Shown: one piece after another, positions 1-60,290 of the stretch | Numbering within the stretch: position 1 is the stretch's first letter | Layout of the letters: the number at the start of each line of letters is the position of its first letter | Source of the DNA: a virus | Virus record (IMG/VR): IMGVR_UViG_3300044833_000038 | Location: 1-60,290 of that record | Reading direction: 5' to 3' (one strand) | DNA: 60,290 bases | Made by a program: the position numbers and the translations under genes | The notes under the pieces: generated by a model | The model's input: the letters and a program-made list of their open reading frames with translations, nothing else | Databases searched by the model: none | Told to the model about the DNA's origin: nothing

Positions 1-852
1 TCAGACGTAAACCCATTCGATGCGCACATACCCCGGCCCGCCAGCACCGCCAGCACCGGAGTTGTTGCCGTTCAACGATGCGCCGCCGCCGCCGCCAGCG
101 CCGTAGCCGAGTGGGGTTGCGCCGGCTTGGGGGGCACCGGATACAGTTGCGGCACCGCCGCCGCCACCAGCGCCCGGGTTTCCCGCCACGGCGGTACCCG
201 CACCCGGGGCCGCGCCGCCCACCACCCCACCGGCAAGGGCTCCGATGTTGTACAGGAACAGGTTGCCGCCTGTGCCTCCGTTGGCTGCCGCGTTGCCTGA
301 AGTGAGACCACCCCCAGCACCCCCGGCAGACGGTCCCCCGTTGAAGCTGTCAGCTCCGACACCGCCGACACCTCCCGTGACTGACGCCGAACCGCCGGGG
401 GCTGAGCCGCTGAATTGCCCACCACCGGGGTTGGCGCCCCCGGAACCGGTGCTAGCGGTACCGCCCGCCCCAGCACTACCAGAGGAACACAGCAAAGTAC
501 AGGAACCTGATACGAAAGTTGTGTTTCCGGGCTGGGTTCCGCCGTTGCCGACGGTGGAGTTGACAGTTTGAGCAACGCCACCAACACCAGCCGCGGGGAT
601 GGTGACAGCGTAGGTTGAACCCAAAACGGATACGGGCACGAAATGGTCGAAGACGGCTGCACTGCCTGACCCGCCCCCACCACCACATCGCACGGTGCTG
701 GTCAGACCTCGCATACCGGAGCCGCCGCCGGAGCCGGGGGCGATGATCGTGACCCTGGCGCCCTTAATCCCTGATGGGACTGTGACGGCGGAAACACTTG
801 TGGTGCCCGTGTATTCGATAATCGGTGACGCTCCGAGCTGTTTGCGGGCCAT
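1..852 (-). CDS. Glycine-rich minor tail protein (end of tail operon)
   Basis: About 283 residues, very Gly/Ala/Ser rich with repeated GGAGG and GAGGGGG runs and a C-terminus ending GPGYVRIEWVYV, the pattern of glycine-rich distal tail or fibre proteins of actinophages. The start chosen is the ATG at 850-852, which overlaps the stop of the upstream gene (ATGA). A longer open frame to 945 only runs into that neighbour. The gene closes the minor tail block. Its 3' end is present a second time at 60082-60290, so the next genes on the circle are the small membrane genes at the right end of the window. Role in adsorption is inferred from composition and position. Confidence 0.75.
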   Translation of the reverse strand: MARKQLGASPIIEYTGTTSVSAVTVPSGIKGARVTIIAPGSGGGSGMRGLTSTVRCGGGGGSGSAAVFDHFVPVSVLGSTYAVTIPAAGVGGVAQTVNSTVGNGGTQPGNTTFVSGSCTLLCSSGSAGAGGTASTGSGGANPGGGQFSGSAPGGSASVTGGVGGVGADSFNGGPSAGGAGGGLTSGNAAANGGTGGNLFLYNIGALAGGVVGGAAPGAGTAVAGNPGAGGGGGAATVSGAPQAGATPLGYGAGGGGGASLNGNNSGAGGAGGPGYVRIEWVYV

Positions 853-1646
853 CAGCCGAAGACGGTTACCCGGTAAGCGTTCGATGCCGGGGCGGTCGCG
901 AACGTCAGGGTGACCACCGATGTGCTGGTCTTGACGACGTCGCACTCTACTTCTTCGAACGTTGAAGCGTCGTGCACGCTGACGTGAATATCGCGGGTAC
1001 CCAGCGAATGAGTGACAGCGATCGCAGTGGTTGAGCCGTCCCCGATAGTGGAGGCGAACCTGCGGACCACCACTGTGCTGTCGGGGATGATCTGGTTACC
1101 GGACAGGGTTAGACCGGTGCCGAGGTTGGCGCGGAAGTCGCTGCCCACCAACTGGACACCAAGGCTGGCCGTGTAGACACCGCCGCCGCCGACCTGAGCC
1201 CACGTGGTAGCTGTGGTGCCGATGGTGATGATTCCGTTTGTCGTGTTGGTCCACGCCGTGTCCGCGAGGGTTGTCCCTTCCGACACCATCACTGTCGTAT
1301 TAGGGCCGAGCTCACTGCCGCCGTCTGCGTCTAGCGCGCGCGTAGGCGCACCGGAGGCGTTGACGGTGTAAATCCCGTTGTCCGCTCCGGTTGTCTGATT
1401 CTTCAACAGGATTCGGTCGCCGGTTGCCAATGTGACACCGTCAATGACCGAGGCGTTCGCATAAGCGGTGGACAGGGTTCCGTTAGCGGTAGTCGACGCT
1501 CGAACAGCTGGCTTCCACGCCAAGCCGTTGACTAGGTTATCAACATACGACTTGTTGGCCGCGTCGGTCGACGCCGACGGTGACGCCAGGTTGACAATCT
1601 TCTGGCTTGTGAGATCGATACCGTTGAGGAACTTACGTCCAGCCAT
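852..1646 (-). CDS. Minor tail protein
   Basis: 264 residues. It begins MAGRKFLNGIDLTSQKIVNL and contains DAANKSYVDNLVNGLAWKPAVRA, a motif seen in tail-fibre-like proteins of phages and prophages, followed by Thr/Ser-rich beta-type sequence and a C-terminal domain with IAVTHSLGTRDIHVSVHD. This resembles the tip domain found in phage tail appendages. It lies in the minor tail block and overlaps the next gene by ATGA. Structural role is well supported by context. The exact position in the virion is unknown. Confidence 0.7.
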   Translation of the reverse strand: MAGRKFLNGIDLTSQKIVNLASPSASTDAANKSYVDNLVNGLAWKPAVRASTTANGTLSTAYANASVIDGVTLATGDRILLKNQTTGADNGIYTVNASGAPTRALDADGGSELGPNTTVMVSEGTTLADTAWTNTTNGIITIGTTATTWAQVGGGGVYTASLGVQLVGSDFRANLGTGLTLSGNQIIPDSTVVVRRFASTIGDGSTTAIAVTHSLGTRDIHVSVHDASTFEEVECDVVKTSTSVVTLTFATAPASNAYRVTVFG

Positions 1647-1655
1647 GTGCTTCTC

Positions 1656-1991
1656 CTAAATGATTTCGGCTCGACCAGATTGAGGCGAGGCGAAGGTGAT
1701 GACAATCGTTGACGTGTCGGGTGTTTCGATATCGGCGTCAACGATCTCGTCGCCGACAACCACCGTGACGGCAGATGGGTAGCGGCCCAATGTGTTGGTG
1801 ATCGTCCAGGTCGCGGCCGGGCTACTTTGGGTGTAGGTGAATGCGCCGTCTCCGGCCGCGCCAGTTGGGCCGCGTGTGCCTACGACTGGTATCACGATCA
1901 GCGGCGACGGGGCCGCAGCTGGCGCGGCCAGGACGGGAACCTGCGCTGGTGCGACTTGAACCTGTGCGCCGTTCGGCAGCGGTAGTGTCAC
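1656..1991 (-). CDS. Small tail protein with short collagen-like stretch
   Basis: 111 residues. A Pro/Ala-rich N-terminus leads into a short Gly-X-Y stretch (GTRGPTGAAGDG) and a C-terminal beta-rich domain ending in VITFASPQSGRAEII. The C-terminal half resembles the last domain of the neighbouring 264-residue tail protein (TSVVTLTFATAP), so it may be a spliced-off tip module. It overlaps the preceding gene by 4 bases. No enzymatic motif is visible. Confidence 0.6.
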   Translation of the reverse strand: MTLPLPNGAQVQVAPAQVPVLAAPAAAPSPLIVIPVVGTRGPTGAAGDGAFTYTQSSPAATWTITNTLGRYPSAVTVVVGDEIVDADIETPDTSTIVITFASPQSGRAEII

Positions 1992-2350
1992 TTATCGACT
2001 CGGCTGACTGTGCCCAGCATGTAGGCGTAGGGGGGTATGCCGGGCTCGGTGAGAACTACCGTGGTGAGGGACTTGTCTGGTATTGCTTCGGCCCGGTCGG
2101 CTGCAATCCTGAAACTGATGATGTCGTCGGCAATCGACCCTGCCCATGAGTCGATGACGGTCCAGTCTGTGTAGTCAAGAGTGGTGTCCTGATTGGCGGG
2201 GTGAATGTCCATCACAACTGTTGTGCCGTCGGGATAGAGCGGCGAAGGGGAGCCCGCGACGGGTTCGATGTCGACGTTCCAACCTCCCGGCTTGGAGAGG
2301 ACGACGACGATCTTTATCGCCTGCCAGCCCAGTTTCGTTGGCGCTGCCAT
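1988..2350 (-). CDS. Small tail protein, LtfC-like beta-sandwich (tentative)
   Basis: 120 residues from the ATG at 2348-2350, which overlaps the upstream stop (ATGA). A GTG one codon earlier is possible. The sequence pattern (GWNVDIEPVAGSPSPLYPDG, then VVMDIHPAN and a C-terminal DKSLTTVVLTEPG) fits the small LtfC/Gp6-type beta-sandwich proteins of mycobacteriophage tails, but the assignment is from memory of the fold pattern. Confidence 0.55.
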   Translation of the reverse strand: MAAPTKLGWQAIKIVVVLSKPGGWNVDIEPVAGSPSPLYPDGTTVVMDIHPANQDTTLDYTDWTVIDSWAGSIADDIISFRIAADRAEAIPDKSLTTVVLTEPGIPPYAYMLGTVSRVDK

Positions 2351-2946
2351 CACGCCTGCTGATTCACGTCGATGACGTCACACACAGTGTCGGCGGCGTT
2401 GTAGATGGTGCGGACATACACGGTTTTGTTCGCCACCGTTGCCGTTGGCAGCGTTGTCCCGATGATCCGGAACGCGGCGTTCCACGTCAAAGTCTTGCTC
2501 GTGCCGTTGTCGCGGATGCGGAAGTCGAGCCGCTCCCCGTCGAGCAGATTGATCGGCGCGTTGATGGTCAGGTTCGCCGCTAGAGCGGTGAAGGCGTACA
2601 GGTCCGCGGCGGACTGATCGGGTGTCAGCGATGACGCCGACGCCGACGAGATGACGCGCGGTTTGATGCGCTTGTTAGTGAGGTTGTCGACGCTGTCACG
2701 ACCAACCAGGGTGTCGCTAGTTGTTGCTGGCAACACCAGTGTTTGAGTGCCCGTCGCCGCGCTGTTCGCCGACAGGTTCGCCAAAAATGTTGGCCCCCAC
2801 ATCTTAAGCACATAGGAGTACATGTTCACTATGCTGGAGCTTGCCCAAAAGTTCGACACACCAAGCGAATAGGTGTTATTCGCGGCGGGCTCGATATCCC
2901 CGGCGTGGTCCAGCGCCCACCGGTTCGTGAGCCAGTTCAATCCCAT
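2350..2946 (-). CDS. Minor tail protein
   Basis: 198 residues from the ATG at 2944-2946 (ATGA overlap with the upstream beta-helix gene); the open frame extends upstream but only as antisense-like Arg/His-rich sequence. It contains DSVDNLTNKRIKPRVISSAS, a linker motif frequent in phage tail and fibre proteins, and a C-terminal beta domain (LDFRIRDNGTSKTLTWNAAF) like a fibre-tip module. No catalytic motif. It probably sits at the tail tip with its neighbours. Confidence 0.65.
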   Translation of the reverse strand: MGLNWLTNRWALDHAGDIEPAANNTYSLGVSNFWASSSIVNMYSYVLKMWGPTFLANLSANSAATGTQTLVLPATTSDTLVGRDSVDNLTNKRIKPRVISSASASSLTPDQSAADLYAFTALAANLTINAPINLLDGERLDFRIRDNGTSKTLTWNAAFRIIGTTLPTATVANKTVYVRTIYNAADTVCDVIDVNQQA

Positions 2947-4934
2947 CAGGCACCTACCTTCAAAGTTGTCAGATGGCCCGCGACTTCCAGCTGCGCTTTC
3001 CCGGCCTGAATGTCGGTGCCGGAACTGATGGCGAGTTTCGCGACGATCGTGTTCGCCGACGTGGTGTAGGTCAGTCCCACCGTGGTTGAGCCGTGCTGAA
3101 CCGTCTCCAGCGTGGTGAGTGTGACGACGCCGGAGCCGTCGACCAACCACGCCACCTTCTGCGACGCAACGAAACCGCTGACACCGTTGTGGACCCCGGT
3201 CACCGCGACGTCGATAATGCCGCCGGTGAAGTTCGCGACACCGAACGTCCACAAAGCTGTCGGTGTGGACGTGACCGTCCAGTTGATCGGCCGCTGATAC
3301 GAGTAGTCGATAGCGGGCGAGTTCAATGCAGAGGTGTTGTCGGTGACCAAGGCCCCGTCACCGATGCGGGTTTGACGCGCCACCACGGAGCCACCCAACG
3401 CTGTCGACTCGAAATAGACGGGAACAACGTTGGTGCAATGCCACGTGTTGGGACCGATACTGACCGGCCCGGCCCCGTTACGCACCGACACACCACGCGT
3501 CACTGCATCAGCGCGAACAGTGTTGCCGTCGAAACGCAGATCATCGAACCCGGCGCCGAAGTCCACAATGGAGTCGGTTGTGGTGCCCAGAAACTCATTG
3601 TCCTGCACGTGAGCGAGGTTGACTGTGCCACCCGCGCCCAGACGCTGGAATCTCACGCATATCGCGCCACAGTTTTCGATGCTGTTGTCGGTGACGAACA
3701 GGTCGGAGGTGCCGATCCCGTTGGCCATCGCGAAATCCACACCGACAGCGAACTGTGCGCCCGCACTCGATCCTGCACCGTTTATCTTCGAGTGTGCCAG
3801 GCGGAAGCCGCCACCAGACTCCCAATGAATAGCCGCCGATACTGAAGCAGTGCGCGATGACCCTTGCGGGTCGAAAGTCGTGCCGTGAACAAGGGCGTCA
3901 CCGATGTCGGGCTGTGACGGGTTCGCGCAAAACAACCCGTAGCGTACCGGCGCACCGACGTAGGAGTCGTATATCTTCCAGCTGCCTTTTACGCTGTCCT
4001 CGATGCGGATGTTGTCGTAAAAGTTGTGCACCCAAACATGATTGATGCGCGCCTCCGAGCCATCAGTCATCTTGATGCCGTAACCGGATGTCGGGTTGAT
4101 ACCCCCGCTATTGACGATCATCAGGTTTTCCACCACACAACCGCCGCCGCCGATAGTGAGGGCTGTCGCATTCGCGGCGTTGCAGAACAGTTGGGTAGCA
4201 CCGAAATATGTTGCGTCCCCCCAACCGCCGACGCCGATCAGACGCACCTGCGGCTTGGTGAACGTCACCCCAGCGGCGGGGAGCGCGTAGGTGCCCCCTT
4301 GCAAGAGGATGTCCCCGCCCGTCGCGGGTAACGCGGTGTGGGCGGCAAGAATGTTGGCGGCGTCGGTGGCGGCCACACCAGTCGCGGCCGGGACTACCTG
4401 CACACCAAGGCGGAGCGCCTCGTCGCCCAGATAGGCCCGCGCCGTGGCCGCATCTGCGGCCGTGCTCAACGCTAAGCCGACTGTGGAGAACCCGGTGATC
4501 TGGTCAATGCCGAGCGTTCCCACAGGTACGGCGGTGATGTTCGGCACCGGCGCCAACTGATCCAGCGACCGGGCCACACCCGGCGCGGGCGCCTGGAAAG
4601 TCCACGTCGACAACTTGATTGTCTTGCCGCCCAACGTGGCGCTCCCCGGCACGACGGTCCACTGCACAGGACTAGTCAGATTCAACGCGGAATCGTTGGC
4701 GAGCAACATAATCCCCGGGTTAGTGCCGTCCTCACTGATCTGCCCGGACGGCAACACGGTGACGGTGCGCCATCCCACATAGAACAGGCCGCCCGAGGTG
4801 GGGATGCCCCGGTTGGTTGGAATGTTGGACTTCAGCACGATCTGCAGTCCTGTCAGGGCGGCTAACTGCTGGGCGGTCGGCGTTCCGAGCATCAGCTGGC
4901 CGGCTGTGCCGGTGAGGTGAAACTCTCCGGGCAT
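2946..4934 (-). CDS. Tail spike with right-handed beta-helix (pectate-lyase-like)
   Basis: 662 residues. Residues about 190-500 show the periodic short-strand pattern of a right-handed beta-helix, starting with ATDAANILAAHTALPATGG and ILLQGGTYALP, the usual entry to pectate-lyase-like tail spikes. Such proteins bind or cleave surface polysaccharide. No catalytic residues can be assigned with certainty. The N-terminal 190 residues are a separate beta-rich virion-attachment region. It stands next to a glycoside-hydrolase-like tail protein, so this tail tip may carry two carbohydrate-active modules. The stop overlaps the next start (ATGA). Confidence 0.75.
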   Translation of the reverse strand: MPGEFHLTGTAGQLMLGTPTAQQLAALTGLQIVLKSNIPTNRGIPTSGGLFYVGWRTVTVLPSGQISEDGTNPGIMLLANDSALNLTSPVQWTVVPGSATLGGKTIKLSTWTFQAPAPGVARSLDQLAPVPNITAVPVGTLGIDQITGFSTVGLALSTAADAATARAYLGDEALRLGVQVVPAATGVAATDAANILAAHTALPATGGDILLQGGTYALPAAGVTFTKPQVRLIGVGGWGDATYFGATQLFCNAANATALTIGGGGCVVENLMIVNSGGINPTSGYGIKMTDGSEARINHVWVHNFYDNIRIEDSVKGSWKIYDSYVGAPVRYGLFCANPSQPDIGDALVHGTTFDPQGSSRTASVSAAIHWESGGGFRLAHSKINGAGSSAGAQFAVGVDFAMANGIGTSDLFVTDNSIENCGAICVRFQRLGAGGTVNLAHVQDNEFLGTTTDSIVDFGAGFDDLRFDGNTVRADAVTRGVSVRNGAGPVSIGPNTWHCTNVVPVYFESTALGGSVVARQTRIGDGALVTDNTSALNSPAIDYSYQRPINWTVTSTPTALWTFGVANFTGGIIDVAVTGVHNGVSGFVASQKVAWLVDGSGVVTLTTLETVQHGSTTVGLTYTTSANTIVAKLAISSGTDIQAGKAQLEVAGHLTTLKVGA

Positions 4935-4958
4935 GTCAGCGCCCCCCTAGTTGTGTCG

Positions 4959-5516
4959 TCATGCGCCGGCCAGGTAGTGGTTCCAAGTGATTGTCAGAAC
5001 GTCTGAGGAGCCTTTCGAGCTGATACCCGTTATAGGCAGGCGTGAAATGGTGTTGGCCGCAGTGGAAGTCGCGTTGGTGGCGATGGTGTCGTTGACGATC
5101 ACAGCCTCAGTGATAGCCGACGTGGTCGTCGCCTGCCCGGCAGCATAGGTGCGTTTGTAGGTGATCTGCCGCGCGTCATAAGGGGTCACAGGTGCTGTCG
5201 CGGCCGGTTTCAGCGACGACTGCGGGAAGGTGGAATCGAACGCGAAATTGCTGCCCGACAGGTAGGTCGTCAGCGCGGCACCCGCGCCAGTCTTCGCGAT
5301 CGCATTCGCGCCTGAAGTCGCGCCAGTCCCGAGTCGGATACCTGTCGGCGCGGCGGGTGCGCCTGAGATGGCGGCTCCGCGTTCGTAGTACATCTGGTCG
5401 CCGACCTGGGTTACCAGGTTCTTACCCTCGAAGCGTTCGATCAGGTTGCCGTGTTCGTCGAAACGCTCCACGGTGACCATGCTGATGGCGGTGCTTTGCT
5501 CGTTCAGATCGGTCAT
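4959..5516 (-). CDS. Putative tail/virion protein
   Basis: 185 residues from the ATG at 5514-5516. This start is preceded by AGAGGAC at a good ribosome-binding distance, whereas the ATG 8 codons upstream overlaps the previous gene. The protein begins MTDLNEQSTAISMVTVERFDEHGN, is Ala/Thr rich and ends ITWNHYLAGA. It is conserved-looking but not assigned to a named family here. Its location inside the tail block argues for a structural role. Confidence 0.55.
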   Translation of the reverse strand: MTDLNEQSTAISMVTVERFDEHGNLIERFEGKNLVTQVGDQMYYERGAAISGAPAAPTGIRLGTGATSGANAIAKTGAGAALTTYLSGSNFAFDSTFPQSSLKPAATAPVTPYDARQITYKRTYAAGQATTTSAITEAVIVNDTIATNATSTAANTISRLPITGISSKGSSDVLTITWNHYLAGA

Positions 5517-5532
5517 TTTGCTGTCCTCTTTG

Positions 5533-7395
5533 TCAGGCATGGACGAGATCGATTGCGAGGGCGCTGTACAAGGTGAGGTAGGTAGAAGGGATTTCGGCCT
5601 CGACATTCAGCGCGCCTGGCGCGGTGCCGATGAGGATGAATCCGCCGTTCCCCCCCGTCCCCCCGATCGTGGCACCCCCGTGGTAGCGGACAGTCAACCC
5701 AGTCATTCCCGCGTTGAAGTCGCGGCTACCGCCGAAAAGGAACGCCACAATGTTGCCGGCGGATGAGTGGGCTACCAGATCAGGTGTGTTGCCGCCGGAC
5801 GCTGAGTGAACCGAGTACACGGTGCCGAACGCTGAAACACCGGAGCATAAAATCGAGTCGGCGGCGACTGAATCGAACTTCGTGACACCGTCGACGGTTT
5901 TCACTTCCGCGCTGAAGGTGTGGGCACCAGCTGTGGGCACCTTCGTTTTGATGACGCCGCCGACGATGGAGTCGACGAGCCCGAACAGATGGATTGAGCC
6001 TCGTTGGTTTGTGGTGCTGGCGATCTGAATCGATCCGAGTTTTGTCAGCGCGCCGTCAACACTCGATGACACCGTCCCCCCCGGTGGGCTGTACAGACTC
6101 CACGGTTTGGAATGGTCGGTCGAAGCGACTAAGCCCACGAGCAACGCACCGTTGGCGATCGCTGCGATGGTCTCGGTCCAGGTGATGGTGACGTCGAACG
6201 TGTCGCTAGTGGTATCGATATCGCCGGCACCCGAGGCGACGAAGGCCGCTCCGGTGGTTATCAGGTCGAACGTCGCATCATCGGTGGCATCGGCGACCTC
6301 AGCGCCCGGCGCATATAGCCCGGATGGCATTAGGTTGAACGTCGCCGAGTCCGTGGCATAGGCGACGTCGGCGATAGTCCCCGGGAATGCAGCGAACCCG
6401 GACACAACCGCTTTCTCAGCCTTGGGTGTGTAGTCGAAATGCGCCATGCCGTAATGCTTATTGGCCTTCTTGTTGGGCTGCTCCCAGTCGCGGTACATGA
6501 AGATCCACGTGGTCGGATAGATGACCCCAGCCGTGGCATACGGTTGCATCAGCGCCCACTGCGCGGCGACGTTGGCCGCCTGCTCAGCCTCGAGTTCGGC
6601 GTCCGTCACCGATAAACCGCCCGGGGATGTCATCGACTCGAATCCCCACTCGGTGCAATAGATCAGGGAGGAGTCGCTGTTGGTGTCCATGATGGCGCGG
6701 ATAGCTGTGATGTTTTTGAAGCTGAAGTTATCCGCCGACGGAACCATCGCAGTGAAGTGTGTATCCCGCATGTACGGGTGCATTGACAGGCCGTCGAACC
6801 AGCCCTGCGCGCCGCAGTTGTAGAACGCCTGCACCCACTGGACCGGTGCCAGCGACGCCCAACCGGTGCCGACGGCCATCAACGCCCCGGCCAGCACCGT
6901 CACGCTCGGCATCGCAGCCTTGATGGGGGTGTATGCGGCGCGCACGAACTCCAGATACTTCGACGGATCGGTGGGAGAACCGAAGTTCGCGATATCGTTT
7001 ACTTCATTTCCCAGCTCGATCCACCGGATACGCGACCCGGCGTAGCGTTGCGCTATCGCCCCGCACAGCAGCCCGTAATCGGCGGCGTTCGCCGGGGTGG
7101 CCGATATCCCTATCGGAAATATCGAGCGGCGCGGCTCGATGTTGAGGTTGATGTCGAGCCCCACGGCTTCGGCGGCGTTGACCGCGTAATCCAGGTTGCC
7201 CCACACGTATTTGGATTGCACACCGTGCGCGGTCCGGTTGGGGTCCAACTGCACCCACAGGCAGTCCATGCTGATCGAGTTCGCGCCGATCGCCTTGATC
7301 TCCTGCATGATGCGTGTCACATCAGCAGGGTTGTCGGCGCCTTGAGTGCCCCACGGCAGCTCAGACTGGCGGATACCGAAATTCAGGCTCGTCAT
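5533..7395 (-). CDS. Tail protein with clan GH-A glycoside hydrolase domain
   Basis: 620 residues. Residues about 1-350 look like a TIM-barrel glycosidase of clan GH-A (GH5/GH39-like). There is a strand-4 Asn-Glu in RWIELGNEVND (acid/base candidate E131), a His in LSMHPYMR (H206), and a strand-7 glutamate in YCTEWGFES (nucleophile candidate E249). The C-terminal part is beta-rich and probably anchors the domain in the tail. It is an intact enzyme by motif, suggesting hydrolysis of a host envelope glycan such as arabinogalactan, glucan or capsule; the substrate is unknown. Overlaps the upstream gene by ATGA. Confidence 0.7.
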   Translation of the reverse strand: MTSLNFGIRQSELPWGTQGADNPADVTRIMQEIKAIGANSISMDCLWVQLDPNRTAHGVQSKYVWGNLDYAVNAAEAVGLDINLNIEPRRSIFPIGISATPANAADYGLLCGAIAQRYAGSRIRWIELGNEVNDIANFGSPTDPSKYLEFVRAAYTPIKAAMPSVTVLAGALMAVGTGWASLAPVQWVQAFYNCGAQGWFDGLSMHPYMRDTHFTAMVPSADNFSFKNITAIRAIMDTNSDSSLIYCTEWGFESMTSPGGLSVTDAELEAEQAANVAAQWALMQPYATAGVIYPTTWIFMYRDWEQPNKKANKHYGMAHFDYTPKAEKAVVSGFAAFPGTIADVAYATDSATFNLMPSGLYAPGAEVADATDDATFDLITTGAAFVASGAGDIDTTSDTFDVTITWTETIAAIANGALLVGLVASTDHSKPWSLYSPPGGTVSSSVDGALTKLGSIQIASTTNQRGSIHLFGLVDSIVGGVIKTKVPTAGAHTFSAEVKTVDGVTKFDSVAADSILCSGVSAFGTVYSVHSASGGNTPDLVAHSSAGNIVAFLFGGSRDFNAGMTGLTVRYHGGATIGGTGGNGGFILIGTAPGALNVEAEIPSTYLTLYSALAIDLVHA

Positions 7396-8417
7396 TGTGG
7401 TGCTGCTGTAAGCCAGTCGTAGAACGTGAACTCGGTGATGGAGAAGCCGCGGTGGCTGGCGTCGTTCAAACCGTTCAGCGTCACCCCGACATGCTGATAG
7501 GTGGCCGTGCCGTCGTGGATGACGCTGTTGCCTGCGTCATTCCAGCGCAGCGGGACGATCTCGGCGCCGTTGAGGAACACGTGAAAGGTGTTGGAAGTAG
7601 GGGATGTGTCGTCGTACGGTTCGTAGCGGATCTCCCAGAACGTGTTGTCAGGGATCCGCATCTGCAGAGATGTTCGCGACACAACACCGGTCGTCGGCCC
7701 GGTTCCTGTCACGACGGCGACGGTGTCCGCACCGTTGGACGTCGGGTTCAGTTCCAGGGCGGCCCAGTTCGTCATCGCCGTGTTGGAGCAGATGTGCACG
7801 CGGGTCTGGCCGGGCCTCTTGGCTTTGACCGCGATACCCGCGCCCTGGCGGTCGGTCCCTGGCGAAGTGTTATAGATGGCCGCAGCGGTTGCCGCAGCCG
7901 TCCACGCGCCCCAACCGGTCGGGCTGACTGTGCCCACAACCGGGACCAGATTGGTTGTGTTCGTGCAGTTATCAGTGACAGGGTTCAGCGTGTTGGACTT
8001 GGCCTCCAGCGCGGCGATGCGCGCCGCCATATCGCTGAAGTCACCCTCTACCTTCTGGGCGAGGTTGCTGATGAACTGCAACGGGCTATCGAGCGTGTCC
8101 ACCAGCTGCTTGAGCGCATCCGGGATCGACGAGAAGTCGGTGGCCAGCGCGCCGAACGGCGCCAGGATCTTGGCGACCATGGAGAACACCAGCCCGGGGA
8201 TTCCTGCGAGGCCGCCGAACACCTGCGACAGCACCCCAGTCGGATTCGAGAACACCGAAGTCCCGTTGGTGATGTACTTCGCCTTGTACGCGGCGACGAC
8301 GGTGGCCTGATCGTTGCCGACAAGGTCAGCGACCGAGGTGGGACTGTTCCCGTTGGCGGAGACGATGAACGGCAACGCTGTGGTGTCGACACTGGCGCCC
8401 ATATCCGGGAGCGTCAT
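7392..8417 (-). CDS. Minor tail protein
   Basis: 341 residues. The N-terminal third is hydrophobic and helical (VFGGLAGIPGLVFSMVAKILAP) with a coiled-coil-like stretch (SDMAARIAALEAKSNTL). The C-terminal half is a concanavalin-like beta domain (TFWEIRYEPYDD, HVFLNGAEIVPLRWNDAGN) common in mycobacteriophage minor tail proteins. Overlaps both neighbours by 4 bases. Adsorption or baseplate role inferred from position. Confidence 0.7.
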   Translation of the reverse strand: MTLPDMGASVDTTALPFIVSANGNSPTSVADLVGNDQATVVAAYKAKYITNGTSVFSNPTGVLSQVFGGLAGIPGLVFSMVAKILAPFGALATDFSSIPDALKQLVDTLDSPLQFISNLAQKVEGDFSDMAARIAALEAKSNTLNPVTDNCTNTTNLVPVVGTVSPTGWGAWTAAATAAAIYNTSPGTDRQGAGIAVKAKRPGQTRVHICSNTAMTNWAALELNPTSNGADTVAVVTGTGPTTGVVSRTSLQMRIPDNTFWEIRYEPYDDTSPTSNTFHVFLNGAEIVPLRWNDAGNSVIHDGTATYQHVGVTLNGLNDASHRGFSITEFTFYDWLTAAPQ

Positions 8418-8830
8418 GCCTCGAAGTCCTCAGGCTTGGCCGCGTCCATCCGCGCATTGGCTTCGGCGTTCGTCGCCTGATGCGCGGCCAGCGCCTCAGC
8501 CGCGAACACGCGCCGCTGCTCATCGGTCAGACCGTCGACACCGCCCGCCGCGTCGATGCGCGCCGCCAGATCAGGGTTGGCCTGGCGCAGCATGTCCAGC
8601 ATCGCCGCCTTCACCCCGGGCGGCGCCTTCTTCACCACCGTCTGCGGGGCGTGATTGCCCATCGCCTTGGGGCCTTCGCGCTGCAGCTCGAGCGTGGCCA
8701 GCTCGGGATGCACCCGCACACCCAGCCCGTGGAGTTTGTCGGCGATCATCGCGCGCGCCGGCGGCGGCAGAAACCACAACACATCAGCCAGCGCGCGGAC
8801 ATCAATGACCCTCGCGGACAATTCGACCAT
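8414..8830 (-). CDS. Tail-block protein of unknown function
   Basis: 138 residues, mostly helical and Ala rich, with FLPPPARAMIADKLHGLGVRVHPELA in the first half and a C-terminal charged helix (DEQRRVFAAEALAAHQATNAEA). Proteins of this type sit between minor tail genes in many mycobacteriophages. No enzymatic motif is visible. Four-base overlaps on both sides make it certain to be translated with the tail operon. Confidence 0.6.
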   Translation of the reverse strand: MVELSARVIDVRALADVLWFLPPPARAMIADKLHGLGVRVHPELATLELQREGPKAMGNHAPQTVVKKAPPGVKAAMLDMLRQANPDLAARIDAAGGVDGLTDEQRRVFAAEALAAHQATNAEANARMDAAKPEDFEA

Positions 8831-9771
8831 CAGTTGTCCTTCGCCTGCCAGCCGGCGACCTCAATACCCGGAGAGAACAGCAGCCCGGTATCGAACGCAA
8901 ACCCCGCATAGCGGTAGCCAGGGCCGTGCGGCACCACAGCCAGTGAGTCCACCCATGTTGTCAGCGGGGTCAGGCTGGTGCCCTGATACACCGCCAGCGT
9001 CGCGGTCACAAAGTCGTAAGTCACGTAGTAGTCGTTCAGGTCGACCACCGTGTGGGACAGCGCCGTCGACTGATAGGTGACCGTCGTCGGCCCGGTCACG
9101 ATAGCCATGTGGATGTGATTGGTGACAGAGTCGAACTCGACCGCCAGCCCGGTGGTGTACCGCTGGTCTGCGCAGACGATCACCTGACATTTGCCCTGAC
9201 CCTGATTCAGCAGCACCACATGGGATTTGACGGTGTCGGTGTTCAAAGGCGAATCCCAGCGGATCGCCGACTGCGCCACGAATAGGCTGGCATCGGCGGA
9301 CACACCGAACGGCAGCGACGATCCGGTGTTGTCGTACACCTTTGTGCGGCCCTTGACGGCCTTCCAGTTGGTCCGAAGGCCGAGCGTGGGGAAGGTGTCG
9401 GTGTAGTTCAAAGCGATCGATGCCTGCTGCACGGCTGGGGCATCGGGGTATTCGACTTCGCGGCGAGTCACCTTGCCGTACCGGATCTTCACTGGCCCGT
9501 TGTCGGTGTCCAGGAATGTCTCAAAGTTGGCGCCGTGCGGGATCAAATCCACGTCGTCGGGCTGTGCGGTGAAGGTGATCGCGTCCGCGGTGACGGTGTC
9601 GGCGTACAGGGTGGTTAGTTCACCCCCGGAGGTGTCGGTGAACACTGTGTAGGCGTCGGCGTCGGTCGGCCACGGCGCCCCAGCGTCGGCCAGCAGATAG
9701 GGCGGCTCATACGGCAGCGGGTTCCACATACTGCCGCGGGACAGCAGGACAACGGAATTGCGTGTCTGCAT
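8830..9771 (-). CDS. Minor tail protein, LtfC-like N-terminal domain
   Basis: 313 residues. Residues 1-110 (VFTDTSGGELTTLYADT, PHGANFETFLDTDNGPVKIRYG) follow the pattern of the LtfC/Gp6 beta-sandwich of actinophage tails. The rest is a lectin-like beta domain (KSHVVLLNQGQGKCQVIVCADQ). The start has AAGGAG 5 bases upstream. Likely a distal tail component. Confidence 0.7.
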   Translation of the reverse strand: MQTRNSVVLLSRGSMWNPLPYEPPYLLADAGAPWPTDADAYTVFTDTSGGELTTLYADTVTADAITFTAQPDDVDLIPHGANFETFLDTDNGPVKIRYGKVTRREVEYPDAPAVQQASIALNYTDTFPTLGLRTNWKAVKGRTKVYDNTGSSLPFGVSADASLFVAQSAIRWDSPLNTDTVKSHVVLLNQGQGKCQVIVCADQRYTTGLAVEFDSVTNHIHMAIVTGPTTVTYQSTALSHTVVDLNDYYVTYDFVTATLAVYQGTSLTPLTTWVDSLAVVPHGPGYRYAGFAFDTGLLFSPGIEVAGWQAKDN

Positions 9772-9804
9772 CAGCTCCTTCTCCCAATCCTGTTGTGCTG
9801 CACC

Positions 9805-11517
9805 CTACGTCACCAATCTGACGCCGACGTCATTAATCGTGGCGAGAGCCCTCTTAAGCAGATTGGCCGTGCGTTCCGCGCTCGACTGCGCTGCTTTGTT
9901 CTGCCCGCACTTCATGACGAACTGCGACGCCCCGGTGTCATCACCGGACAGGTTCATTTCCTCTATCTGATTGACGAACAGCAGATCGATTCCGGCGCTG
10001 CGCTGCAAAGCCCCCGCCGTCGAGGAAACCCGGTCGCCGATCTGGCAATGCAGACCGGGTATCAGCCAGGTCGACTCGTCGATGACCATGGTGTGACTGG
10101 TTTGGGCTTCGGTGGCCTTGAACCCGCCGCGCAACACCTCCAGTGCCGCCAGGGACCACGAGTTGCTCTCGGCGCCGCGCTGGAAGATCTCCCACAGATG
10201 CACCCAGCCCAAATCGGTTGCGCGGGTGAAGTTCTTCCACTGGTCCCAGGCGAGGATGGTGCCGACGATGAACGGCATCACTACGTCGGCAATGATGGTG
10301 CCGAGGCTGTCGAAGCCGAACAGTAGGAAGTAGCCGACCAGGTTGCCAACTGACTCGATGATCAGTTTCACGATCGCGTCGGCGGTCGGATTATCACCTC
10401 CCACGATCACTGAGGCGGCGGTGGCCGGTGAGTGGGTGACCTTGGATTGCAAGTCATTCCAGTAGGAGTCGCGCACACACACTGTTGGCGCTGAGGCGAA
10501 GGTGCCGAGGAACCCGGCCTGCCAGTACTCGTCTGGGTAGAGGCTCTCGCTGTCGGTGACGGTGGTTAGCGTGTCCTCTATGAACCCGGAACCCCAGGTG
10601 AGCACCGTGCGTTCCAGGCCGCCGATCACGGTGCCGTTGGTGAACGTTCCGCCGGGCAGGGTGAACCCGGAGCGGTCGGTTATCTCAAAGACCAGGGCAC
10701 CGTTGGCGATGTTGTTGTCCAGCAGGCCGCTCACCTGCTCGCCTTCGGCGGTGAAGTATCGGCGGTAGGTGAGGCACAGCTGCCCGTCGTCGAGTGTATC
10801 GGCGATAACGCTATCGGCCGTGTTCATCCTGGACCCGATGAACGTCCACAGCGAGGCGTCGGTCAGGAACGGTGCGGCCTTGACATGCACCTGAAAGTTG
10901 TTGAAGTCCAGGACCGACAGCGGGAACCACTGTGCGATGTCGAACGGATCGTCGGGCAGCGTCCACAAGTTGGATTCGACCCGAAATATGTTCAGCAGCA
11001 GGAAAAGTGAGCACGTCCAGACCCCTGGTCCGAAGAGGAAAAAATCGCGCGGCGCCTGGAAGATCGGGATCGGCAGCAACGGGTTCGGCGGCCCAAGAAG
11101 GAACTGCAGGAACTGCATATCGTCGTTGAAGCTGGCCGTCAGGTAGTCGACACCGTTCTTGGTTTCGACGGTCCAGTGATGCAGCAGCCCCGTCCATCTC
11201 CACTGGCCGCCGTAACGGTCAACCCGGATGACGAGGTTCTTGCACTCGTTCGGGTTGTTCGGGATCTTCATGATCAGCTTGGCCAGGAAGTGATTGGCCC
11301 GCACCGTGAAATAGCCGGACGCTGAAACGTTCTTCTTCTCCGGCCAGTCGTGCTTCACCAGGTCGTTGACGTTCAGTCGCCCGCGCGGCACCAGCCCGGT
11401 CTGGCTAGGAACATTGGAGTACAGCGAGATTTCGGTTTGCGCCCGCTGCAGGCACTTACGGCGACGCCGGATCTCGTCAGTCGCCTCCCGTGTGCGCTCG
11501 AGAGTCGCGGTGCTCAC
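9805..11517 (-). CDS. Minor tail protein, Gp37-like tail hub
   Basis: 570 residues with the layout of the siphovirus ReqiPepy6 Gp37-like family. The N-terminus has EISLYSNVPSQTGLVPRGRLN, then YFTVRANHFLAKLIMKIPNN and RVDRYGGQWRWTGLLHHWTV. It is the third gene after the tape measure, the usual place of this hub-like protein. A hydrophobic stretch around residues 385-420 (LVGYFLLFGFDSLGTIIADV) may be a membrane-active or packing segment. Overlaps the next gene upstream by ATGA. Confidence 0.8.
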   Translation of the reverse strand: MSTATLERTREATDEIRRRRKCLQRAQTEISLYSNVPSQTGLVPRGRLNVNDLVKHDWPEKKNVSASGYFTVRANHFLAKLIMKIPNNPNECKNLVIRVDRYGGQWRWTGLLHHWTVETKNGVDYLTASFNDDMQFLQFLLGPPNPLLPIPIFQAPRDFFLFGPGVWTCSLFLLLNIFRVESNLWTLPDDPFDIAQWFPLSVLDFNNFQVHVKAAPFLTDASLWTFIGSRMNTADSVIADTLDDGQLCLTYRRYFTAEGEQVSGLLDNNIANGALVFEITDRSGFTLPGGTFTNGTVIGGLERTVLTWGSGFIEDTLTTVTDSESLYPDEYWQAGFLGTFASAPTVCVRDSYWNDLQSKVTHSPATAASVIVGGDNPTADAIVKLIIESVGNLVGYFLLFGFDSLGTIIADVVMPFIVGTILAWDQWKNFTRATDLGWVHLWEIFQRGAESNSWSLAALEVLRGGFKATEAQTSHTMVIDESTWLIPGLHCQIGDRVSSTAGALQRSAGIDLLFVNQIEEMNLSGDDTGASQFVMKCGQNKAAQSSAERTANLLKRALATINDVGVRLVT

Positions 11518-12464
11518 ACGAGCCTCGGTGTGGAGAACGGTTCGGCGTACCAGCGGGGCAACGTCAGCGTGCAGCCGAGCCCGGCCGACACGGCGCCCAC
11601 GCAGCGCACCACACAGCCCGCATCGGGGCCGGCCGAGGCGCTGGATCCCTTACCGGGAGGGATCGGATACTCGTGCCGCAGACCCGGTGAGCGCTGTCCG
11701 GGTGTGGTCTCCCACTCCGACAGGATCCACTCCATGTCGGGGCGGCTCATCACCGTCGAGTTCTCGCCCGGCAGCAGCGTCGGGATCGGAACCGTTTTGC
11801 CGAGGTCGTTGACTCCGCGGCCGTAAGCTTCGTTGCCGAACGAGTAGTCGGGCAGCGTCCAGGTTGCCCCGCCGTCGACATCCCATTCGGGCCAGATGTC
11901 GATGGAGGCGGGGTTGAAATACGGCAGGTTGAACCAAAAGTTGCCCGATGCCGGTGTCTCCCACGAATAGGACTGGGAGGCGCCGACGTAGAACGGAAGT
12001 TCGCAGCCCACCGTCTGCACGATCGACGCGTACGGAAACAGCCTGGGGTCGCGGCCCTCGAAGTTCTGCGACGTCATCGACTGGGGCGCCTGCAGCTGCC
12101 GTATCCCTAACCTGCGGTCCCCGTCTGGGCTGCTGTACACCACCTGCGCCTCTTGCGCCGGGGAGAACAGGTTGCGGTAGCGGGAGTAGACGTTTGACCA
12201 CAGGTCGGAGTCCTCGTCGATGACGAGCCCGGTGTCGGGGTTGAGCACATGGGTTGTCCAGACGACGTCGCGGCGTTTGGGCTTCCAGGATTGGAAGAAC
12301 TGCCCGAACGGTCCGATGCCCCAGTTGGATTGGAACGGCATATCGAACAGGCCGGTCGACTTGGGGGCGAGGAATGGGCCCCACGAGTATTCGGCGGGTT
12401 GGATGATGCAGTGATCGCCGTTGACGCCTTCGATGGCGATCATGTTCCCTTGGCGCAGGTACAT
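11514..12464 (-). CDS. Minor tail protein, distal-tail position
   Basis: 316 residues, directly downstream of the tape measure, where the distal tail (Dit-like) protein is expected. The sequence (MIAIEGVNGDHCIIQPAEYS, GIGPFGQFFQSWKPKRRDVVW, YSSPDGDRRLGIRQL) matches the pattern of the first minor tail protein of mycobacteriophages. It probably joins the tube end to the hub proteins. Four-base overlaps on both sides. Confidence 0.75.
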   Translation of the reverse strand: MYLRQGNMIAIEGVNGDHCIIQPAEYSWGPFLAPKSTGLFDMPFQSNWGIGPFGQFFQSWKPKRRDVVWTTHVLNPDTGLVIDEDSDLWSNVYSRYRNLFSPAQEAQVVYSSPDGDRRLGIRQLQAPQSMTSQNFEGRDPRLFPYASIVQTVGCELPFYVGASQSYSWETPASGNFWFNLPYFNPASIDIWPEWDVDGGATWTLPDYSFGNEAYGRGVNDLGKTVPIPTLLPGENSTVMSRPDMEWILSEWETTPGQRSPGLRHEYPIPPGKGSSASAGPDAGCVVRCVGAVSAGLGCTLTLPRWYAEPFSTPRLV

Positions 12465-15400
12465 CAGCCGCGGCTCGTGGCAAGCAGGGCTTGCTGGTCC
12501 TGGGCATCCTTCAAGCGCAGTTCGTCGACCACCTTTTCGGACTCGATGCCGTTGAAGATGTAGTTGTTGCCCAGCGGCGCGGTGTGCGGCGTCATTTGGG
12601 GCGGCCGGAGCGTCGCCCCGCCTGCGGGCAGGTTCGGGTCGCCGAAGGAGCCGGGGACCGAGCCGACGAGCATGGAGGCGCCCACATTGGCGAAGCCGGT
12701 GGCGATCTTGCCCAACTGTGCGAATCCGCCCTGGATTAGGCCGCCACCACCGCCCGCACCACCACTAAGCGCGCCCGCGATGGCGCTGACTGCGTTACCG
12801 GCTGCGGCGAACCCGGATTGGATGCCGGTCGACACCGCAGGCAGCAGGTGATCGTCAGATGTCGCTCCGGCTCCGATGGGCGCCGGCCCGCCGGTGGGCG
12901 CGACCTGCGCGGGCGGCGGAGGAGCTGCTTGCGGTTCCTGCTGCGCGGGTGTCGGCGCGACCTGAGCCGGGGCCGGTGGTGGCTGCATCAGATGCGCGTC
13001 TGGGACCTGCGGGCGCGGCTGCTTCTGCTGCGCCACCGCGGCCTGCGCCAACTGGATATGAGCCTTGGACTCATCGGGTGTGAGAACGGCTTCAGGCTTC
13101 TTTGTTAAGTTCAGGGAGAGCTCATCCGGCATATGCCAGCCGCCGACGTCATGGACCGTCGCGGGCGCAGCCGGTGGTTTCCACCTGGTCGTTGCCGGAT
13201 CCCACGTCCAATCCTTGCCGCCCTGATATGGCGGATTGGCGTACTCACCGGCGGCGTCCGGGGTTCCAGCGCCGAGAAACGCGCTTGGTTGTAGTGACGT
13301 CGGCGGCACATCGGACGGCTTGAACGGCTGCTGCGCATCCTGGCCCGGCACCGAGACGTTGGCCGGTGCCGATGCGGCGGCGGGGAAATACGCCCAGTTG
13401 GTGAACTGCTTGGAGCGATACCCGGACGCGTTGGGGCCGACGACGATCGGGGCGCCCGGCGTCGATGACTCGAAGTTGTTGCCGTTGGGCAGTGTTCCGG
13501 CAGTGTGGCTGGCATTCCATCCGATGGCGAGCACGCCGGGCGGTATCTGGCTTGGGTCGGTGACGATGACCGCACCCTTGGCGGCCAGCCACGGTCCTTC
13601 GGTGGGTGTCGCCGTCCGGTTGGTGGACCCGGGGTTTCCGGTGTAGGCGTTGACAACCCAGGACACGAGCCCGGAGCAGTCGGTGCCGTCTGGGCCGATG
13701 TGACCGCCCGCGATGTAGGGCTTGCCCGCAAGCTGGTTGGCGGCGTTGATCGCGGCCTGAGATCCCGGCCCGGAAGGCGCCACGGCGCGGGGAGCGCCGG
13801 GGACGCCGGGGACGCCGGTTGACGTCCCGAACGTCGGGATCTGAACCGTCGACCCATCGCCGAGCGTGATGGTTTGCGTTCCGAGCGCCGGTGTGCCGCC
13901 CGGAGTTCCGCCCAGCCCGAGGGCGCCCAGGCCCCCGAGACTCTTCGTCGCGTCCTGGAACCACGGATTGCTTGGCGAGAGGATCGAATTACCGAGCCCG
14001 AAGAAACCGAGGATGCCGGTGTAGAACGCTGAGCCGAGCCCGGCGAGGAGTTGGCCGCCCCAGTTGCCTAGATAGCTGGCGGTTTGAGATTGCCAGGCGG
14101 CCTGTGCGTTCGGGTTGTTCCCGGCTTGCGCGAGCCCGGCCAGCCCGGGGGTGAGCCCTGCTGCGCCCGGTGTGGCGCCTGGTATTCCGCCGAGGCCGGG
14201 GATTGAGCTGAGACCGGGGATGCCGCTCCCATTAACCGCGCCGGAAACCAGGCCACTCAGCGGACCCTGCAACCCTCCAATAGCCGTCTGAATCGCCGGA
14301 AGCGCCCCGCCACCTGACGGGTTGGGGGCGATCGGGGCCGATGGGTCTGGCATCGGTGTCGACGGACCTAGGAGCATGCCTGGGTCGACGGGGTTGCCGA
14401 ACTGGTCGATGACAGCGCCGCCCGCGAACCCATTGAGCGCGTGAATGGCTGCGGGGCCGATCTTGCGGACGACCTCCGGCCGGATGATTCCCTCACCGCC
14501 AGCCAGCTTGATCGCATTGCCGTTGACCACCCCCAGCAGGTTGTCCTTACCGGGCGAATAGCCGGGAAGCACACCACCAGTAGTGAAGCCGGGCGGTGTC
14601 AACAGGCCGTGCGTCGGATCTTGCGCGGGTGGTGGTGCGCCCGTCGCAATCGCTGCGTTGTACCGCTTGATCAACTCGTCGCGGGGCATCTTCCGCAGGT
14701 CGCCGACGCTAACGCCAAGGGCATCCGCTATCGGCTTCAGGTTGTCATCATTCAGCTGCGGAATGGCCTGCAGCAGTGTCTGTAAGTCCTTTTGGGCTTG
14801 CGGCAGGTTCGATGGCGATACGCCCGGCTCGGCTGCGAACGCCCCCGCGGCAGCGCCCGCAGGGCCGCCGGTGACTGCTCCGACAGCCGCCCCGGCGACA
14901 ACGGAGGCCACGTCCTTTGGCGGTAAGACTGGTACTTGCCCGAAGGGTGTTGCCTGCCCAGCCGGAAGTTGCCCCGTGGGGACTTGACCCGATGGCAGAC
15001 CCTGATCCGAGGGGGGAGCACCGGGCGGGGCAGGCGGGGTGCTGCTGTCGTCGAGCAGCGCGTTAAGTGCGACCCCGGCGATCGAGATCAGCCCGATCTT
15101 GCCAAGTATTCCCTTCCCGCCCTTGCCGCCCTTACCTGTTCCGGCGATGCCAAGCAGACCCGAGATCTTCTCCAGATCACCGATCAGGCTGGAGACACCG
15201 GCTATGGTCTTCCACGCGGCGAATGCAATAACAATGTCCTGGATCAGCTTCGGATGCTCGCCGAGGAACTTGCTGATATCCCGCAACGGTGGCACAACAA
15301 CATCCGCGATCTGAGTACCGGCGTCGACGATGCCCTTGAACAACCCGGGCAGGGCTTGCAGCAGCGGGATGATGTGGTTGTTGATCTCATCGCGGCCCTC

Positions 15401-17029
15401 GGCGAACCACTGCTTGAGCTTGTTCTGCCCCTCCGTCGACGACAGGAACTCGTGCAGCTTCCCAGTCGCCTTCTCGATCGTCCCCCACAAGCCCTCGCCA
15501 CCGCCCGCAGCCCTCGTGATATCAGTGAACGACTTACCGAGGTTCAGCAGAATGTTGCCGACCTGCTCGAAACCGGTGATGCCGTCGTTGATCCACTTAT
15601 CCAGACGCCCGTCCTTGTCGGCGGCGGAGATGAACTTGTCGAACCGGTCAGCCAGCTTGTCGAAGTCATCAACCAAACGCGGCAACGTGTTCGAGCCTGC
15701 AGCCGAGAGCACCCCGAGCACGTGCACTATCGGATCGACAGCGGCCTTCAAACGGTTCTGCGCGTCGGCCGTGTTCCCGAGAATATGATCCAGGAAGCCC
15801 TTCGATGAGTCCGAAGACAGCGACATGCCGAGCTGCTTCAGAATCCCATTCCAGGCGGTGGCGATGTTGCCCATACCGGTCTTCAAGTTCGGCAGATCCG
15901 CCGCCACAAGGCTTTTGATCGACTGCGACACACCCGCAAGCAGGTTGTCTTGGATGCTGCCCTGGAAAGCCTGGAACTGCGGCCGCAACTCAGCCAGCGT
16001 CTTGACGAGTTCCTGCCCGTTGGCCGAGAGCTGCGACAGCGCGAACGCCGCCGCGCGCTGCGACGTAGAACCCTGCGCCTGCTGATCGAGTGCGGCCTGC
16101 GTCGACTGCACCGTCTCCAACGACCGCGTCACCCGCTGATTAGCTGCCACCACCAAGTCGGAATTCGTGACGCCCTTAGCGTTTTCGTCGTTGGCTTTGG
16201 CCTGCAACTCGATGTTGCGCTGATGCGCATCGGCAACCGACTGGTCGGCCGACTGAATATCAAGCAACCGCCCCTGCAAGTCGATCTGGTCCTTGATCTG
16301 CCCGGTCGCCAAATCCTTCTGCAGATCGCGGCGCTGACGCAGCGCATTGTTGGCCGCCTGCGCCTCAGAGATCTGCCCGCCCCGCAACTGCAGGTTCAGA
16401 TCCTCCAGCTGCTGGGTGGCGTCGCGCACCGCGCGGGAACGATCCTTCTCCGCCTGCGCCTCATCGACGACGGCGTTGCGGTGAGCATTGTTGGCGGCGA
16501 TAGCTTGCTGGGCGTTCTGCGCCTGATTCTGCGCCGAATCCTGCGAGGCCTTCGTGACCGCCGTGTACGCATCACTGATGCCCGAGAGCCCCAGCACGAG
16601 TGTGCCGACCGACGCCCCGATACCAGCCAGAATGCCCGGAACCGCCAGCCCCGCACCGGCCAGCTGCTGCAACGCGCCCGCGAACTGCGCGACCGCCGTC
16701 GTCGCCGCCGGAAGCTCCCCAACCAAAGCGAGCGCACCACCGAACTGCAGCGCGTTACCGCCCGGTCCGGCCGGCAGATCACCCAGCTTCTTCAGGAACT
16801 TATCGAGGTCCGACGTATCAGTCTTCGTCTTCACCTTGACAGTGACGTCGTTGCTCTCCTGGCGGGCGCGGAACGCATCCATATCCGCCTTGGCCCTCGC
16901 GAGCGCCATGTCGACGCCGATACCAATCCCGTGGCGCTGCTGCTCTTCTCGGAAACGGTCAATATCCGCACGCGCCTGCGCAAAGTCGGCAGTGACATGC
17001 AACGCGTACTCGGCGCGGATCTTCTTCAT
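12464..17029 (-). CDS. Tape measure protein with NlpC/P60 domain
   Basis: At least 1521 residues, the largest gene. The N-terminal third is long helical/coiled coil, then come hydrophobic and Gly/Pro-rich segments. Around residues 1090-1220 lies an NlpC/P60 cysteine peptidase domain: AGGHIGPDGTDCSGLVSW (catalytic Cys) and GWNASHTAGTLPN (His). This could cut peptidoglycan during DNA entry. Length sets tail length. The ATG at 17027-17029 is the first canonical start, but the same frame encodes IATFDAGSARLTVIPDLSSF upstream, typical of tape measure N-termini. The true start is probably the ATC at 17108-17110 behind GGAGGTGA, giving about 1548 residues. Confidence 0.9.
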   Translation of the reverse strand: MKKIRAEYALHVTADFAQARADIDRFREEQQRHGIGIGVDMALARAKADMDAFRARQESNDVTVKVKTKTDTSDLDKFLKKLGDLPAGPGGNALQFGGALALVGELPAATTAVAQFAGALQQLAGAGLAVPGILAGIGASVGTLVLGLSGISDAYTAVTKASQDSAQNQAQNAQQAIAANNAHRNAVVDEAQAEKDRSRAVRDATQQLEDLNLQLRGGQISEAQAANNALRQRRDLQKDLATGQIKDQIDLQGRLLDIQSADQSVADAHQRNIELQAKANDENAKGVTNSDLVVAANQRVTRSLETVQSTQAALDQQAQGSTSQRAAAFALSQLSANGQELVKTLAELRPQFQAFQGSIQDNLLAGVSQSIKSLVAADLPNLKTGMGNIATAWNGILKQLGMSLSSDSSKGFLDHILGNTADAQNRLKAAVDPIVHVLGVLSAAGSNTLPRLVDDFDKLADRFDKFISAADKDGRLDKWINDGITGFEQVGNILLNLGKSFTDITRAAGGGEGLWGTIEKATGKLHEFLSSTEGQNKLKQWFAEGRDEINNHIIPLLQALPGLFKGIVDAGTQIADVVVPPLRDISKFLGEHPKLIQDIVIAFAAWKTIAGVSSLIGDLEKISGLLGIAGTGKGGKGGKGILGKIGLISIAGVALNALLDDSSTPPAPPGAPPSDQGLPSGQVPTGQLPAGQATPFGQVPVLPPKDVASVVAGAAVGAVTGGPAGAAAGAFAAEPGVSPSNLPQAQKDLQTLLQAIPQLNDDNLKPIADALGVSVGDLRKMPRDELIKRYNAAIATGAPPPAQDPTHGLLTPPGFTTGGVLPGYSPGKDNLLGVVNGNAIKLAGGEGIIRPEVVRKIGPAAIHALNGFAGGAVIDQFGNPVDPGMLLGPSTPMPDPSAPIAPNPSGGGALPAIQTAIGGLQGPLSGLVSGAVNGSGIPGLSSIPGLGGIPGATPGAAGLTPGLAGLAQAGNNPNAQAAWQSQTASYLGNWGGQLLAGLGSAFYTGILGFFGLGNSILSPSNPWFQDATKSLGGLGALGLGGTPGGTPALGTQTITLGDGSTVQIPTFGTSTGVPGVPGAPRAVAPSGPGSQAAINAANQLAGKPYIAGGHIGPDGTDCSGLVSWVVNAYTGNPGSTNRTATPTEGPWLAAKGAVIVTDPSQIPPGVLAIGWNASHTAGTLPNGNNFESSTPGAPIVVGPNASGYRSKQFTNWAYFPAAASAPANVSVPGQDAQQPFKPSDVPPTSLQPSAFLGAGTPDAAGEYANPPYQGGKDWTWDPATTRWKPPAAPATVHDVGGWHMPDELSLNLTKKPEAVLTPDESKAHIQLAQAAVAQQKQPRPQVPDAHLMQPPPAPAQVAPTPAQQEPQAAPPPPAQVAPTGGPAPIGAGATSDDHLLPAVSTGIQSGFAAAGNAVSAIAGALSGGAGGGGGLIQGGFAQLGKIATGFANVGASMLVGSVPGSFGDPNLPAGGATLRPPQMTPHTAPLGNNYIFNGIESEKVVDELRLKDAQDQQALLATSRG

Positions 17030-17107
17030 CTCCGCTTCGAGCTTGGCCTTGAACGAGGAGAGGTCGGGTATAACGGTGAGCCTGGCGCTACCGGCGTCGA
17101 AGGTTGC

Positions 17108-17124
17108 GATTTCAGCTCACCTCC
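17108..17124 (-). promoter_or_regulatory. Strong ribosome binding site for tape measure with ATC start
   Basis: On the minus strand GGAGGTGA (17124-17117) is an 8-base match to the 16S anti-Shine-Dalgarno. Six bases further is ATC GCA ACC, in frame with the tape measure and preceded in frame by a TGA. No ATG, GTG or TTG lies in frame between the stop and 17029. This points to non-AUG initiation or a G-to-C change at an ancestral ATG. Confidence 0.6.
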
Positions 17125-17139
17125 CTGTTGTCGTCGTTG

Positions 17140-18137
17140 TCATAGCCCGAGCTCATCGAGACGCTGATCGCTGAGCGCCTTCTTGCGTTCCTTGATCCGG
17201 TCCATCGGCGACGCAGGACCGTCCAAGAGGGACATCTGCATATAGGCGCGGATCGTGTTGTGGATCTGCCGAAGCTCCGAGAGATACGAGTCGAAGCCCG
17301 CCATCCGCGGCCGACTCCGCTTGGAGCGCATCGCCTTCTCATGGAGCTGCTCCCACTCCGCTAGATGCCGGTCATCGAGCGCTTGGGCTTCCTGCAGCCA
17401 GGAGCCCTCGGTGTTGGAGAACATGTCGCAGTAGTTGTAAAACTGGTCCCACGGCTTGAGTCCGCGTATCCAGTCGCGGGCATCGAACCCGCGGCTGGCG
17501 AAGTCTTTTTCTAGGGCGTCCCAGTAGTTGTTGATGAAGTCGAGGACGCGGGCGGTTTTCCCGCTTCTTCCTGGTCCTCCACATTCCCGCACGTCGGGCA
17601 CACGCCGCCGGTGGGCATGGCGGGCAGGAAATCGGCCTTGATGTCGGTCACGAACGCGTCCCACAGCTTCTGCGGCTGGTGCTCGAAGTAGGCCATCACG
17701 TCGTCGTGCGCGTCGCCGAAGAACGCTTTGTTGTAGGCGGCTTCGGCGTCGGTGATGTTCTGCGACAACGCCTGCATGACTTCCTCGTTGTTCTTGATCG
17801 AGGCTTCCCAGGCCGCGACCGCGTCGGCGTGGGCCGCTGCCTCTTCCTCGCTGGCGTCCGGTCCCGGCGGGATGGGCGCGGTGTTGGACTGCCGCATCGC
17901 CTCACTCAGCAGCGTCTGGTAGACGAGGATCGACATGTGCGCCTCACGCAAAGCGGTGCCGCGCTTCTTCGTCAACGGTGCCACCGAAATCCGGTCCGTC
18001 ACCGGATAGGCGTCGGGGACCTTCGAGTCGATCGACAGCTTCATCAACCGCTCCGAGGGGACCCCGAACGACGCGATATCGGCGACCGGAGCGCTCGGGA
18101 TCATTGGTGCGGCCGACTTCTTCTTGGCTGCAGGCAT
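17140..18137 (-). CDS. Tail assembly chaperone, -1 frameshift product (G-T)
   Basis: Two overlapping frames. 17511-18137 gives the 208-residue short form (starts MPAAKKKSAAPM). A -1 slip at G GGA AAA (17556-17562) joins its first 194 codons to the second frame ending at 17140, giving about 332 residues. The downstream frame reads KTARVLDFINNYWDALEKDF, whose helical charged sequence continues to LDELGL. Like lambda gpG/gpGT, these chaperones coat the tape measure while the tail tube polymerises, and their ratio matters. Position between major tail protein and tape measure is exactly as expected. The second frame has no credible start of its own. Confidence 0.9.
17511..18137 (-). CDS. Tail assembly chaperone, short form (G)
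   Basis: 208 residues in the zero frame: PVADIASFGVPSERLMKLSIDSK, a helical middle, and a CPTCGN motif near the end. It terminates normally after GKPPASSTSSTTTGTP if the ribosome does not slip. The start ATG at 18135-18137 has GAAAGG upstream. It is the abundant form of the pair; the slip product is listed separately. Confidence 0.85.
   Translation of the reverse strand: MPAAKKKSAAPMIPSAPVADIASFGVPSERLMKLSIDSKVPDAYPVTDRISVAPLTKKRGTALREAHMSILVYQTLLSEAMRQSNTAPIPPGPDASEEEAAAHADAVAAWEASIKNNEEVMQALSQNITDAEAAYNKAFFGDAHDDVMAYFEHQPQKLWDAFVTDIKADFLPAMPTGGVCPTCGNVEDQEEAGKPPASSTSSTTTGTP
17556..17562 (-). promoter_or_regulatory. Programmed -1 ribosomal frameshift site (GGGAAAA)
   Basis: Read on the minus strand the codons are GCG GGA AAA CCG. 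The heptamer G GGA AAA fits X XXY YYZ. After a -1 slip reading continues GGG AAA ACC GCC CGC, entering exactly the open second frame. Both frames overlap here for about 150 bases, as in other tail chaperone pairs. Confidence 0.9.
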
Positions 18138-18166
18138 TGCGCGGACCTTTCAGAGACATGGAGGCA

Positions 18167-18213
18167 CCCCGCCACGCTCCTACCTCGGGGAAGTAGGCAG
18201 CAGCGTGGCGGGG
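18167..18213 (-). other. Long stem-loop between major tail gene and chaperone genes
   Basis: Arms CCCCGCCACGCT and AGCGTGGCGGGG are perfectly complementary over 12 bp, with an inner CCTAC/GTAGG stem. There is no U-tract on the downstream side. It could attenuate transcription past the highly expressed tail tube gene, or protect the 3' end of its mRNA. Confidence 0.6.
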
Positions 18214-18223
18214 CGTGGGGGGT

Positions 18224-19153
18224 TTACGTGATCGAGCAGACGCAGGGCGGCGACGTGAACGCACCATAGGTTGCAGTGACGTTGATGCCCGTACCCGTCG
18301 CCACAGCGGTCATCAGACCGGTCGCCGACACCGTCACCTTCGTCACATCCGACGACAGGTAGGTGGCTGTCGCGGTGCGATCCACACCGTTCGAATCGGT
18401 CACCGTCAGCTGCTGGGTGTGATTCGCGCCCACGGCCACCGTCAGCGCCTTCGTCGTCGGAGCGATTGTCGTCGCGGTACTCGCCTGATACAGGCTGCCA
18501 TCCGAAGTCGCCGCCACCAGATCCTGCAGACCTGCGCCGCACATACCGAAGATCACCGGCACACCCACCGACGGATCAGTCAGGAACCCGAGCGACACAG
18601 GGTGATTCAACGTGTCGGAGTCCAGAACGTTGATGTCCTGACGGTCTGACACTAGCGACTTGTTCGCGATCCAGTAGAAGAACACATCCTTGGCGTTGTA
18701 CGTGGTCTGCGCCAACACGACGGTGCGCCACTGCGACATCGCCGGAAGCTCCGGCAACCCGATCGTGAAACCACCCTTGCTCGACACCGTCGAGATCGCC
18801 GACGGGGTAAACCCCCACGCCAACTGAAGGTTCAGCAGGTTCAGCTGCTGCGGATCGTAGGTGATGCCCTTCTCCGCCTCCGACGGAATGTAGGCGGTCG
18901 GTGAACCACGTCCCGCCGACATGATCTTGTTGATCGTCGGCTTGTTCGACAGCTTGACGCCGGCCTTCTTCTCATAGTTGCCGACATACGCGAACTTGGT
19001 GCCCGCGCCGATCTTCGTCCGATCGATACCGCCGGCGGCCGGATCCTCCAGAGTGAGCAGCGGAGTAGTGCCGCTGAACGGCGCGTGGTAGACGCGGCTG
19101 TCGGCCGCCCACAGCTCGAGGTCAGGCTGAGCGAAGTCGAATGCAATGGCCAT
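18224..19153 (-). CDS. Major tail (tube) protein with C-terminal Ig-like domain
   Basis: 309 residues. Residues 1-225 form the tube protein (MAIAFDFAQPDLELWAADSR, ITYDPQQLNLLNLQLAWGF, PAMSQWRTVVLAQTTYNAKD). Residues about 230-309 are a Big_2-like immunoglobulin domain (ALTVAVGANHTQQLTVTDSN, TKVTVSATGLMTAVATG), an add-on found on tube and capsid proteins that decorates the virion surface. It lies between the tail terminator and tail chaperones, the conserved position. Confidence 0.85.
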   Translation of the reverse strand: MAIAFDFAQPDLELWAADSRVYHAPFSGTTPLLTLEDPAAGGIDRTKIGAGTKFAYVGNYEKKAGVKLSNKPTINKIMSAGRGSPTAYIPSEAEKGITYDPQQLNLLNLQLAWGFTPSAISTVSSKGGFTIGLPELPAMSQWRTVVLAQTTYNAKDVFFYWIANKSLVSDRQDINVLDSDTLNHPVSLGFLTDPSVGVPVIFGMCGAGLQDLVAATSDGSLYQASTATTIAPTTKALTVAVGANHTQQLTVTDSNGVDRTATATYLSSDVTKVTVSATGLMTAVATGTGINVTATYGAFTSPPCVCSIT

Positions 19154-19170
19154 GATTTGTTGCCTTCCGA

Positions 19171-19650
19171 TTAGAGGCCGAGAGCCTCGTGATAGTTACC
19201 GAGTCCTCCGGGCTTCCGGGTGAGAAGCGTGAAGGTCACCGGGACGATCCTTTCGTCCCTCATTTCCGCGCGGGTCAGCTGCGGGCCGAGAATCTCACCG
19301 AGACAACCCAATTGGTTATTCGTCCCCGGCACGACGGCCTCAGACTCTTCAAACTTCGAGAGCACCTGGCGGATGAACTCGATCAGCTTCCACGACTCGT
19401 CACGCGACTTGGTCAATGCCACGAACTGCACGTTAGGTTCGTCGCGTTTCTGGTCGTGGTTGATCTTGCCGCCGGTGCGGTAGATCGACAGATACCCGCC
19501 GCCCGCAGCAAGCGTGGTTTCGATATCGGCCTCAGCGGGCCACCAATGCACCGGTGTGACACCGGTAATCAGTGGGGTGAACAGGGTTTCGACCAGCACC
19601 TCGACGTCTGGGTAGCCGCCCTTGTACCAGGCCGGGTAGGTGATGGCCAT
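19171..19650 (-). CDS. Tail terminator protein
   Basis: 159 residues. MAITYPAWYKGGYPDVEVLVETLFTPLI and GGYLSIYRTGGKINHD are the kind of sequence seen in actinophage tail terminators, which cap the tube and join it to the head. Directly upstream of the major tail gene. Adjacent to the gp10-like gene with one-base overlap of stop and start. Confidence 0.75.
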   Translation of the reverse strand: MAITYPAWYKGGYPDVEVLVETLFTPLITGVTPVHWWPAEADIETTLAAGGGYLSIYRTGGKINHDQKRDEPNVQFVALTKSRDESWKLIEFIRQVLSKFEESEAVVPGTNNQLGCLGEILGPQLTRAEMRDERIVPVTFTLLTRKPGGLGNYHEALGL

Positions 19651-20009
19651 CAGAACGCGTGCAGTTCCTCAAGCACCCGCTGCAGATCATCAGCCGCCGG
19701 GTCGACGCGCTGCTCGCCATCGAGGTTATGCACCGACGCTGGGTGATCGCCGACCCCAAACTCGTGCGCCAACCCGTAATCCACACCGCGGCCACCGACG
19801 AGCAGCACCCCGATGTGTCGGTCCGAACGTGCCCCGCCAATCTCCGTGGTGGCGTGCGCCGAAGCCGCCAGAGCCCCGGTGCGTTTGGCCACCGTGGCCT
19901 GATACAGCAGCATCGCCATGTTGGCGCGCTCCTCAACCGCACGGCGGCAGTCGCTGCTCAGCAACCACTCACCGAGCCCCTTATTGGGCTCGGGAATGTC
20001 GACTTCCAC
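19650..20009 (-). CDS. Neck/tail completion protein, HK97 gp10-like
   Basis: 119 residues. RTGALAASAHATTEIGG and DYGLAHEFGVGDH are the hallmark pieces of the HK97 gp10-like family of neck proteins. Located between the head-tail stopper and the tail terminator, as usual. Confidence 0.75.
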   Translation of the reverse strand: MEVDIPEPNKGLGEWLLSSDCRRAVEERANMAMLLYQATVAKRTGALAASAHATTEIGGARSDRHIGVLLVGGRGVDYGLAHEFGVGDHPASVHNLDGEQRVDPAADDLQRVLEELHAF

Positions 20010-20011
20010 AG

Positions 20012-20332
20012 CTAGCCGCCCTTGCGGATCTGGTAACGGACCCAGCCGAAATCGGTGCCGGTGATGGCGTTACCGCGGTTCATGCCGGGACCGCCGATGA
20101 CGCCGAATGTTCCCTCTGCCAGTGGTATTTCGTCGCCGTCCTGCAGATCGGCACCTTCACGGACTCGGATTCGACCGTTCTGAATCCAGCGTTTGCCGCG
20201 CTCGTCGACCCGCTGAGGCGCATCGAGGAACACGTGCACATCGATCGGTGCAAGATTGGTTCGGATGTTGTTGGCCTCGTCGACGACCCGCGTCGGGGTG
20301 ACCGTCTGAAAGTTGATGACGGACAGCGGCAT
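20012..20332 (-). CDS. Head-to-tail stopper
   Basis: 106 residues from the ATG at 20330-20332 (MPLSVINFQTVTPTRVVDEA). The longer frame reads into the upstream gene. A small beta-barrel protein with RVREGADLQDGDEIPLAEG near its C-terminus, in the connector position. The assignment rests on order and size more than on a decisive motif. Confidence 0.65.
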   Translation of the reverse strand: MPLSVINFQTVTPTRVVDEANNIRTNLAPIDVHVFLDAPQRVDERGKRWIQNGRIRVREGADLQDGDEIPLAEGTFGVIGGPGMNRGNAITGTDFGWVRYQIRKGG

Positions 20333-20336
20333 TCGA

Positions 20337-20792
20337 TCACCAGTCCAGCGGCGACTGGAACGGCTCGCGCGGCCAATCAGGTTCCTGGACGGCGTCGCGC
20401 ACATTGCGCACCGCATTCCACGCGCCGACCTTGATCGTGCCGAAACCGCGTTTCTTGGACCGCAACCGCACCGAATCCAACTCGTCAGGGGTGAAACACA
20501 GCTGCCCAGTCTCCGTGGCGGTAGAACGGGCCGCGTTGTCGGTTTCCATCCCCTCCGACCGGAAGCCGCCCGGGTTGCGGTACACCCGCAACACCGCCTG
20601 ACACACAGCGGCTTTCGCGTTGGCCGCCCGCGCCGGACTCGTCTTCATCGGATCTAGCAGCGACGGAATCAGTGTGGTCAGCATGCCCTCGGCGTCGTCG
20701 ATCTTGGCTTCGGCCCAGTCCTGTTTATCGTCGGGGAACTCGCCTTCGACATACCGCAATGCGACGTCGTCGAAGGATGCGAACAGGCCCAT
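20337..20792 (-). CDS. Head-to-tail adaptor
   Basis: 151 residues, helical. It contains VEGEFPDDKQDWAEAKIDDAEGML followed by CQAVLRVYRNPGG, typical of the HK97 gp6-like adaptors of actinophages that dock under the portal. One-base overlap of stop and start with the preceding gene. Confidence 0.75.
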   Translation of the reverse strand: MGLFASFDDVALRYVEGEFPDDKQDWAEAKIDDAEGMLTTLIPSLLDPMKTSPARAANAKAAVCQAVLRVYRNPGGFRSEGMETDNAARSTATETGQLCFTPDELDSVRLRSKKRGFGTIKVGAWNAVRNVRDAVQEPDWPREPFQSPLDW

Positions 20793-21097
20793 CAGCCGAC
20801 CGCAACCCCGGCGTCCTCGCAGGCCGCCACGATCTCGTCACGGCCTGCGCCATCCTCGAACTCGACGCCGTTGGCCGTTGCGTAGTCGGCCCACGGTTGC
20901 AGACCTGACCCTTTGCCCGCGCGTGGCGGCGGAGAATCAGACGAGCCTGACGGCTCGCCCTCAACATCGTCTACAGCCAGCACATTAGGGTTGGTGATCA
21001 GCGTGGCCGCCCATTCCGGCACAACATCGCCGGGCATGAAGGTCTGTGTGACACCGTCCTTCATGAGATGGACTGCGAACTGTCCACCGATACGCAT
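20792..21097 (-). CDS. Connector-operon protein of unknown function
   Basis: 101 residues. An N-terminal beta region (GVTQTFMPGDVVPEWAATLI) is linked by a Ser/Pro-rich hinge to a C-terminal helical module (WADYATANGVEFEDGAGRDEI) that resembles small Rho-N/LEM-like or SAP-like domains. Such genes commonly follow the capsid gene. No direct function can be given. Confidence 0.6.
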   Translation of the reverse strand: MRIGGQFAVHLMKDGVTQTFMPGDVVPEWAATLITNPNVLAVDDVEGEPSGSSDSPPPRAGKGSGLQPWADYATANGVEFEDGAGRDEIVAACEDAGVAVG

Positions 21098-22140
21098 CAG
21101 GCAACCGTGGCGACGAGCAGCTTGCGCGGATCGGCCAGCACCGGCAGCGACACCGCATCCACATAGGTGGTTTTGTTGAACGGCGGTGCCTCCTCACGCA
21201 CGAGGATGCCGATGATGCCCGCGGCGGTCTCGACCTGAACGTTGTTGGCGTTCAGCTCCATCACCGTCGTCGGGGTGCCCCACGCGGTGAACCCGAGCTC
21301 GCCCATGTCCGTCGGGAGGAACAGGAACTTGTTCGCGGCCAGCGGCGCGGTCTTGACACCGTCCACATCGAAGAAGCTGTTGTAGACGTTGTCCATCGAG
21401 ATCGACGGCAGATCGTAGCTGTTGAACAGCCCGGAGATCTCAGCCAGTGTCACGTTGGTGACACCGGTCTGAGCACCACGGATCTGGTTGATCAGATGGG
21501 TGTTGGACTGCAACTGCCGCGCCGTGGTCAGCGAGCACAGGAACTGGCCGGGCCCCGAACCGTTGAGGGCGACGTAGATGTCGTACCACGCCTCCAGGTC
21601 GATCAGCGGATTGGAGTTCGCGGTGTCCGACCACAATGCGCCAGCCGGGGTGACCACCTGGTTGGTGGGGATCCCGAAGTCCAGTTGCTGCTGGACACCG
21701 TTCTCGTTGATGGTGAGTATGCCGTCGGAAAGAACGTCGCCCCACGCCAATTCGACGCGGTTCTGCACGTAGTGCGTCTGGTTTTCCAGGTCGTTGTAGA
21801 TGGCCTGGTGCAGGATCGACTGGATGGTTCCACCGACGGCGGCGAACTCGATCTGGCGGCGTTCGTACTCGCCGATCTCGCTGGAGCGGGCACCCAGGGG
21901 AAGCATCTTGACGCGCTTCTCCAGGCCGGTGTCGCGCGGGGCCGTCCAGAACGCGCCGTCCCAGTTACGGTACTTCGCGGCCCGGTTGGTTTGGGTGATG
22001 ATGGCCATGTCGATCTCGTCGGTGGCGTAGTGCCGCGTCGGGAACATCTGTGTCAGCTTGTTGTTCGACGGCAGAGGAACCTGTTGAGTGAACGTGATGA
22101 CATCTTCGAGCGGCAGTGGGCCGTCCAGGAAAAGGGCCAT
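21097..22140 (-). CDS. Major capsid protein
   Basis: 347 residues. FLDGPLPLEDVITFTQQVP, a central QIEFAAVGGTIQSILHQAIYN and the ending NKTTYVDAVSLPVLADPRKLLV match the lambda gpE-like capsid family of actinophages. Preceded by scaffold and decoration genes and followed by connectors, the classic order. Confidence 0.85.
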   Translation of the reverse strand: MALFLDGPLPLEDVITFTQQVPLPSNNKLTQMFPTRHYATDEIDMAIITQTNRAAKYRNWDGAFWTAPRDTGLEKRVKMLPLGARSSEIGEYERRQIEFAAVGGTIQSILHQAIYNDLENQTHYVQNRVELAWGDVLSDGILTINENGVQQQLDFGIPTNQVVTPAGALWSDTANSNPLIDLEAWYDIYVALNGSGPGQFLCSLTTARQLQSNTHLINQIRGAQTGVTNVTLAEISGLFNSYDLPSISMDNVYNSFFDVDGVKTAPLAANKFLFLPTDMGELGFTAWGTPTTVMELNANNVQVETAAGIIGILVREEAPPFNKTTYVDAVSLPVLADPRKLLVATVA

Positions 22141-22143
22141 GAT

Positions 22144-22872
22144 TTACGCCTCCCAGCGGATCTGGTTGAGATCGGCCTTGCCGTTGGCATCGATGGAACC
22201 CGGACCGGCCTGGAACGGGAGTTTGGCGACGGACACCGCCGTGTCGTACACGACCGCACCGGTGCCGACCTTGGCCGCCGTGGTGCCGTTCTGGCGGATC
22301 ACCCGGCAGTCTCCGTATGTCAGGCCGTAGGCGGTCTGGCGACCGTCGGAGGCGCCGTCGTCGTACGGGCCGAACAGCCCGGTCGAGGTGACCAGACCGA
22401 TGACCGTGCCCGACGGGATGAACCCGTTGGGGTAGTGCGCGACCACACCGCCGGTGCCGGTCGCGACGACCGCCGTGGGTGTACCGCCGGTGAGGCTGGC
22501 GGCGCTGGTGGTCATCTGCGGAACGTTGATGCCCGCCAACGCGCCCTGGAACGTGACGGTGTAGGCACCGGCTGAGCCGGTGACCGCGACGTTGCCGGCG
22601 CCCACGGTGGACAGCGCCGCCAAAGCGGTCTGCACCGCGCCGATGGTGGCGTTCCACGCGATACCGGAGGCGGTTTGACCGTTGAACGTCAACGGGAAAG
22701 TACCGCCGGTGGCGCCGCCGCCGATGGTGACGGTCTGAACCTCATTCGTCGCGGTGGCGACGAATAGTGAGGTGTCCAGTGTGACGTTGGGCTTGTAGTC
22801 CGGTGTGGCCAGAAGCCACGACCTGTTGCCGACCTGATAGGTCGTCTTCTGCAACGAAATGTCGGTCGACAT
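22144..22872 (-). CDS. Head decoration protein with inserted beta repeat domain
   Basis: 242 residues. The two ends (SLQKTTYQVGNRSWLLATPD at the N-terminus and YGDCRVIRQNGTTAAKVGTG near the C-terminus) resemble a lambda gpD-like decoration protein. Between them, at about residues 43-140, is a repeat-type module (GGTFPLTFNGQTASGIAWNA, VQTALAALSTVGAGNVAVTG) common as an insert in phage surface proteins. Upstream of the capsid gene, as in lambda. Confidence 0.7.
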   Translation of the reverse strand: MSTDISLQKTTYQVGNRSWLLATPDYKPNVTLDTSLFVATATNEVQTVTIGGGATGGTFPLTFNGQTASGIAWNATIGAVQTALAALSTVGAGNVAVTGSAGAYTVTFQGALAGINVPQMTTSAASLTGGTPTAVVATGTGGVVAHYPNGFIPSGTVIGLVTSTGLFGPYDDGASDGRQTAYGLTYGDCRVIRQNGTTAAKVGTGAVVYDTAVSVAKLPFQAGPGSIDANGKADLNQIRWEA

Positions 22873-22885
22873 ACGTGCTCCTTAA

Positions 22886-23554
22886 CTAGGTGGTTTTCGC
22901 TCCGAAGCGCCTTGCGGCTTCGGCTGATCCGGCTGCTCCGGGTTTCGCCCCTGGCGGCGGCGGTGAGAACTGACCGGCGTTCTGCCAACGCTGACCAGGG
23001 GTGGCGCCTTGGGGCTGCTGAGCCCCGTACATCGCGGTGAGGTGTCCCATCACCATCGTTTCGTCCACAGCACCGTCGGCCCCCACCAACTTCGAGGGGT
23101 CCACGATGGCCAGGAACGCGTTCAACTTGTCTCCCTGAATGACTTGGGAGGCAATGGCTTTCACTTGCAGCTGCTGCATCTGCGGAAGATACTCGGCCCT
23201 CGCGGCCTCAGCTGCGGTCTTCGCGGCTTCTTTGCGGGCCGCGTCGAGCGCCTTGTCGCTGGCCGACATCTGCGCGGTCCGCAGCGCGTCGTTCTCCGTC
23301 TGCATGTCCTTGACCTGCTGCGGAGTTAAGCCGTTGAACCCCTTGACGGTGTCCTCGTGCTTTCTTGCATAATGCTGCCAGTAGGCCGTCCGCTGAGCCT
23401 CGGTCATCTCCACCAGCGGCGTGCCCTCGGGGAACCCCTTGTCCGCAGCGGGAGGTGCTGGCGCGGTCGGAGCTGCGGGCGCGGCAGGCGCTGGAGCTGG
23501 CGGACCGGGAACTGGCGGTGCTGCCGGTGGGGTGGGTGCAGCGGGTTGGGTCAT
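22886..23554 (-). CDS. Capsid scaffolding protein
   Basis: 222 residues. A Pro/Ala-rich N-terminal 40 residues lead to a long charged helix (DMQTENDALRTAQMSASDKA) and a C-terminal segment ending in GSAEAARRFGAKTT. This composition and the position just before decoration and capsid genes mark a scaffold that organises procapsid assembly. The ATG has AGGAGA upstream. Confidence 0.75.
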   Translation of the reverse strand: MTQPAAPTPPAAPPVPGPPAPAPAAPAAPTAPAPPAADKGFPEGTPLVEMTEAQRTAYWQHYARKHEDTVKGFNGLTPQQVKDMQTENDALRTAQMSASDKALDAARKEAAKTAAEAARAEYLPQMQQLQVKAIASQVIQGDKLNAFLAIVDPSKLVGADGAVDETMVMGHLTAMYGAQQPQGATPGQRWQNAGQFSPPPPGAKPGAAGSAEAARRFGAKTT

Positions 23555-23627
23555 GATTCTCCTGTGTCAGGAAACGAGGAACACCACCCATGCCAGGTGG
23601 GCGTTCAATCCCGCAGCGCGGGAAGAC
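23555..23627 (-). other. Intergenic hairpins between MuF-like gene and scaffold
   Basis: On the minus strand a CCCGC-GCT-GCGGG hairpin and a following CCACC/GGTGG hairpin lie between the two genes. No U-tract is obvious. They may dampen transcription or stabilise the scaffold/capsid message. Confidence 0.35.
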
Positions 23628-25622
23628 TTATGCAGCCTCGGTCATCGGCGTGAAGTACGGCACCGATTCACCATCGGCGGGGACCAGGACTGGTCCGAGC
23701 TCGTTGTAGGCGACGGTGTATCGGGTGCGCTTCAAGTCGGCTGCCGAATTGGAACCCGCCTCGGTCTTTAGCCGCTTGATGTCGGAGTCGTTCAGGTTAA
23801 GACCGGGATCATATGTCGCGGTCACCGGCGCAGACGTGCATTTACAGTTGCTAACCGTGATAGAATTGGCGCTGTACCAGCCCTCAACTGTTTCGAGGTT
23901 TAGAACATGCCCGCGCCATACCCCGACGCGTTTATCGATCAGTGTGTCGAGATGTACAGAGCTGGAAAGTCGTTCGCGAAGATCGGTGCCGAGCTTGGTA
24001 AAGACGGCGAATCTCTCAGGGTCGCGGTCAGAAACCGTGGGATCGAACTTCCGCGAAGGACATACCCAAGTACCCAGACCATTCCGATGCCCACCGACCT
24101 TTCCGGTCGTTACGCCGAAGGTCAGTCCGTCCAGGCGATGGCCAAGCATTACGGCGTCTCGCGACCGCTGGTCATTCGTTGGCTGAAGAAGCGCGGGTTG
24201 CCCATCCGAACCAGTCGAGAAGCCAGCCTGATCAAGGCGGCGGCGATGAGTCCGGCACAACGAGAAGCCCAGGCCGCCAACGCCCATGCTGCGACGAGGG
24301 GAAGGACCGTCGGCCGGGACGAGAAGTGGCGCCGCGCCGAGGCGATCGAGCAGCACGCCATCGCTGGCACGCGTCGCCGCAGCGCTGGTGAAATACTCCT
24401 CGGCCAATGGCTGCGTGAGCGCGGTATTGACTTCATCCCCGAAAAACGGGTCGACCGCTACAACGTCGACTTCGGAATTGAACCCGTCGCCGTGGAACTC
24501 CTCGGCGGCCACTGGCATTCGCAACCTAGTCGCCGACGCTTCCATGCCGAGCGCACGCACGACATCCTCAATGCGGGCTGGCACATGATCTTCATCTGGT
24601 CCGGTAACGACGCTCCGATCAGCCCTGACGGAGCTGACGAGCTTGTCTCCTATATTCAGGAGGCCCGCTTGCACCCAGCCACGGTCGGTCAGTACTGGGT
24701 GCTTCGGGGTGATGGAAAGCTGGTGGCCAGCGGCGGTGACGAGGGTGACAAGTTCACCCTCATAGTACCGCCGGTAACCGACCTGACTAGGAGGTCCAGA
24801 AACTAGCGTCCCCGGAACAACGCACCGTAAGTGTATCGGCCGCAACGTTTCTCGGTGATAGATCCGATCCGACGCCGCGACGCACAGCCCGCATACCCCG
24901 CCTGTGGAGAACTCTGGGTGGATGATGCGGCGGAACCCGATGATCCGGGCACCCGTGCGGGTCTTGGTTCGCGACCGGGTCGTGGCTTGGCCTTGATAGT
25001 CGATGATCGTCGCGTTCAAAGCTTGGTGCTCGGCGTCGCGCTGCGCGATCACCAGGTTGCCGTCCACAATGTCATCAAGACGGATGACCGAGGCCGCCCG
25101 CGCCCTGTCGCTGCTCGTACCGACTGACTCCGACCAGCGCAGCGTCCGCGCGGGCCGCTCAAGCAGCGATGCGTTGGTTGCGTCACTGGGTGTGACAGTG
25201 ACATCGATGTTCGGTTCGGTGTCCGACTCGCTGTAGGTGATGACCACCCGCTTAGCGTGTGGCACCCGGATGTCGTCGGGCAGCTTCGGCACGACAGCTG
25301 CGTTCACGCCCATCGACCGCAGCATCGTGGTCTGCGCTGCCGCCGCGGTCTGGGCGGTGGCCTTCTGCGCGGCCACCAGGATCGGGTCGGCCTGCTTCAC
25401 GAACGCGGCAACCTGGCGATCCTGATAGGGGTCGACTGGCAGCCACAACCGCTGCAGCACCGCCTTAGTGCGGGTAGTGATGCTCGCGATGGTCGCGGCG
25501 GTGGCTAGCGATACGCCGGCGACCGTGTACGCGACCGGGTCGGTGCCCTGGCTGGCCGCGATCAGCGCAGCCGCGGTCACCGCAGCGTCGGCCGGGGTGA
25601 CCGGTGCAGTCACGTCTGCCAC
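23628..25622 (-). CDS. MuF-like minor capsid / maturation protein interrupted by an intein
   Basis: 664 codons, GTG start at 25620-25622. Host protein residues 1-266 and 593-664 join to a 338-residue MuF-like head protein: GFRRIIHPEFSTGGVCGLCV, then ETLRPIHLR joined to CKCTSAPVTATYDPGLN. Residues 267-592 are an intein: block A CVVPGTLVSG, block B LSITPKHPVLTD (TxxH at T305/H308), C-terminal block VLNLETVEGWYSANSITVSN followed by Cys593. Splicing restores the PIH-x-RCxC zinc-like site usual in MuF proteins. Portal and MuF genes are separated here by two extra genes. The penultimate intein residue is Ser, not the usual His. Confidence 0.85.
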   Translation of the reverse strand: MADVTAPVTPADAAVTAAALIAASQGTDPVAYTVAGVSLATAATIASITTRTKAVLQRLWLPVDPYQDRQVAAFVKQADPILVAAQKATAQTAAAAQTTMLRSMGVNAAVVPKLPDDIRVPHAKRVVITYSESDTEPNIDVTVTPSDATNASLLERPARTLRWSESVGTSSDRARAASVIRLDDIVDGNLVIAQRDAEHQALNATIIDYQGQATTRSRTKTRTGARIIGFRRIIHPEFSTGGVCGLCVAASDRIYHRETLRPIHLRCVVPGTLVSGPPSQVGYRRYYEGELVTLVTAAGHQLSITPKHPVLTDRGWVQAGLLNIGDKLVSSVRADRSVVTGPDEDHVPARIEDVVRALGMEASATRLRMPVAAEEFHGDGFNSEVDVVAVDPFFGDEVNTALTQPLAEEYFTSAAATRASDGVLLDRLGAAPLLVPADGPSPRRSMGVGGLGFSLCRTHRRRLDQAGFSTGSDGQPALLQPTNDQRSRDAVMLGHRLDGLTFGVTTGKVGGHRNGLGTWVCPSRKFDPTVSDRDPERFAVFTKLGTDLRERLSSSVHLDTLIDKRVGVWRGHVLNLETVEGWYSANSITVSNCKCTSAPVTATYDPGLNLNDSDIKRLKTEAGSNSAADLKRTRYTVAYNELGPVLVPADGESVPYFTPMTEAA
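23858..23866 (+). promoter_or_regulatory. Candidate extended -10 promoter for the antisense endonuclease
   Basis: TGA-TAGAAT is an extended -10 (TGN plus TANNNT), 40 bases before the endonuclease ATG. It lies inside the intein's last codons. The complement ATTCTA belongs to Asn-Ser-Ile, where related inteins usually have Asn-Gly-Ile. No convincing -35 is seen; TTTACA is only 14 bases upstream. Confidence 0.45.
23907..24806 (+). CDS. Vsr-like (EDxHD) homing endonuclease, antisense inside the intein
   Basis: 299 residues. Two helix-turn-helix-like units come first: residues 21-48 (KSFAKIGAELGKDGESLRVA) and 72-100 (QSVQAMAKHYGVSRPLVIRW). A Vsr/PD-(D/E)XK-type nuclease domain follows at about 158-235: SAGEILLGQWLRERGIDF (E162), YNVDF (D188), VELLGGHWH (E197, H204), HDILNAGWHMIFIW (D219). 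The C-terminus GQYWVLRGDG fits this family. A GAGG ribosome site lies 8 bases before ATG. The whole gene is opposite the intein codons, so a cut-and-repair cycle would copy intein and endonuclease together. Orientation opposes the head operon, so it needs its own promoter. Confidence 0.85.
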   Translation: MPAPYPDAFIDQCVEMYRAGKSFAKIGAELGKDGESLRVAVRNRGIELPRRTYPSTQTIPMPTDLSGRYAEGQSVQAMAKHYGVSRPLVIRWLKKRGLPIRTSREASLIKAAAMSPAQREAQAANAHAATRGRTVGRDEKWRRAEAIEQHAIAGTRRRSAGEILLGQWLRERGIDFIPEKRVDRYNVDFGIEPVAVELLGGHWHSQPSRRRFHAERTHDILNAGWHMIFIWSGNDAPISPDGADELVSYIQEARLHPATVGQYWVLRGDGKLVASGGDEGDKFTLIVPPVTDLTRRSRN

Positions 25623-26077
25623 ACCTCGCGCGCCGCAACTGGGATTTTACCGAGCGCGCGATCACTTAGCGTAGCTAGATCAGCGCGTACGTCTCTGACG
25701 ATGATGCCTTCTAGCGAACAGGCTAGAACTGGGTCTGGCTCAGTCAGCCACACCAGGAGGATGGCTTCCATGAAGCTCCGCTCAATGCCCCAGTGTTTCA
25801 TCTGAAACTCAGCGTGCCTTCGGCTCCACTTCAGACGGACAGGGGACGCGTCTTGGCTGATATTGACACCTTTGTAGTCCGCGGGTGTTTCCTTTATCCA
25901 GCGGAGGTGTTCCAAGCATGGTTGGGATAGTTCCCGGCCGATCTCGTACATCAAGTCCGTGAACTGGTTGGCGAAGATCAGCGCCTCACGTCTGGCAGCG
26001 CGCGCCTTTTTGGTCATCTTCACGACGTCATAGCGAGCGTCCCGACGACGCTTGTGGCGAGAGCTTGTCACGGTCAT
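25610..26077 (-). CDS. Unknown protein inserted between portal and MuF genes
   Basis: 155 residues, basic N-terminus (SSRHKRRRDARYDVVKMTKK), then helical with EHLRWIKETPADYKGVNIS. Not recognised. It starts one base inside the stop of the neighbouring 154-residue gene (TAATG) and its end overlaps the MuF-like GTG by 13 bases. Portal and MuF genes are normally adjacent, so this two-gene unit is probably an insertion (moron-like). Confidence 0.6.
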   Translation of the reverse strand: MTVTSSRHKRRRDARYDVVKMTKKARAARREALIFANQFTDLMYEIGRELSQPCLEHLRWIKETPADYKGVNISQDASPVRLKWSRRHAEFQMKHWGIERSFMEAILLVWLTEPDPVLACSLEGIIVRDVRADLATLSDRALGKIPVAAREVWQT

Positions 26078-26541
26078 TAGAACAGCTCCAGTTGCGACGC
26101 TTCATCATTGCGCGGTAACCCGAGAGCCCAGGCCGCGCCTTCGCATCGATCTTCACGCCAATGCGGAAGCCGTAGTCGCCACAGCCAATTGGCGAATAGG
26201 AACGGTGACATCGGCGTTTCCGTTTTCCGTTCAGGTAGATCCACCACCCAGAACCGGCAGTCATCAGTCGGCTCATCGAGATCGTCTTTGTACCTAACCA
26301 GGAACGCCGGGATGCCTCTCGCGTGCGCCAGATCCTCTGTTATCCCGGTTGGCTTGTCGCCCCATGACCGAGTGCGCTCGATCAGTGCTACCGGCTTCGC
26401 ACAGGCGAAGCAGTGCTCGACCTGATCGATATCTATGGCCGTCATACACGCGTTACGTGCACGGCCGATGTAGCGGTGCAGAGTTCGGTGATACCGCTCA
26501 TAGGAGTCTGGGTATCGACGGATGAGGTGTTCGTTTGGCAT
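26077..26541 (-). CDS. Unknown CxxC protein inserted between portal and MuF genes
   Basis: 154 residues from the ATG at 26539-26541, preceded by GGAG; the frame is open 12 codons further upstream. Begins MPNEHLIRRYPDSYERYHRT and has HCFACAKPVALIERTRSW (CxxC) and a Trp-rich C-terminal half (FLFANWLWRLRLPHW). Not assigned to a family. Coupled to the 155-residue gene that follows. Confidence 0.55.
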   Translation of the reverse strand: MPNEHLIRRYPDSYERYHRTLHRYIGRARNACMTAIDIDQVEHCFACAKPVALIERTRSWGDKPTGITEDLAHARGIPAFLVRYKDDLDEPTDDCRFWVVDLPERKTETPMSPFLFANWLWRLRLPHWREDRCEGAAWALGLPRNDEASQLELF

Positions 26542-26670
26542 GACTCGCTCCTGCGGCTGCGTAAAAGAGTCATCCACACGATGTGTGGGCGCTCCGCAGG
26601 AGCCGAAACACCGATATTGACCGGCACTTCGCTTTGGAAAGTCATGCTACTACAACTTTGCGGTCACGAG
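26542..26670 (-). other. Structured gap after portal gene
   Basis: 129 bases with nested inverted repeats: GCTCCTGCGG/CCGCAGGAGC as outer arms and CCACAC-ATC-GTGTGG inside, followed on the minus strand by ATGACTCTTTTA. It may be a weak terminator or attenuator between the portal gene and the inserted two-gene unit. No ORF seen. Confidence 0.45.
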
Positions 26671-28269
26671 CTAGGGAACCGCCGGCGGCCGCACGGGACC
26701 TGCGGGCTGCCCCGACGCCGACTGCGCCTGCCCGGGCGCCTTCTCGGTGACGTTCTCGGTGAGCCGGATGTTCGCAGGCGGCGGCGCGACCGTCAGCTGC
26801 GCGTCGAGCAGCTGATCACTCAGCAGCTCCTGATTGTTCTCGGCGGCCTCGTCGGGCGTGAAGTTCAGCAGCGTCACCATCTGGCGCTCCCGCGACAGTA
26901 GGCCCTTGGTTTTCGACACCGCATCAGACATCTCCGCCAAAGTGCGCAGCTTCAACGGCCCCCACAGAATCCGCATACCGTCCGCCCGCTGCGGGACGCC
27001 GGCGAACGCGAACGCGTAGCGCATCACCTGATGTAGCCCGGTGACGGTGCGGTCGCGGCGGTCGGTGGCCTTGTTGACCACACCCTCCTGCTGCGCCTCA
27101 GTGCCTTGGGCGGTCTGGTTCGCCGAATCCGGGATCACCATGTACATCGGGGTGCCGGTGCACAGCGCGAATTCCTTCATGTCGTTGATGATCGATTGCA
27201 GGACGCCGTTGATGTCGGTGATGGACGACTCCCAGAACGTGAAGCCCTTCGGAACCCGCCACAACGCCCCCGGGTCGGCCTTGAACACGTCATCCAGCGA
27301 TATATCCTCGGGATCGTCGCCCTCGTCTTCACCCTCTTCGTCGCCGATGATCGCCCGCTGCCGAAACGACTGATACCAGGTGATGACGATCCGCTGCAGA
27401 ATCGTGTCGTTGATCCGGTCCAACAAGTCCAGGTTGGGCTCGAACTCGCCCATCCCCCGCGCGTTCACGAACCGCACGATCGGCACCGGGCCCACCCCAG
27501 CGATCTCCGGCATCTCCGTCGGCGGACCGTCCCACTCGAACCCGGCCGCGCTGTGCAACTCGTAGGACGTGTTGATCAGCCCGTACGTTTTGCGGGACGC
27601 CTCGTAACGTTTCCCGTCGAGGAACAGCCACGCCTTCTCCACCTGCAACACCGGGTCGAAACCGATCTTCACCGCGGCCCGCAACTGGTTCGGGTTGAGC
27701 TGATCGGGCTCCCCGATGCACCAGCGCGGGTCCTCCGCCGTGATCAACGGTGTCTTGTCCAGCGCGTCCGGGTCGGCCGGCACCGCCATCAGGTAGGACT
27801 CCGACATCACGAACAGGTACGCCAGCGCATCCTTGATCGCGGCCTTCAGGTTCGACTTCTCGAAGATGTCGGCGGCGATGTCGTCGCCCTCAGGGTCGCT
27901 GTCCACCGTCGTCGACACGCCGTTGACCGTCATCCGGTCCAGAATCGACTGGATCGCGATCGGCGCCAGACACGCCCGCGCCTTGCGTAGCACCTCCTGG
28001 AAGGTGTGCGAATAGCCCTCCACCACCTGTGGCAGCGGCGGCGACCCGATGTAGTACGACCACAGCAGGTTCATCCGCTGCCGCCGCGTCAGATAGCGGC
28101 GCGCCGGGCGCTGCTTCTGATTGGGCACCGCCAGGTCGACGTCGAATGTGTGGTCACGCTCATTGAAGCGCGCCATCAGATAGTTCAGCCACCACGCCGG
28201 GGACTGCGGGACCTTAGCTTCCTGCTCCATTGAGAGCGTCGGCTCGACGGCCTGGAGGGCTAACGTCAC
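26671..28269 (-). CDS. Portal protein (SPP1 gp6-like)
   Basis: 532 residues. RRYLTRRQRMNLLWSYYIGS, ILDRMTVNGVSTTVDSDPEG and the central FTFWESSITDINGVLQSIIN, LCTGTPMYMVIPDSANQTAQ are typical of SPP1-type portals of actinophages. Forms the dodecameric ring at the packaging vertex and follows the large terminase by 9 bases. Confidence 0.9.
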   Translation of the reverse strand: MTLALQAVEPTLSMEQEAKVPQSPAWWLNYLMARFNERDHTFDVDLAVPNQKQRPARRYLTRRQRMNLLWSYYIGSPPLPQVVEGYSHTFQEVLRKARACLAPIAIQSILDRMTVNGVSTTVDSDPEGDDIAADIFEKSNLKAAIKDALAYLFVMSESYLMAVPADPDALDKTPLITAEDPRWCIGEPDQLNPNQLRAAVKIGFDPVLQVEKAWLFLDGKRYEASRKTYGLINTSYELHSAAGFEWDGPPTEMPEIAGVGPVPIVRFVNARGMGEFEPNLDLLDRINDTILQRIVITWYQSFRQRAIIGDEEGEDEGDDPEDISLDDVFKADPGALWRVPKGFTFWESSITDINGVLQSIINDMKEFALCTGTPMYMVIPDSANQTAQGTEAQQEGVVNKATDRRDRTVTGLHQVMRYAFAFAGVPQRADGMRILWGPLKLRTLAEMSDAVSKTKGLLSRERQMVTLLNFTPDEAAENNQELLSDQLLDAQLTVAPPPANIRLTENVTEKAPGQAQSASGQPAGPVRPPAVP

Positions 28270-28278
28270 AAGGCCCTC

Positions 28279-29925
28279 CTATCTGATCCGTTGGACACGT
28301 CGGCGGCCTTTCGGGAGCGTCCCGAGTACGTCCATGCGGGCCTGCCATGACAGGACCCCCGCCATGGCGAGGTCGAACTTGCGCTCCGGGTGGATCTTGC
28401 AGAGAATCCACACCTTTTGCCCGGTCTGATCATCGGCCACCAGATTCGTGCTTCGGCGGCCAGCGTTATGGATGTGCCGAGTCAGGCTGCCGACCGCCGG
28501 GTTGTTCTCATCACCCGGGGAGCTGTTGTGCTTCACAGCACCGGACTCGATTGCGTCGCAATAGGCTTCGAGCGCCTTGAACATCCGGCGCTTCTGGTTG
28601 GTCCAGAACTCCTCAACGACGTCTGGGTGATGGGCCGCCCACGCGCCCACCGTGTAATTCCAGTGCGGCGGATCGGCGAACATCTTCACAACACGGAAGC
28701 GCTTGAAAATCTCGCGTCGCTTCTCGTTGACCTCAAGCTCGTCGACTTCCCAGCCATCAGCCGCGTCGTGCGGGCGCTCCCACAGCCCTTCCTCCTGCTG
28801 TAAGCCAGTCTTGATGTCAGTGACGACGAACCCGGTCGAGTCGCGCATCCGGGCGCCGTCGAAACCGATTGTCACCAACGCGCGCAACGGGATCACGAGG
28901 CCCGGCATATACAGTGCGTCCCAGCGCTTCACGTCGAATGCCTGCGCAGATTGCTGAGTCCAGCGGTTCGTCCACACCCGCTCGAGGTAGTTGCGATCAG
29001 CCCGCGGCCGGTCCCACCGTGCTGCCAGCGCCTCAAGATCCGAGCGCGCCGCCAACTCCGGCCCGGACGCCTCACGGATCGCCTCGATACGGTCCTCGAA
29101 CTTGTCCATATCCCAACCGTCAGAAGCCTGACGGTGGATGTAGCACAGTGACGGGCGTGCCACCTCGCCGCGGGCGATCGCCTCGGCCTCAAAATGGTCG
29201 TCCTCGGCCTGCGAATCTTGGCCTGGCTCACCAGCCGTCGTCGTCCCGAGCGACCACGGATCTTCCTCGAAGCGTTTACCGAGGTTGGATTCCATCGTCT
29301 GGATCGCGGCTTTGTGGTTCGGCAGATACAAGCGGTGCGTCTCGTCATAGCCCTGAAACGTCGTGCGGCCACCGTCAGCGGCGTTCGGCGCGTTGGCAAC
29401 CGGAACGGCCTCACCATCAGCGCGACCATCAGGCCCGACGCGGATGATGCGCTCGAGCGCGATATCGAACAGCTCAGAGTCGCGGCCCTGCTCGCAAATC
29501 ACCATCAGCGCGCCGTACGCGAGCTTCTCGACCTGATCCTTCGTATTGGCCAGCAGTGGAATAAAAGGATCGCGCACCGGGCGCCCCTGCTTCAACGACC
29601 CGTCACGGTTAAACCCGTTGAACCGCACCGGAGACTCGGAATGCAGCTCAGCGAACGTGATCAGCGCCATATCCTCAGTCTTCGAGCCACCCTTGCGGAT
29701 CGACCACACCACCCGGTCGAACCGACGACGCCCCTCACGGCGATGACCCTTCGGCCACACCTCATACGCCCGGTACAACAGCAGCCACTCATCCTCAGAC
29801 AAGACGAGCTGTTCACCCTTAAGACTGCCCGGACCGCGGCAAGCGCGCTCCTCGAGGAACTCGCCCACCTGGTCGCCGAGCGTCGGGAACGGCTCGTCCT
29901 CAAGCGGAGGAACAATCAAGTCCAT
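28279..29925 (-). CDS. Terminase large subunit
   Basis: 548 residues. The N-terminal ATPase has a Walker A-like RVVWSIRKGGSKTEDMALI and TTFQGYDETHRLY near the expected Walker B position. The C-terminal nuclease has LVTIGFDGARMRDSTGFVV (acidic metal site on the first strand). Packages DNA into the procapsid using the small subunit encoded just upstream. Confidence 0.9.
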   Translation of the reverse strand: MDLIVPPLEDEPFPTLGDQVGEFLEERACRGPGSLKGEQLVLSEDEWLLLYRAYEVWPKGHRREGRRRFDRVVWSIRKGGSKTEDMALITFAELHSESPVRFNGFNRDGSLKQGRPVRDPFIPLLANTKDQVEKLAYGALMVICEQGRDSELFDIALERIIRVGPDGRADGEAVPVANAPNAADGGRTTFQGYDETHRLYLPNHKAAIQTMESNLGKRFEEDPWSLGTTTAGEPGQDSQAEDDHFEAEAIARGEVARPSLCYIHRQASDGWDMDKFEDRIEAIREASGPELAARSDLEALAARWDRPRADRNYLERVWTNRWTQQSAQAFDVKRWDALYMPGLVIPLRALVTIGFDGARMRDSTGFVVTDIKTGLQQEEGLWERPHDAADGWEVDELEVNEKRREIFKRFRVVKMFADPPHWNYTVGAWAAHHPDVVEEFWTNQKRRMFKALEAYCDAIESGAVKHNSSPGDENNPAVGSLTRHIHNAGRRSTNLVADDQTGQKVWILCKIHPERKFDLAMAGVLSWQARMDVLGTLPKGRRRVQRIR

Positions 29926-29931
29926 TCGATG

Positions 29932-30411
29932 CTATGAAGCAGCGGAGGGCACAACCGACAAACGGCGCGTGGTCCTCGGATCGGCCTTCTTGGGCGCCGC
30001 TTTCTTTGGAGGCGTACCGCGGCGCTGCGCCGTCTTCTGCGCCGCGCTCTCGCCGCGATCAATCTCCCACTGCAAACTTCGCCGGGACATCGGGGTTAGC
30101 CCACACTGGGTGAGCACCTGACGGATCTCACCACCAGTCGACGTCCGAGTCGACGCCGGAGTCTCCGGATCCCAAAACTGCTGCTGCAACCGCGCCGCCA
30201 AATACAGCGCATCGATGTCAGACTCGGTCCACTCAGGCACCATCGGCGACGACCAACAGCGCTTCCACCAGTCCCTCACCACCGGATACCAGTCCTTGAT
30301 ATGCACCGGCAGCGGCGGAATCTTCGCGTTCGTCACCGGTGTCAGCACCGCACGCGTCGACGTCTTGTTGCGGCGAACCCGCGTCGACGGGTCCTTACTG
30401 GTAGGCGGCAT
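29932..30411 (-). CDS. Terminase small subunit
   Basis: 159 residues. YPVVRDWWKRCWSSPMVPEW and IDALYLAARLQQQFWDPETP match actinophage small terminases, with a Lys-rich tail (PPKKAAPKKADPRTTRRLSV). Binds the packaging site and recruits the large subunit. ATG preceded by TAGGAGA. Confidence 0.8.
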   Translation of the reverse strand: MPPTSKDPSTRVRRNKTSTRAVLTPVTNAKIPPLPVHIKDWYPVVRDWWKRCWSSPMVPEWTESDIDALYLAARLQQQFWDPETPASTRTSTGGEIRQVLTQCGLTPMSRRSLQWEIDRGESAAQKTAQRRGTPPKKAAPKKADPRTTRRLSVVPSAAS

Positions 30412-30616
30412 ACAGGGGTCTCCTATGTCAGGAGGTGCGAGGTTCCTGGGGTTGCGTACATCTCGGATTTGCCAGTGCGTTCCGGTCCTGCAAGTAGGTG
30501 TGACCGGCCTCCCCGCCCAGCCCTTTATCGCAGGTCAGGCCGCATGTTTGCGTATGGTTATGTGTTACCGCTCTCACCTGCGGCTATACAGCTAACCATC
30601 CGGCCCTGACCAGCGG
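30412..30616. other. Non-coding region upstream of terminase; candidate cos/pac and promoter
   Basis: 205 bases with no convincing gene between the HNH gene and the small terminase. It contains two direct GCGGCTATA repeats 33 bases apart, GGTCAGGCC and its near-complement, and a G/C-rich block. In cos-type siphoviruses of actinobacteria the packaging site lies here. The physical ends cannot be determined from the sequence alone. Confidence 0.4.
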
Positions 30617-31006
30617 CTATAGCAGCCCGGGATGGCGCTCAGCCTGCCGCTTCCATCCGTTCCGTCCTGCGCGTGCCTGCTGCTGCGTCTTGCGCCGATG
30701 GCATGGCCGGCAAACCCCTTGCACGACGCCGGCGGTCAGCACTGATGTCCGTGGCTTGCCAGTCGCGGCCAACCCGTCTGGGTGATCCATCTCGTCGATC
30801 GCGCCGGTGCAGATGACTGGGTAGTTCAGCCGGCACGTCTTGTCCCTGGCTCGGACCGCAGCCTTGACCTTCGGTGAGACGTAGCGGCCTTGGCCTGTGG
30901 TGCGTCCTTGCCAGCTTGTCGTGTGGTTTGGGCAGTACTTACCTGACCGGATGGTGTTTGGGCAGTGGTAGTCGTCGCCTGGGCAGCGGCGTGGCGCGCG
31001 GGGCAT
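30617..31006 (-). CDS. HNH endonuclease near terminase
   Basis: 129 residues from the ATG overlapping the upstream stop (ATGA). CPNTIRSGKYCPNH at the N-terminus binds metal. The HNH core is CRLNYPVICTGAIDEMDHP with the downstream GVCRPCHRRKTQQQ. HNH proteins beside terminases, such as HK97 gp74, assist cos cleavage and packaging. A packaging role is likely; free homing is the alternative. Confidence 0.75.
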   Translation of the reverse strand: MPRAPRRCPGDDYHCPNTIRSGKYCPNHTTSWQGRTTGQGRYVSPKVKAAVRARDKTCRLNYPVICTGAIDEMDHPDGLAATGKPRTSVLTAGVVQGVCRPCHRRKTQQQARAGRNGWKRQAERHPGLL

Positions 31007-31242
31007 CAGTCGTGTCCGTGCTGTCCACCGTGTGGCGGGAGGTGGCCGAAGTGGAGGCGGTAGTACTCGGTCGTGAGGCCGTCTGCTTTGGCTGGTGACA
31101 TGTACTGCAGCAGCAGCGCGTGCAGGGTGGTCCAGGGTTTCGGGTTGGTCGCCCACTTGGCTAAGCCTGCGCCGGCGAGCCAGTACCGGTTGATGCCTTC
31201 GGATGGTCCGACGCCTGGCTTGGTGTCTACGCCTGCGGCCAC
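31006..31242 (-). CDS. Small conserved-looking protein upstream of HNH gene
   Basis: 78 residues from a GTG with GGAG 5 bases upstream (VAAGVDTKPGVGPSEGINRY). RYWLAGAGLAKWATNPKPWT followed by LHALLLQYMSPAKA is a pattern seen in small proteins near actinophage terminases. The frame is open further upstream but there it is antisense-like and Arg/Ser rich. Function unknown. Confidence 0.5.
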   Translation of the reverse strand: MAAGVDTKPGVGPSEGINRYWLAGAGLAKWATNPKPWTTLHALLLQYMSPAKADGLTTEYYRLHFGHLPPHGGQHGHD

Positions 31243-31304
31243 CGTTGCTCCGGTGTCGCGGTGCGTTCGGCATACTCGCGCAGCTCCCGGTTGAGCGCGG
31301 CCAT
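31227..31304 (-). CDS. Possible short coiled-coil ORF
   Basis: 25 codons from an ATG (MAALNRELREYAERTATPEQ). The frame is open for about 20 helix-prone codons further upstream (IAQTERIIAYAAAELE) but has no canonical start there. It may be the 3' part of a gene whose start is non-canonical or lost to a frameshift from the adjacent 36-residue gene. Confidence 0.3.
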   Translation of the reverse strand: MAALNRELREYAERTATPEQRWPQA

Positions 31305-31351
31305 CTCGAGCTCGGCTGCTGCGTAGGCGATGATCCGTTCGGTCTGGGCGA

Positions 31352-31462
31352 TCAGATGACTTTCCGCGGCAGCAATGCCGCGATGATGCGGGTTGCGGTA
31401 TCGAAGTCCTCACCCCAAGCCTCGTACCAGACGTCGCTCACCTTGCAGTAGATGATCGTCAT
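31352..31462 (-). CDS. Small protein with strong ribosome site
   Basis: 36 residues (MTIIYCKVSDVWYEAWGEDF to LLPRKVI). AGGAGAG lies 6 bases before the ATG, the best ribosome binding site in this neighbourhood. Unknown function. Confidence 0.5.
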   Translation of the reverse strand: MTIIYCKVSDVWYEAWGEDFDTATRIIAALLPRKVI

Positions 31463-31506
31463 ATGGCGCTCTCCTGTTGTTCGTATCGCCCGCAGCCGGT
31501 CGTGCG

Positions 31507-31683
31507 ATGGTGCAAGCTCATGGTGTGCGTGTCGTTGATCGAGCCGTCTTATGGGGCGTGCGTGTCGGGGTCGGCGGTTTCGTCGCGTGGATGGTGTTCC
31601 ACATCGTGTGGCTGCAGATCGCTAGCCTGATCGTGCTGTTCGGGGCGGCTGCGACGATGGTCTTCCTCGCCGCAACCGAGTAA
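31507..31683 (+). CDS. Possible small membrane protein on the opposite strand
   Basis: 58 residues with two predicted membrane helices (GVGGFVAWMVFHIVWL and ASLIVLFGAAATMVFLAA). It fills a 250-base gap between minus-strand genes. No clear promoter or ribosome site, so it is tentative. Confidence 0.3.
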   Translation: MVQAHGVRVVDRAVLWGVRVGVGGFVAWMVFHIVWLQIASLIVLFGAAATMVFLAATE

Positions 31684-31714
31684 CGGTTGGCCGCGGCAGT
31701 CCTTGTCGAGGTCG

Positions 31715-31888
31715 TCAGCGTCCGATGCACATCGTCGCCACACCGAACCGTTCAAGTAGCTCATCCCGCCTGGCAACCCAAAACCGGATGGCGTCGCATC
31801 CGCCGTCCAACCGTGCCCGCTGCAGCTGCTGGTGGGCGTGGGTGATGTCTTGGGTGAGGTTGCGGGTTGCGCGGGTTGGTTCGGGCAT
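31715..31888 (-). CDS. Small helical protein
   Basis: 57 residues from MPEPTRATRNLTQDITHAHQ, with AAGGA at a suitable distance. Helical, charged, ends FWVARRDELLERFGVATMCIGR. The long upstream extension of this frame is Pro/His/Arg-rich antisense sequence. Function unknown. Confidence 0.5.
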   Translation of the reverse strand: MPEPTRATRNLTQDITHAHQQLQRARLDGGCDAIRFWVARRDELLERFGVATMCIGR

Positions 31889-31899
31889 CGCGACCATCC

Positions 31900-32406
31900 T
31901 TATGCGGGGATGCAGTATCCGAGTCGTTTGTCGCGGTTTTCGCGTCCGGATGGGATGCGGGTGGTTTTTTCGTATTGGGCGACGTCGATGAGCCGATAGA
32001 GTTTTCGGCCGGCTTGGTCTAGGCCGGTGGCGTGGATGTGGCCGAGTTGCGCCCATTTGCGGATGGTGGCTGCGGTGACGCCGAGGAGTGTGGCTGCTTG
32101 GGCGGTGGTGAGCAACTGTTGGGCGCCGTCGGGGGTGAGGACTGCATGCAAGGCGTGCTCCCTTGGAACAGCGAAAACCCCCATGCGTGAGGCGTGGGGG
32201 CTGTTTGGGCATAGGTGTGCTACTGCCGCAGGTGTGAAAGTAGCAGGTCGCGGCCGGAAAGTCACCTGCTCCTCGGCAATGGCGCGGATCGCCTCACGTA
32301 CCGGCTCGTCGCCCCGGTCGGCGTATAGGTTCCCCAGCGCAGAGGGGCCTAGCCATTCGGCCATGAGCATGTCGAGTGCGGCCATTGCGCGGTCGGTAGC
32401 GGGCAT
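31900..32406 (-). CDS. Helix-turn-helix DNA-binding protein (MerR/excisionase type)
   Basis: 168 residues. Residues about 95-150 form a winged HTH of the HTH_17 / excisionase class: LTTAQAATLLGVTAATIRKW, then GHIHATGLDQAGRKLYRLID. The N-terminal 90 residues are helical and separate. It could act as excisionase or as a late regulator, since it sits just before the packaging genes. Overlaps the ribbon-helix-helix gene by one base. Confidence 0.7.
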   Translation of the reverse strand: MPATDRAMAALDMLMAEWLGPSALGNLYADRGDEPVREAIRAIAEEQVTFRPRPATFTPAAVAHLCPNSPHASRMGVFAVPREHALHAVLTPDGAQQLLTTAQAATLLGVTAATIRKWAQLGHIHATGLDQAGRKLYRLIDVAQYEKTTRIPSGRENRDKRLGYCIPA

Positions 32407-32585
32407 CAGTAGCTCGCAATCGTGTCGTCGTCGAGTTCGGCCTGCGCCGCTTTGAGCATGCTGCGTATCAGCGATGCCCGACTGACGCCGAGGCTGTATG
32501 CGCGGGCGTCCATGTCGGCGAGCAGGCCGTCGCCGACGCGGACGTTGATGGGTGTGCCGATCTCAGGTCGGCCTGCGGGGGTCAC
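32406..32585 (-). CDS. Ribbon-helix-helix repressor, paralogue of gene at 50994
   Basis: 59 residues from a GTG overlapping the previous stop (GTGA). It begins VTPAGRPEIGTPINVRVGDG and continues LADMDARAYSLGVSRASLIR, a ribbon-helix-helix fold. The first ten residues are nearly identical to the right-arm protein at 50994-51161 (MTPAGRPEIGQPINIRLPEE). It is in one operon with the gene at 32582, whose promoter overlaps operator-like repeats. Probably autoregulatory. Confidence 0.75.
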   Translation of the reverse strand: MTPAGRPEIGTPINVRVGDGLLADMDARAYSLGVSRASLIRSMLKAAQAELDDDTIASY

Positions 32586-32779
32586 CGCACCGACCGCAAT
32601 GCTTCCGTGGTGCGGACCATCGCCGCCCAGTCGTAAGCGCCGTGACCGGGCATGGCGTCGAGAATGTCGAGGCATTCCGGGCAGTCAACGTGATCGCGGT
32701 AGATGACAGTGTCGCCTTCGCCTTCGCAAAGTGAGCCGGGAATGTCGCCGCCGTCGGGTGCGTGTGCGTAGATTTTCAT
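32582..32779 (-). CDS. Small zinc-ribbon protein, first gene of leaderless transcript
   Basis: 65 residues from the ATG at 32777-32779 (MKIYAHAPDGGDIPGSLCEG). CPECLDILDAMPGHGAYDW contributes a CxxC. No Shine-Dalgarno; the ATG lies 7 bases after a -10 hexamer, so the mRNA is predicted to be leaderless. Function unknown; co-transcribed with the ribbon-helix-helix gene. Confidence 0.65.
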   Translation of the reverse strand: MKIYAHAPDGGDIPGSLCEGEGDTVIYRDHVDCPECLDILDAMPGHGAYDWAAMVRTTEALRSVR

Positions 32780-32786
32780 GTGATTA

Positions 32787-32815
32787 ACGATACCGTCTAT
32801 CCAACTGATTGTCAA
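32787..32815 (-). promoter_or_regulatory. Sigma-A-like promoter, leaderless
   Basis: On the minus strand: consensus -35 TTGACA (32815-32810), 17-base spacer, -10 TATCGT (32792-32787), then 7 bases to ATG at 32779. It fires toward the regulator genes and the packaging/structural module. Confidence 0.75.
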
Positions 32816-32825
32816 TACCGTTTAT
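32791..32825. promoter_or_regulatory. Operator-like direct repeats TACCGTYTAT
   Basis: Two copies on the plus strand, TACCGTCTAT (32791-32800) and TACCGTTTAT (32816-32825), 25 bases apart. One overlaps the -10 region and the other the -35. A third copy with one mismatch, TATCGTCTAT, overlaps the -10 of the paralogous gene at 50981-50990. Likely ribbon-helix-helix binding sites. Confidence 0.55.
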
Positions 32826-32983
32826 TGCCGGTCTCGGTTTGCTCGCAGCTGCCGATAGTACTGCTCCGACGCCGCTCCTAAGCTGGAGCGCCCGCAATAC
32901 GGGCACGGGTCGCCATTTGCGTAGGCCCGGAACAGCGCCGACGTGTAACGGTCGCAGCCTGGACACGTTAGCTTGTACGTCAC
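32822..32983 (-). CDS. Small zinc-ribbon protein
   Basis: 53 residues from a GTG with GAGG 6 bases upstream (VTYKLTCPGCDRYTSALFRA). CPGC and CPYC form a classic four-Cys zinc ribbon. Overlaps the upstream gene by GTGA. Confidence 0.65.
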   Translation of the reverse strand: MTYKLTCPGCDRYTSALFRAYANGDPCPYCGRSSLGAASEQYYRQLRANRDRQ

Positions 32984-33213
32984 GTTTGCCTCAGGTGAAC
33001 ACCGGGACGCGACGGATGCCCCCAGCGACAGTCGGTGTGGTCGACATGCCGCCACCCAACGCCCGGTGTGCGATCTACCAATGCTCCGCATAAGCCGCAT
33101 TCGCGGAGTTGGTGGGATCGCGCCACGATGCGGTCTGCCGGGTCGTCGGGTCCGTCGTAGTCGCAGTTCCCATCGCATGTCGCGAAGTCGCAGGGGCGAT
33201 CTTCACCGCTCAT
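32980..33213 (-). CDS. Small Cys/His-rich protein
   Basis: 77 residues from the ATG overlapping the stop of the 25-residue membrane peptide gene. CDFATCDGNCDYDG and CGLCGALVDRTPGVGWRHVD suggest two metal sites. A common type of actinophage accessory protein. Unknown role. Confidence 0.6.
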   Translation of the reverse strand: MSGEDRPCDFATCDGNCDYDGPDDPADRIVARSHQLRECGLCGALVDRTPGVGWRHVDHTDCRWGHPSRPGVHLRQT

Positions 33214-33287
33214 CGCTCGCTCACCATTAGGCACATAAGGAATGGAATCGCTAGGCCCAGTACGAGCCAGAACACTGGTCCGCTCAT
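33210..33287 (-). CDS. Micro membrane protein (25 aa)
   Basis: MSGPVFWLVLGLAIPFLMCL followed by five residues, essentially one membrane helix. ACAGGAGCAAAC before the ATG is a strong ribosome site and its stop overlaps the next ATG (ATGA). Translational coupling makes it credible despite its size. Confidence 0.6.
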   Translation of the reverse strand: MSGPVFWLVLGLAIPFLMCLMVSER

Positions 33288-33325
33288 GTTTGCTCCTGTC
33301 AGTCTCGGTCGCCGATAATGTTGCG

Positions 33326-33502
33326 TCACGTCAGCCGCACAGGCACGTCGGGCTGTGTGGATTCTCGACCCGTCCAGACCCAGACGTCGCCCACTCGGTC
33401 GTAGCCATCATCCCCATCCCACGCGTCCAGGCACGCTTTCCCGCACTGTGTTTCGGGGTACGGGCACACATGCCCAGGCCAATTCGGACAGTTGGGTTTC
33501 AT
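33326..33502 (-). CDS. Small Cys-rich protein
   Basis: 58 residues from the ATG that overlaps the stop of the 211-residue gene upstream. CPNWPGHVCPYPETQCGKAC gives four cysteines in a tight cluster, followed by a Trp/Asp-rich tail. Unknown function. Confidence 0.6.
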   Translation of the reverse strand: MKPNCPNWPGHVCPYPETQCGKACLDAWDGDDGYDRVGDVWVWTGRESTQPDVPVRLT

Positions 33503-34134
33503 GCGACCTCCGCCAACACCGCATCCAATGTGAGCCGGATCAGGAACGGGTAGTGAACCTCTTTGATCGTGTACCCGCACGCGTCGCAGGAGATAAAATC
33601 CTGGCCTGCACCCTGAACGCGCACCAAGGTTCGCAACCCGCAGTCGTTGGATGGGCACGGTACTGGCAGCGTGTATTTGGGGGTTGTGGCGCCCAATGCT
33701 CGCCGTATCCCGTAATGCAGGTCCGGTAGCTCTCGCAGCGCGTCGTGGTCGACGAGGGCGACGAGCATTTCGCAGCGCGGCTCGAGATATCTCCACGCCG
33801 AGACGAGGCGTTGTTTGTGGTTGACGGCGTACGCCCACACGTCGTCGCCGTCATTGTTGACGGCCATGCGTTTGCGGCGGGGTTGCCGTTCGCTGCGTTC
33901 CTCGGCGAGGTAGTCGTGCCAGCAGGTCATCATGTCGACGATTTCGGCGGCTTTCGCCGACGCCCACTCTGCCGGGTGTCCGTAGTCCTGAACTTTCCCG
34001 GTGCGGCCCTCAGTTTTCGGGGGGTTGGGGAAGACGGCCTGCAAATGGACCCAGTCGAGCGCGAGCCAGTACAGGGTTCGGCGGAGGTGTTTGGCAGACA
34101 TTCGCTTCGTCGTTTCGGGCTGTGGTGCTGTCAT
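33499..34134 (-). CDS. Zinc-ribbon protein of the early region
   Basis: 211 residues from the ATG overlapping the upstream zinc-finger gene stop (MTAPQPETTKRMSAKHLRRT). Mainly helical (LYWLALDWVHLQAVFPNPP, VAWAYAVNH-type core). C-terminal ribbon CPSNDCGLRTLVRVQGAGQD with CDACGY. Proteins of this design are common in actinophage early regions; function unknown. Confidence 0.65.
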   Translation of the reverse strand: MTAPQPETTKRMSAKHLRRTLYWLALDWVHLQAVFPNPPKTEGRTGKVQDYGHPAEWASAKAAEIVDMMTCWHDYLAEERSERQPRRKRMAVNNDGDDVWAYAVNHKQRLVSAWRYLEPRCEMLVALVDHDALRELPDLHYGIRRALGATTPKYTLPVPCPSNDCGLRTLVRVQGAGQDFISCDACGYTIKEVHYPFLIRLTLDAVLAEVA

Positions 34135-34355
34135 GCGGATTGTGGTCCCGCCCATGTGCCCGGCCATGACCAACCGGGCCAGTCGCGGTCAGCTTTGACG
34201 AGGCCGATGGTTTCCGGTGGTAGGCATTTTCCGTTGCGGCGGTGTCGGTCGAATGCGCCGGCGCTGGTGAATGTGTGGTGGCAAGCGGAGCAGTGCGCGG
34301 CGCCGAGTCCGGTCCATCGGGCGCCGCAGCAGTTGGCTTGGATCATTTCAGGCAT
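34131..34355 (-). CDS. FDxHR-type zinc-finger protein
   Basis: 74 residues. HCSACHHTFTSAGAFDRHRR and NGKC follow the small phage zinc-finger pattern C-x2-C...F-D-x-H-R. Probably binds nucleic acid. Four-base overlap with the next gene. Confidence 0.7.
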   Translation of the reverse strand: MPEMIQANCCGARWTGLGAAHCSACHHTFTSAGAFDRHRRNGKCLPPETIGLVKADRDWPGWSWPGTWAGPQSA

Positions 34356-34461
34356 GGTCGTATCCGATCTGTGTGGGTGATTCCGGGGCTAGGGACGGCC
34401 GAATGGGCGATTGGAGCCCTTTGGGTGGCGTCCCAGTGCCCGCGAGGGGTGTTTTGGGCGC

Positions 34462-34677
34462 TCACCAGATCGTCTCCGGCTGGGCGACCTTGGCTGGTTT
34501 CCGTGTGGTGACCCTCAGACCGGCCATGGCCAACTCGGCGACCACATGCTCGACCCAAGCCTCAGTCGACGTGAACTCGCCCGATCCGCGCCCGTCGGCG
34601 CATTCGTGGCAGAGCAGCCGGTTTGGGCCGTCGGTGTAAGGCGCGTGGCGGGCGAGGAGCTCGGTGAACGCGGTCAT
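34462..34677 (-). CDS. Small early protein
   Basis: 71 residues. MTAFTELLARHAPYTDGPNR and LLCHECADGRGSGEFTSTEA (CxxC), helical C-terminus. ATGA overlap with the upstream gene. The 106 bases after it (34356-34461) hold no supported gene. Confidence 0.6.
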   Translation of the reverse strand: MTAFTELLARHAPYTDGPNRLLCHECADGRGSGEFTSTEAWVEHVVAELAMAGLRVTTRKPAKVAQPETIW

Positions 34678-34835
34678 CGAGCCGCCGCCGATGCGATCGC
34701 CGCGAGCCGAATGAACAGCGAGAGGCTCTCCTCGCGGGCATGGGCAGCAGCTGCAATAGCCTGGTGCTCCTCGGGTGTCAGGCGCAACGCCACGAGCCTG
34801 GTGCGCTGGCGACGCTCGGAGCGCTGGCGGCTCAT
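34674..34835 (-). CDS. Small ribbon-helix-helix-like protein
   Basis: 53 residues from the ATG overlapping the upstream stop. Basic N-terminus (MSRQRSERRQRTRLVALRLT) followed by PEEHQAIAAAAHAREESLSL, the strand-helix-helix pattern of MobC/ribbon-helix-helix proteins. Possibly a DNA-binding partner of the replication-type protein just upstream. Confidence 0.55.
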   Translation of the reverse strand: MSRQRSERRQRTRLVALRLTPEEHQAIAAAAHAREESLSLFIRLAAIASAAAR

Positions 34836-35686
34836 GCGCCGCCTCGTTCGATCGCGGCGCGCACAGCAGCCATACCGCGGGCGGAGGTTTCGGTGCGGTC
34901 GACGTGGTCGCAGACGACGGGGCCGCGGTAGCCCTCGTCGTCGCACAGCCCGCAGTTCACGACAGCCATCGCCGCGACGTCGGCGTCCGCCTGGCGCTGT
35001 TCGAGTAGCTCACGGCCTTCGCGTTGCATGCGGGCCTTGGTTTCGATGTCCTGCTCGGCGAGCCAGCGGTCATGGGCCTTGCGGGTGTCCTTGCACGGCC
35101 CGCAGGGTGCGAGGGTTCCGCCGGGCATGTGGCGGTTGCACCATCGAGGGGGAGCTTCTAGGAGGGGGTTGTTCGGGTCGGGCGCTAACTCACCGTGAGA
35201 TCCCCTCTCAAATTGACCATTACTGGGTGGGGTGGGGTGGGGAGCGCAGACGTCCGGGAGCGCGCGCGAGGAATCCACACTGTCTTCCGGTGGGATTCCG
35301 TCTGGAATCCGTTCGGAGTCCGGTGGGTAGTCCGGTGGGACTTCCAAAGGTTGTCCATGTGGGACATTTCGGGCTTTGCGCTGCTCAGCCTTACGCGTCC
35401 TGTCTACTTTTCGCTTCTGATCAACTTCAGCTTTTGTGAGCTGACGATGTTCCCAATCATGGAACTGGTAACCACCCGAAACTTTTCGCCAGAGGTCCGC
35501 TTTGAGTAGCGAATCGACCTGTGTTTGAGTGCCGATCGAGCGCGCAATCCTACTCGGAATGAACCCATCAGTGAGCGATCCCGTCGACCAGGCGCCGGCC
35601 CTCACCCACAGCCCCATAGCGGCATTTCCGGCCTCGGCGACCTTCTTATGGAAGGCAAGCCCGTCGTCGACGTAGAACCACACCAT
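34832..35686 (-). CDS. Replisome-organiser-like protein
   Basis: 284 residues. The N-terminus MVWFYVDDGLAFHKKVAEAG with GLWVRAGAWSTG and DGFIPSRIARSIG is the pattern of phage replication/DnaD-like winged-helix proteins. A charged linker and a C-terminal zinc region (CNRHMPGGTLAPCGPCKDTR, CGLCDDEGYRGP) follow. Likely helps start phage DNA replication. Confidence 0.6.
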   Translation of the reverse strand: MVWFYVDDGLAFHKKVAEAGNAAMGLWVRAGAWSTGSLTDGFIPSRIARSIGTQTQVDSLLKADLWRKVSGGYQFHDWEHRQLTKAEVDQKRKVDRTRKAEQRKARNVPHGQPLEVPPDYPPDSERIPDGIPPEDSVDSSRALPDVCAPHPTPPSNGQFERGSHGELAPDPNNPLLEAPPRWCNRHMPGGTLAPCGPCKDTRKAHDRWLAEQDIETKARMQREGRELLEQRQADADVAAMAVVNCGLCDDEGYRGPVVCDHVDRTETSARGMAAVRAAIERGGA

Positions 35687-35973
35687 TACGCGCTCGCCTC
35701 GATCTCGTATCGCTCGATGTTGTGGATCGGATTGGCTCGCCGGATGTAGTCACGCTCGCCCGCGCGCGCCTCTGCTTCGGTCTCGTACGTCGTTAGGACG
35801 ATGCGGTCCACCGCACACCACCAGACCTTCTTGTCGCGGTGCACAGACAAGCGTTTTATCGGTTCTTGGGTCATGCCGATGTACAGAGGTCGGTCTAGGT
35901 CGACGCAGAACATCGCGTATACGAACCAGCAGGCGCCGATCTGGCCGTGGTTATCGGTCCACTCCAGCTTCAT
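35686..35973 (-). CDS. GIY-YIG nuclease domain protein
   Basis: 95 residues. FVYAMFCVDLDRPLYIGMTQ gives the two-strand GIY-YIG variant; IKRLSVHRDKKVWW carries the conserved Arg/His, and EAEARAGERDYIRRANP ends in the catalytic Glu and Asn region. Single-domain form as in small phage endonucleases; free-standing homing or DNA processing. Confidence 0.75.
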   Translation of the reverse strand: MKLEWTDNHGQIGACWFVYAMFCVDLDRPLYIGMTQEPIKRLSVHRDKKVWWCAVDRIVLTTYETEAEARAGERDYIRRANPIHNIERYEIEASA

Positions 35974-36140
35974 CCCACCACCGCTCTCACGACTATTTCC
36001 GGCGACCTCGTCCCGCTAACCACGCACCAGACTTGTTTGGCCGGTGATCGGTAGTGGGATGGCCAGAGCCCGTCACGTCGGGTGAACAGGATTCGGCCGC
36101 AGGTCGGGCATCGGGCGGGCGCGGTAGACAGGTAGGTCAT
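35970..36140 (-). CDS. Small zinc-ribbon protein
   Basis: 56 residues (MTYLSTAPARCPTCGRILFT). CPTC plus a later Cys. Its ATG overlaps the methyltransferase stop and its own stop overlaps the GIY-YIG start, so the three are translationally coupled. Confidence 0.6.
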   Translation of the reverse strand: MTYLSTAPARCPTCGRILFTRRDGLWPSHYRSPAKQVWCVVSGTRSPEIVVRAVVG

Positions 36141-36787
36141 GCGGCGGCTCTCACGGCGTCGAGGAGCTGCGCGCCGATGTATTCGGTGTAGGCCGGCGGG
36201 ATGGCCTGGGCGAGTTCGTTACGGTTCATCCAGTCGATGCCCATCACGCGCTTACGGTCAGCCTGGGTGTACCTAGCGCCCGCACGGTATTCCTGGCCCT
36301 GCATGCCGTGTCCACTAACTGAGATAGCGATGCCCTCATGGCTACATGGGGACCGCATATCGAAACCGTGCCAAGAGGTTTCAAACCATCGCTCGCGACG
36401 CAGCGGCGAGAGTCCGAACATACAGCCACAGAGCCGATAATCCGTCCGCATCGGTGCGCCCGGTACGTTCTCGATCACCCACGGCAACCCCGTCTGCTCA
36501 AGGAGCACGCGCGTTTCGGCGAGTAAGCGTCCGGTTCCATGGAGTCCCGATACGCTACGGAGCACCGAATGGTCCTGGCATGGCGGCGAAGCGTGAATGG
36601 CGGCGAAGTGATGGTTGTGCCCCCAGCTCAGGTATTCGAGGGCATCGCACTGGTAGAAGTCGAACGGGTAGTTCGGTTGGTCGACAACATCGATGCCGAG
36701 CACGTCGAATCCGGCGCGGTGGTAGCCCATCGCGGCACCGCCTGCGCCGCAGTACAAATCAAGAAGCAGCGGCCTAGTAGCTGGCAT
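36137..36787 (-). CDS. DNA cytosine-5 methyltransferase
   Basis: 216 residues from MPATRPLLLDLYCGAGGAAM, with GGGGG in the upstream ribosome site. Motif I LDLYCGAGG, motif IV ASPPCQ (catalytic Cys), motif VI VIENVPG, and a C-terminal IPPAYTEYIGAQLL motif X-like segment. It is short because the target recognition region is minimal. Probably self-protection against host restriction. No cognate nuclease gene is adjacent. Confidence 0.85.
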   Translation of the reverse strand: MPATRPLLLDLYCGAGGAAMGYHRAGFDVLGIDVVDQPNYPFDFYQCDALEYLSWGHNHHFAAIHASPPCQDHSVLRSVSGLHGTGRLLAETRVLLEQTGLPWVIENVPGAPMRTDYRLCGCMFGLSPLRRERWFETSWHGFDMRSPCSHEGIAISVSGHGMQGQEYRAGARYTQADRKRVMGIDWMNRNELAQAIPPAYTEYIGAQLLDAVRAAA

Positions 36788-36932
36788 CGTTTCCCCCCGT
36801 TTCTTCGCCGTCGCCGTCACGCGCCCAGTGGTGTGCACGGCCGGGGAGCGGGGTGCCGGGGCGGATGGTGTTGGTGCATGGTTGGCCGGGTTTGGCGTGG
36901 CACACTTCGCAGTGAACGTCGAGCGCGGTCAC
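36774..36932 (-). CDS. Small zinc-finger protein
   Basis: 52 residues from a GTG overlapping the upstream stop (GTGA). CEVCHAKPGQPCTNTIRPG followed by GRAHHWARDG is a recurrent zinc-binding pattern in actinobacterial phage proteins. Its 3' end overlaps the methyltransferase start by 14 bases. Confidence 0.65.
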   Translation of the reverse strand: MTALDVHCEVCHAKPGQPCTNTIRPGTPLPGRAHHWARDGDGEETGGNDASY

Positions 36933-37150
36933 GCGTCGGCGTCCGCTGTATCGAGATATTCCAGATCCATTGCGTGGATGTGGAAGTCGAAGCCACGCTT
37001 ACGCGGGGAGCTGTCGAGGCGGAACCGCAGATAGCCATTGTTGGCGCTGGTGACGACGCCCGTCTGGCCATGGAAGACACCGCGGTTGATAACGCGGGCT
37101 TTGGCGCCGCGTTTCGCCGGGACCGGATAGTGGCTGCGGATCCACTCCAT
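36929..37150 (-). CDS. KOW-like small protein
   Basis: 73 residues from MEWIRSHYPVPAKRGAKARV. INRGVFHGQTGVVTSANNGY is a KOW-type beta segment, a nucleic-acid binding or protein-protein motif. Upstream extension of the frame is Gly/Arg rich and not used. Confidence 0.55.
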   Translation of the reverse strand: MEWIRSHYPVPAKRGAKARVINRGVFHGQTGVVTSANNGYLRFRLDSSPRKRGFDFHIHAMDLEYLDTADADA

Positions 37151-37208
37151 GCTGCCTTTCACTTGGCCGGCTCCTCGCCCGGCTCCAGCACGTCGATGAG
37201 CGCCACCG

Positions 37209-37997
37209 CTAGACACCGATCCGGTCAAGCGCTGAATCAACAGCCGCAGTGTCGATATCGGCTTGGTTATCGAGTCCGGCTAGCTCGCGCCAGCGGGTGA
37301 TCGCGCGTCGCGTGAAAGCGACGCGCGCAGCGGCATCGGCATAGGCATCGGCATAGGCATAGGCATCGGCATAGGCATAGGCATCGGCATCGGCATAGGC
37401 ATCGGCATAGGCAGCGGCAGCGGCATAGGCATAGGCATAGGCATAGGCATCGGCATAGGCATAGGCATCGGCATAGGCATAGGCATCGGCATAGGCAGCG
37501 GCAGCGGCATCGGCATAGGCATCGGCATCGGCATAGGCATAGGCAGCGGCAGCGGCGCGCGCCTCCCGCCACTCCGTGATGGTCGGCGCGTCGCCGTTGG
37601 CCGCCCGCACACACAGGGCAGCTACACGGCGGATCGGCTCCCCGCCATCTGGTCGCGCATAGCGCACGACACCCCACTCGGGGTCAACCAGCAGCTCGGA
37701 CAGCCACTGCCAGATCGCCTCACGCGGTGTGTCTGCAGTGCCCATAGTCAGCCAACCGAGTTCCAGCACGATCACGCTGTTCTCCGGCGACAGGAACCCG
37801 TCCGACCCGGCAAGGTTGTCGTTGAGCGACTGCACCATCCGCGACAGCGGGCGTGCTGAGCATTCGGGGAAGTCGGTGATCTTCGTGTCGCCGTTGATGT
37901 AGCTGATCACATTCATTGCGCAGCCTTTGCCGCTGCCGGGCTGGTGTGATCCGCGTGCGAGGCGTAGCGGGTGGGTGATGCGGTCGAGATCGAACAT
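37209..37997 (-). CDS. Protein with long Ala-Tyr/Ala-Asp repeat
   Basis: About 262 residues from the ATG at 37995-37997 (MFDLDRITHPLRLARGSHQP) with AAGGGA upstream; MNVISYINGDTKITDFPECS at codon 28 is an alternative start. Residues about 148-223 are about 38 dipeptides of AY, AD or AA. The C-terminus (FTRRAITRWRELAGLDN) is normal. The N-terminal domain is conserved-looking. Repeat proteins of this Ala/Tyr/Asp type occur in actinobacteria and their phages; function unknown. Confidence 0.7.
   Translation of the reverse strand: MFDLDRITHPLRLARGSHQPGSGKGCAMNVISYINGDTKITDFPECSARPLSRMVQSLNDNLAGSDGFLSPENSVIVLELGWLTMGTADTPREAIWQWLSELLVDPEWGVVRYARPDGGEPIRRVAALCVRAANGDAPTITEWREARAAAAAYAYADADAYADAAAAAYADAYAYADAYAYADAYAYAYAYAAAAAYADAYADADAYAYADAYAYADAYADAAARVAFTRRAITRWRELAGLDNQADIDTAAVDSALDRIGV
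37331..37557. repeat. Hexanucleotide tandem repeat (GGCATA/GGCATC/GGCAGC)
   Basis: About 38 six-base units within the coding region at 37209-37997. Units vary at two positions, so on the minus strand they read TAT-GCC, GAT-GCC or GCT-GCC. All three minus frames stay open through it. Copy number is expected to vary by slippage in steps of two residues without breaking the frame. Confidence 0.9.
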
Positions 37998-37999
37998 GT

Positions 38000-38653
38000 T
38001 CAATTCCCTTCGGGTTGTGTTGTTTCCAAAACTTCAATGAGCACAGACGCCTCGGCCTTGGTGAGATCCTTGTTCGTGGCGAGGTGCCGGGCGATGTTGG
38101 TGTGGACCCAGCGGAACCAGTCGGTGCGGCCTTCGTCGTCGTCGGCGTAGCCTTCGCGTTGCCGCAGGATGGACAGTTTCTGGAGTTGGGGTTTGGTGAT
38201 GGCCTCGTCATCCTTAGCCGTATGTTCGACTGCAGGGGGCGGCGGTTCATCTGGCAACGGGTCAACGGCGAATTGTGCGCGGCGGCCACGGGTTACGGTC
38301 AAGGCAATCTCTAGCCGCTTGTCGATATGGGACAGGTGACTAATTTTGATACCACCAACTTTGTCGGGGCCGAATCTGACGTCTGGGTCGCGATAGATCC
38401 TGATACGGCGGCCAACGTAGGCGGATGATTCCTTACCCCATGCATTGACGATGACGCGGCGCATCGTCTTCGACGGCTTATAGGGTCGCCCTGGCCCAAA
38501 CTCGGCAGTGACCATGTTGACGGGCTGCTCGGCACTGCCGCGCGTGACGCCAGCGATCGTGATCGTCACAGGGCCAGTCAAGATGTCTTCCGCGTTAATT
38601 TGGTCACTGCGGGGAATGATCGTGTCGGTCATATCGAACGCTTCGGTTGTCAT
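38000..38653 (-). CDS. Exonuclease partner protein (possible ssDNA-binding/annealing)
   Basis: 217 residues. INAEDILTGPVTITIAGVTR, then GRPYKPSKTMRRVIVNAWGK and VGGIKISHLSHIDKRLEIAL form a widespread actinophage family next to RecE/Cas4-type exonucleases. The beta-rich N-terminal half suggests an OB-like fold. A recombination or ssDNA-handling role is inferred from the coupled exonuclease gene (ATGA overlap). Confidence 0.6.
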   Translation of the reverse strand: MTTEAFDMTDTIIPRSDQINAEDILTGPVTITIAGVTRGSAEQPVNMVTAEFGPGRPYKPSKTMRRVIVNAWGKESSAYVGRRIRIYRDPDVRFGPDKVGGIKISHLSHIDKRLEIALTVTRGRRAQFAVDPLPDEPPPPAVEHTAKDDEAITKPQLQKLSILRQREGYADDDEGRTDWFRWVHTNIARHLATNKDLTKAEASVLIEVLETTQPEGN

Positions 38654-39474
38654 GAAATCACCATGTCTTCGTCGTCAAATGCCCACAGAGGCAAGCTGAT
38701 TGAGTGGATGCCTGGCCCGTAGTCTGGCCAGGTGTTGGTTCGAATACATTCGGCGTAGATGTCGATTGCCATCCGATTGAGCCGGCGGCCCTGGGTCACA
38801 GCGTCAGCGTCGTACTCGACCACCGTCACGACATACGGCCGTGTTTTCTCCACCACCACGTCCACGAATCGTGGCGAGTCGCTGAGCCCGACCGCCTTGA
38901 CGAGGTCCTCGTACCAGGCGTGCTGGGCGTGGTACAGGTATTTGGCACCCTTACGTGCGAACGCTTGCGGTTCGGCGGTGTCACTGGTCTTAAAGTCGAC
39001 CACGAAGTACTGGCCGTCGAGTGCGGTGAGCCAGTCGGTGCGCCCCCGCAACCGCACACCTGTTGCCGGATCGGTTGCGTACAGGGACATCTCAGCGTCG
39101 CCGGTCTCGAACAGCGGCCCGGCTATCGGGTGTGCATCTACGGCCCGCACCATCTCCCGCGCGATCTCCAGTTCATGGGTGAGCATCGGGGCGACGCCAT
39201 TACATGCCAGGTCGCGCATCTCGCGGGCGGCTTTACTACGCCAATCGGGGGCATCAACCTCGACGATCTCTGCACCCCTGCCGAGGCGCAGGCGATGGGC
39301 TGCATGCCCGAATGTGTAGTCAGGCTTAGGCTTCGGCGGGTTGTCCATTCGTTCCCGGAACTTCGCCGGACATGATGGCGGCAGAAGTAGCTTTGCCCCG
39401 GAGAATGAGAGCGAGTCCCGCGCGGCATGATACTGCTCGTCGGGCAGATTGGCGATGATCTCAGGTTCGCTCAT
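38650..39474 (-). CDS. RecE/Cas4-like exonuclease
   Basis: 274 residues. The start YHAARDSLSFSGAKLLLPPS is typical of phage PD-(D/E)XK exonucleases of the Cas4/RecE/YqaJ-like group. Catalytic core RGRTDWLTALDGQYFVVDFK with the DxK metal/catalytic signature, then QHAWYEDLVKA. Generates single strands for recombination together with the next gene. Confidence 0.8.
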   Translation of the reverse strand: MSEPEIIANLPDEQYHAARDSLSFSGAKLLLPPSCPAKFRERMDNPPKPKPDYTFGHAAHRLRLGRGAEIVEVDAPDWRSKAAREMRDLACNGVAPMLTHELEIAREMVRAVDAHPIAGPLFETGDAEMSLYATDPATGVRLRGRTDWLTALDGQYFVVDFKTSDTAEPQAFARKGAKYLYHAQHAWYEDLVKAVGLSDSPRFVDVVVEKTRPYVVTVVEYDADAVTQGRRLNRMAIDIYAECIRTNTWPDYGPGIHSISLPLWAFDDEDMVIS

Positions 39475-39653
39475 AGCACCCCCCTCACAGTCCCCGTTGC
39501 GCGCAGGTCAGCCCACTGCGCGCTGATGCTCTCACGTAACCAGTGAATATCCTCGCCGCTATCGAAAGCTCTTGTGAACGCCGCGAACACAGCGGAGTAA
39601 GAGGCGGCCACGCCGCGCGAGTAGGCGTCGAGTTCCTCGTCAGTCATCAGCAT
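39471..39653 (-). CDS. Small acidic helical protein
   Basis: 60 residues (MLMTDEELDAYSRGVAASYS, HWLRESISAQWADLRATG). ATGA overlap with the exonuclease gene. Unknown function. Confidence 0.55.
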   Translation of the reverse strand: MLMTDEELDAYSRGVAASYSAVFAAFTRAFDSGEDIHWLRESISAQWADLRATGTVRGVL

Positions 39654-39786
39654 CTTCTGGTCCTCCGCATATTCCCATCGCTGCCCGTACTTCGTATTGT
39701 GTTGCGGCCCGCTGCATCTCGGTCATTGTGGCGACGTCACGCCGCCACTCTTCACGCTCAGCTTCGTGTATCGCGTTGTCACACAT
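39640..39786 (-). CDS. Small helical protein
   Basis: 48 residues (MCDNAIHEAEREEWRRDVAT). GGAGG lies 6 bases before the ATG. It overlaps the next gene by 14 bases. Unknown function. Confidence 0.55.
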   Translation of the reverse strand: MCDNAIHEAEREEWRRDVATMTEMQRAATQYEVRAAMGICGGPEDADD

Positions 39787-39946
39787 GCTCATCCTCCTGC
39801 TCCCATACGCATCCCGGAAAGTCTTCGGGCCGGGCGTGGAACGCGTCGTTAGGATCTTCGCGCCAGGCTTGGTGCGGCCCTTCGTGGCCGCGCGTGAGGG
39901 TGCAGTAGTAGTCGCCGCGCTTGTCGAGGCAGATGGTGTCGCTCAT
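39779..39946 (-). CDS. Small Cys/His protein
   Basis: 55 residues (MSDTICLDKRGDYYCTLTRG, then HEGPHQAWRED). The pattern C...C-x-L-x-x-G-H-x-G-x-H is recurrent among tiny actinophage proteins. ATGA overlap with the ParB-like gene stop. Confidence 0.6.
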   Translation of the reverse strand: MSDTICLDKRGDYYCTLTRGHEGPHQAWREDPNDAFHARPEDFPGCVWEQEDEHV

Positions 39947-40806
39947 GCGGCTCCGTTCCGCACTGAGTGCGCGTTGACTGCGCCGCCGCCGAAGGTTCGG
40001 TTAGAGACGAGGATCTTGCGGCCGGGTTTACGGTTGTACAGGCCGATGATGGCGATGGCGACCAGGACCGGCTGGCTGCCGGTGGTCACACCGCTTTCAC
40101 GCAGCGCGAGGGCCTGCGTCTTGAGCTGGCGCGGCATGATGTCGAGCAGCGCGTTGTAGAGCCGCTCGCGGTCGATGTCGGCGGTGTCGATGTGGTGCAG
40201 GACCAGGCCGACGCCGTGCACGATGGGCGCATCGAAGGCGTCGAGTCGTCGCCCCCACACGTCGAGGATGAGCCGCAGTGTCTGCTCGATCAGCTGTGTG
40301 CCGTCCAGGCGTGCGAGCTTCTCCAGGGTTGCGGTGCAGCGCACGTTGCCGTCTTTCGGCACGCTGCTGATCTGAAGGTCGACCTTTCGCACGACGTGTT
40401 CGATGCTGAGCACGTCGACGTCACCTGCGCCCTTGCGGGCGTGCCAGTGGTCCCAGGTGGTGATGCGGCGGCGTTCACTATTGAGCCGGTCGAATAGCTG
40501 TGCCTCGTCGACGACGGTGAGCCCGCTGTGGACGTTGGCGACCAGCATGGGCGGTATGTCGAGTAATGCTGCTGCGGCCCAACGGTGTTGGCCGTCGATC
40601 ACCGCGTAGCGCGGGTTGGCGCGTTCGCCACGGTCGGACACTTCCAGGATTCCGGCGAGTCGGCGGTCCCAGGTGGCGGCGATCTTGCGGGCTCGCGCCG
40701 CGTCCAGTGGCCGCTGATAGGTGTCGTCGGCGAACACTTCACTGACGGTCACCGCTGTGACGTACACGCCGATATTGGTGTCGAGCTCGACCACGCTGCG
40801 GCTCAC
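39943..40806 (-). CDS. ParB/Srx-fold nuclease-like protein
   Basis: 287 residues from a GTG overlapping the upstream stop (VSRSVVELDTNIGVYVTAVT). TYQRPLDAARARKIAATWDR and YAVIDGQHRWAAAALLDI are the ParB-N motif (GQHR). The remaining 200 residues are helical. Such DUF262/ParB-like phage proteins may nick or modify DNA, or regulate; no HTH or partner ParA was seen. Confidence 0.75.
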   Translation of the reverse strand: MSRSVVELDTNIGVYVTAVTVSEVFADDTYQRPLDAARARKIAATWDRRLAGILEVSDRGERANPRYAVIDGQHRWAAAALLDIPPMLVANVHSGLTVVDEAQLFDRLNSERRRITTWDHWHARKGAGDVDVLSIEHVVRKVDLQISSVPKDGNVRCTATLEKLARLDGTQLIEQTLRLILDVWGRRLDAFDAPIVHGVGLVLHHIDTADIDRERLYNALLDIMPRQLKTQALALRESGVTTGSQPVLVAIAIIGLYNRKPGRKILVSNRTFGGGAVNAHSVRNGAA

Positions 40807-40946
40807 GATTCCCTCACCGCCCGCACCCCGAACCACGCCACCACCCCGCCTGCGCACACCGCGATCCCGACCGGACCCCAGTGGTAGGTGAGGAGCAGCC
40901 CGGCTAGTGAGCCGAGGGCGGTCGCGGTGAGAAGGACGCGGATCAC
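40803..40946 (-). CDS. Small membrane protein
   Basis: 47 residues from a GTG (VIRVLLTATALGSLAGLLLT, GPVGIAVCAGGVVAWFGVRA): two membrane helices. GTGA overlaps on both sides lock it into the operon. Unknown function. Confidence 0.6.
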   Translation of the reverse strand: MIRVLLTATALGSLAGLLLTYHWGPVGIAVCAGGVVAWFGVRAVRES

Positions 40947-41290
40947 GGGGTGGCCTCGGTCCACGGCGAAATCAACCTGGACACAACCACCGGATCATCT
41001 AGCTCTCGGCGCTGCGGATTACGTGATGCGCCTGGGTAATTTCCCAGGATCGTCTGCTTGTGGTTTTCTGCCCCAGCAATCGTCTTGTGGCTGTGATACG
41101 GCGGGTTCTCTGGTCCGTTGTTCTGTACGGCCCACTCCGGCGTGAGCCCGAGGGCGTCTGCTTGGTGCACGGCGTGCGCCCAAGCGCCCTGGAACGGGTG
41201 ATACCTGCTGCACCGGCAATAGACGATGCCGTTGTCGCATACCTCCGTGATGCAATGCGCGAACAGCGCCTTGGCAACTTCGTCGCTCAC
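40943..41290 (-). CDS. Early-region protein with Cys/His centre
   Basis: 115 residues from a GTG overlapping the WhiB stop (VSDEVAKALFAHCITEVCDN). YCRCSRYHPFQGAWAHAVHQ supplies a metal-site-like cluster. A common neighbour pattern in mycobacteriophages. Function unknown. Confidence 0.6.
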   Translation of the reverse strand: MSDEVAKALFAHCITEVCDNGIVYCRCSRYHPFQGAWAHAVHQADALGLTPEWAVQNNGPENPPYHSHKTIAGAENHKQTILGNYPGASRNPQRRELDDPVVVSRLISPWTEATP

Positions 41291-41634
41291 GCACCCACCC
41301 GCTTCCGTTCGGCCCATGCGTGCGCGTATCGGCAACGCTCACAGGGTGTTTCCTTGCGTTTCATGTGCTGGTGATAGCCGGTGTCTGTTCCGTGTCTGAC
41401 CGACGCATGCCGACGTGGCTTGCGTGGCCGGTGCATGCCGCCCGCCCACACACCCGAGGACGCGCCGGTGCGCTTCTTATGCTCACCGCACGCCTGTATC
41501 ACCGGGCACGCTTTGCAGATCAGTGCGGCTTCGGCGGCTTGGCGGCGAGACAGAACGCCGACGCCGGTCGGGAAGAATTTTTCCGGGTCTTCACCGATGC
41601 ATTTCGCATCGCTCATCCAATCCAAATTGCTCAT
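41287..41634 (-). CDS. WhiB-family iron-sulfur regulator
   Basis: 115 residues. Four cysteines in the WhiB arrangement: DAKCIG, then LICKACPVIQACGEHKK (C-x2-C-x5-C), followed by the turn GVWAGG and a basic segment (HRPRKPRRHASVRHG). The C-terminal extension with ETPCERCRYAHAWAERKRV is an extra Cys pair. Phage WhiB proteins can bind host sigma-A and act as dominant regulators of host WhiB genes. Confidence 0.85.
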   Translation of the reverse strand: MSNLDWMSDAKCIGEDPEKFFPTGVGVLSRRQAAEAALICKACPVIQACGEHKKRTGASSGVWAGGMHRPRKPRRHASVRHGTDTGYHQHMKRKETPCERCRYAHAWAERKRVGA

Positions 41635-42164
41635 GCCGCACGCTCCATCCGCGCCGCTCTCCGCGCAGCTTTACGCTCACGATCACGGTGCGTGGTGCAC
41701 GCCTTACACTGACGGCTGCCCGGACGCTTAATGCTCAGGTATGTGTTTTCAGGCGTGAACTCATGGCCATGGATGCAGTGCGTCCGTCGCGCGTTTTGGT
41801 CGCGGCCATTTCGCACGCGATCGTGCCTATTTTCTGATCGTGTGCCATACCGCAGATTGCTCAGGTGGTTATTGCTCGTATCGTCGTCCCAGTGGAGACC
41901 TTCCCTACCTAATGGGCACGGTCCGATGAACGCTGCCAGAATAAGCCGGTGTACCTGGTATAGGCGCTGCCTGCCCTCCTTGTTTAAGCCAACCTGATAA
42001 CGCCCCAGGCCATTCGATGAAGGCAGGAGGACCTGGCCGTACTGCGGCCGCGTGCCACCGTATGCACCGCACTTGACGATACGATCAACACCGCGCACCC
42101 GGCCATGATCTGAAACCTCATAGAAGCCTTCGTATCCCACGACGGGGCGCCACTTCTCGCTCAT
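41631..42164 (-). CDS. NUMOD4-HNH homing endonuclease
   Basis: 177 residues. NUMOD4 start EKWRPVVGYEGFYEVSDHGR, HNH core YQVHRLILAAFIGPCPLG with GLHWDDDTSNNHLSNLRYGT, and a C-terminal zinc element HCIHGHEFTPENTYLS...CKAC. Paralogous to the gene at 56879-57577. Free-standing homing endonuclease inserted between WhiB and a small gene. Confidence 0.85.
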   Translation of the reverse strand: MSEKWRPVVGYEGFYEVSDHGRVRGVDRIVKCGAYGGTRPQYGQVLLPSSNGLGRYQVGLNKEGRQRLYQVHRLILAAFIGPCPLGREGLHWDDDTSNNHLSNLRYGTRSENRHDRVRNGRDQNARRTHCIHGHEFTPENTYLSIKRPGSRQCKACTTHRDRERKAARRAARMERAA

Positions 42165-42304
42165 CTCCGATTCTCCATTTTCTCGGCTTCCTCACGAAGG
42201 AACTTTGGGCTGACGGTGCAGTTCAGGCCGAGCCCGTCGCGAGCGTTCAGTTCCTCGATCGTCGATGCCGCCTGGCGCATCCGGTCGGACAGTGGCGCGG
42301 TCAT
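42161..42304 (-). CDS. Small helical protein
   Basis: 47 residues from MTAPLSDRMRQAASTIEELN, with ATGA overlap to the upstream gene. Proteins starting with this motif (DRMRQAASTIEELNARDGL) are common in mycobacteriophages. The long frame upstream is antisense. Unknown function. Confidence 0.6.
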   Translation of the reverse strand: MTAPLSDRMRQAASTIEELNARDGLGLNCTVSPKFLREEAEKMENRR

Positions 42305-42474
42305 CAGATGCTCACCGGGTAGCGGCAGTTGTGCAGCACAGCGTCCGAATGCCTGTGCGCGTCGATGACGGCGTGCCACTTGACGATTCGGCGTCGGGAG
42401 TGCCAGCCGCAGCTGCAGTCCGCGAACCAACGGCGGACACCCGGCCAGCGGTAGACACCTACCTTCACGCTCAT
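42304..42474 (-). CDS. Small Cys/His protein
   Basis: 56 residues (MSVKVGVYRWPGVRRWFADC, then SCGWHSRRRIVKWHAVIDAH). The CSCGW...H...H arrangement is a recurring zinc-binding pattern. ATGA overlaps at both ends. Confidence 0.6.
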   Translation of the reverse strand: MSVKVGVYRWPGVRRWFADCSCGWHSRRRIVKWHAVIDAHRHSDAVLHNCRYPVSI

Positions 42475-42749
42475 GACACCTCACCGTCCAGGATCGCATC
42501 ATGTACCGCATCGGCCAGAAACGGCAGCCCAGCAACACTTTCCGTGAGCGCGCGCGCCAGATCGCACGCGGTTGCCCGGTCAAGATCCAGGCGAATCCCG
42601 AATGCGAACTTAGCTTCAATATGCGGAAAGTGTCCCGCCCCGAGATCGACTGAGCGGCAGTTGATCAGCGAGCCGAAACCGGCCCCGAATGTGTGATCGG
42701 ACAGCACGCCAGCGTTGAGGTGGATGTGATTAGGGCGTTCGGTGCTCAT
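42471..42749 (-). CDS. Early-region protein of unknown function
   Basis: 92 residues from MSTERPNHIHLNAGVLSDHT; the ATG overlaps the upstream stop. Beta-rich first half, helical end. Not recognised. Confidence 0.55.
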   Translation of the reverse strand: MSTERPNHIHLNAGVLSDHTFGAGFGSLINCRSVDLGAGHFPHIEAKFAFGIRLDLDRATACDLARALTESVAGLPFLADAVHDAILDGEVS

Positions 42750-42970
42750 ATCCGCGTCTCCCATAGCCGGTTGACCGACGCGAACAACTCGTCAATCCCG
42801 ACCGTCTGTATCGGAATGCCCGCGAGCCGTCGCCACCGGTCGATCGGCGCGTAAGTCATCTTGAACGACGGGAACTCAGGCAGAACGGTTGATGTGTAGC
42901 TGGGCTCCAGGTCGACAACTCGGATGCTGGCGTAGCGTGCGCGGTGCCGTCCGCGGTAGCGCCACTTCAC
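42746..42970 (-). CDS. Small protein of unknown function
   Basis: 74 residues (MKWRYRGRHRARYASIRVVD, FKMTYAPIDRWRRLAGIP), basic N-terminus. Four-base overlap on both sides. Not recognised. Confidence 0.55.
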   Translation of the reverse strand: MKWRYRGRHRARYASIRVVDLEPSYTSTVLPEFPSFKMTYAPIDRWRRLAGIPIQTVGIDELFASVNRLWETRI

Positions 42971-43167
42971 TTCTTGGCCTCTGCTGGAAGCAGGCCACCG
43001 GGAGCGTTGTACCGCTGCTGAAGCTCATCCCAGATGCCAGGGAACACGTCGCGCAACCTTGCTAGATTGTGGTTGTCGGCCTTGCGCATCGCCGCCATGA
43101 TCAGCGCGTAGAACGGCGGGTCATCGCTGAGGATTTCCTTGGAGCACTCGTAGTCGTAGTGGCTCAT
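42967..43167 (-). CDS. Small protein of unknown function
   Basis: 66 residues (MSHYDYECSKEILSDDPPFY, ARLRDVFPGIWDELQQRYNA). Helical; coupled by ATGA to both neighbours. Similar small proteins are frequent in mycobacteriophage early regions. Confidence 0.6.
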   Translation of the reverse strand: MSHYDYECSKEILSDDPPFYALIMAAMRKADNHNLARLRDVFPGIWDELQQRYNAPGGLLPAEAKK

Positions 43168-43316
43168 CGGTCGCCCTCCAAATCCCGGGCGTAGCTCTCA
43201 GCCGACCACTGGGCCGTGTCCTGATCACTAACGGCGGCGCTGGGCACCGTGACCTCGCGGAGCATTGCGTACCGGCAACTGTGGGCGCGGATGCGGTCGA
43301 TGCCGAGGAGACACAT
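43164..43316 (-). CDS. Small protein coupled to a leader peptide
   Basis: 50 residues from MCLLGIDRIRAHSCRYAMLR. The ATG overlaps by one base the stop of an 11-codon ORF (TGATG). The longer frame back to 43394 begins with a GTG that lacks a ribosome site and lies in a hairpin. Unknown function. Confidence 0.45.
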   Translation of the reverse strand: MCLLGIDRIRAHSCRYAMLREVTVPSAAVSDQDTAQWSAESYARDLEGDR

Positions 43317-43351
43317 CACCGTGGCACCGCCTGTAAAGTCGGGTTCGGCAT
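43316..43351 (-). CDS. Candidate leader peptide (11 aa)
   Basis: MPNPTLQAVPR with AAGGA upstream of its ATG. Its stop TGA shares a base with the next ATG, so its translation could control the 50-residue gene. It follows a strong hairpin. Confidence 0.4.
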   Translation of the reverse strand: MPNPTLQAVPR

Positions 43352-43376
43352 GGGAAGTGTCCTTTCCTGTTGCTAT

Positions 43377-43408
43377 GGTTCGCCGCTCGTTCACGCGGGC
43401 GGCGAACC
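43377..43408 (-). other. Perfect 10-bp stem-loop between early gene blocks
   Basis: GGTTCGCCGC and GCGGCGAACC flank a 12-base loop. It sits in the only 60-base gap of this otherwise overlapping gene chain. There is no U-tract downstream on the minus strand. A transcription attenuator or mRNA processing site is possible. Confidence 0.55.
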
Positions 43409-43411
43409 GTC

Positions 43412-44857
43412 TTACTTGGTGGTGAGGTTCAATTCGAGGTCGATGGCGTCCAGCAGCTTTTCAACGACACTGATGGCGTGGGTGTACAAGGTGGGGTCGG
43501 TGTACTTCAGCTGAAGGGCTTTGAGCCGCTCCGCTTCCCGCTGTAGAACGCCGACGGTGTACCGGAGTCCGCAGCGGTAGTCGGCGCCTAAGCGCGTGAG
43601 CGCGTCTGGTGGTTGCGCTAAGTCTTCGGCGATAATGGGCGACACGTGGGCGTGCCAGGCAACCCAGTCGTCGAGATGAAAGTCATGCGTGCCATGAGGG
43701 TCCACACACTCGACGTAGTGATACTTGCCTCGCTCATGCGGTACATGTGAGGCCAGCACCTTGCTGATCACTGGCACCGCGCCGCCGATCCACTCGGCCA
43801 CGGCGTCGTCGGGGTGTTTGTCACCGCAGTCGATGACTGGCGTGTTGTCCTGCGTGTGAACTGCCACGCCGTCGAGCAACTTGGTCGCGCGATTACATGA
43901 TGCGCAGGGAAGTTGACGCCCCTCGGAGGGCGACGGGGGAATGCCGCTCACCTCCGAGGGGCCAGACCCCGCCGTACGGGGCTCGGCAGGGGCCGTTGGT
44001 TCCGCGTAGCCGGCAGACCACGCGGAAGACTTGGGAGCCGGGTGTTGCTTCATCGCCGCCGTTATCTCAGCTGCCTTCTGGCACGTCGATGAGCAGAACA
44101 TGCCTGGAGCGCGGTCGCTGACGGCGGCGACTTCTCCGAGCTTTGAATCGCAGCGGGCGCAACGGGGTTGAGAAGATTGTGGTTGCGGGTCAGCAGGGTC
44201 AACGCGACAAGGCTCAGAGTGATCTGAAGCGTCCTGCTGCTTATCCTCACTGACAGATGAGTTGCTGAAAGACGAAACCCCAGCCGAGGGCTGAATGAAT
44301 CTCTCATCTGCGAGGCTCGCTGCCGCACCAGCGAAGTTCGGGGCTTTCGGGTAGCCCTGTTTTGTTGGGTCAACAAGGCCCGCGCGCATACGCGCCTTCC
44401 AAGACGGCCGGTCGTACCGCTCTTGCAGTAGCCCGCGCACACCCACCAGCTCCGAGTCGTCGAGGCCGGGTTCGGTGGGGTTCGGGGTGTCGTCGGCGAG
44501 CATCCGATTAAGCCGATCAATCGTCTCGTTAGCCTGCCGCATGTCGCGCTCATGGCCGTCGCGGTACCACTGGGGCACCTCGTCGTTGGGGAAACGCGCA
44601 CGAATCTCGCCGATCAGTTCGTCAAACCGAGCTGTGGAGATCGTGGGCTCGTCGTATGCGGCGTCCTCAGCGCAGTCCCAGTCCTCAGCCCAACCGGGAG
44701 GTGAGCCGACCGCGTCCCCGTCTTCCCCGTCAGCGCCGCGGCGAGCAGGCCGGGTCAGGTTGTTGAGGGTGCGCGCGCCGTCGATCACCGCCTGGACACC
44801 ACCAGCGGCAAGGGAATACGCGCGGACAGCGCACTGCTCAAGTGAGTAAGTTCTCAT
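43412..44857 (-). CDS. Large early protein with zinc motifs
   Basis: 481 residues. The N-terminus (MRTYSLEQCAVRAYSLAAGG) is helical and the middle is acidic and low-complexity. Cys clusters are CARCDSKLGEV...CSSTCQ (about residue 235-265) and LPCASCNRATKLLDG (about 320). The C-terminus is a long helix (GVLQREAERLKALQLKYTDP). It looks like a fusion of several small modules. Function unknown; largest early gene. Confidence 0.6.
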   Translation of the reverse strand: MRTYSLEQCAVRAYSLAAGGVQAVIDGARTLNNLTRPARRGADGEDGDAVGSPPGWAEDWDCAEDAAYDEPTISTARFDELIGEIRARFPNDEVPQWYRDGHERDMRQANETIDRLNRMLADDTPNPTEPGLDDSELVGVRGLLQERYDRPSWKARMRAGLVDPTKQGYPKAPNFAGAAASLADERFIQPSAGVSSFSNSSVSEDKQQDASDHSEPCRVDPADPQPQSSQPRCARCDSKLGEVAAVSDRAPGMFCSSTCQKAAEITAAMKQHPAPKSSAWSAGYAEPTAPAEPRTAGSGPSEVSGIPPSPSEGRQLPCASCNRATKLLDGVAVHTQDNTPVIDCGDKHPDDAVAEWIGGAVPVISKVLASHVPHERGKYHYVECVDPHGTHDFHLDDWVAWHAHVSPIIAEDLAQPPDALTRLGADYRCGLRYTVGVLQREAERLKALQLKYTDPTLYTHAISVVEKLLDAIDLELNLTTK

Positions 44858-45051
44858 GACTGGACGACGGTTTCGATATGGAGCGTTCCCAACTCATCGC
44901 CAATCTCGTTGGAGTGCAGGATCAGGCGCCCGAGGTCGTCGCCGAGCAAGATGTCGTTGAGTAGCCAGTCCTGCGCGTCCTCGTCGTCAGGCGGGTAGAG
45001 CGTGGCGTCCAGCGTGAGAACCGCCGTTATCCGCAGCTTCTGCGCGCTCAT
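44854..45051 (-). CDS. Small protein of unknown function
   Basis: 65 residues from MSAQKLRITAVLTLDATLYP (ATGA overlap with upstream stop). A ferredoxin-like beta-alpha pattern with LHSNEIGDELGTLHIETV at the end. Common in mycobacteriophages. Confidence 0.6.
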   Translation of the reverse strand: MSAQKLRITAVLTLDATLYPPDDEDAQDWLLNDILLGDDLGRLILHSNEIGDELGTLHIETVVQS

Positions 45052-45215
45052 AGAGCCCACCCATTTTCGGCTTCGTCGCACACCGCACGGTCCCGATCCC
45101 CATCAGCGAGCATCCCGCCGATGCGATGGTTACAGGCTTCGTAGCGGCGGCCTAGCAGTACGCCCACGACGAGAGTCGCGGCCAGGACGGCGAGGAACAG
45201 GGTCACGTTGGTCAC
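45048..45215 (-). CDS. Small membrane protein
   Basis: 55 residues from a GTG (VTNVTLFLAVLAATLVVGVL) giving one N-terminal membrane helix, then a Cys-containing cytosolic tail (YEACNHRIGGMLADG). GTGA overlap upstream. Confidence 0.55.
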   Translation of the reverse strand: MTNVTLFLAVLAATLVVGVLLGRRYEACNHRIGGMLADGDRDRAVCDEAENGWAL

Positions 45216-45505
45216 TTCGAAACCGCCCTGGTGTCGAGGTAGATGTGAAACTCGTCGTCGCTGAATAGTTCCCACTGCGCGTTGGTCAGTTCAAGCGCAG
45301 TGCAGGCATCTAGTCGGCTACTGAAAGGTCCTATGTGTCTTCCGCTGCCGCGCCAGATGAGCCAGTACGGAGGCGGGAAGTCTTGACGAATCAGCACGCC
45401 CTGGACGTGGTAGCCGATGCACTCCAGTAACTCGCGGATCTCATCGGCGGTGACAGGAGCGAACGGGTCAGGATCAGGGTCATGGACGATCACCGAGATG
45501 CTCAT
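45212..45505 (-). CDS. Small protein of unknown function
   Basis: 97 residues from MSISVIVHDPDPDPFAPVTA; ATGA overlap with the upstream gene. Mixed alpha/beta (EIRELLECIGYHVQGVLIRQ). Not recognised. Confidence 0.55.
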   Translation of the reverse strand: MSISVIVHDPDPDPFAPVTADEIRELLECIGYHVQGVLIRQDFPPPYWLIWRGSGRHIGPFSSRLDACTALELTNAQWELFSDDEFHIYLDTRAVSK

Positions 45506-45729
45506 AACGGCGGCTCGCATTCCCACTGCTCCGGCGTGATCTGCTCAGGCATGGAGCCCATGATCGTGAGCCATTTCTCAACGGTCCAGCAGCGCATCGC
45601 AATCTGCTCCTCTGGCGGCAGGTTATGGATGCAGTTGCGGTGGTGAAGATGCTTGCCGCCGTTGTCGTCGCGGTGCCGCATGATCTTGGCAAAGCTGCGG
45701 CCCAGATCCTCTGGCGTCGGCGGGTTCAC
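45502..45729 (-). CDS. Small His-rich protein
   Basis: 75 residues, GTG start. The cluster HRDDNGGKHLHHRNCIHNLP may bind metal. Four-base overlaps on both sides. Not recognised. Confidence 0.5.
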   Translation of the reverse strand: MNPPTPEDLGRSFAKIMRHRDDNGGKHLHHRNCIHNLPPEEQIAMRCWTVEKWLTIMGSMPEQITPEQWECEPPL

Positions 45730-45914
45730 AGCGCCTCCACCGTGGCTACGATTTCGTCAGGCCGCGTCAGTTCGAGGCGCATAAGGTCGCAGGCAGCCTC
45801 GAACTGTGCCCGCGATTCCGGTGTCCAAGACGGATGCATAGTCTGACCGCACGCGCAATGCCACCAGCACCAGTCCTCGTCGACACTTCGCCGCCAGTCG
45901 TGCTGGTGGATCAC
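45726..45914 (-). CDS. Small Cys/His/Trp protein
   Basis: 62 residues. MIHQHDWRRSVDEDWCWWHC followed by ACGQTMHP, a zinc-ribbon-like motif seen in tiny actinophage proteins. Coupled to neighbours. Confidence 0.55.
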   Translation of the reverse strand: MIHQHDWRRSVDEDWCWWHCACGQTMHPSWTPESRAQFEAACDLMRLELTRPDEIVATVEAL

Positions 45915-46078
45915 AGCAAACCACCCCAGTCACAAGGATCATTGGTCCCCCATAGCGGAGCCGTCGAAAGACCGGTCGAGTAATTCAGTGGCTCAACCAC
46001 ATCTGGATCAAGATCCATCACTTCGCAGATGCAACCCTGGCCTGTCCAGTTGCGGCACAACTCGGCTTCACACCGCAT
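45911..46078 (-). CDS. Small Cys-rich protein
   Basis: 55 residues from MRCEAELCRNWTGQGCICEV (ATGA overlap with upstream). Four Cys near the N-terminus. Unknown function. Confidence 0.55.
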   Translation of the reverse strand: MRCEAELCRNWTGQGCICEVMDLDPDVVEPLNYSTGLSTAPLWGTNDPCDWGGLL

Positions 46079-46290
46079 CAGCGCATCTCCTCTGGCGTCA
46101 GCGGGTAGGCATACCGGCCCTTGATGCACGGTGTCGCCCAGGCGTACGGGTGGAACTCAGTTCGGTTCGGCACGGTCGTCGCGTACCAGTTGTTGATCGC
46201 GTTGGCCTGCTTCACCGCATCGGCGTAGTCCTTCGCGGGCAGCACATCATCTGGGCCACTGACATGGACCGTCCACTCCTGGTCGCTCAC
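46078..46290 (-). CDS. Small protein of unknown function
   Basis: 70 residues (MSDQEWTVHVSGPDDVLPAK, DYADAVKQANAINNWYATTV). A strand-helix pattern as in many early phage proteins. ATGA overlaps. Confidence 0.6.
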   Translation of the reverse strand: MSDQEWTVHVSGPDDVLPAKDYADAVKQANAINNWYATTVPNRTEFHPYAWATPCIKGRYAYPLTPEEMR

Positions 46291-46580
46291 TTCAGTCCCC
46301 CACTCGCCACGCCATGCCAGTCCTCGACCGCCCGCGCCTGCTCAAGTTGCCGCTGAAGCCGAACCACTTCCGTACGGGCATCATTGAGCGAGGCGTGCAG
46401 CTCCTGCTGCCGGATCAACGCCTCATCACGGGCGTCGGTGAGGGCCTCGTAGGCTTGCGCTAAACCGTCGGCCTGCTCGTGGAGCTGCGCGTTGTCGCGG
46501 CGAAGGCGGTCACACTCGACGATCCGCGCATCAGCATCAGCGTTGGCAGCCCAAAACTTTGAGCGTTCCAGGCGCATCAT
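46287..46580 (-). CDS. Coiled-coil protein
   Basis: 97 residues from the ATG at 46578-46580 (MMRLERSKFWAANADADARI), overlapping the upstream stop. Heptad-like charged helix through most of the length (EVVRLQRQLEQARAVEDW). The long extension of this frame upstream is antisense. Unknown function. Confidence 0.6.
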   Translation of the reverse strand: MMRLERSKFWAANADADARIVECDRLRRDNAQLHEQADGLAQAYEALTDARDEALIRQQELHASLNDARTEVVRLQRQLEQARAVEDWHGVASGGLK

Positions 46581-47038
46581 GCGGACACCTCCGCGAGATC
46601 GGCCCACTCTGCTTTGATCTCGGAGTACCCGTCTTTGGCGAAGTGGATGACGTCTCCAGGTTCGTCGACCGGCTCGCCGTCGACCGCGAGGATCGCGTAC
46701 ACGGGGCCGTAGCATCCCCATGGGCTGTGCTGTTGGGGTTCGTGCAGTCGAGTGGTCAGGCGAGCCATGAAAGGCGCCACGACTGCTTCGGCCGTGTGGC
46801 CCCCGTGTGTGACGGTGCTGCCCGTCATAGCCCAGTAGCCGCCGGGTGTCCAGATCTTGCTGGGATACCCGTAGTAGAACTCGAGGTACAGGCCGGAGGT
46901 GGTGCGGTTGTAGTACGGGTTGATGCCGCCGACACGGTGCGCGTTCGCATCGATCGCGGTGTTCGGCATCGTTTCGTCGAAGATCGCGGCGATCTGCTTG
47001 CACTGTGCGATCAGACGCTGGGTGGCTGCCGCGCTCAT
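46577..47038 (-). CDS. Early protein of unknown function
   Basis: 153 residues, aromatic-rich (NPYYNRTTSGLYLEFYYGYP, KIWTPGGYWAMTGSTVTHGG). ATGA overlaps at both ends. Not recognised; globular and well-formed. Confidence 0.6.
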   Translation of the reverse strand: MSAAATQRLIAQCKQIAAIFDETMPNTAIDANAHRVGGINPYYNRTTSGLYLEFYYGYPSKIWTPGGYWAMTGSTVTHGGHTAEAVVAPFMARLTTRLHEPQQHSPWGCYGPVYAILAVDGEPVDEPGDVIHFAKDGYSEIKAEWADLAEVSA

Positions 47039-47301
47039 GACATTGCTTTCACGTAGTAGAAGGCGATCAAATCAACCCACCGGATAGCATCCTCGCGGCT
47101 GCACGCATGCACCTTGTGCGGCTGCAACAAACCAGTCGAACCGATGATGTTCTTGCACACGTAGATTCGCCAATCATTCAAACCCTGCGGCCGATACGCC
47201 CCCGCAATCTCATTGCCATCGGAGTCGACTGCGCTGACCCGGTGGGAATGCTCATCGTCGTTGCAGACGATCCGGTAAGAAGCCGCGGCAGGAGCAGTCA
47301 T
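47035..47301 (-). CDS. Small early protein
   Basis: 88 residues (MTAPAAASYRIVCNDDEHSH, DWRIYVCKNIIGSTGLLQPH). Beta-rich, ends in an amphipathic helix (IRWVDLIAFYYVKAM). Overlapped by both neighbours. Confidence 0.55.
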   Translation of the reverse strand: MTAPAAASYRIVCNDDEHSHRVSAVDSDGNEIAGAYRPQGLNDWRIYVCKNIIGSTGLLQPHKVHACSREDAIRWVDLIAFYYVKAMS

Positions 47302-47684
47302 GACGCCCCCTCTTCCCCAGCCTCTTTGTAGTAATCCTCGAAGCGTCGCAGTTCCTCGCCGTTGACCAGGTCTTTGACCATGCGCGCGAGCGCTGGGCGC
47401 GTGTTGTCGCGATGGAATAACATCGCCGCGTCGTCCTCACCGATTCCGAGAAGGTCAACCGCGACATCAGGAGTGCTCTTCTCGGTCAGTGTGTCTGGTG
47501 ACATCACCCTGTGTTCGTCGCCGTCGTGCCACACAGTCGACGACCATCCGGATAGAAGGCATGCCCATCCTGCGAAGCACGCGGCCGTCCCACACTCGTC
47601 GACCCAGACCGTCTGGTTATGTTGCTCGGGGTGATCGGTTATGTGCTGCATCACCCGTTCGAGAAGCTCGGTGTTGACAGTCAT
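47298..47684 (-). CDS. Conserved actinobacterial-type small protein
   Basis: 128 residues. NTELLERVMQHITDHPEQHN and WVDECGTAACFAGWACLLSG form the pattern of a family widespread in actinobacteria and their phages (CGT-x-x-C-x-A-G-W). Function not established. ATGA overlap on both sides. Confidence 0.65.
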   Translation of the reverse strand: MTVNTELLERVMQHITDHPEQHNQTVWVDECGTAACFAGWACLLSGWSSTVWHDGDEHRVMSPDTLTEKSTPDVAVDLLGIGEDDAAMLFHRDNTRPALARMVKDLVNGEELRRFEDYYKEAGEEGAS

Positions 47685-47839
47685 TTCGTGAACGTCTCCA
47701 ATCCGCGCCTACACCCGCACGCCTTGAACTGCATCTGCGACGAACCCGACGAGCGCTGCGCCACGCAGCCCATAGACGTGTGAAGCCAGCGGGCGTGACC
47801 GCACGGGCAGAGACGGTTTAAGGGATACGGGGCGCTCAT
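47681..47839 (-). CDS. Small zinc-binding protein overlapping antirepressor 3' end
   Basis: 52 residues (MSAPYPLNRLCPCGHARWLH, FKACGCRRGLETFTK). CPCGH and CGC make a metal site. It overlaps the annotated 3' end of the antirepressor-like gene by 131 bases. In another frame an open reading ending in GLLGRWVS stops exactly at this ATG (ATGA), hinting that the antirepressor once ended there. Confidence 0.6.
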   Translation of the reverse strand: MSAPYPLNRLCPCGHARWLHTSMGCVAQRSSGSSQMQFKACGCRRGLETFTK

Positions 47840-48680
47840 GACACCCACCGCCCCAGCAGGCCCATAAGCTTCGCGTAGACGCTCGCGCCAGTACCTCCGA
47901 GCCGCTCAGCTTCTTCCGCAGGAACTCGACCCCTGACGGCAGCACATACGTTGTCGCCGTGAGGATCTGCTCACCCGTATTCGGATGCGTATAAGTTTTT
48001 GGCACGACTTTGAAGTGATGCGCATACCGGGCGTAAGGCAGCCGGTTACCCTGAACCACCCCGGCGCGCCGCAACTCCTTGAGCATCACGTTGCGGCCCC
48101 AACCGAGCACGTTGGCCGTCGCCTGCCAGGAGTAGGCGCCATCCGCGTCCATCAGGTCGTCGTAAAACTCGGCTTTGGGCTCAAGCTCAGCGACCTTGGC
48201 TGTCAACGCCTCCACGCGCGCCACAGTCAGAGTGAGGGCGCGGTGAATGATCTCGTCGTCGGACAGCTCGCGCGGCGCGGCGACCTCAGCCTCGCGCGTC
48301 TTGACGGCGAAGTAGTGCTGGGCGGCGGACACCTCACGCTTGCGCGGGTCGCCGTTCATCGCGATCAGGTAGGCGGCGTAGCGGGTCACCTGATAGTCGG
48401 TAAGTGGTCGGCCGCCGAGGTTTTTATCGGAGCCGGTAACAACCCCTCCACCAGCCTTTTTCGGGGTGAGCCGGAAAAGGGTTCGGACGTTGAAGCCCTC
48501 GTTATGCGCCGTCGACTTGGCGCGCTCGATCGCACCCTCAAACTTCTGCCAGGACTCGTACCCCAGCTCGCCCATGAGCCAGCGAGCCGACCAGCGGTCC
48601 TCACCACCCTGCGGGCACGGCGTGCGACCGGCGTCGAACGGGCTGGTCGGGTCGGTGAAGAGATCTACTTCGCCGTTCAT
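47709..48680 (-). CDS. Antirepressor-like protein (BRO/DinD-like N-domain, KilAC C-domain)
   Basis: 323 codons. The N-terminal domain (RWSARWLMGELGYESWQKFE, GGRPLTDYQVTRYAAYLIAM) resembles DinD/BRO-type antirepressors. The C-terminal KilAC-like DNA-binding domain reads ELEPKAEFYDDLMDADGAYS, then TANVLGWGRNVMLKELRRAG and YVLPSGVEFLRKKL. After that the frame reads a non-conserved 60-residue tail opposite in style, overlapping the next gene. A -1 frameshift near 47900 would instead end the protein in ASVYAKLMGLLGRWVS. Early regulator promoting lytic growth; second gene after cro. Confidence 0.75.
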   Translation of the reverse strand: MNGEVDLFTDPTSPFDAGRTPCPQGGEDRWSARWLMGELGYESWQKFEGAIERAKSTAHNEGFNVRTLFRLTPKKAGGGVVTGSDKNLGGRPLTDYQVTRYAAYLIAMNGDPRKREVSAAQHYFAVKTREAEVAAPRELSDDEIIHRALTLTVARVEALTAKVAELEPKAEFYDDLMDADGAYSWQATANVLGWGRNVMLKELRRAGVVQGNRLPYARYAHHFKVVPKTYTHPNTGEQILTATTYVLPSGVEFLRKKLSGSEVLARASTRSLWACWGGGCHERPVSLKPSLPVRSRPLASHVYGLRGAALVGFVADAVQGVRV

Positions 48681-48898
48681 GCTGCCGTGTCCAGCAGTTC
48701 GGCCAGTTCGATGTCCAGCGCGGTGGCGATAGAGAGGAGGTCTTCGATGTCGAATGGGACTTGTCCAGAGAGCCGCCGGGATAGAAACTGTTGGGAGCGG
48801 TTGAGCTTGCTCGCCAGCGAGGTCTGAGTGTGGTTACGGCGGGCCATCTCTGCGCGGATGTTAGAAATTATCCGCTCAGCGGTTGAGTTGGACGGCAT
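48677..48898 (-). CDS. Cro-like HTH repressor
   Basis: 73 residues from the ATG at 48896-48898 (MPSNSTAERIISNIRAEMAR). HTH TSLASKLNRSQQFLSRRLSG is strikingly like that of the divergent repressor (SEVARRTGMSQPALSRRMTG), followed in both by Q-[VL]-PFD, so the two probably share operators. The predicted mRNA is leaderless. The C-terminus ELLDTAA ends in Ala-Ala, like an ssrA-type degradation signal. Confidence 0.75.
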   Translation of the reverse strand: MPSNSTAERIISNIRAEMARRNHTQTSLASKLNRSQQFLSRRLSGQVPFDIEDLLSIATALDIELAELLDTAA

Positions 48899-48905
48899 GG
48901 TGTTT

Positions 48906-48934
48906 GTTCTACCGCTGAACGAATAGCGAAGCAA
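48906..48934 (-). promoter_or_regulatory. Leftward early promoter for cro
   Basis: On the minus strand: TTGCTT (48934-48929), 17 bases, TAGAAC (48911-48906), then exactly 7 bases to the cro ATG. Its spacer contains CGTTCAGCGG, whose core recurs inverted at 48972-48979, a possible operator half-site. Confidence 0.6.
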
Positions 48935-48985
48935 GCGACACGCGCACGACACGCCGGGACAGTTTTCTTCGCGTTCAGGATGAGT

Positions 48986-49008
48986 TATCCACAGTCGACT
49001 TGTGGATA
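48986..49008. promoter_or_regulatory. Operator palindrome overlapping repressor promoter
   Basis: TATCCACA and TGTGGATA are perfect 8-bp arms around a 7-base centre. The symmetry extends outward to GAG/CTC if one base is bulged on the left. It covers the -35 of the rightward promoter, fitting autoregulation by the repressor or repression by Cro. Confidence 0.65.
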
Positions 49009-49027
49009 CTCGCTAGGCGGGTAAGAT
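49000..49027 (+). promoter_or_regulatory. Repressor promoter, leaderless
   Basis: TTGTGG (49000-49005), 16-base spacer, TAAGAT (49022-49027), then 7 bases to the repressor ATG at 49035. No ribosome binding site is present, so translation of a leaderless message is predicted. Confidence 0.6.
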
Positions 49028-49034
49028 ACGCGTC

Positions 49035-49400
49035 ATGACGACACTTACTGTTGTTGATGGCCAGCGGAATGAGACACGCCCCGAGGCCATCGCCCGCCGA
49101 CTGCGGGGAGAACTGGGTCAGCTCAACCTCTCGGTATCCGAGGTTGCGCGCCGCACAGGGATGAGTCAGCCCGCACTCTCGCGGCGCATGACCGGCCAGT
49201 TGCCATTCGATGTCGCCGAGCTCGATCTCATCTGCGACACGCTCGGCATCTCGTTCGACTACATCACGACTGGCATACGGGAGGTCCCGGCCCCACGCCC
49301 CCCGGGACAATGGGGGGAACGGGGCGGTGACCCAGAAGACGGTGCCCCCAGTAGGGCTCGAACCTACGACCTGCGGATTAGTAGTGCGGAAGCTGCGTGA
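49035..49400 (+). CDS. Immunity repressor with internal attP and C-terminal degron
   Basis: 121 residues. HTH at about 32-52 (LSVSEVARRTGMSQPALSRR) then MTGQLPFDVAELDLICDTLG. Codons about 103-115 coincide with a 40-bp tRNA-like sequence. Only the last residues, SSAEAA, are phage-specific, and they look like an ssrA-type tag. Integration at this site would replace the tail with host-encoded residues and stabilise the protein. This is the design known for integration-dependent immunity in mycobacteriophages of the BPs/Brujita type. The stop overlaps an integrase start (GTGA). Confidence 0.85.
   Translation: MTTLTVVDGQRNETRPEAIARRLRGELGQLNLSVSEVARRTGMSQPALSRRMTGQLPFDVAELDLICDTLGISFDYITTGIREVPAPRPPGQWGERGGDPEDGAPSRARTYDLRISSAEAA
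49341..49380. other. attP core: 3' half of a tRNA gene (probably tRNA-Lys)
   Basis: Read on the minus strand it gives the last anticodon-loop bases TAA, anticodon stem TCCGC, variable AGGTC, T-arm GTAGG-TTCGAGC-CCTAC, acceptor TGGGGGC and ACC. The 5' half of a tRNA is absent, so it is not a gene but an attachment core matching a host tRNA. From recalled actinobacterial sequences tRNA-Lys(UUU) is the best match; tRNA-Thr is not excluded. Confidence 0.8.
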
Positions 49401-50365
49401 CAAGTTTCGGACAATTGACGTTGAAGTCTAAGAAACGAAGTAAACCTCCGCTAGACCTAATCGCTTCATGCTCTGATCAGGCGTCAGGGCGAGTGGGCGC
49501 CAAAGTCGTTCTAGTAGAGGCGGTTTCGGTCATGGCTGACCCTTTGCTTCAAGAGTGGATGCTGTGGCAGCTCGCAGCAAGGCTGTCACCACGAACCGTC
49601 ACCGAGCGCATCCGCGTCATTGCGCAGTTCGCTGCAGAATCAGCAACCGGCGCGGCCTTCGCCCAGCCAATCGATATTGTGAAATGGCTTGGAAAACACA
49701 GTGAATGGTCTGCGTCCACCGCGTCCACCTACTACTCGTATCTGCGGGCCTGGTATTCGTGGCTGTGCGTGATGGACTACCGCACCGACAACCCCATGGT
49801 GAAGATCGCCGCGCCGCGATACCCCGAACGCGTGCCCCGCCCGATCAGTGACGACGATCTGACCCGGCTCCTGCTGACGCCGATGCACCACCGCACGCGC
49901 GTGATGGTGCTACTGGCCGCGCTCGCCGGGCTACGCGTGTCGGAGATCTCGCGGGTCCGCGGCCAGGACGCCGACCTGAAGACGCCGCGACTGTACGTGC
50001 TCGGGAAGGGGAACAAGCAGGCGTGGCTGCCATTGCATCCGCTGCTCGTCGACGCCGCCCTGACGATGCCGCGGCGGGGCTGGTGGTTTCCCGCCAACGC
50101 GCGACGGCCTGGCGATCACGTCCACGGCAAGTCGGTGAGCGACATCATCGGGCAGGCGATGCGTCGGGCCGGCGCCCGCGGGACGCCTCACGGGCTTCGC
50201 CATTGGACGGGCTCGACGCTGCTCGACGACGGCGCGGATCTGCGCACGATCCAGGAGATCCTGCGGCACAAATCGGTCAGTACTACCCAGATCTATACGA
50301 AGGTGCCCGACGCGCGCCGCCATGCTGCGGTGAATCGGCTCGACCCATGGAGGGGCGTCGCATGA
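49397..50365 (+). CDS. int: Tyrosine integrase
   Basis: 322 codons from a GTG overlapping the repressor stop. An ATG at 49532 with AGAGGCGG upstream is an equally likely start, giving 277 residues. Catalytic set R180 (AGLRVSEISR), K204/K207 (GKGNKQAWLP), H265 and R268 (HGLRHW), H291 (RHKSVSTTQIY) and Y300. Recombines the attP core just upstream with a host tRNA gene. After integration the gene is separated from the repressor promoter. The C-terminus is WRGVA. Confidence 0.9.
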   Translation: MTSFGQLTLKSKKRSKPPLDLIASCSDQASGRVGAKVVLVEAVSVMADPLLQEWMLWQLAARLSPRTVTERIRVIAQFAAESATGAAFAQPIDIVKWLGKHSEWSASTASTYYSYLRAWYSWLCVMDYRTDNPMVKIAAPRYPERVPRPISDDDLTRLLLTPMHHRTRVMVLLAALAGLRVSEISRVRGQDADLKTPRLYVLGKGNKQAWLPLHPLLVDAALTMPRRGWWFPANARRPGDHVHGKSVSDIIGQAMRRAGARGTPHGLRHWTGSTLLDDGADLRTIQEILRHKSVSTTQIYTKVPDARRHAAVNRLDPWRGVA

Positions 50366-50556
50366 TTTCGTCACATGACGCGACCTGGCCTGCGGGCTGT
50401 CCTAAGCTGCCGCCGCGCTGCGACTGCTCGCACCCTTCCGAGTGCCTATTCGGTGCGCCGGAGCGGGAGCGTCCGAGCTTCGCGATCGTGTGGATCGTGG
50501 GCGCGGTCCTACTTCTGGCCGTGGTGATTTGCCTGATTCACTGGTGGCCGTGGTGA
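50362..50556 (+). CDS. Small Cys-rich membrane protein coupled to integrase
   Basis: 64 residues from the ATG overlapping the integrase stop (ATGA), with GGAGG upstream. The N-terminal Cys cluster (CPKLPPRCDCSHPSECLFG) precedes one C-terminal membrane helix (FAIVWIVGAVLLLAVVICLI). Expression with integrase hints at a lysogeny or exclusion role, but this is inference. Confidence 0.6.
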   Translation: MISSHDATWPAGCPKLPPRCDCSHPSECLFGAPERERPSFAIVWIVGAVLLLAVVICLIHWWPW

Positions 50557-50578
50557 GCAGGGTCTAGCATGTTGCCGC

Positions 50579-50764
50579 ATGAAGATAATTGGGAGACTCA
50601 CCGCCCTACTACTGGCCGGTCTGTTCTTAGCCGCGCCCGCGCTGGCGTCAACACGACCGACCAGCGGCCAGATCTGCACCGTTCAGTGCGCGGGGCGCCA
50701 AAGCATCTCGTATGCGGACTGGGTGAACTGCATGCAGCAGTGCTACCAGAACGGTGGCCAGTGA
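50579..50764 (+). CDS. Secreted small protein with twin CX3C motif
   Basis: 61 residues. Signal peptide MKIIGRLTALLLAGLFLAAP ending in ALAS, then a 38-residue mature part with CTVQC and CMQQC. A twin CX3C pattern usually makes a disulfide-linked helical hairpin. Exported in prophage state or infection; candidate surface or exclusion factor. A -10-like TAGCAT lies 8 bases before the ATG. Confidence 0.65.
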   Translation: MKIIGRLTALLLAGLFLAAPALASTRPTSGQICTVQCAGRQSISYADWVNCMQQCYQNGGQ

Positions 50765-50790
50765 GGCAGCTACCAAAATTTCAAAAATAA

Positions 50791-50863
50791 GACCAGCTAG
50801 CACCCGGATTCCGGGACTGCAAAGATGCTGGTCAGGGTCTACTACGTTGTGTAGACAGCCTGA
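50791..50863. other. Intergenic inverted repeats
   Basis: GACCAGC/GCTGGTC enclose a CCCGG-ATT-CCGGG hairpin. Next to it TCAGG-GTCTAC/GTAGAC-CCTGA forms a second hairpin with a 2-base bulge. The sequence CAGGGTCTANNAYGTTG here (50834) nearly repeats one at 50559. Terminator or regulator binding sites are possible; no gene is seen in 50765-50993. Confidence 0.45.
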
Positions 50864-50957
50864 CAGAATGCCGGTTATCGGCGCAATAATGGCTGGCGCG
50901 GCGCTGACGGGCCAGTCGCAGCAAAGATAGCAGATCGGTGTTGGGCGGGGAAGTGCC

Positions 50958-50986
50958 TTGCACGAGCGACTCATAAGCGGTATCGT
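50958..50986 (+). promoter_or_regulatory. Leaderless promoter of right-arm regulator, with operator
   Basis: TTGCAC (50958-50963), 17-base spacer, TATCGT (50981-50986), 7 bases to ATG 50994. The -10 is part of TATCGTCTAT, the same motif found twice at the paralogue's promoter near 32.8 kb. Confidence 0.65.
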
Positions 50987-50993
50987 CTATTCC

Positions 50994-51161
50994 ATGACTC
51001 CCGCCGGCCGCCCTGAGATCGGCCAGCCTATCAACATTCGGCTGCCCGAGGAGCTGCTGGCGCGGGTGGATGCGCTCGCTACGGAGGAGTCGGTCAGCCG
51101 GGCTGAGGAGATTCGCCGCCTCCTCACTGCGATGCTTGACCAACTAGGAGTCGCACCGTGA
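50994..51161 (+). CDS. Ribbon-helix-helix repressor, paralogue of gene at 32406
   Basis: 55 residues (MTPAGRPEIGQPINIRLPEE, then RVDALATEESVSRAEEIRRL). Ribbon strand QPINIRL and two helices. No ribosome site; predicted leaderless. Its operon runs to 53859 by continuous overlaps. Shared N-terminus and shared operator with the left-arm copy suggest cross-regulation of the two arms. Confidence 0.75.
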   Translation: MTPAGRPEIGQPINIRLPEELLARVDALATEESVSRAEEIRRLLTAMLDQLGVAP

Positions 51162-51364
51162 ACTGTTTCCTCTGTGACCAGCCCCTAACGCAGGGCCGCG
51201 CGAAGTGGCTGTACTACGGCTCGGTGAAGCGGCTGGGTCATGACCGGTGTGATCGGGCGGCGTTGATGGGCCGGGCCCGCGCGCTGGGTGTGGTCGCGGA
51301 TCCGGGGGCGTATACGGACACGGAGTTGGCGGATGCGATCGCCCTGTCGGCGGCGAGAGGATAA
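51158..51364 (+). CDS. Small zinc-binding protein
   Basis: 68 residues, GTG start overlapping the previous stop. MNCFLCDQPLTQGRAKWLYY, then HDRCDR: a CxxC...HxxC site. Helical C-terminal half. A recurrent mycobacteriophage small-protein type. Confidence 0.6.
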   Translation: MNCFLCDQPLTQGRAKWLYYGSVKRLGHDRCDRAALMGRARALGVVADPGAYTDTELADAIALSAARG

Positions 51365-51371
51365 TCGGGAT

Positions 51372-51677
51372 ATGAGCTTCATCGCTGTTGGCGAGCCGAA
51401 AACCTTCGATGGCAGGCGTGGCACGTACGCACTGCAACACATGCGTGATGATGGGCCGCCGTTCAATATCTACTGTTTCGTCACATTGCCTGACGGTGGC
51501 GGGCAGCATTCTTTCACCGGGGCTGTGGGTTGGACCTCGGATGATGGCGCTCATTCGGGCATCTACTCGAAGGGTGAGCGCTACGAGATGGCCGAGCGTG
51601 ATTGTCGGCAACTTGCGAAGCAGTTCGACCTATATCAATTCGACCCGGCAAGGTTCGCCGAACAAGGATGGGCATGA
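51372..51677 (+). CDS. Accessory protein of unknown function
   Basis: 101 residues from MSFIAVGEPKTFDGRRGTYA. Beta-rich, with a CFVTLPDGGGQHSFTGAVGW core and a charged helical end. The frame is open upstream but antisense-like there. Unknown. Confidence 0.5.
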   Translation: MSFIAVGEPKTFDGRRGTYALQHMRDDGPPFNIYCFVTLPDGGGQHSFTGAVGWTSDDGAHSGIYSKGERYEMAERDCRQLAKQFDLYQFDPARFAEQGWA

Positions 51678-51937
51678 TCACCCTCTGGACTCGCCTGCGG
51701 CTTTGGCTGACGAGGCCCTTCCGCCGCAACCGCGGCCGCACGCCGATCTATCCGCAGTGGGAGGCGGCCGGGCCCGGCTCGTTCACGGTCCCAGACGGCC
51801 CACCACTCATCCCCGGTGTCGATGTCCACCTCGGCGAGCGTTGGGGCCAGGGCGATATCGACAAGGCTGCGGCTGAAGGCAGGCTGGTCGAGCATATGGC
51901 TGAGCACGGGTTCTACCCCGAAGGTGAGGAGCTGTGA
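51674..51937 (+). CDS. Accessory protein of unknown function
   Basis: 87 residues from the ATG overlapping the upstream stop (MITLWTRLRLWLTRPFRRNR). Basic amphipathic N-terminus that may touch the membrane, then an acidic soluble part. Unknown. Confidence 0.5.
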   Translation: MITLWTRLRLWLTRPFRRNRGRTPIYPQWEAAGPGSFTVPDGPPLIPGVDVHLGERWGQGDIDKAAAEGRLVEHMAEHGFYPEGEEL

Positions 51938-52248
51938 GCGTCTTCGATCCGAGAGCGCATCGCCCACCGGTGCAGGACTTCGGTCCGCAATCCCAGGTCA
52001 ACTCGGGTATCACCGACCAGGACGTGGCTAGCTTCAAGCTGACGCAGCCGCCGGCACCTGAGGGATGGCGCCGCACCGGACCTACGCAAGCGACCGGCAC
52101 CGGAATCAGCTGGTACTACGCGATGGAACTCGCTGAGCTGGCCAAGGATCTACCCGGCTTCCGTGATGGCTGCGAGGTGCGCGCCGACTACCGCTGCGTC
52201 GATGGGGAATGGTTCCCGATATCCGAGTCAGTGAGGATTGTGCAATGA
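51934..52248 (+). CDS. Accessory protein of unknown function
   Basis: 104 residues, GTG start (GTGA overlap). SVFDPRAHRPPVQDFGPQSQ, then WYYAMELAELAKDLPGFRDG. Globular, not recognised. Part of the lysogenic-arm operon. Confidence 0.5.
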   Translation: MSVFDPRAHRPPVQDFGPQSQVNSGITDQDVASFKLTQPPAPEGWRRTGPTQATGTGISWYYAMELAELAKDLPGFRDGCEVRADYRCVDGEWFPISESVRIVQ

Positions 52249-52532
52249 AGGAACTGACCGACGGCGGCATCAGCTACCCGCGCACCCGCCTCTACTCGCA
52301 GGACTACAAGCAGGTGCTGTTCGACACCGCCCACGACGGCGGCGATCCGGTCGAGTGGTTCAAGACGTCCGAGTATGACTGGCTGGGCATCGTCAAGGAC
52401 TTCTCGGACGCGGAAACGTGGAAGTCACGGTGGTCTGGGCGGATTGAGAAGCAGGACGACGGCAGCACCCGCACCTATCGCGATGACGAGTTCCTGAAAT
52501 ACATGCTGATACCGACGAATCCGTTCGGCTGA
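52245..52532 (+). CDS. Accessory protein of unknown function
   Basis: 95 residues from the ATG overlapping the upstream stop (MKELTDGGISYPRTRLYSQD). Aromatic and acidic (YDWLGIVKDFSDAETWKSRW). Not recognised. Confidence 0.5.
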   Translation: MKELTDGGISYPRTRLYSQDYKQVLFDTAHDGGDPVEWFKTSEYDWLGIVKDFSDAETWKSRWSGRIEKQDDGSTRTYRDDEFLKYMLIPTNPFG

Positions 52533-52840
52533 TGACCCGCGTCTTCTGCCAGTTCCTCGGCGTTCTGTTCGTGGTGGGTTTCATGTTGAAGTATTGGTGG
52601 GTCATCGCCCTGGTCGTGGCCGCTGTATACCTATACAGGCGCGCGCCGGGTTGGTGGGCGGCGCACGAGGCTGCCGGCGTGGCCGAGCGTGAGCGGTTGG
52701 CGGGGATCGCGGCGCGAGCGGATCAGCAGCACAACCTCGTCCTACAAGGCGACGATCGCGGTGTCTACGGGCTGTATCCGCCGAAGGAATGGACGTGGGC
52801 AGAAGACAAGCTCGCCGAGATGCGAGAGGTGAAGCGGTGA
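52532..52840 (+). CDS. Membrane protein with conserved C-terminal segment
   Basis: 102 residues. Two membrane helices (FCQFLGVLFVVGFMLKYWWV, IALVVAAVYLYRRAPGWW) and a cytosolic RADQQHNLVLQGDDRGVYGL segment, a motif often seen in mycobacteriophage membrane proteins. Could act in exclusion. Confidence 0.6.
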   Translation: MTRVFCQFLGVLFVVGFMLKYWWVIALVVAAVYLYRRAPGWWAAHEAAGVAERERLAGIAARADQQHNLVLQGDDRGVYGLYPPKEWTWAEDKLAEMREVKR

Positions 52841-53859
52841 GCGAGGGCGAGCAGACTGTCCAGCGATACCCGAGATGGACGGGTCCAGAACTGGAACTAG
52901 CCGCCCGTGCGGATTTGACCGCATTACAGGTCGCTAATGCGACTGGCCGAACTGTCTACGCTGTGAGAACCGCACGCAGGCAACTCCGTATCGACCCCCG
53001 CAAGATCAACCTCGCGGGCACTCCACGCGACCGACAGCCGGCCGGCGTCGAGGCATCGGTCGAATCGTGGGGCGTCACAATTGACGAGGCGCAAGAAATG
53101 CTGCGCCAACAGATGTGCCCAATTTGCAGCTGCGGGCCTTGGAAGTCTCCGCTCAATCATGTGGCCCGAGCGCATGGAATTGACCGTCTAACGATGCGGG
53201 ACATTTGTGGGCTGAGCATGCGCGACAAAGTCACCGACGCAGAGGTGAGCGCAGCGTGGAGCGAGAACGGCAAGAAGAACACCGACGTGCTGGCCGCGAA
53301 TGCGGCCAAGCTTAAAGGGAAGACCCATAAGGTAAGGCGCACGCTGCGAGCGCAGGAAATGGCTGGGCACGGATTACGTGTCTACGAAGCCCGCGACCCG
53401 GAATCAGTGGCGGCCATGCGAGCCGGGTTCCGTGAACGCATGACTAGCCCGGAGGCCAGGGCTAAGTGGGAAGAATCAATGCGGCGCGCCAATGCCGACC
53501 GGGTGTACACGCCAGAGCAGCGGGCCGCAGCGTCTAGTCGCCTTCAATCGGCCGAAGCGCAGGCTAAGCGGGACGCATACAACGCCGCGCGGCGACAGGA
53601 CGAGTGCATGGTCGATGGATGCGATAACCCGCATTTGGCTCGGAGCTACTGCATTAAGCACTACCGGCGCTGGAAGCTTTACGGCGACCCGCTAGGACGT
53701 GGAAAGGTCGGTAAACCCACAGCTTTGAGTGTGGAGCAAGAACAGCAGGCGCTGAAAATGCTCGCCACGGGTAAGAGTCAACGAGAGGTTGGAGAATACT
53801 TCGGATGCAGCCAGACCGCCATTGGCCGGATGGTCAAACGTCACAAAAACCGCCCCTAA
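52837..53859 (+). CDS. Zinc-finger/HTH DNA-binding protein, homing-module like
   Basis: 340 residues from a GTG overlapping the previous stop. N-terminal Myb/HTH-like region (WTGPELELAARADLTALQVA). Zinc site MCPICSCGPWKSPLNHVARA. A middle with repeated basic segments like the NUMOD3/nuclease-associated type (TSPEARAKWEESMRRANADR). A second Cys/His cluster ECMVDGCDNPHLARSYCIKH. C-terminal HTH LATGKSQREVGEYFGCSQTA. Reads like a DNA-binding array without a clear nuclease core; may be a regulator or a degenerate homing gene. Confidence 0.55.
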   Translation: MSEGEQTVQRYPRWTGPELELAARADLTALQVANATGRTVYAVRTARRQLRIDPRKINLAGTPRDRQPAGVEASVESWGVTIDEAQEMLRQQMCPICSCGPWKSPLNHVARAHGIDRLTMRDICGLSMRDKVTDAEVSAAWSENGKKNTDVLAANAAKLKGKTHKVRRTLRAQEMAGHGLRVYEARDPESVAAMRAGFRERMTSPEARAKWEESMRRANADRVYTPEQRAAASSRLQSAEAQAKRDAYNAARRQDECMVDGCDNPHLARSYCIKHYRRWKLYGDPLGRGKVGKPTALSVEQEQQALKMLATGKSQREVGEYFGCSQTAIGRMVKRHKNRP

Positions 53860-53879
53860 CCCGAAGGTCAGAGGCGGTT
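53845..53879 (-). terminator. Intrinsic terminator of the late leftward transcript
   Basis: On the minus strand AACCGCC (53879-53873), an 18-base loop region, GGCGGTT (53854-53848), then a run of T (53849-53845). It terminates the leftward late transcripts after 53983. It also lies at the 3' end of the convergent rightward operon. Confidence 0.7.
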
Positions 53880-53925
53880 GTCTAGTGCGGGGTTGACGCG
53901 CCTGCCTAGTGCGGGCTAGACACCT
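53880..53925. repeat. Direct and inverted repeats after the terminator
   Basis: CTAGTGCGGG occurs twice, 25 bases apart, and GTCTAG at the left pairs with CTAGAC at the right. A possible 17-codon minus-strand peptide (VLGTVGRIVGGLTGGLL, 53924-53977) precedes it. Function unknown. Confidence 0.45.
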
Positions 53926-53982
53926 ACAGCAGCCCGCCTGTCAGCCCGCCGACGATCCTGCCGACGGTGCCAAGCACGCGCG

Positions 53983-54450
53983 CTATACGTCTTCCGGCCA
54001 CAGGTCGGTGTCGCCGATTTCAGTGGCCCGCGGAACATCCGGTATCCCCGTGATCCCGGCGTCCAGGAGGCGTTTCACCTCGGCGGCCCAACGGCGCAAC
54101 GCCCGGATCTCCTCATGCTGCAACTCGATGCGCACATTCTGGCGGCGGATGACGCGGCCCTGAGCGTCGATGCGTTCATTCTGCTTGTCCATGATCTCCC
54201 GGTTCCGGGTGTCGTCGGTGTGGGCTGCATTGAGTTCCCCCCGCAGGATCCGCACCGCCTCACGGGATGCGTTGACGGCGATCTCTTCCTCTTGGGCTTC
54301 CATCCGGTCGGAGGAACGTTTCAGCTGCAGAGCGGCGGCTTCGCGTTCCGCTGTGCTTTTGCGGGATCGCCACGTGACGACGGCGGTGAAGATGACGGCG
54401 ACGGCGGCCAGAATCAGTGAGGCGTCGGAGACGATCGGGTTAAGGTCCAA
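53983..54450 (-). CDS. Membrane-anchored coiled-coil protein of lysis region
   Basis: 155 residues from a TTG with GGGGG upstream; no ATG is well placed. One N-terminal membrane helix (ASLILAAVAVIFTAVVTW), then a long charged coiled coil (LQHEEIRALRRWAAEVKRLL). The layout is like LysZ- or Rz-type accessory lysis proteins of mycobacteriophages. Last gene before the terminator. Confidence 0.6.
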   Translation of the reverse strand: MDLNPIVSDASLILAAVAVIFTAVVTWRSRKSTAEREAAALQLKRSSDRMEAQEEEIAVNASREAVRILRGELNAAHTDDTRNREIMDKQNERIDAQGRVIRRQNVRIELQHEEIRALRRWAAEVKRLLDAGITGIPDVPRATEIGDTDLWPEDV

Positions 54451-55042
54451 GATCGCCCCCCAGGATGAGCCGCCACTTGGCTTGCTTGGGAATGTTGCCG
54501 CGGCGCAGCGCACGTTTATAGATCAGGATCTCCGGCGCCCGCACCAGCGTGGCGGCGAGAACGAACCCCTCGGTCAGGTTCAACCCGTAGGACGTGTTAG
54601 GCATTTGGGTAGTCAGATACACCAGCACCACCCACATGCCCAGCGTGGGGATCAGCGCGATGTAGGAGCCCAGCTCAATCCACAGGGAGCGTTCGAGGTC
54701 GCGGATGTGCAGCCCGTAGAAGCAGATGCAGCCGCCGATCAGGTTGGCGAGTGTCAGGTAGAGGCGGGATCGGTAGTCGAGGTCGCCGGTCAAAGATGCG
54801 ACCGGCCCGGTCAGGGCGAGTTGCTGAAAGTTGGTTTGCCACAGCATCCCGACGGTGAACATTTTGAACGGCTGGGTGAGCCAGCGGTGCATCGTGTAGG
54901 TGGTGTGCGCCCACCGCCACGGATGCCGCAGGTCTACATTGTCGCGGCGCCCGAAGATCAGCAGTGCGGAGCCGACGCCGAACACGAAGCAGATGACGCC
55001 GATGAGCAGGACCAGGTCGGCCGCGAGGATGGGCACGCTCAC
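54440..55042 (-). CDS. Multi-pass membrane protein of lysis region
   Basis: 200 residues from a GTG (VSVPILAADLVLLIGVICFV) overlapping the upstream stop. About four membrane helices (including RLYLTLANLIGGCICFYGLH and IALIPTLGMWVVLVYL). Holin partner or other membrane function is possible; position in the lysis block is the main clue. Confidence 0.55.
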   Translation of the reverse strand: MSVPILAADLVLLIGVICFVFGVGSALLIFGRRDNVDLRHPWRWAHTTYTMHRWLTQPFKMFTVGMLWQTNFQQLALTGPVASLTGDLDYRSRLYLTLANLIGGCICFYGLHIRDLERSLWIELGSYIALIPTLGMWVVLVYLTTQMPNTSYGLNLTEGFVLAATLVRAPEILIYKRALRRGNIPKQAKWRLILGGDLGP

Positions 55043-55308
55043 AACCCCAATCCCTTGAGGAGGCCGCCGACGACCGGGATACCGCCGAACAGACTCCCGC
55101 CACCACCTCCTGCGGGGCCCCCCCCGTGGCCCAGTGAGAATGGGCCGATGCACAGCGTCGGGTGCAGGTCGGCGTAGTCGGCGTCACGGCACAGCACTGT
55201 GGTGGACTGGTCGTTACCGGGACCGGCGTGCGCTGCGGACGCGGCGCCGATGGCCGCGCCCGTCACAGCCAGGGCGGCGGCGAGTGCTCGCAGGCGAAGG
55301 CTCGCCAC
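55039..55308 (-). CDS. Small secreted Gly-rich protein
   Basis: 89 residues, GTG start. Signal peptide (LRLRALAAALAVTGAAIGAA, cleavage near AHAGPG), two Cys, and a glycine-rich C-terminus (GGGGGSLFGGIPVVGGLLKG). Exported; function unknown. Confidence 0.55.
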   Translation of the reverse strand: MASLRLRALAAALAVTGAAIGAASAAHAGPGNDQSTTVLCRDADYADLHPTLCIGPFSLGHGGGPAGGGGGSLFGGIPVVGGLLKGLGL

Positions 55309-55309
55309 A

Positions 55310-55549
55310 TCAGGACGTCGGCGGGGTTGTCGGGGCCTTCACGAGCGACGCGGTGCCCGAGTTGCCTATCGGCAGCGACACCACCGACGTCAGCAGCGAG
55401 AGGACAGTCGCCGTCGCGCTAATCTCCAAAGCTGACACCCAGTCGATGCTGGTGATGGTCGCGCCGACGGTGAGTAGCGCGAGCAGCGATTGCGCGAACG
55501 TCTTGACGGCGCGCTCAGCAGCGTCCTTCCAGAATGCGAGCGTGAACAT
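55310..55549 (-). CDS. Holin, r1t family
   Basis: 79 residues from MFTLAFWKDAAERAVKTFAQ, the signature start of r1t-type holins, followed by SLLALLTVGATITSIDWVSA and a second membrane helix (LSLLTSVVSLPIG). Opens the inner membrane to let lysin A act. Located one gene after lysin B. Confidence 0.85.
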   Translation of the reverse strand: MFTLAFWKDAAERAVKTFAQSLLALLTVGATITSIDWVSALEISATATVLSLLTSVVSLPIGNSGTASLVKAPTTPPTS

Positions 55550-55582
55550 GGTTTGTTCCCTTCGGTTGGCGATACGGAGGAC

Positions 55583-55588
55583 TAGAAT
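55583..55588 (+). promoter_or_regulatory. -10 element for the antisense gene in the lysis block
   Basis: TAGAAT, exactly 7 bases before a GTG at 55596. The -35 position (CTTCGG at 55560) is poor. The spacing matches the leaderless promoters of cro, repressor and both ribbon-helix-helix operons. Confidence 0.5.
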
Positions 55589-55595
55589 CGGACGG

Positions 55596-55781
55596 GTGAG
55601 ACGCCAGTCATCGCTGAACATGAAGCCGCCCAAGATGGCGCACGGTGACGCTGAGCGCGTCTACGACTCCTGCGTGCTCCTTGGGATGAACCCAGTGCCG
55701 TGGCAGTTCGACTTCCTGAATCGGCTAGAGCAGGCGTCGATGGATGAGCAGTTCGTGGAGATCGCGAAGGCTGAACGCTAG
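55596..55781 (+). CDS. Plus-strand moron-like gene inside the lysis cassette
   Basis: 61 residues from the GTG (VRRQSSLNMKPPKMAHGDAE, RVYDSCVLLGMNPVPWQFDF). It is the only gene on this strand in the late region and fills the 236-base gap between holin and lysin B. Helical, with a conserved-looking PWQFDFLNRLEQ. Own leaderless promoter suggests expression from the prophage. Function unknown. Confidence 0.6.
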   Translation: MRRQSSLNMKPPKMAHGDAERVYDSCVLLGMNPVPWQFDFLNRLEQASMDEQFVEIAKAER

Positions 55782-55785
55782 TCGG

Positions 55786-56886
55786 CTAGACGGGTAGTGC
55801 GTCGATGATCTGGATGGCCTTCTGCACACCGGTCAAGCCGCCGAACGCCGGTGTGTCGTTGTAGTGCTGGTGAGCGTTAGTGATCACGAATTGTAGTGCG
55901 GCGATGAGTGTTTGGATGATGGCCGGAATGTTCAGTAGCATCGCCACCAGATTGACCGGTCCTGTGGTTTGCGTCGTCGGCCCCGACGTGACAAGCCCGA
56001 GCAGCCCCGACAACAGGCCCGCACCCGGCAGCGCGCTCGTCACCGTCCCGAGCAGCTGACCGCCAACTGACGACAACAGCAGCTGGAACAGGTACATGAT
56101 GAAGTCGGCGTTGGTGTCCATCCGGGTGAGAATGTCGTACAGGAACGGCAGCAAACCCACTGCGCATGGGTACATGTCGCCGTCGAGCACGAAGTCGTAG
56201 GTGACTGGCCACGCCCACTGCGGGGTGTACACACCGGAGATACCGGCGCCCGGCGGATTGTTCCCCAGCAGAGTTGGTCCGGGGCGGCGCCCGGGCGATC
56301 CGAATGTGATGACGCACGCGATCTCGGATTGCCGATCCGCTGGCCATTGCAGCAGTGCTCGGGTGACGACGTCGGCGCCCTGGCTGTAGCCGATCAACAC
56401 TTTGCGGCGCCGATCAGGGAGCGCCAGGCGTAGCAGCTCAGCGGTGCCCCCGTCGCGGGACATGTTGTAGGACACGGTCGGGTCCGGGGTGAGGAAACCT
56501 TCCGCCAGATAGCCGACGCCCTGCCACTGGAAACGCTTCTGGTCGACATTCCAGGCAGTCCAGGTGGGCGGCGCGGGGTCTGCCCACCCGGCCCACGTGC
56601 CCGCGACGGTGTAGTCGACAGTCGACGGTATGACCGGCGGTGCGACGACGACGCCCATGCGGACTTCGGTGGCATAGTTCGCGATCCCCGTCGCCGGGAA
56701 GCCCACACGCTTCTGAAACTCGGAGACAGCATCGGCGGTCGCTTGGTCGTATACACCAGACTCCTTCACCCCGAGCGGGATGCTGTACGACCCATACGCG
56801 GTGACGAGGCGGTGCTGAATCTTGGTGACTGTGGGAGCTGCGTCACCGAGCCCGAAACCTATCCATTTGCCGTTGATATCATGCAT
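55786..56886 (-). CDS. lysB: Lysin B (mycolyl-arabinogalactan esterase)
   Basis: 366 residues. N-terminal peptidoglycan-binding-like domain, residues about 15-65 (VKESGVYDQATADAVSEFQK). Then a cutinase-like alpha/beta hydrolase with nucleophile S168 in LIGYSQGADVV, acid candidate D236/D238 in YDFVLDGDMYP, and a C-terminal His (NAHQHYND). It severs mycolic acids from arabinogalactan, which breaches the outer membrane. Strongest marker for a mycolate-containing host. Confidence 0.9.
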   Translation of the reverse strand: MHDINGKWIGFGLGDAAPTVTKIQHRLVTAYGSYSIPLGVKESGVYDQATADAVSEFQKRVGFPATGIANYATEVRMGVVVAPPVIPSTVDYTVAGTWAGWADPAPPTWTAWNVDQKRFQWQGVGYLAEGFLTPDPTVSYNMSRDGGTAELLRLALPDRRRKVLIGYSQGADVVTRALLQWPADRQSEIACVITFGSPGRRPGPTLLGNNPPGAGISGVYTPQWAWPVTYDFVLDGDMYPCAVGLLPFLYDILTRMDTNADFIMYLFQLLLSSVGGQLLGTVTSALPGAGLLSGLLGLVTSGPTTQTTGPVNLVAMLLNIPAIIQTLIAALQFVITNAHQHYNDTPAFGGLTGVQKAIQIIDALPV

Positions 56887-57577
56887 TTACAGCTGCCTTT
56901 CGATTGCGACGCCACTCGTTGAGCTTGTCTCTCCGGCAAATACGGCAGGTTCGGCCTCTGCCATTCGGTGGGCGATACGTGTTTTCTGGTGTGAACTCGT
57001 GGCCTTGCGGACAGTGCGTGGCTAGTGTGCGGTGCGTGGCTAGTGTGCGGCCCTTGCGGTTACGCGCCTTGAATGCGCGGCTCGATGCGTTTTGGCAGAT
57101 TCGGCAGTAGCGGTACTGATAGCCGCGATAGGTATAGAGGCGCGTGTTCCCTGGTGTGTATTCGTGACCGCTCGGGCACTGGGTCTTTTTGGCTTGGCCG
57201 TGGGTTCCGAGGCGAAGTAGGTCTCTGTTGTTTCCGCCGTAGGTGTCCCAGCGCAGATTGCTGATGTGGTTATTGAGCGGGTTGTCGTCGTTGTGGCAGC
57301 CCACCAGTCCGTTGGGGCGTGGGCCGACGAACGCTTCTAGCTCGAGGATCTGTACAAGGGCTCTCCGCTGATGTGTGCCGTCCTTCAGGCCGACGCATAA
57401 ATAGCCGTTCTTCGGGTTCGTCCACGGCTTGAGAACGCGGCCTTTGGCGAATCGTGATCGACCACCCGCGAGAGTGATGGTCCGATCTAATGATCGAACA
57501 TGCCCATGGTCGGAAACTTCATACACAGCCTCGAAGCCGACAACGGGTAGCCAATATTCCTCAGGCGTAGCATCCAC
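56879..57577 (-). CDS. NUMOD4-HNH homing endonuclease between lysin genes
   Basis: 232 residues. NUMOD4 EEYWLPVVGFEAVYEVSDHG, HNH core ALVQILELEAFVGPRPNGLV with GCHNDDNPLNNHISNLRWDT, then two zinc modules (CPSGHEYTPGNT...CRIC and CPQGHEFTPENTY...CRIC). An 18-base tandem duplication between them gives THRTLATHRTLATH. Separates lysin A from lysin B, which are usually close. Overlaps the lysin B start by 8 bases. Confidence 0.85.
   Translation of the reverse strand: MDATPEEYWLPVVGFEAVYEVSDHGHVRSLDRTITLAGGRSRFAKGRVLKPWTNPKNGYLCVGLKDGTHQRRALVQILELEAFVGPRPNGLVGCHNDDNPLNNHISNLRWDTYGGNNRDLLRLGTHGQAKKTQCPSGHEYTPGNTRLYTYRGYQYRYCRICQNASSRAFKARNRKGRTLATHRTLATHCPQGHEFTPENTYRPPNGRGRTCRICRRDKLNEWRRNRKAAVNA
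57014..57049. repeat. 18-bp tandem duplication in HNH gene
   Basis: GTGCGTGGCTAGTGTGCG occurs twice head to tail (57014-57031 and 57032-57049), adding six residues to the linker between the two zinc modules. Frame is preserved, indicating a recent slippage event. Confidence 0.9.
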
Positions 57578-57666
57578 TGCTAGCTGTGCCCTCCTATTCT
57601 GCTGATACCAGATGGGTGGGTCAGGGGCCGTTCGGTGTTGATAGCACCAGCGGCCCCGTCTATATC

Positions 57667-58992
57667 TTACGTGCTAGCGGCCGGGATCTTGGCTAGGACC
57701 AGAGCGGCGATAGAGTCGCCGGCCGCCGCAGCGGTCTTGACCAATGCGACGCAGGACGGCTCGCCCATCAACGCCAACCGTTCGACGTTGACCTCATGCA
57801 ACCGGGCATCAGTGAAGTTGATGAAGTCCTTCGTCATGTACAGACCACCCTGTGTGGCGTACCGGGATTCAGAGGGGACCGCGTTGAACAGCGCACCCCA
57901 GATCTGTTCGATCATGGCGTCGGTAGTCGGCGGTGGTTGTGGGAATTGCGGTGGTTGAGGCACATTGGGTCCTGGGGGTGTAGGTGATGGTGCGGGTGTA
58001 GGTGCTGCGTACTTGTTGACAGCGGCGGCGAATACGTCCCATGGGAAGTTGTTTCCGACGTCGACGTGGGTGCCGTCGCCGAGGATCTTGGTCACGTAGT
58101 AATGGTCACTAATTCCGGGAGTTCCCGTATTGTACGGTGGCGGAACAACATTGGTGCCGATGCCGTACTTTTTGCAATCCTGGACGGCGAGGTAGGCGGC
58201 GACGTCGATGGCGTTGGCCTGCCCCATCCACTGCGCGCGCGTCCAGTTGACCGACGAGCCTGCGAAGCACAGGTTGATCGACCGGTCATTCGCAGACAGC
58301 ACCGACCAGGATGCTTGGGCGGTGGGAACAACGTCGACCACGGTCACGCCGCCATCTGATGCTTGGCTGATGGAGTAGTGGTATGACACTTGGCTTGCCG
58401 GGTTGTCGAGGAAGTTGGCCAGATCCTCAGCTGCAGAATTACCGCCGCCACCTTCTTGTGTGTGCAGAAGGAAGAGGTCGATCTTTGTGCCTGCGCGGTC
58501 CTGCGCATTGGGCGACCACTTCGCGAACTCGTTGTAGGCCGGGCGGTTCGGGTCTGTCACGGGCTGCGCTCCTGTTGCGAACTGGTCATAGAGCTGGCTT
58601 GCTTGGGCGGTGTGGCTTTTAATCTCGGTCAGGTATGCCTGACGGCCGTTGGCGTACGCGTTGTCCGCCGACGTCTCGCCGGGGCGCTGCTGCAGCCAGA
58701 AGATGTTGAGCCAGATGTCGGGTGATGCACCAGCACTGGCGCGCTTGGCGTCGAGCCGGTCGAGGAACCCCATGATCTGCGTGTTCGCGTTGTTGCGGCC
58801 GGGGTAGCCACCGTCTTGCTGATAGATGCCGACGTGGCCGGTGGGGTCGACGATGGTTGGGCTCAGTCCCGACTCTTGAATGCCGGTCGATACGCACGCG
58901 ATGCTGCCGATGGGCGTGTAGCCGCGGCGCTGAGTCTCGCCAATGATCGCCTGGGCGACGTCGTTGAAACTGGAACTGTTGCTTAGTATCAC
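57667..58992 (-). CDS. lysA: Lysin A (endolysin: lysozyme-like + amidase)
   Basis: 441 residues, GTG start with AAGGA upstream. Domain 1, about 1-140, is transglycosylase/lysozyme-like (VSTGIQESGLSPTIVDPTGH, catalytic Glu candidate in QESGL, then VGIYQQ). Domain 2, about 160-330, is an Amidase_2 zinc amidase (LFLLHTQEG, SYHYSI, HVDVGNNFPWD). A Pro-rich linker leads to a C-terminal 75-residue wall-binding-like domain. Degrades peptidoglycan after holin opens the membrane. The 89 bases before the next gene upstream (57578-57666) hold no supported gene. Confidence 0.9.
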   Translation of the reverse strand: MILSNSSSFNDVAQAIIGETQRRGYTPIGSIACVSTGIQESGLSPTIVDPTGHVGIYQQDGGYPGRNNANTQIMGFLDRLDAKRASAGASPDIWLNIFWLQQRPGETSADNAYANGRQAYLTEIKSHTAQASQLYDQFATGAQPVTDPNRPAYNEFAKWSPNAQDRAGTKIDLFLLHTQEGGGGNSAAEDLANFLDNPASQVSYHYSISQASDGGVTVVDVVPTAQASWSVLSANDRSINLCFAGSSVNWTRAQWMGQANAIDVAAYLAVQDCKKYGIGTNVVPPPYNTGTPGISDHYYVTKILGDGTHVDVGNNFPWDVFAAAVNKYAAPTPAPSPTPPGPNVPQPPQFPQPPPTTDAMIEQIWGALFNAVPSESRYATQGGLYMTKDFINFTDARLHEVNVERLALMGEPSCVALVKTAAAAGDSIAALVLAKIPAAST

Positions 58993-59010
58993 GAGGTCCT
59001 TCCGGCGTGA

Positions 59011-59050
59011 AGCAGCCCCGCGCCAAGGGATCGCCTCGGGCGGGGCTGCT
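59011..59050 (-). other. Perfect 11-bp stem-loop before lysin A
   Basis: AGCAGCCCCGC and GCGGGGCTGCT enclose an 18-base loop between the coiled-coil gene and lysin A. No U-tract follows on the minus strand. It may set lower expression of the lysis genes relative to tail genes. Confidence 0.6.
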
Positions 59051-59062
59051 AGTCGATGTCGC

Positions 59063-59386
59063 CTACGGTGCCGGGGCGGGCGGTGTGGGGCCGGTTGGTA
59101 GCGCGCCGATTCCCGCGGTGACCGCTGAGACAGCGTTCGACAGGTCGGTTAGCGTCTGCGGGTTCAGCGGTGTGCCTGCAGTAACCTCGGCGGCCAGCTT
59201 GTCGAACGCTGTCTGCAGGTTCGTGGATGTGGTGGTCAGTGTGGCAACATCCGTGGTGAGGATGGTTACCTCTGCTTCAATGGCTGCGTCTTCGGACATG
59301 AGCTTTGTGATTCCTTTCTGAACCTGCTGCATCTGCACCAGGAGTTGAGTGGCCCACGCGGGTGTGGGTCGTCTGAAAATGCCCAT
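59063..59386 (-). CDS. Helical/coiled-coil protein near lysin genes
   Basis: 107 residues from the ATG overlapping the HNH stop (MGIFRRPTPAWATQLLVQMQ). A long Thr/Ala-rich helical middle (AEVTILTTDVATLTTTSTNL) and a Pro-rich end. Proteins of this pattern commonly precede lysin A in mycobacteriophages. Function unknown. Confidence 0.6.
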   Translation of the reverse strand: MGIFRRPTPAWATQLLVQMQQVQKGITKLMSEDAAIEAEVTILTTDVATLTTTSTNLQTAFDKLAAEVTAGTPLNPQTLTDLSNAVSAVTAGIGALPTGPTPPAPAP

Positions 59387-59886
59387 CAGGCTTTGCCTTT
59401 CGGGTCTTCCGCGGTGAGTCCGCGGACGTACTGTGATCCCTCCCAGTCCGAATGTGAAACAGCGTGCGCCCCACCAGCATTCGTGCGGTGATGGAAAACG
59501 CAGAGCCAGCGGAAGTTCTGCTCCGACTCCACCCACGCACCTACCTCAGCCGGGTTGGAGATGCCGGGATAGTCCTTCTCCAACGCTTCTAGGCTGATGC
59601 CTTGCTGGAGCGCGAATTCGATGTGCGCGTGGTGTAGCTCCATGCCAGACATCTGCCCGTCAGCGTCGATGACGCACGGGTTGCCTTGCGCGTCGCGGCA
59701 GTCTTGGAAGCCGACGCGTTCCCCGGTGTAGCAGCGGGCGGTGGGCCGGGTTTTGCGGTGGTAGTGGTTGAAGTCGACGTAGTGCGGGTCGCTGGTGCGG
59801 GCCGGATGGGGTGGGAAGTGGACGACGTAGGCGTGGGATGTCTTCTGGTCGTGGGCGGCCACCTGGGCCGCGTCGTCGTCGGCCAT
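59386..59886 (-). CDS. HNH endonuclease-like protein
   Basis: 166 residues from MADDDAAQVAAHDQKTSHAY; the ATG overlaps the stop of the 28-residue gene upstream. GMELHHAHIEFALQQGISLE and WLCVFHHRTNAGGAHAVSHS carry the His-His and Asn/His elements of an HNH fold. Also Cys in CYTGERVGFQDC. A conserved gene in the tail-lysis junction of many actinophages; may be structural or packaging-related rather than homing. Confidence 0.6.
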   Translation of the reverse strand: MADDDAAQVAAHDQKTSHAYVVHFPPHPARTSDPHYVDFNHYHRKTRPTARCYTGERVGFQDCRDAQGNPCVIDADGQMSGMELHHAHIEFALQQGISLEALEKDYPGISNPAEVGAWVESEQNFRWLCVFHHRTNAGGAHAVSHSDWEGSQYVRGLTAEDPKGKA

Positions 59887-59972
59887 CACCTGATGTCCGC
59901 ATTCGGCCAGATAAGTCCCAGCCACAGGGCAATGTTGCTGATCATCGCCACCAGTAGCAGATCCACGGTCAC
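59886..59972 (-). CDS. Micro membrane protein (28 aa)
   Basis: VTVDLLLVAMISNIALWLGL then IWPNADIR, one membrane helix. GTGA and ATGA overlaps with both neighbours support translation. Confidence 0.5.
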   Translation of the reverse strand: MTVDLLLVAMISNIALWLGLIWPNADIR

Positions 59973-60082
59973 CACACCGCCAGCCGACCGTCAGCCAACT
60001 CCAAAATGACATGTCCGCCGATGGTGATGGCGGCGGCGAGTAGGACCGCGCCGACGGCGACACCGAAACAGAAGCCGGTCAT
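59969..60082 (-). CDS. Micro membrane protein (37 aa)
   Basis: MTGFCFGVAVGAVLLAAAIT then IGGHVILELADGRLAVW, one membrane helix. Its ATG overlaps the stop of the glycine-rich tail gene across the circle junction (ATGA), tying tail and lysis modules in one transcript. Confidence 0.55.
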   Translation of the reverse strand: MTGFCFGVAVGAVLLAAAITIGGHVILELADGRLAVW

Positions 60083-60290
60083 CAGACGTAAACCCATTCG
60101 ATGCGCACATACCCCGGCCCGCCAGCACCGCCAGCACCGGAGTTGTTGCCGTTCAACGATGCGCCGCCGCCGCCGCCGCCAGCGCCGTAGCCGAGTGGGG
60201 TTGCGCCGGCTTGGGGGGCACCGGATACAGTTGCGGCACCGCCGCCGCCACCAGCGCCCGGGTTTCCCGCCACGGCGGTACCCGCACCCG
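60082..60290. repeat. Repeat of bases 1-206: circle closure of the contig
   Basis: Identical to 1-206 except for one extra GCC in a run of GCC (six copies versus five), which adds one Gly to the glycine-rich tail protein. On the minus strand it encodes the C-terminal part of the same protein as 1-852 (partial here). Interpreted as assembly overlap of a circular or circularly permuted molecule, so unique length is about 60,081 bp. Confidence 0.9.

Follow-up and report, generated by a model that had tools for sequence, protein, structure and literature searches.

A viral DNA record from IMG/VR (IMGVR_UViG_3300044833_000038), analysed here over its 60,290 nucleotides and called the window below, carries an intein with a putative endonuclease gene on its opposite strand. 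The best explanation, to which we assign a probability of roughly 90%, is that the intein is mobile and that its homing endonuclease is made as a separate protein from the opposite strand of the intein DNA. Comparisons among homologous sequences demonstrate the architecture, its conservation with selection on both strands, the existence of empty sites, and horizontal spread.

The intein resides in a minus-strand gene for a MuF-like minor capsid or head morphogenesis protein (23628-25622). The 664-aa open reading frame (ORF) matches PHROG families 1522 (head maturation protease, E=9e-49) and 15127 (head protein, E=2e-38). The N-extein (24825-25622, minus strand) is homologous to actinophage MuF proteins that have no intein, and the C-extein (23628-23846, minus strand) starts with CKC. 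In M. abscessus prophages, both exteins are covered by contiguous DNA. The 326-aa intein between them occupies 978 bp (23847-24824, minus strand), with Cys1 at 24822-24824 and Asn326 at 23847-23849, followed by Cys+1. These ends agree exactly with those given in a preliminary, sequence-only reading of the MuF gene.

The nuclease ORF is found on the plus strand (23907-24806). It consists of 299 codons and a TAG stop opposite intein Leu7, and thus both its start and its stop are inside the intein. Codon boundaries of the MuF and nuclease frames coincide, and the previously noted rule that residue k of the nuclease lies opposite residue 573-k of the head protein follows from the coordinates.

Distribution and spread of the arrangement

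Antisense nucleases within MuF inteins occur at about 75 loci in phages and IMG/VR contigs. The homologous inteins keep the motifs of the plus-strand ORF, as expected under the sequence-only reading, to which inteins of equal length lacking these motifs would have been contrary. Hosts of the carrier phages belong to Actinobacteria, Enterobacteria, Vibrio, Pseudomonas, and Aggregatibacter. A tblastn search with the nuclease matched 129 phage records, and 20 representative phage regions were opened from these matches. They include regions from actinophages (Gordonia phages Malisha, Fosterous, Vivi2, Sedona, and APunk, and Rhodococcus phage REQ3), from phages of enterobacteria (Salmonella and Escherichia Guernseyvirinae, Pantoea AH01, Klebsiella RCIP0054, and Edwardsiella MSW-3), and from others such as Idiomarinaceae 1N2-2, Vibrio PvVp04, Aggregatibacter Aaphi23, and Pseudomonas CF23a. 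The nuclease is antisense within the MuF gene in every intact phage case opened except that of Acinetobacter phage IME285. This phage encodes a freestanding homologue (L019:455-1348) that converges on a MuF gene without an intein, with a 7-nt overlap at the end of that gene.

About 50-55 further loci with the same arrangement were found in IMG/VR, a search of genome contigs added only two, and scans for close relatives of the window gave one locus each. Spliced exteins inspected across a range of loci are all MuF-like, and some are fused to portal sequence. In three loci (L050, L052, and L057), the MuF domain is apparently fused to a portal protein, and the intein site is the same. The antisense nuclease has escaped annotation, in that its frame is annotated in none of the intein records opened.

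At the level of sequence, homing is supported by two observations: the inteins are nearly identical although the exteins around them have diverged, and alleles that precisely lack the intein exist. Inteins of Guernseyvirinae share 95-97% nucleotide identity, compared with 66-72% for the N-exteins (for example, Snoke versus vB_StyS-sam). The presence of the intein is patchy, and an exact empty site is seen in fEg-Eco19. When the Snoke exteins are joined, they align in one piece (1-347) to this intein-less allele with 98% identity, and the join is exact.

A few loci have broken nuclease frames (AH01, KMB36, L052, L074, and GE_vB_M5), consistent with the decay of homing genes. In L008 and L052, stops interrupt the nuclease frame and the MuF frame is open, and L074 and the unverified L023 are broken more widely. 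The stop-bearing frames of these four loci are likely to be decaying nucleases, as homing genes predict.

The IME285 nuclease is possibly an ancestor of the intein-borne form, or possibly an escapee from it. Its freestanding position, convergent with and overlapping an intein-less MuF gene, lends some weight to the view that the locus is a cassette of two genes: the nuclease would first have been a freestanding neighbor of MuF, and expansion of the intein would later have covered it. However, IME285 could equally represent a secondary escape, and we hold this order of events to be a tentative possibility, less likely than not. The proposal concerns origin and not present function, and is compatible with the explanation that the present element is a mobile intein.

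Far less probable is a system in which the inteins splice but the nuclease is retained for a purpose other than homing, such as cutting the DNA of competitors or regulating MuF by antisense RNA. Superinfection exclusion can involve freestanding phage endonucleases, antisense transcription could reduce MuF expression, and cleavage by the present nuclease is a prediction from its sequence. However, such roles fit poorly with the recent entry of almost identical inteins into exteins that have diverged, the patchy presence of the intein, the decay of some nuclease copies, and the containment of the entire nuclease gene within the mobile unit.

The splicing element and the nuclease

The intein begins with CVVPGT and ends with VSN, which is followed by CKC. 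Residues C1, T39, H42, G49, and N326 are invariant in 42 homologues, and the +1 Cys is present in the intein loci listed. The penultimate residue is Ser, not His, in many homologues. Block B (TPKHP, T39-P43; 24696-24710, minus strand) contains the invariant T39 and H42. In an AlphaFold2 model of the intein, residues 1-60 and 290-326 have pLDDT values of 91-98, both ends fold as a Hint domain, and the best PDB matches of the splicing halves are inteins. The insertion lies within a conserved H..C.C motif of MuF, at the site H-x-[NR]^C-[KR]-C.

Model confidence falls below a pLDDT of 50 at residues 139-226 and 235-286. This low-confidence linker (residues 139-286; 23966-24410, minus strand) is opposite the helix-turn-helix (HTH) and linker regions of the nuclease and the start of its nuclease domain. 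No nuclease was found in the sense frame of the intein, the middle of which is modelled mostly at low confidence. Two phages have atypical insertions. In Rhodococcus phage REQ3 (L022), the intein-like insert seems to start with Ala, not Cys, and the nuclease ORF is shortened to 208 codons. Escherichia phage KMB36 (L021) has a related intein and antisense nuclease at another site of the MuF gene (STT^C versus HPN^C).

A nuclease-bearing insertion that is never spliced, comparable to the ShiLan domain, would have a minus-strand frame that is merely open and tolerated by MuF. The nearest published analogue does hide its nuclease in an unspliced insertion (PMC11855218), and the case for splicing made here is built from sequence and a structural model. 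Nevertheless, we judge this explanation to be quite improbable, given the invariant Cys1, TxxH, terminal Asn, and Cys+1, the high confidence of the Hint fold, the location of the insert inside the H..C.C motif, and the minus-strand constraint on the splicing blocks that is described below.

The plus-strand protein has two HTH units at approximately residues 7-43 and 65-95 (23925-24191, plus strand), as indicated by Pfam HTH matches and by helices in its model. Pfam also reports a match to the Vsr/DUF559-like domain MTES_1575 (E=1.4e-6), and the nuclease family profile matches the homing endonuclease I-Bth0305I (PDB 3r3p) with E values of 3.8e-6 to 6e-6. The AlphaFold2 model of the nuclease has a mean pLDDT of 87, and its best PDB fold match is the catalytic domain of I-Bth0305I (probability 1.00, though with an E value of only 1.2e-3). 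The Pfam and I-Bth0305I matches bear out the initial description of a 299-codon, Vsr-like ORF with two HTH units inside the intein.

Conservation in 43 nuclease sequences places the catalytic core at E162, YN.D188, E197, and R216 (24390-24554, plus strand). N186, D188, and E197 are each present in 43/43 sequences, E162 in 42/43, and Y185 in 42-43 of the 43, and position 216 is R or K in all 43. The catalytic set E162/D188/H204/D219, an EDxHD quartet proposed from the window alone, must be qualified because H204 (14/43) and D219 (6/43) vary among these nucleases. Thus, E162 and D188 stand, the other half of the quartet does not, and E197, N186, and R216 are conserved besides.

Selection and shared codons on the two strands

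Over the region that matches the nuclease, the in-register antisense frame is free of stops in 74 of 77 loci, and the other antisense registers contain 2-47 stops. The three exceptions are the freestanding IME285 gene (L019), a match of 62 aa to a non-intein ORF that is apparently unrelated (L060), and a locus broken on both strands (L074). The codons TTA, CTA, and TCA, which produce reverse stops, were seen 0 times compared with 516 expected from local extein codon usage in 72 nonredundant loci (20,725 nuclease codons). These 72 loci are those whose intein is delimitable in the MuF frame, and the 77-locus scan shows the same result without that condition. Among the 34 nonredundant loci with less than 50% GC, there are 0 reverse stops, versus 345 expected. 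The freestanding IME285 nuclease has 12 reverse stops in 297 codons.

Substitution rates, with transitions counted, were determined for six disjoint Jerseyvirus/Kagunavirus pairs, where dNN/dNS reflects constraint on the MuF/intein strand and dNN/dSN reflects constraint on the nuclease strand. Values of dNN/dNS are 0.15 (0.11-0.21) for the exteins and 0.25 (0.06-0.70) for the C-terminal splicing block. In the middle of the intein, dNN/dNS is 0.64 (0.26-1.18), which is not significantly different from 1, and dNN/dSN is 0.14 (0.06-0.25). Selection therefore crosses over, acting on the MuF strand in the exteins and C-terminal splicing block and on the nuclease strand in the middle. Five other groups have dNN/dSN values of 0.09-0.43, and the purifying selection on plus-strand substitutions anticipated by the sequence-only reading is thus observed. 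Together with the retained motifs, this selection supports the proposal that one segment encodes a splicing element and a mobility enzyme in opposite directions.

Individual residues follow the same pattern. In 43 divergent nucleases, the plus strand has no variation at A126, N186, D188, or E197, and the minus-strand residues opposite the first three of these are free. The reverse is seen opposite the splicing blocks, where minus-strand Gly, His, and Thr are 100% conserved and the plus-strand residues are free. A high GC content makes it easy for an in-register antisense frame to remain open, and some of the loci have 60-69% GC, but a chance ORF whose conservation merely reflects the intein protein is ruled out for practical purposes by the stop depletion, which extends to the loci below 50% GC, and by the strand-specific substitution rates of the intein middle, and is further opposed by the residues fixed on the plus strand but mixed on the minus strand and by the agreement of nuclease profile and fold with I-Bth0305I.

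Some codons appear to serve both proteins. A dual element at 23892-23909 comprises intein block F (HVLNLE) on the minus strand and the Shine-Dalgarno sequence and ATG of the nuclease on the plus strand. The reverse complement of this block in the window is TTCGAGGTTTAGAACATG, which includes the Shine-Dalgarno sequence GAGG (23895-23898) and the nuclease ATG. The reverse of the variant HVYNLE, TTCGAGGTTATAAACATG, also provides a Shine-Dalgarno sequence and ATG. The nuclease start codon is opposite the block-F His in 42/42 alignable sequences, and a Shine-Dalgarno-like sequence precedes it in 47/55. The block-F Leu codon is CTC or CTT in 50/54 and CTG in none.

A second overlap consists of four doubly conserved codons (24486-24497, both strands) that encode nuclease VAVE (194-197) and intein FHGD (110-113). 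The intein FHGD is nearly invariant, and the opposing VAVE includes the invariant E197. Codon choice at both overlaps is skewed, with p values that overstate independence because the loci are related, though they span many divergent groups: the block-F His is CAT in 51/54 versus 149/369 in exteins (p=5e-15), Val196 is GTG in 39/40 versus 52/410 for other Val (p=1e-29), and Ala195 is GCC in 40/41 versus 233/641 for other Ala (p=5e-16). The idea that FHGD is purely a mirror image of the nuclease motif was rejected because Val196, Ala195, and Glu197 are nearly always encoded by one codon, unlike other Val, Ala, and Glu residues. At the VAVE position of the intein-less IME285, the codons are GTG GCG CTG GAA, and FHGD is not encoded opposite them.

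In Gordonia phages Lennon, Barsten, Nordenberg, Sitar, Thing3, and SchottB, the same MuF site is occupied by a different intein (L091:2372-3196 in Lennon and L092:2387-3211 in Barsten), which has an in-register antisense ORF for a LAGLIDADG-type nuclease (196 aa in these two). The ORF contains the motif AAFIDGEG and matches I-MsoI (E=4e-4) and the PHROG 5046 endonuclease family (E=2e-15), although its Pfam LAGLIDADG match is weak (E=0.26). Its dNN/dSN is 0.09 and its dNN/dNS is 0.71. No relatives of the ORF were found in the viral contigs searched. Judged by these matches, this case is apparently a second origin of the antisense-nuclease intein, with an unrelated nuclease. We think it probable that bidirectional inteins constitute a widespread class with at least two origins (Vsr-like and LAGLIDADG-type), in which block-F His and start codon, Leu and Shine-Dalgarno sequence, and VAVE and FHGD are shared and both functions are selected.

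Proposed mechanism and relation to known systems

We infer splicing, cleavage specificity, and plus-strand transcription and translation from these patterns, and propose that they operate as follows. The minus strand would be translated as a single MuF-intein precursor. Residues 1-65 and 290-326, the two Hint halves, would then remove the intein and join the MuF exteins at the H-x-[NR]^C-[KR]-C site. Apart from the vicinity of FHGD, the roughly 220 residues between the halves would be mostly a spacer whose frame is simply kept open. The plus strand would be translated independently, starting from the Shine-Dalgarno sequence and ATG antisense to block F, to yield a two-HTH, Vsr/I-Bth0305I-like nuclease. 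MuF alleles without the intein would presumably be cut by this enzyme at the intein site, and the intein, with both genes, would be copied in when the break is repaired.

The neighboring head genes in the window are all on the minus strand. The suggestion of the sequence-only reading that the nuclease is timed independently of capsid synthesis needs qualification, as no sigma-70-like promoter was found at 23300-25000 of the window, although actinophage promoters need not match this consensus. In Klebsiella RCIP0054 (L013:147-1888) and Edwardsiella MSW-3 (L015:626-1857), small plus-strand genes form a run that terminates at the 3' end of MuF and is directed towards the nuclease gene. Therefore, the nuclease could be transcribed by read-through in these two phages.

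Textbook inteins have their endonuclease inside the spliced polypeptide. The mobility enzyme proposed here is unlinked from the host protein and located on the other strand, such that the same codons would evolve under splicing function on one strand and nuclease function on the other. The result is a long antisense protein overlap that is conserved from Gordonia to Salmonella phages. Surveys that consider only the sense frame of inteins would score such elements as endonuclease-less. The system is testable in laboratory phages: an Asn substitution at nuclease residue Asp188 (GAC to AAC), for example, leaves the MuF-strand residue unchanged as Val (GTC to GTT).

Dassa et al. in 2009 reportedly described Vsr-like endonucleases encoded as freestanding genes between the halves of fractured genes that carry split inteins. 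Such genes share with the present loci a Vsr-like nuclease that is tied to inteins and is a separate protein. However, their nuclease is intergenic between gene halves, whereas here it is antisense over a continuous intein. Gosselin, Arsenault and Gogarten are said to have described, in 2025, actinobacteriophage inteins with non-canonical architecture from the same phage group. Their preprint is cited for overlapping reading frames in actinobacteriophages (PMC11855218). Our literature search found no report of an antisense nuclease inside an intein; the Gosselin 2025 preprint, which was outside this search, may already cover some actinophage cases, and the proviso of the sequence-only reading that a similar actinophage intein may have been reported before therefore stands.

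Canonical inteins, such as those of mycobacteriophage TerL (PMC5050341), likewise have a Hint domain, reside in a conserved motif of a phage gene, place the nuclease between blocks B and F, and spread into intein-less alleles. They differ in that their nuclease is in frame, whereas the nuclease described here is a separate opposite-strand protein, and the excised intein would have no nuclease domain. With I-Bth0305I and other EDxHD (Vsr-like) homing endonucleases (PMC3943268), the nuclease shares a catalytic domain, as judged by profile and fold, and an elongated DNA-binding region. Those enzymes are borne by group I introns, whereas this one is borne by an intein, carries HTH modules, and does not conserve the His and second Asp of the motif.

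Nuclear group I introns of myxomycetes also carry antisense homing endonuclease genes within a self-splicing element, and both expression from the antisense strand and cleavage have been shown (PMC9548176). In those introns, the gene occupies a peripheral loop of an RNA element and the other strand does not code for protein, whereas in the MuF inteins both strands code for protein, codon for codon. The ShiLan domain, reported in 2025, is an unspliced insertion in a phage methylase that contains an out-of-frame, same-strand HNH endonuclease (PMC11855218). Both systems insert into a phage gene, encode a nuclease in another frame, and leave the host frame open. However, the ShiLan nuclease is an HNH enzyme on the same strand and no splicing domain was found with it, whereas the nuclease described here is Vsr-like and lies on the opposite strand of a clear intein. 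In further contrast to ShiLan, the MuF inteins span hosts from several bacterial phyla.
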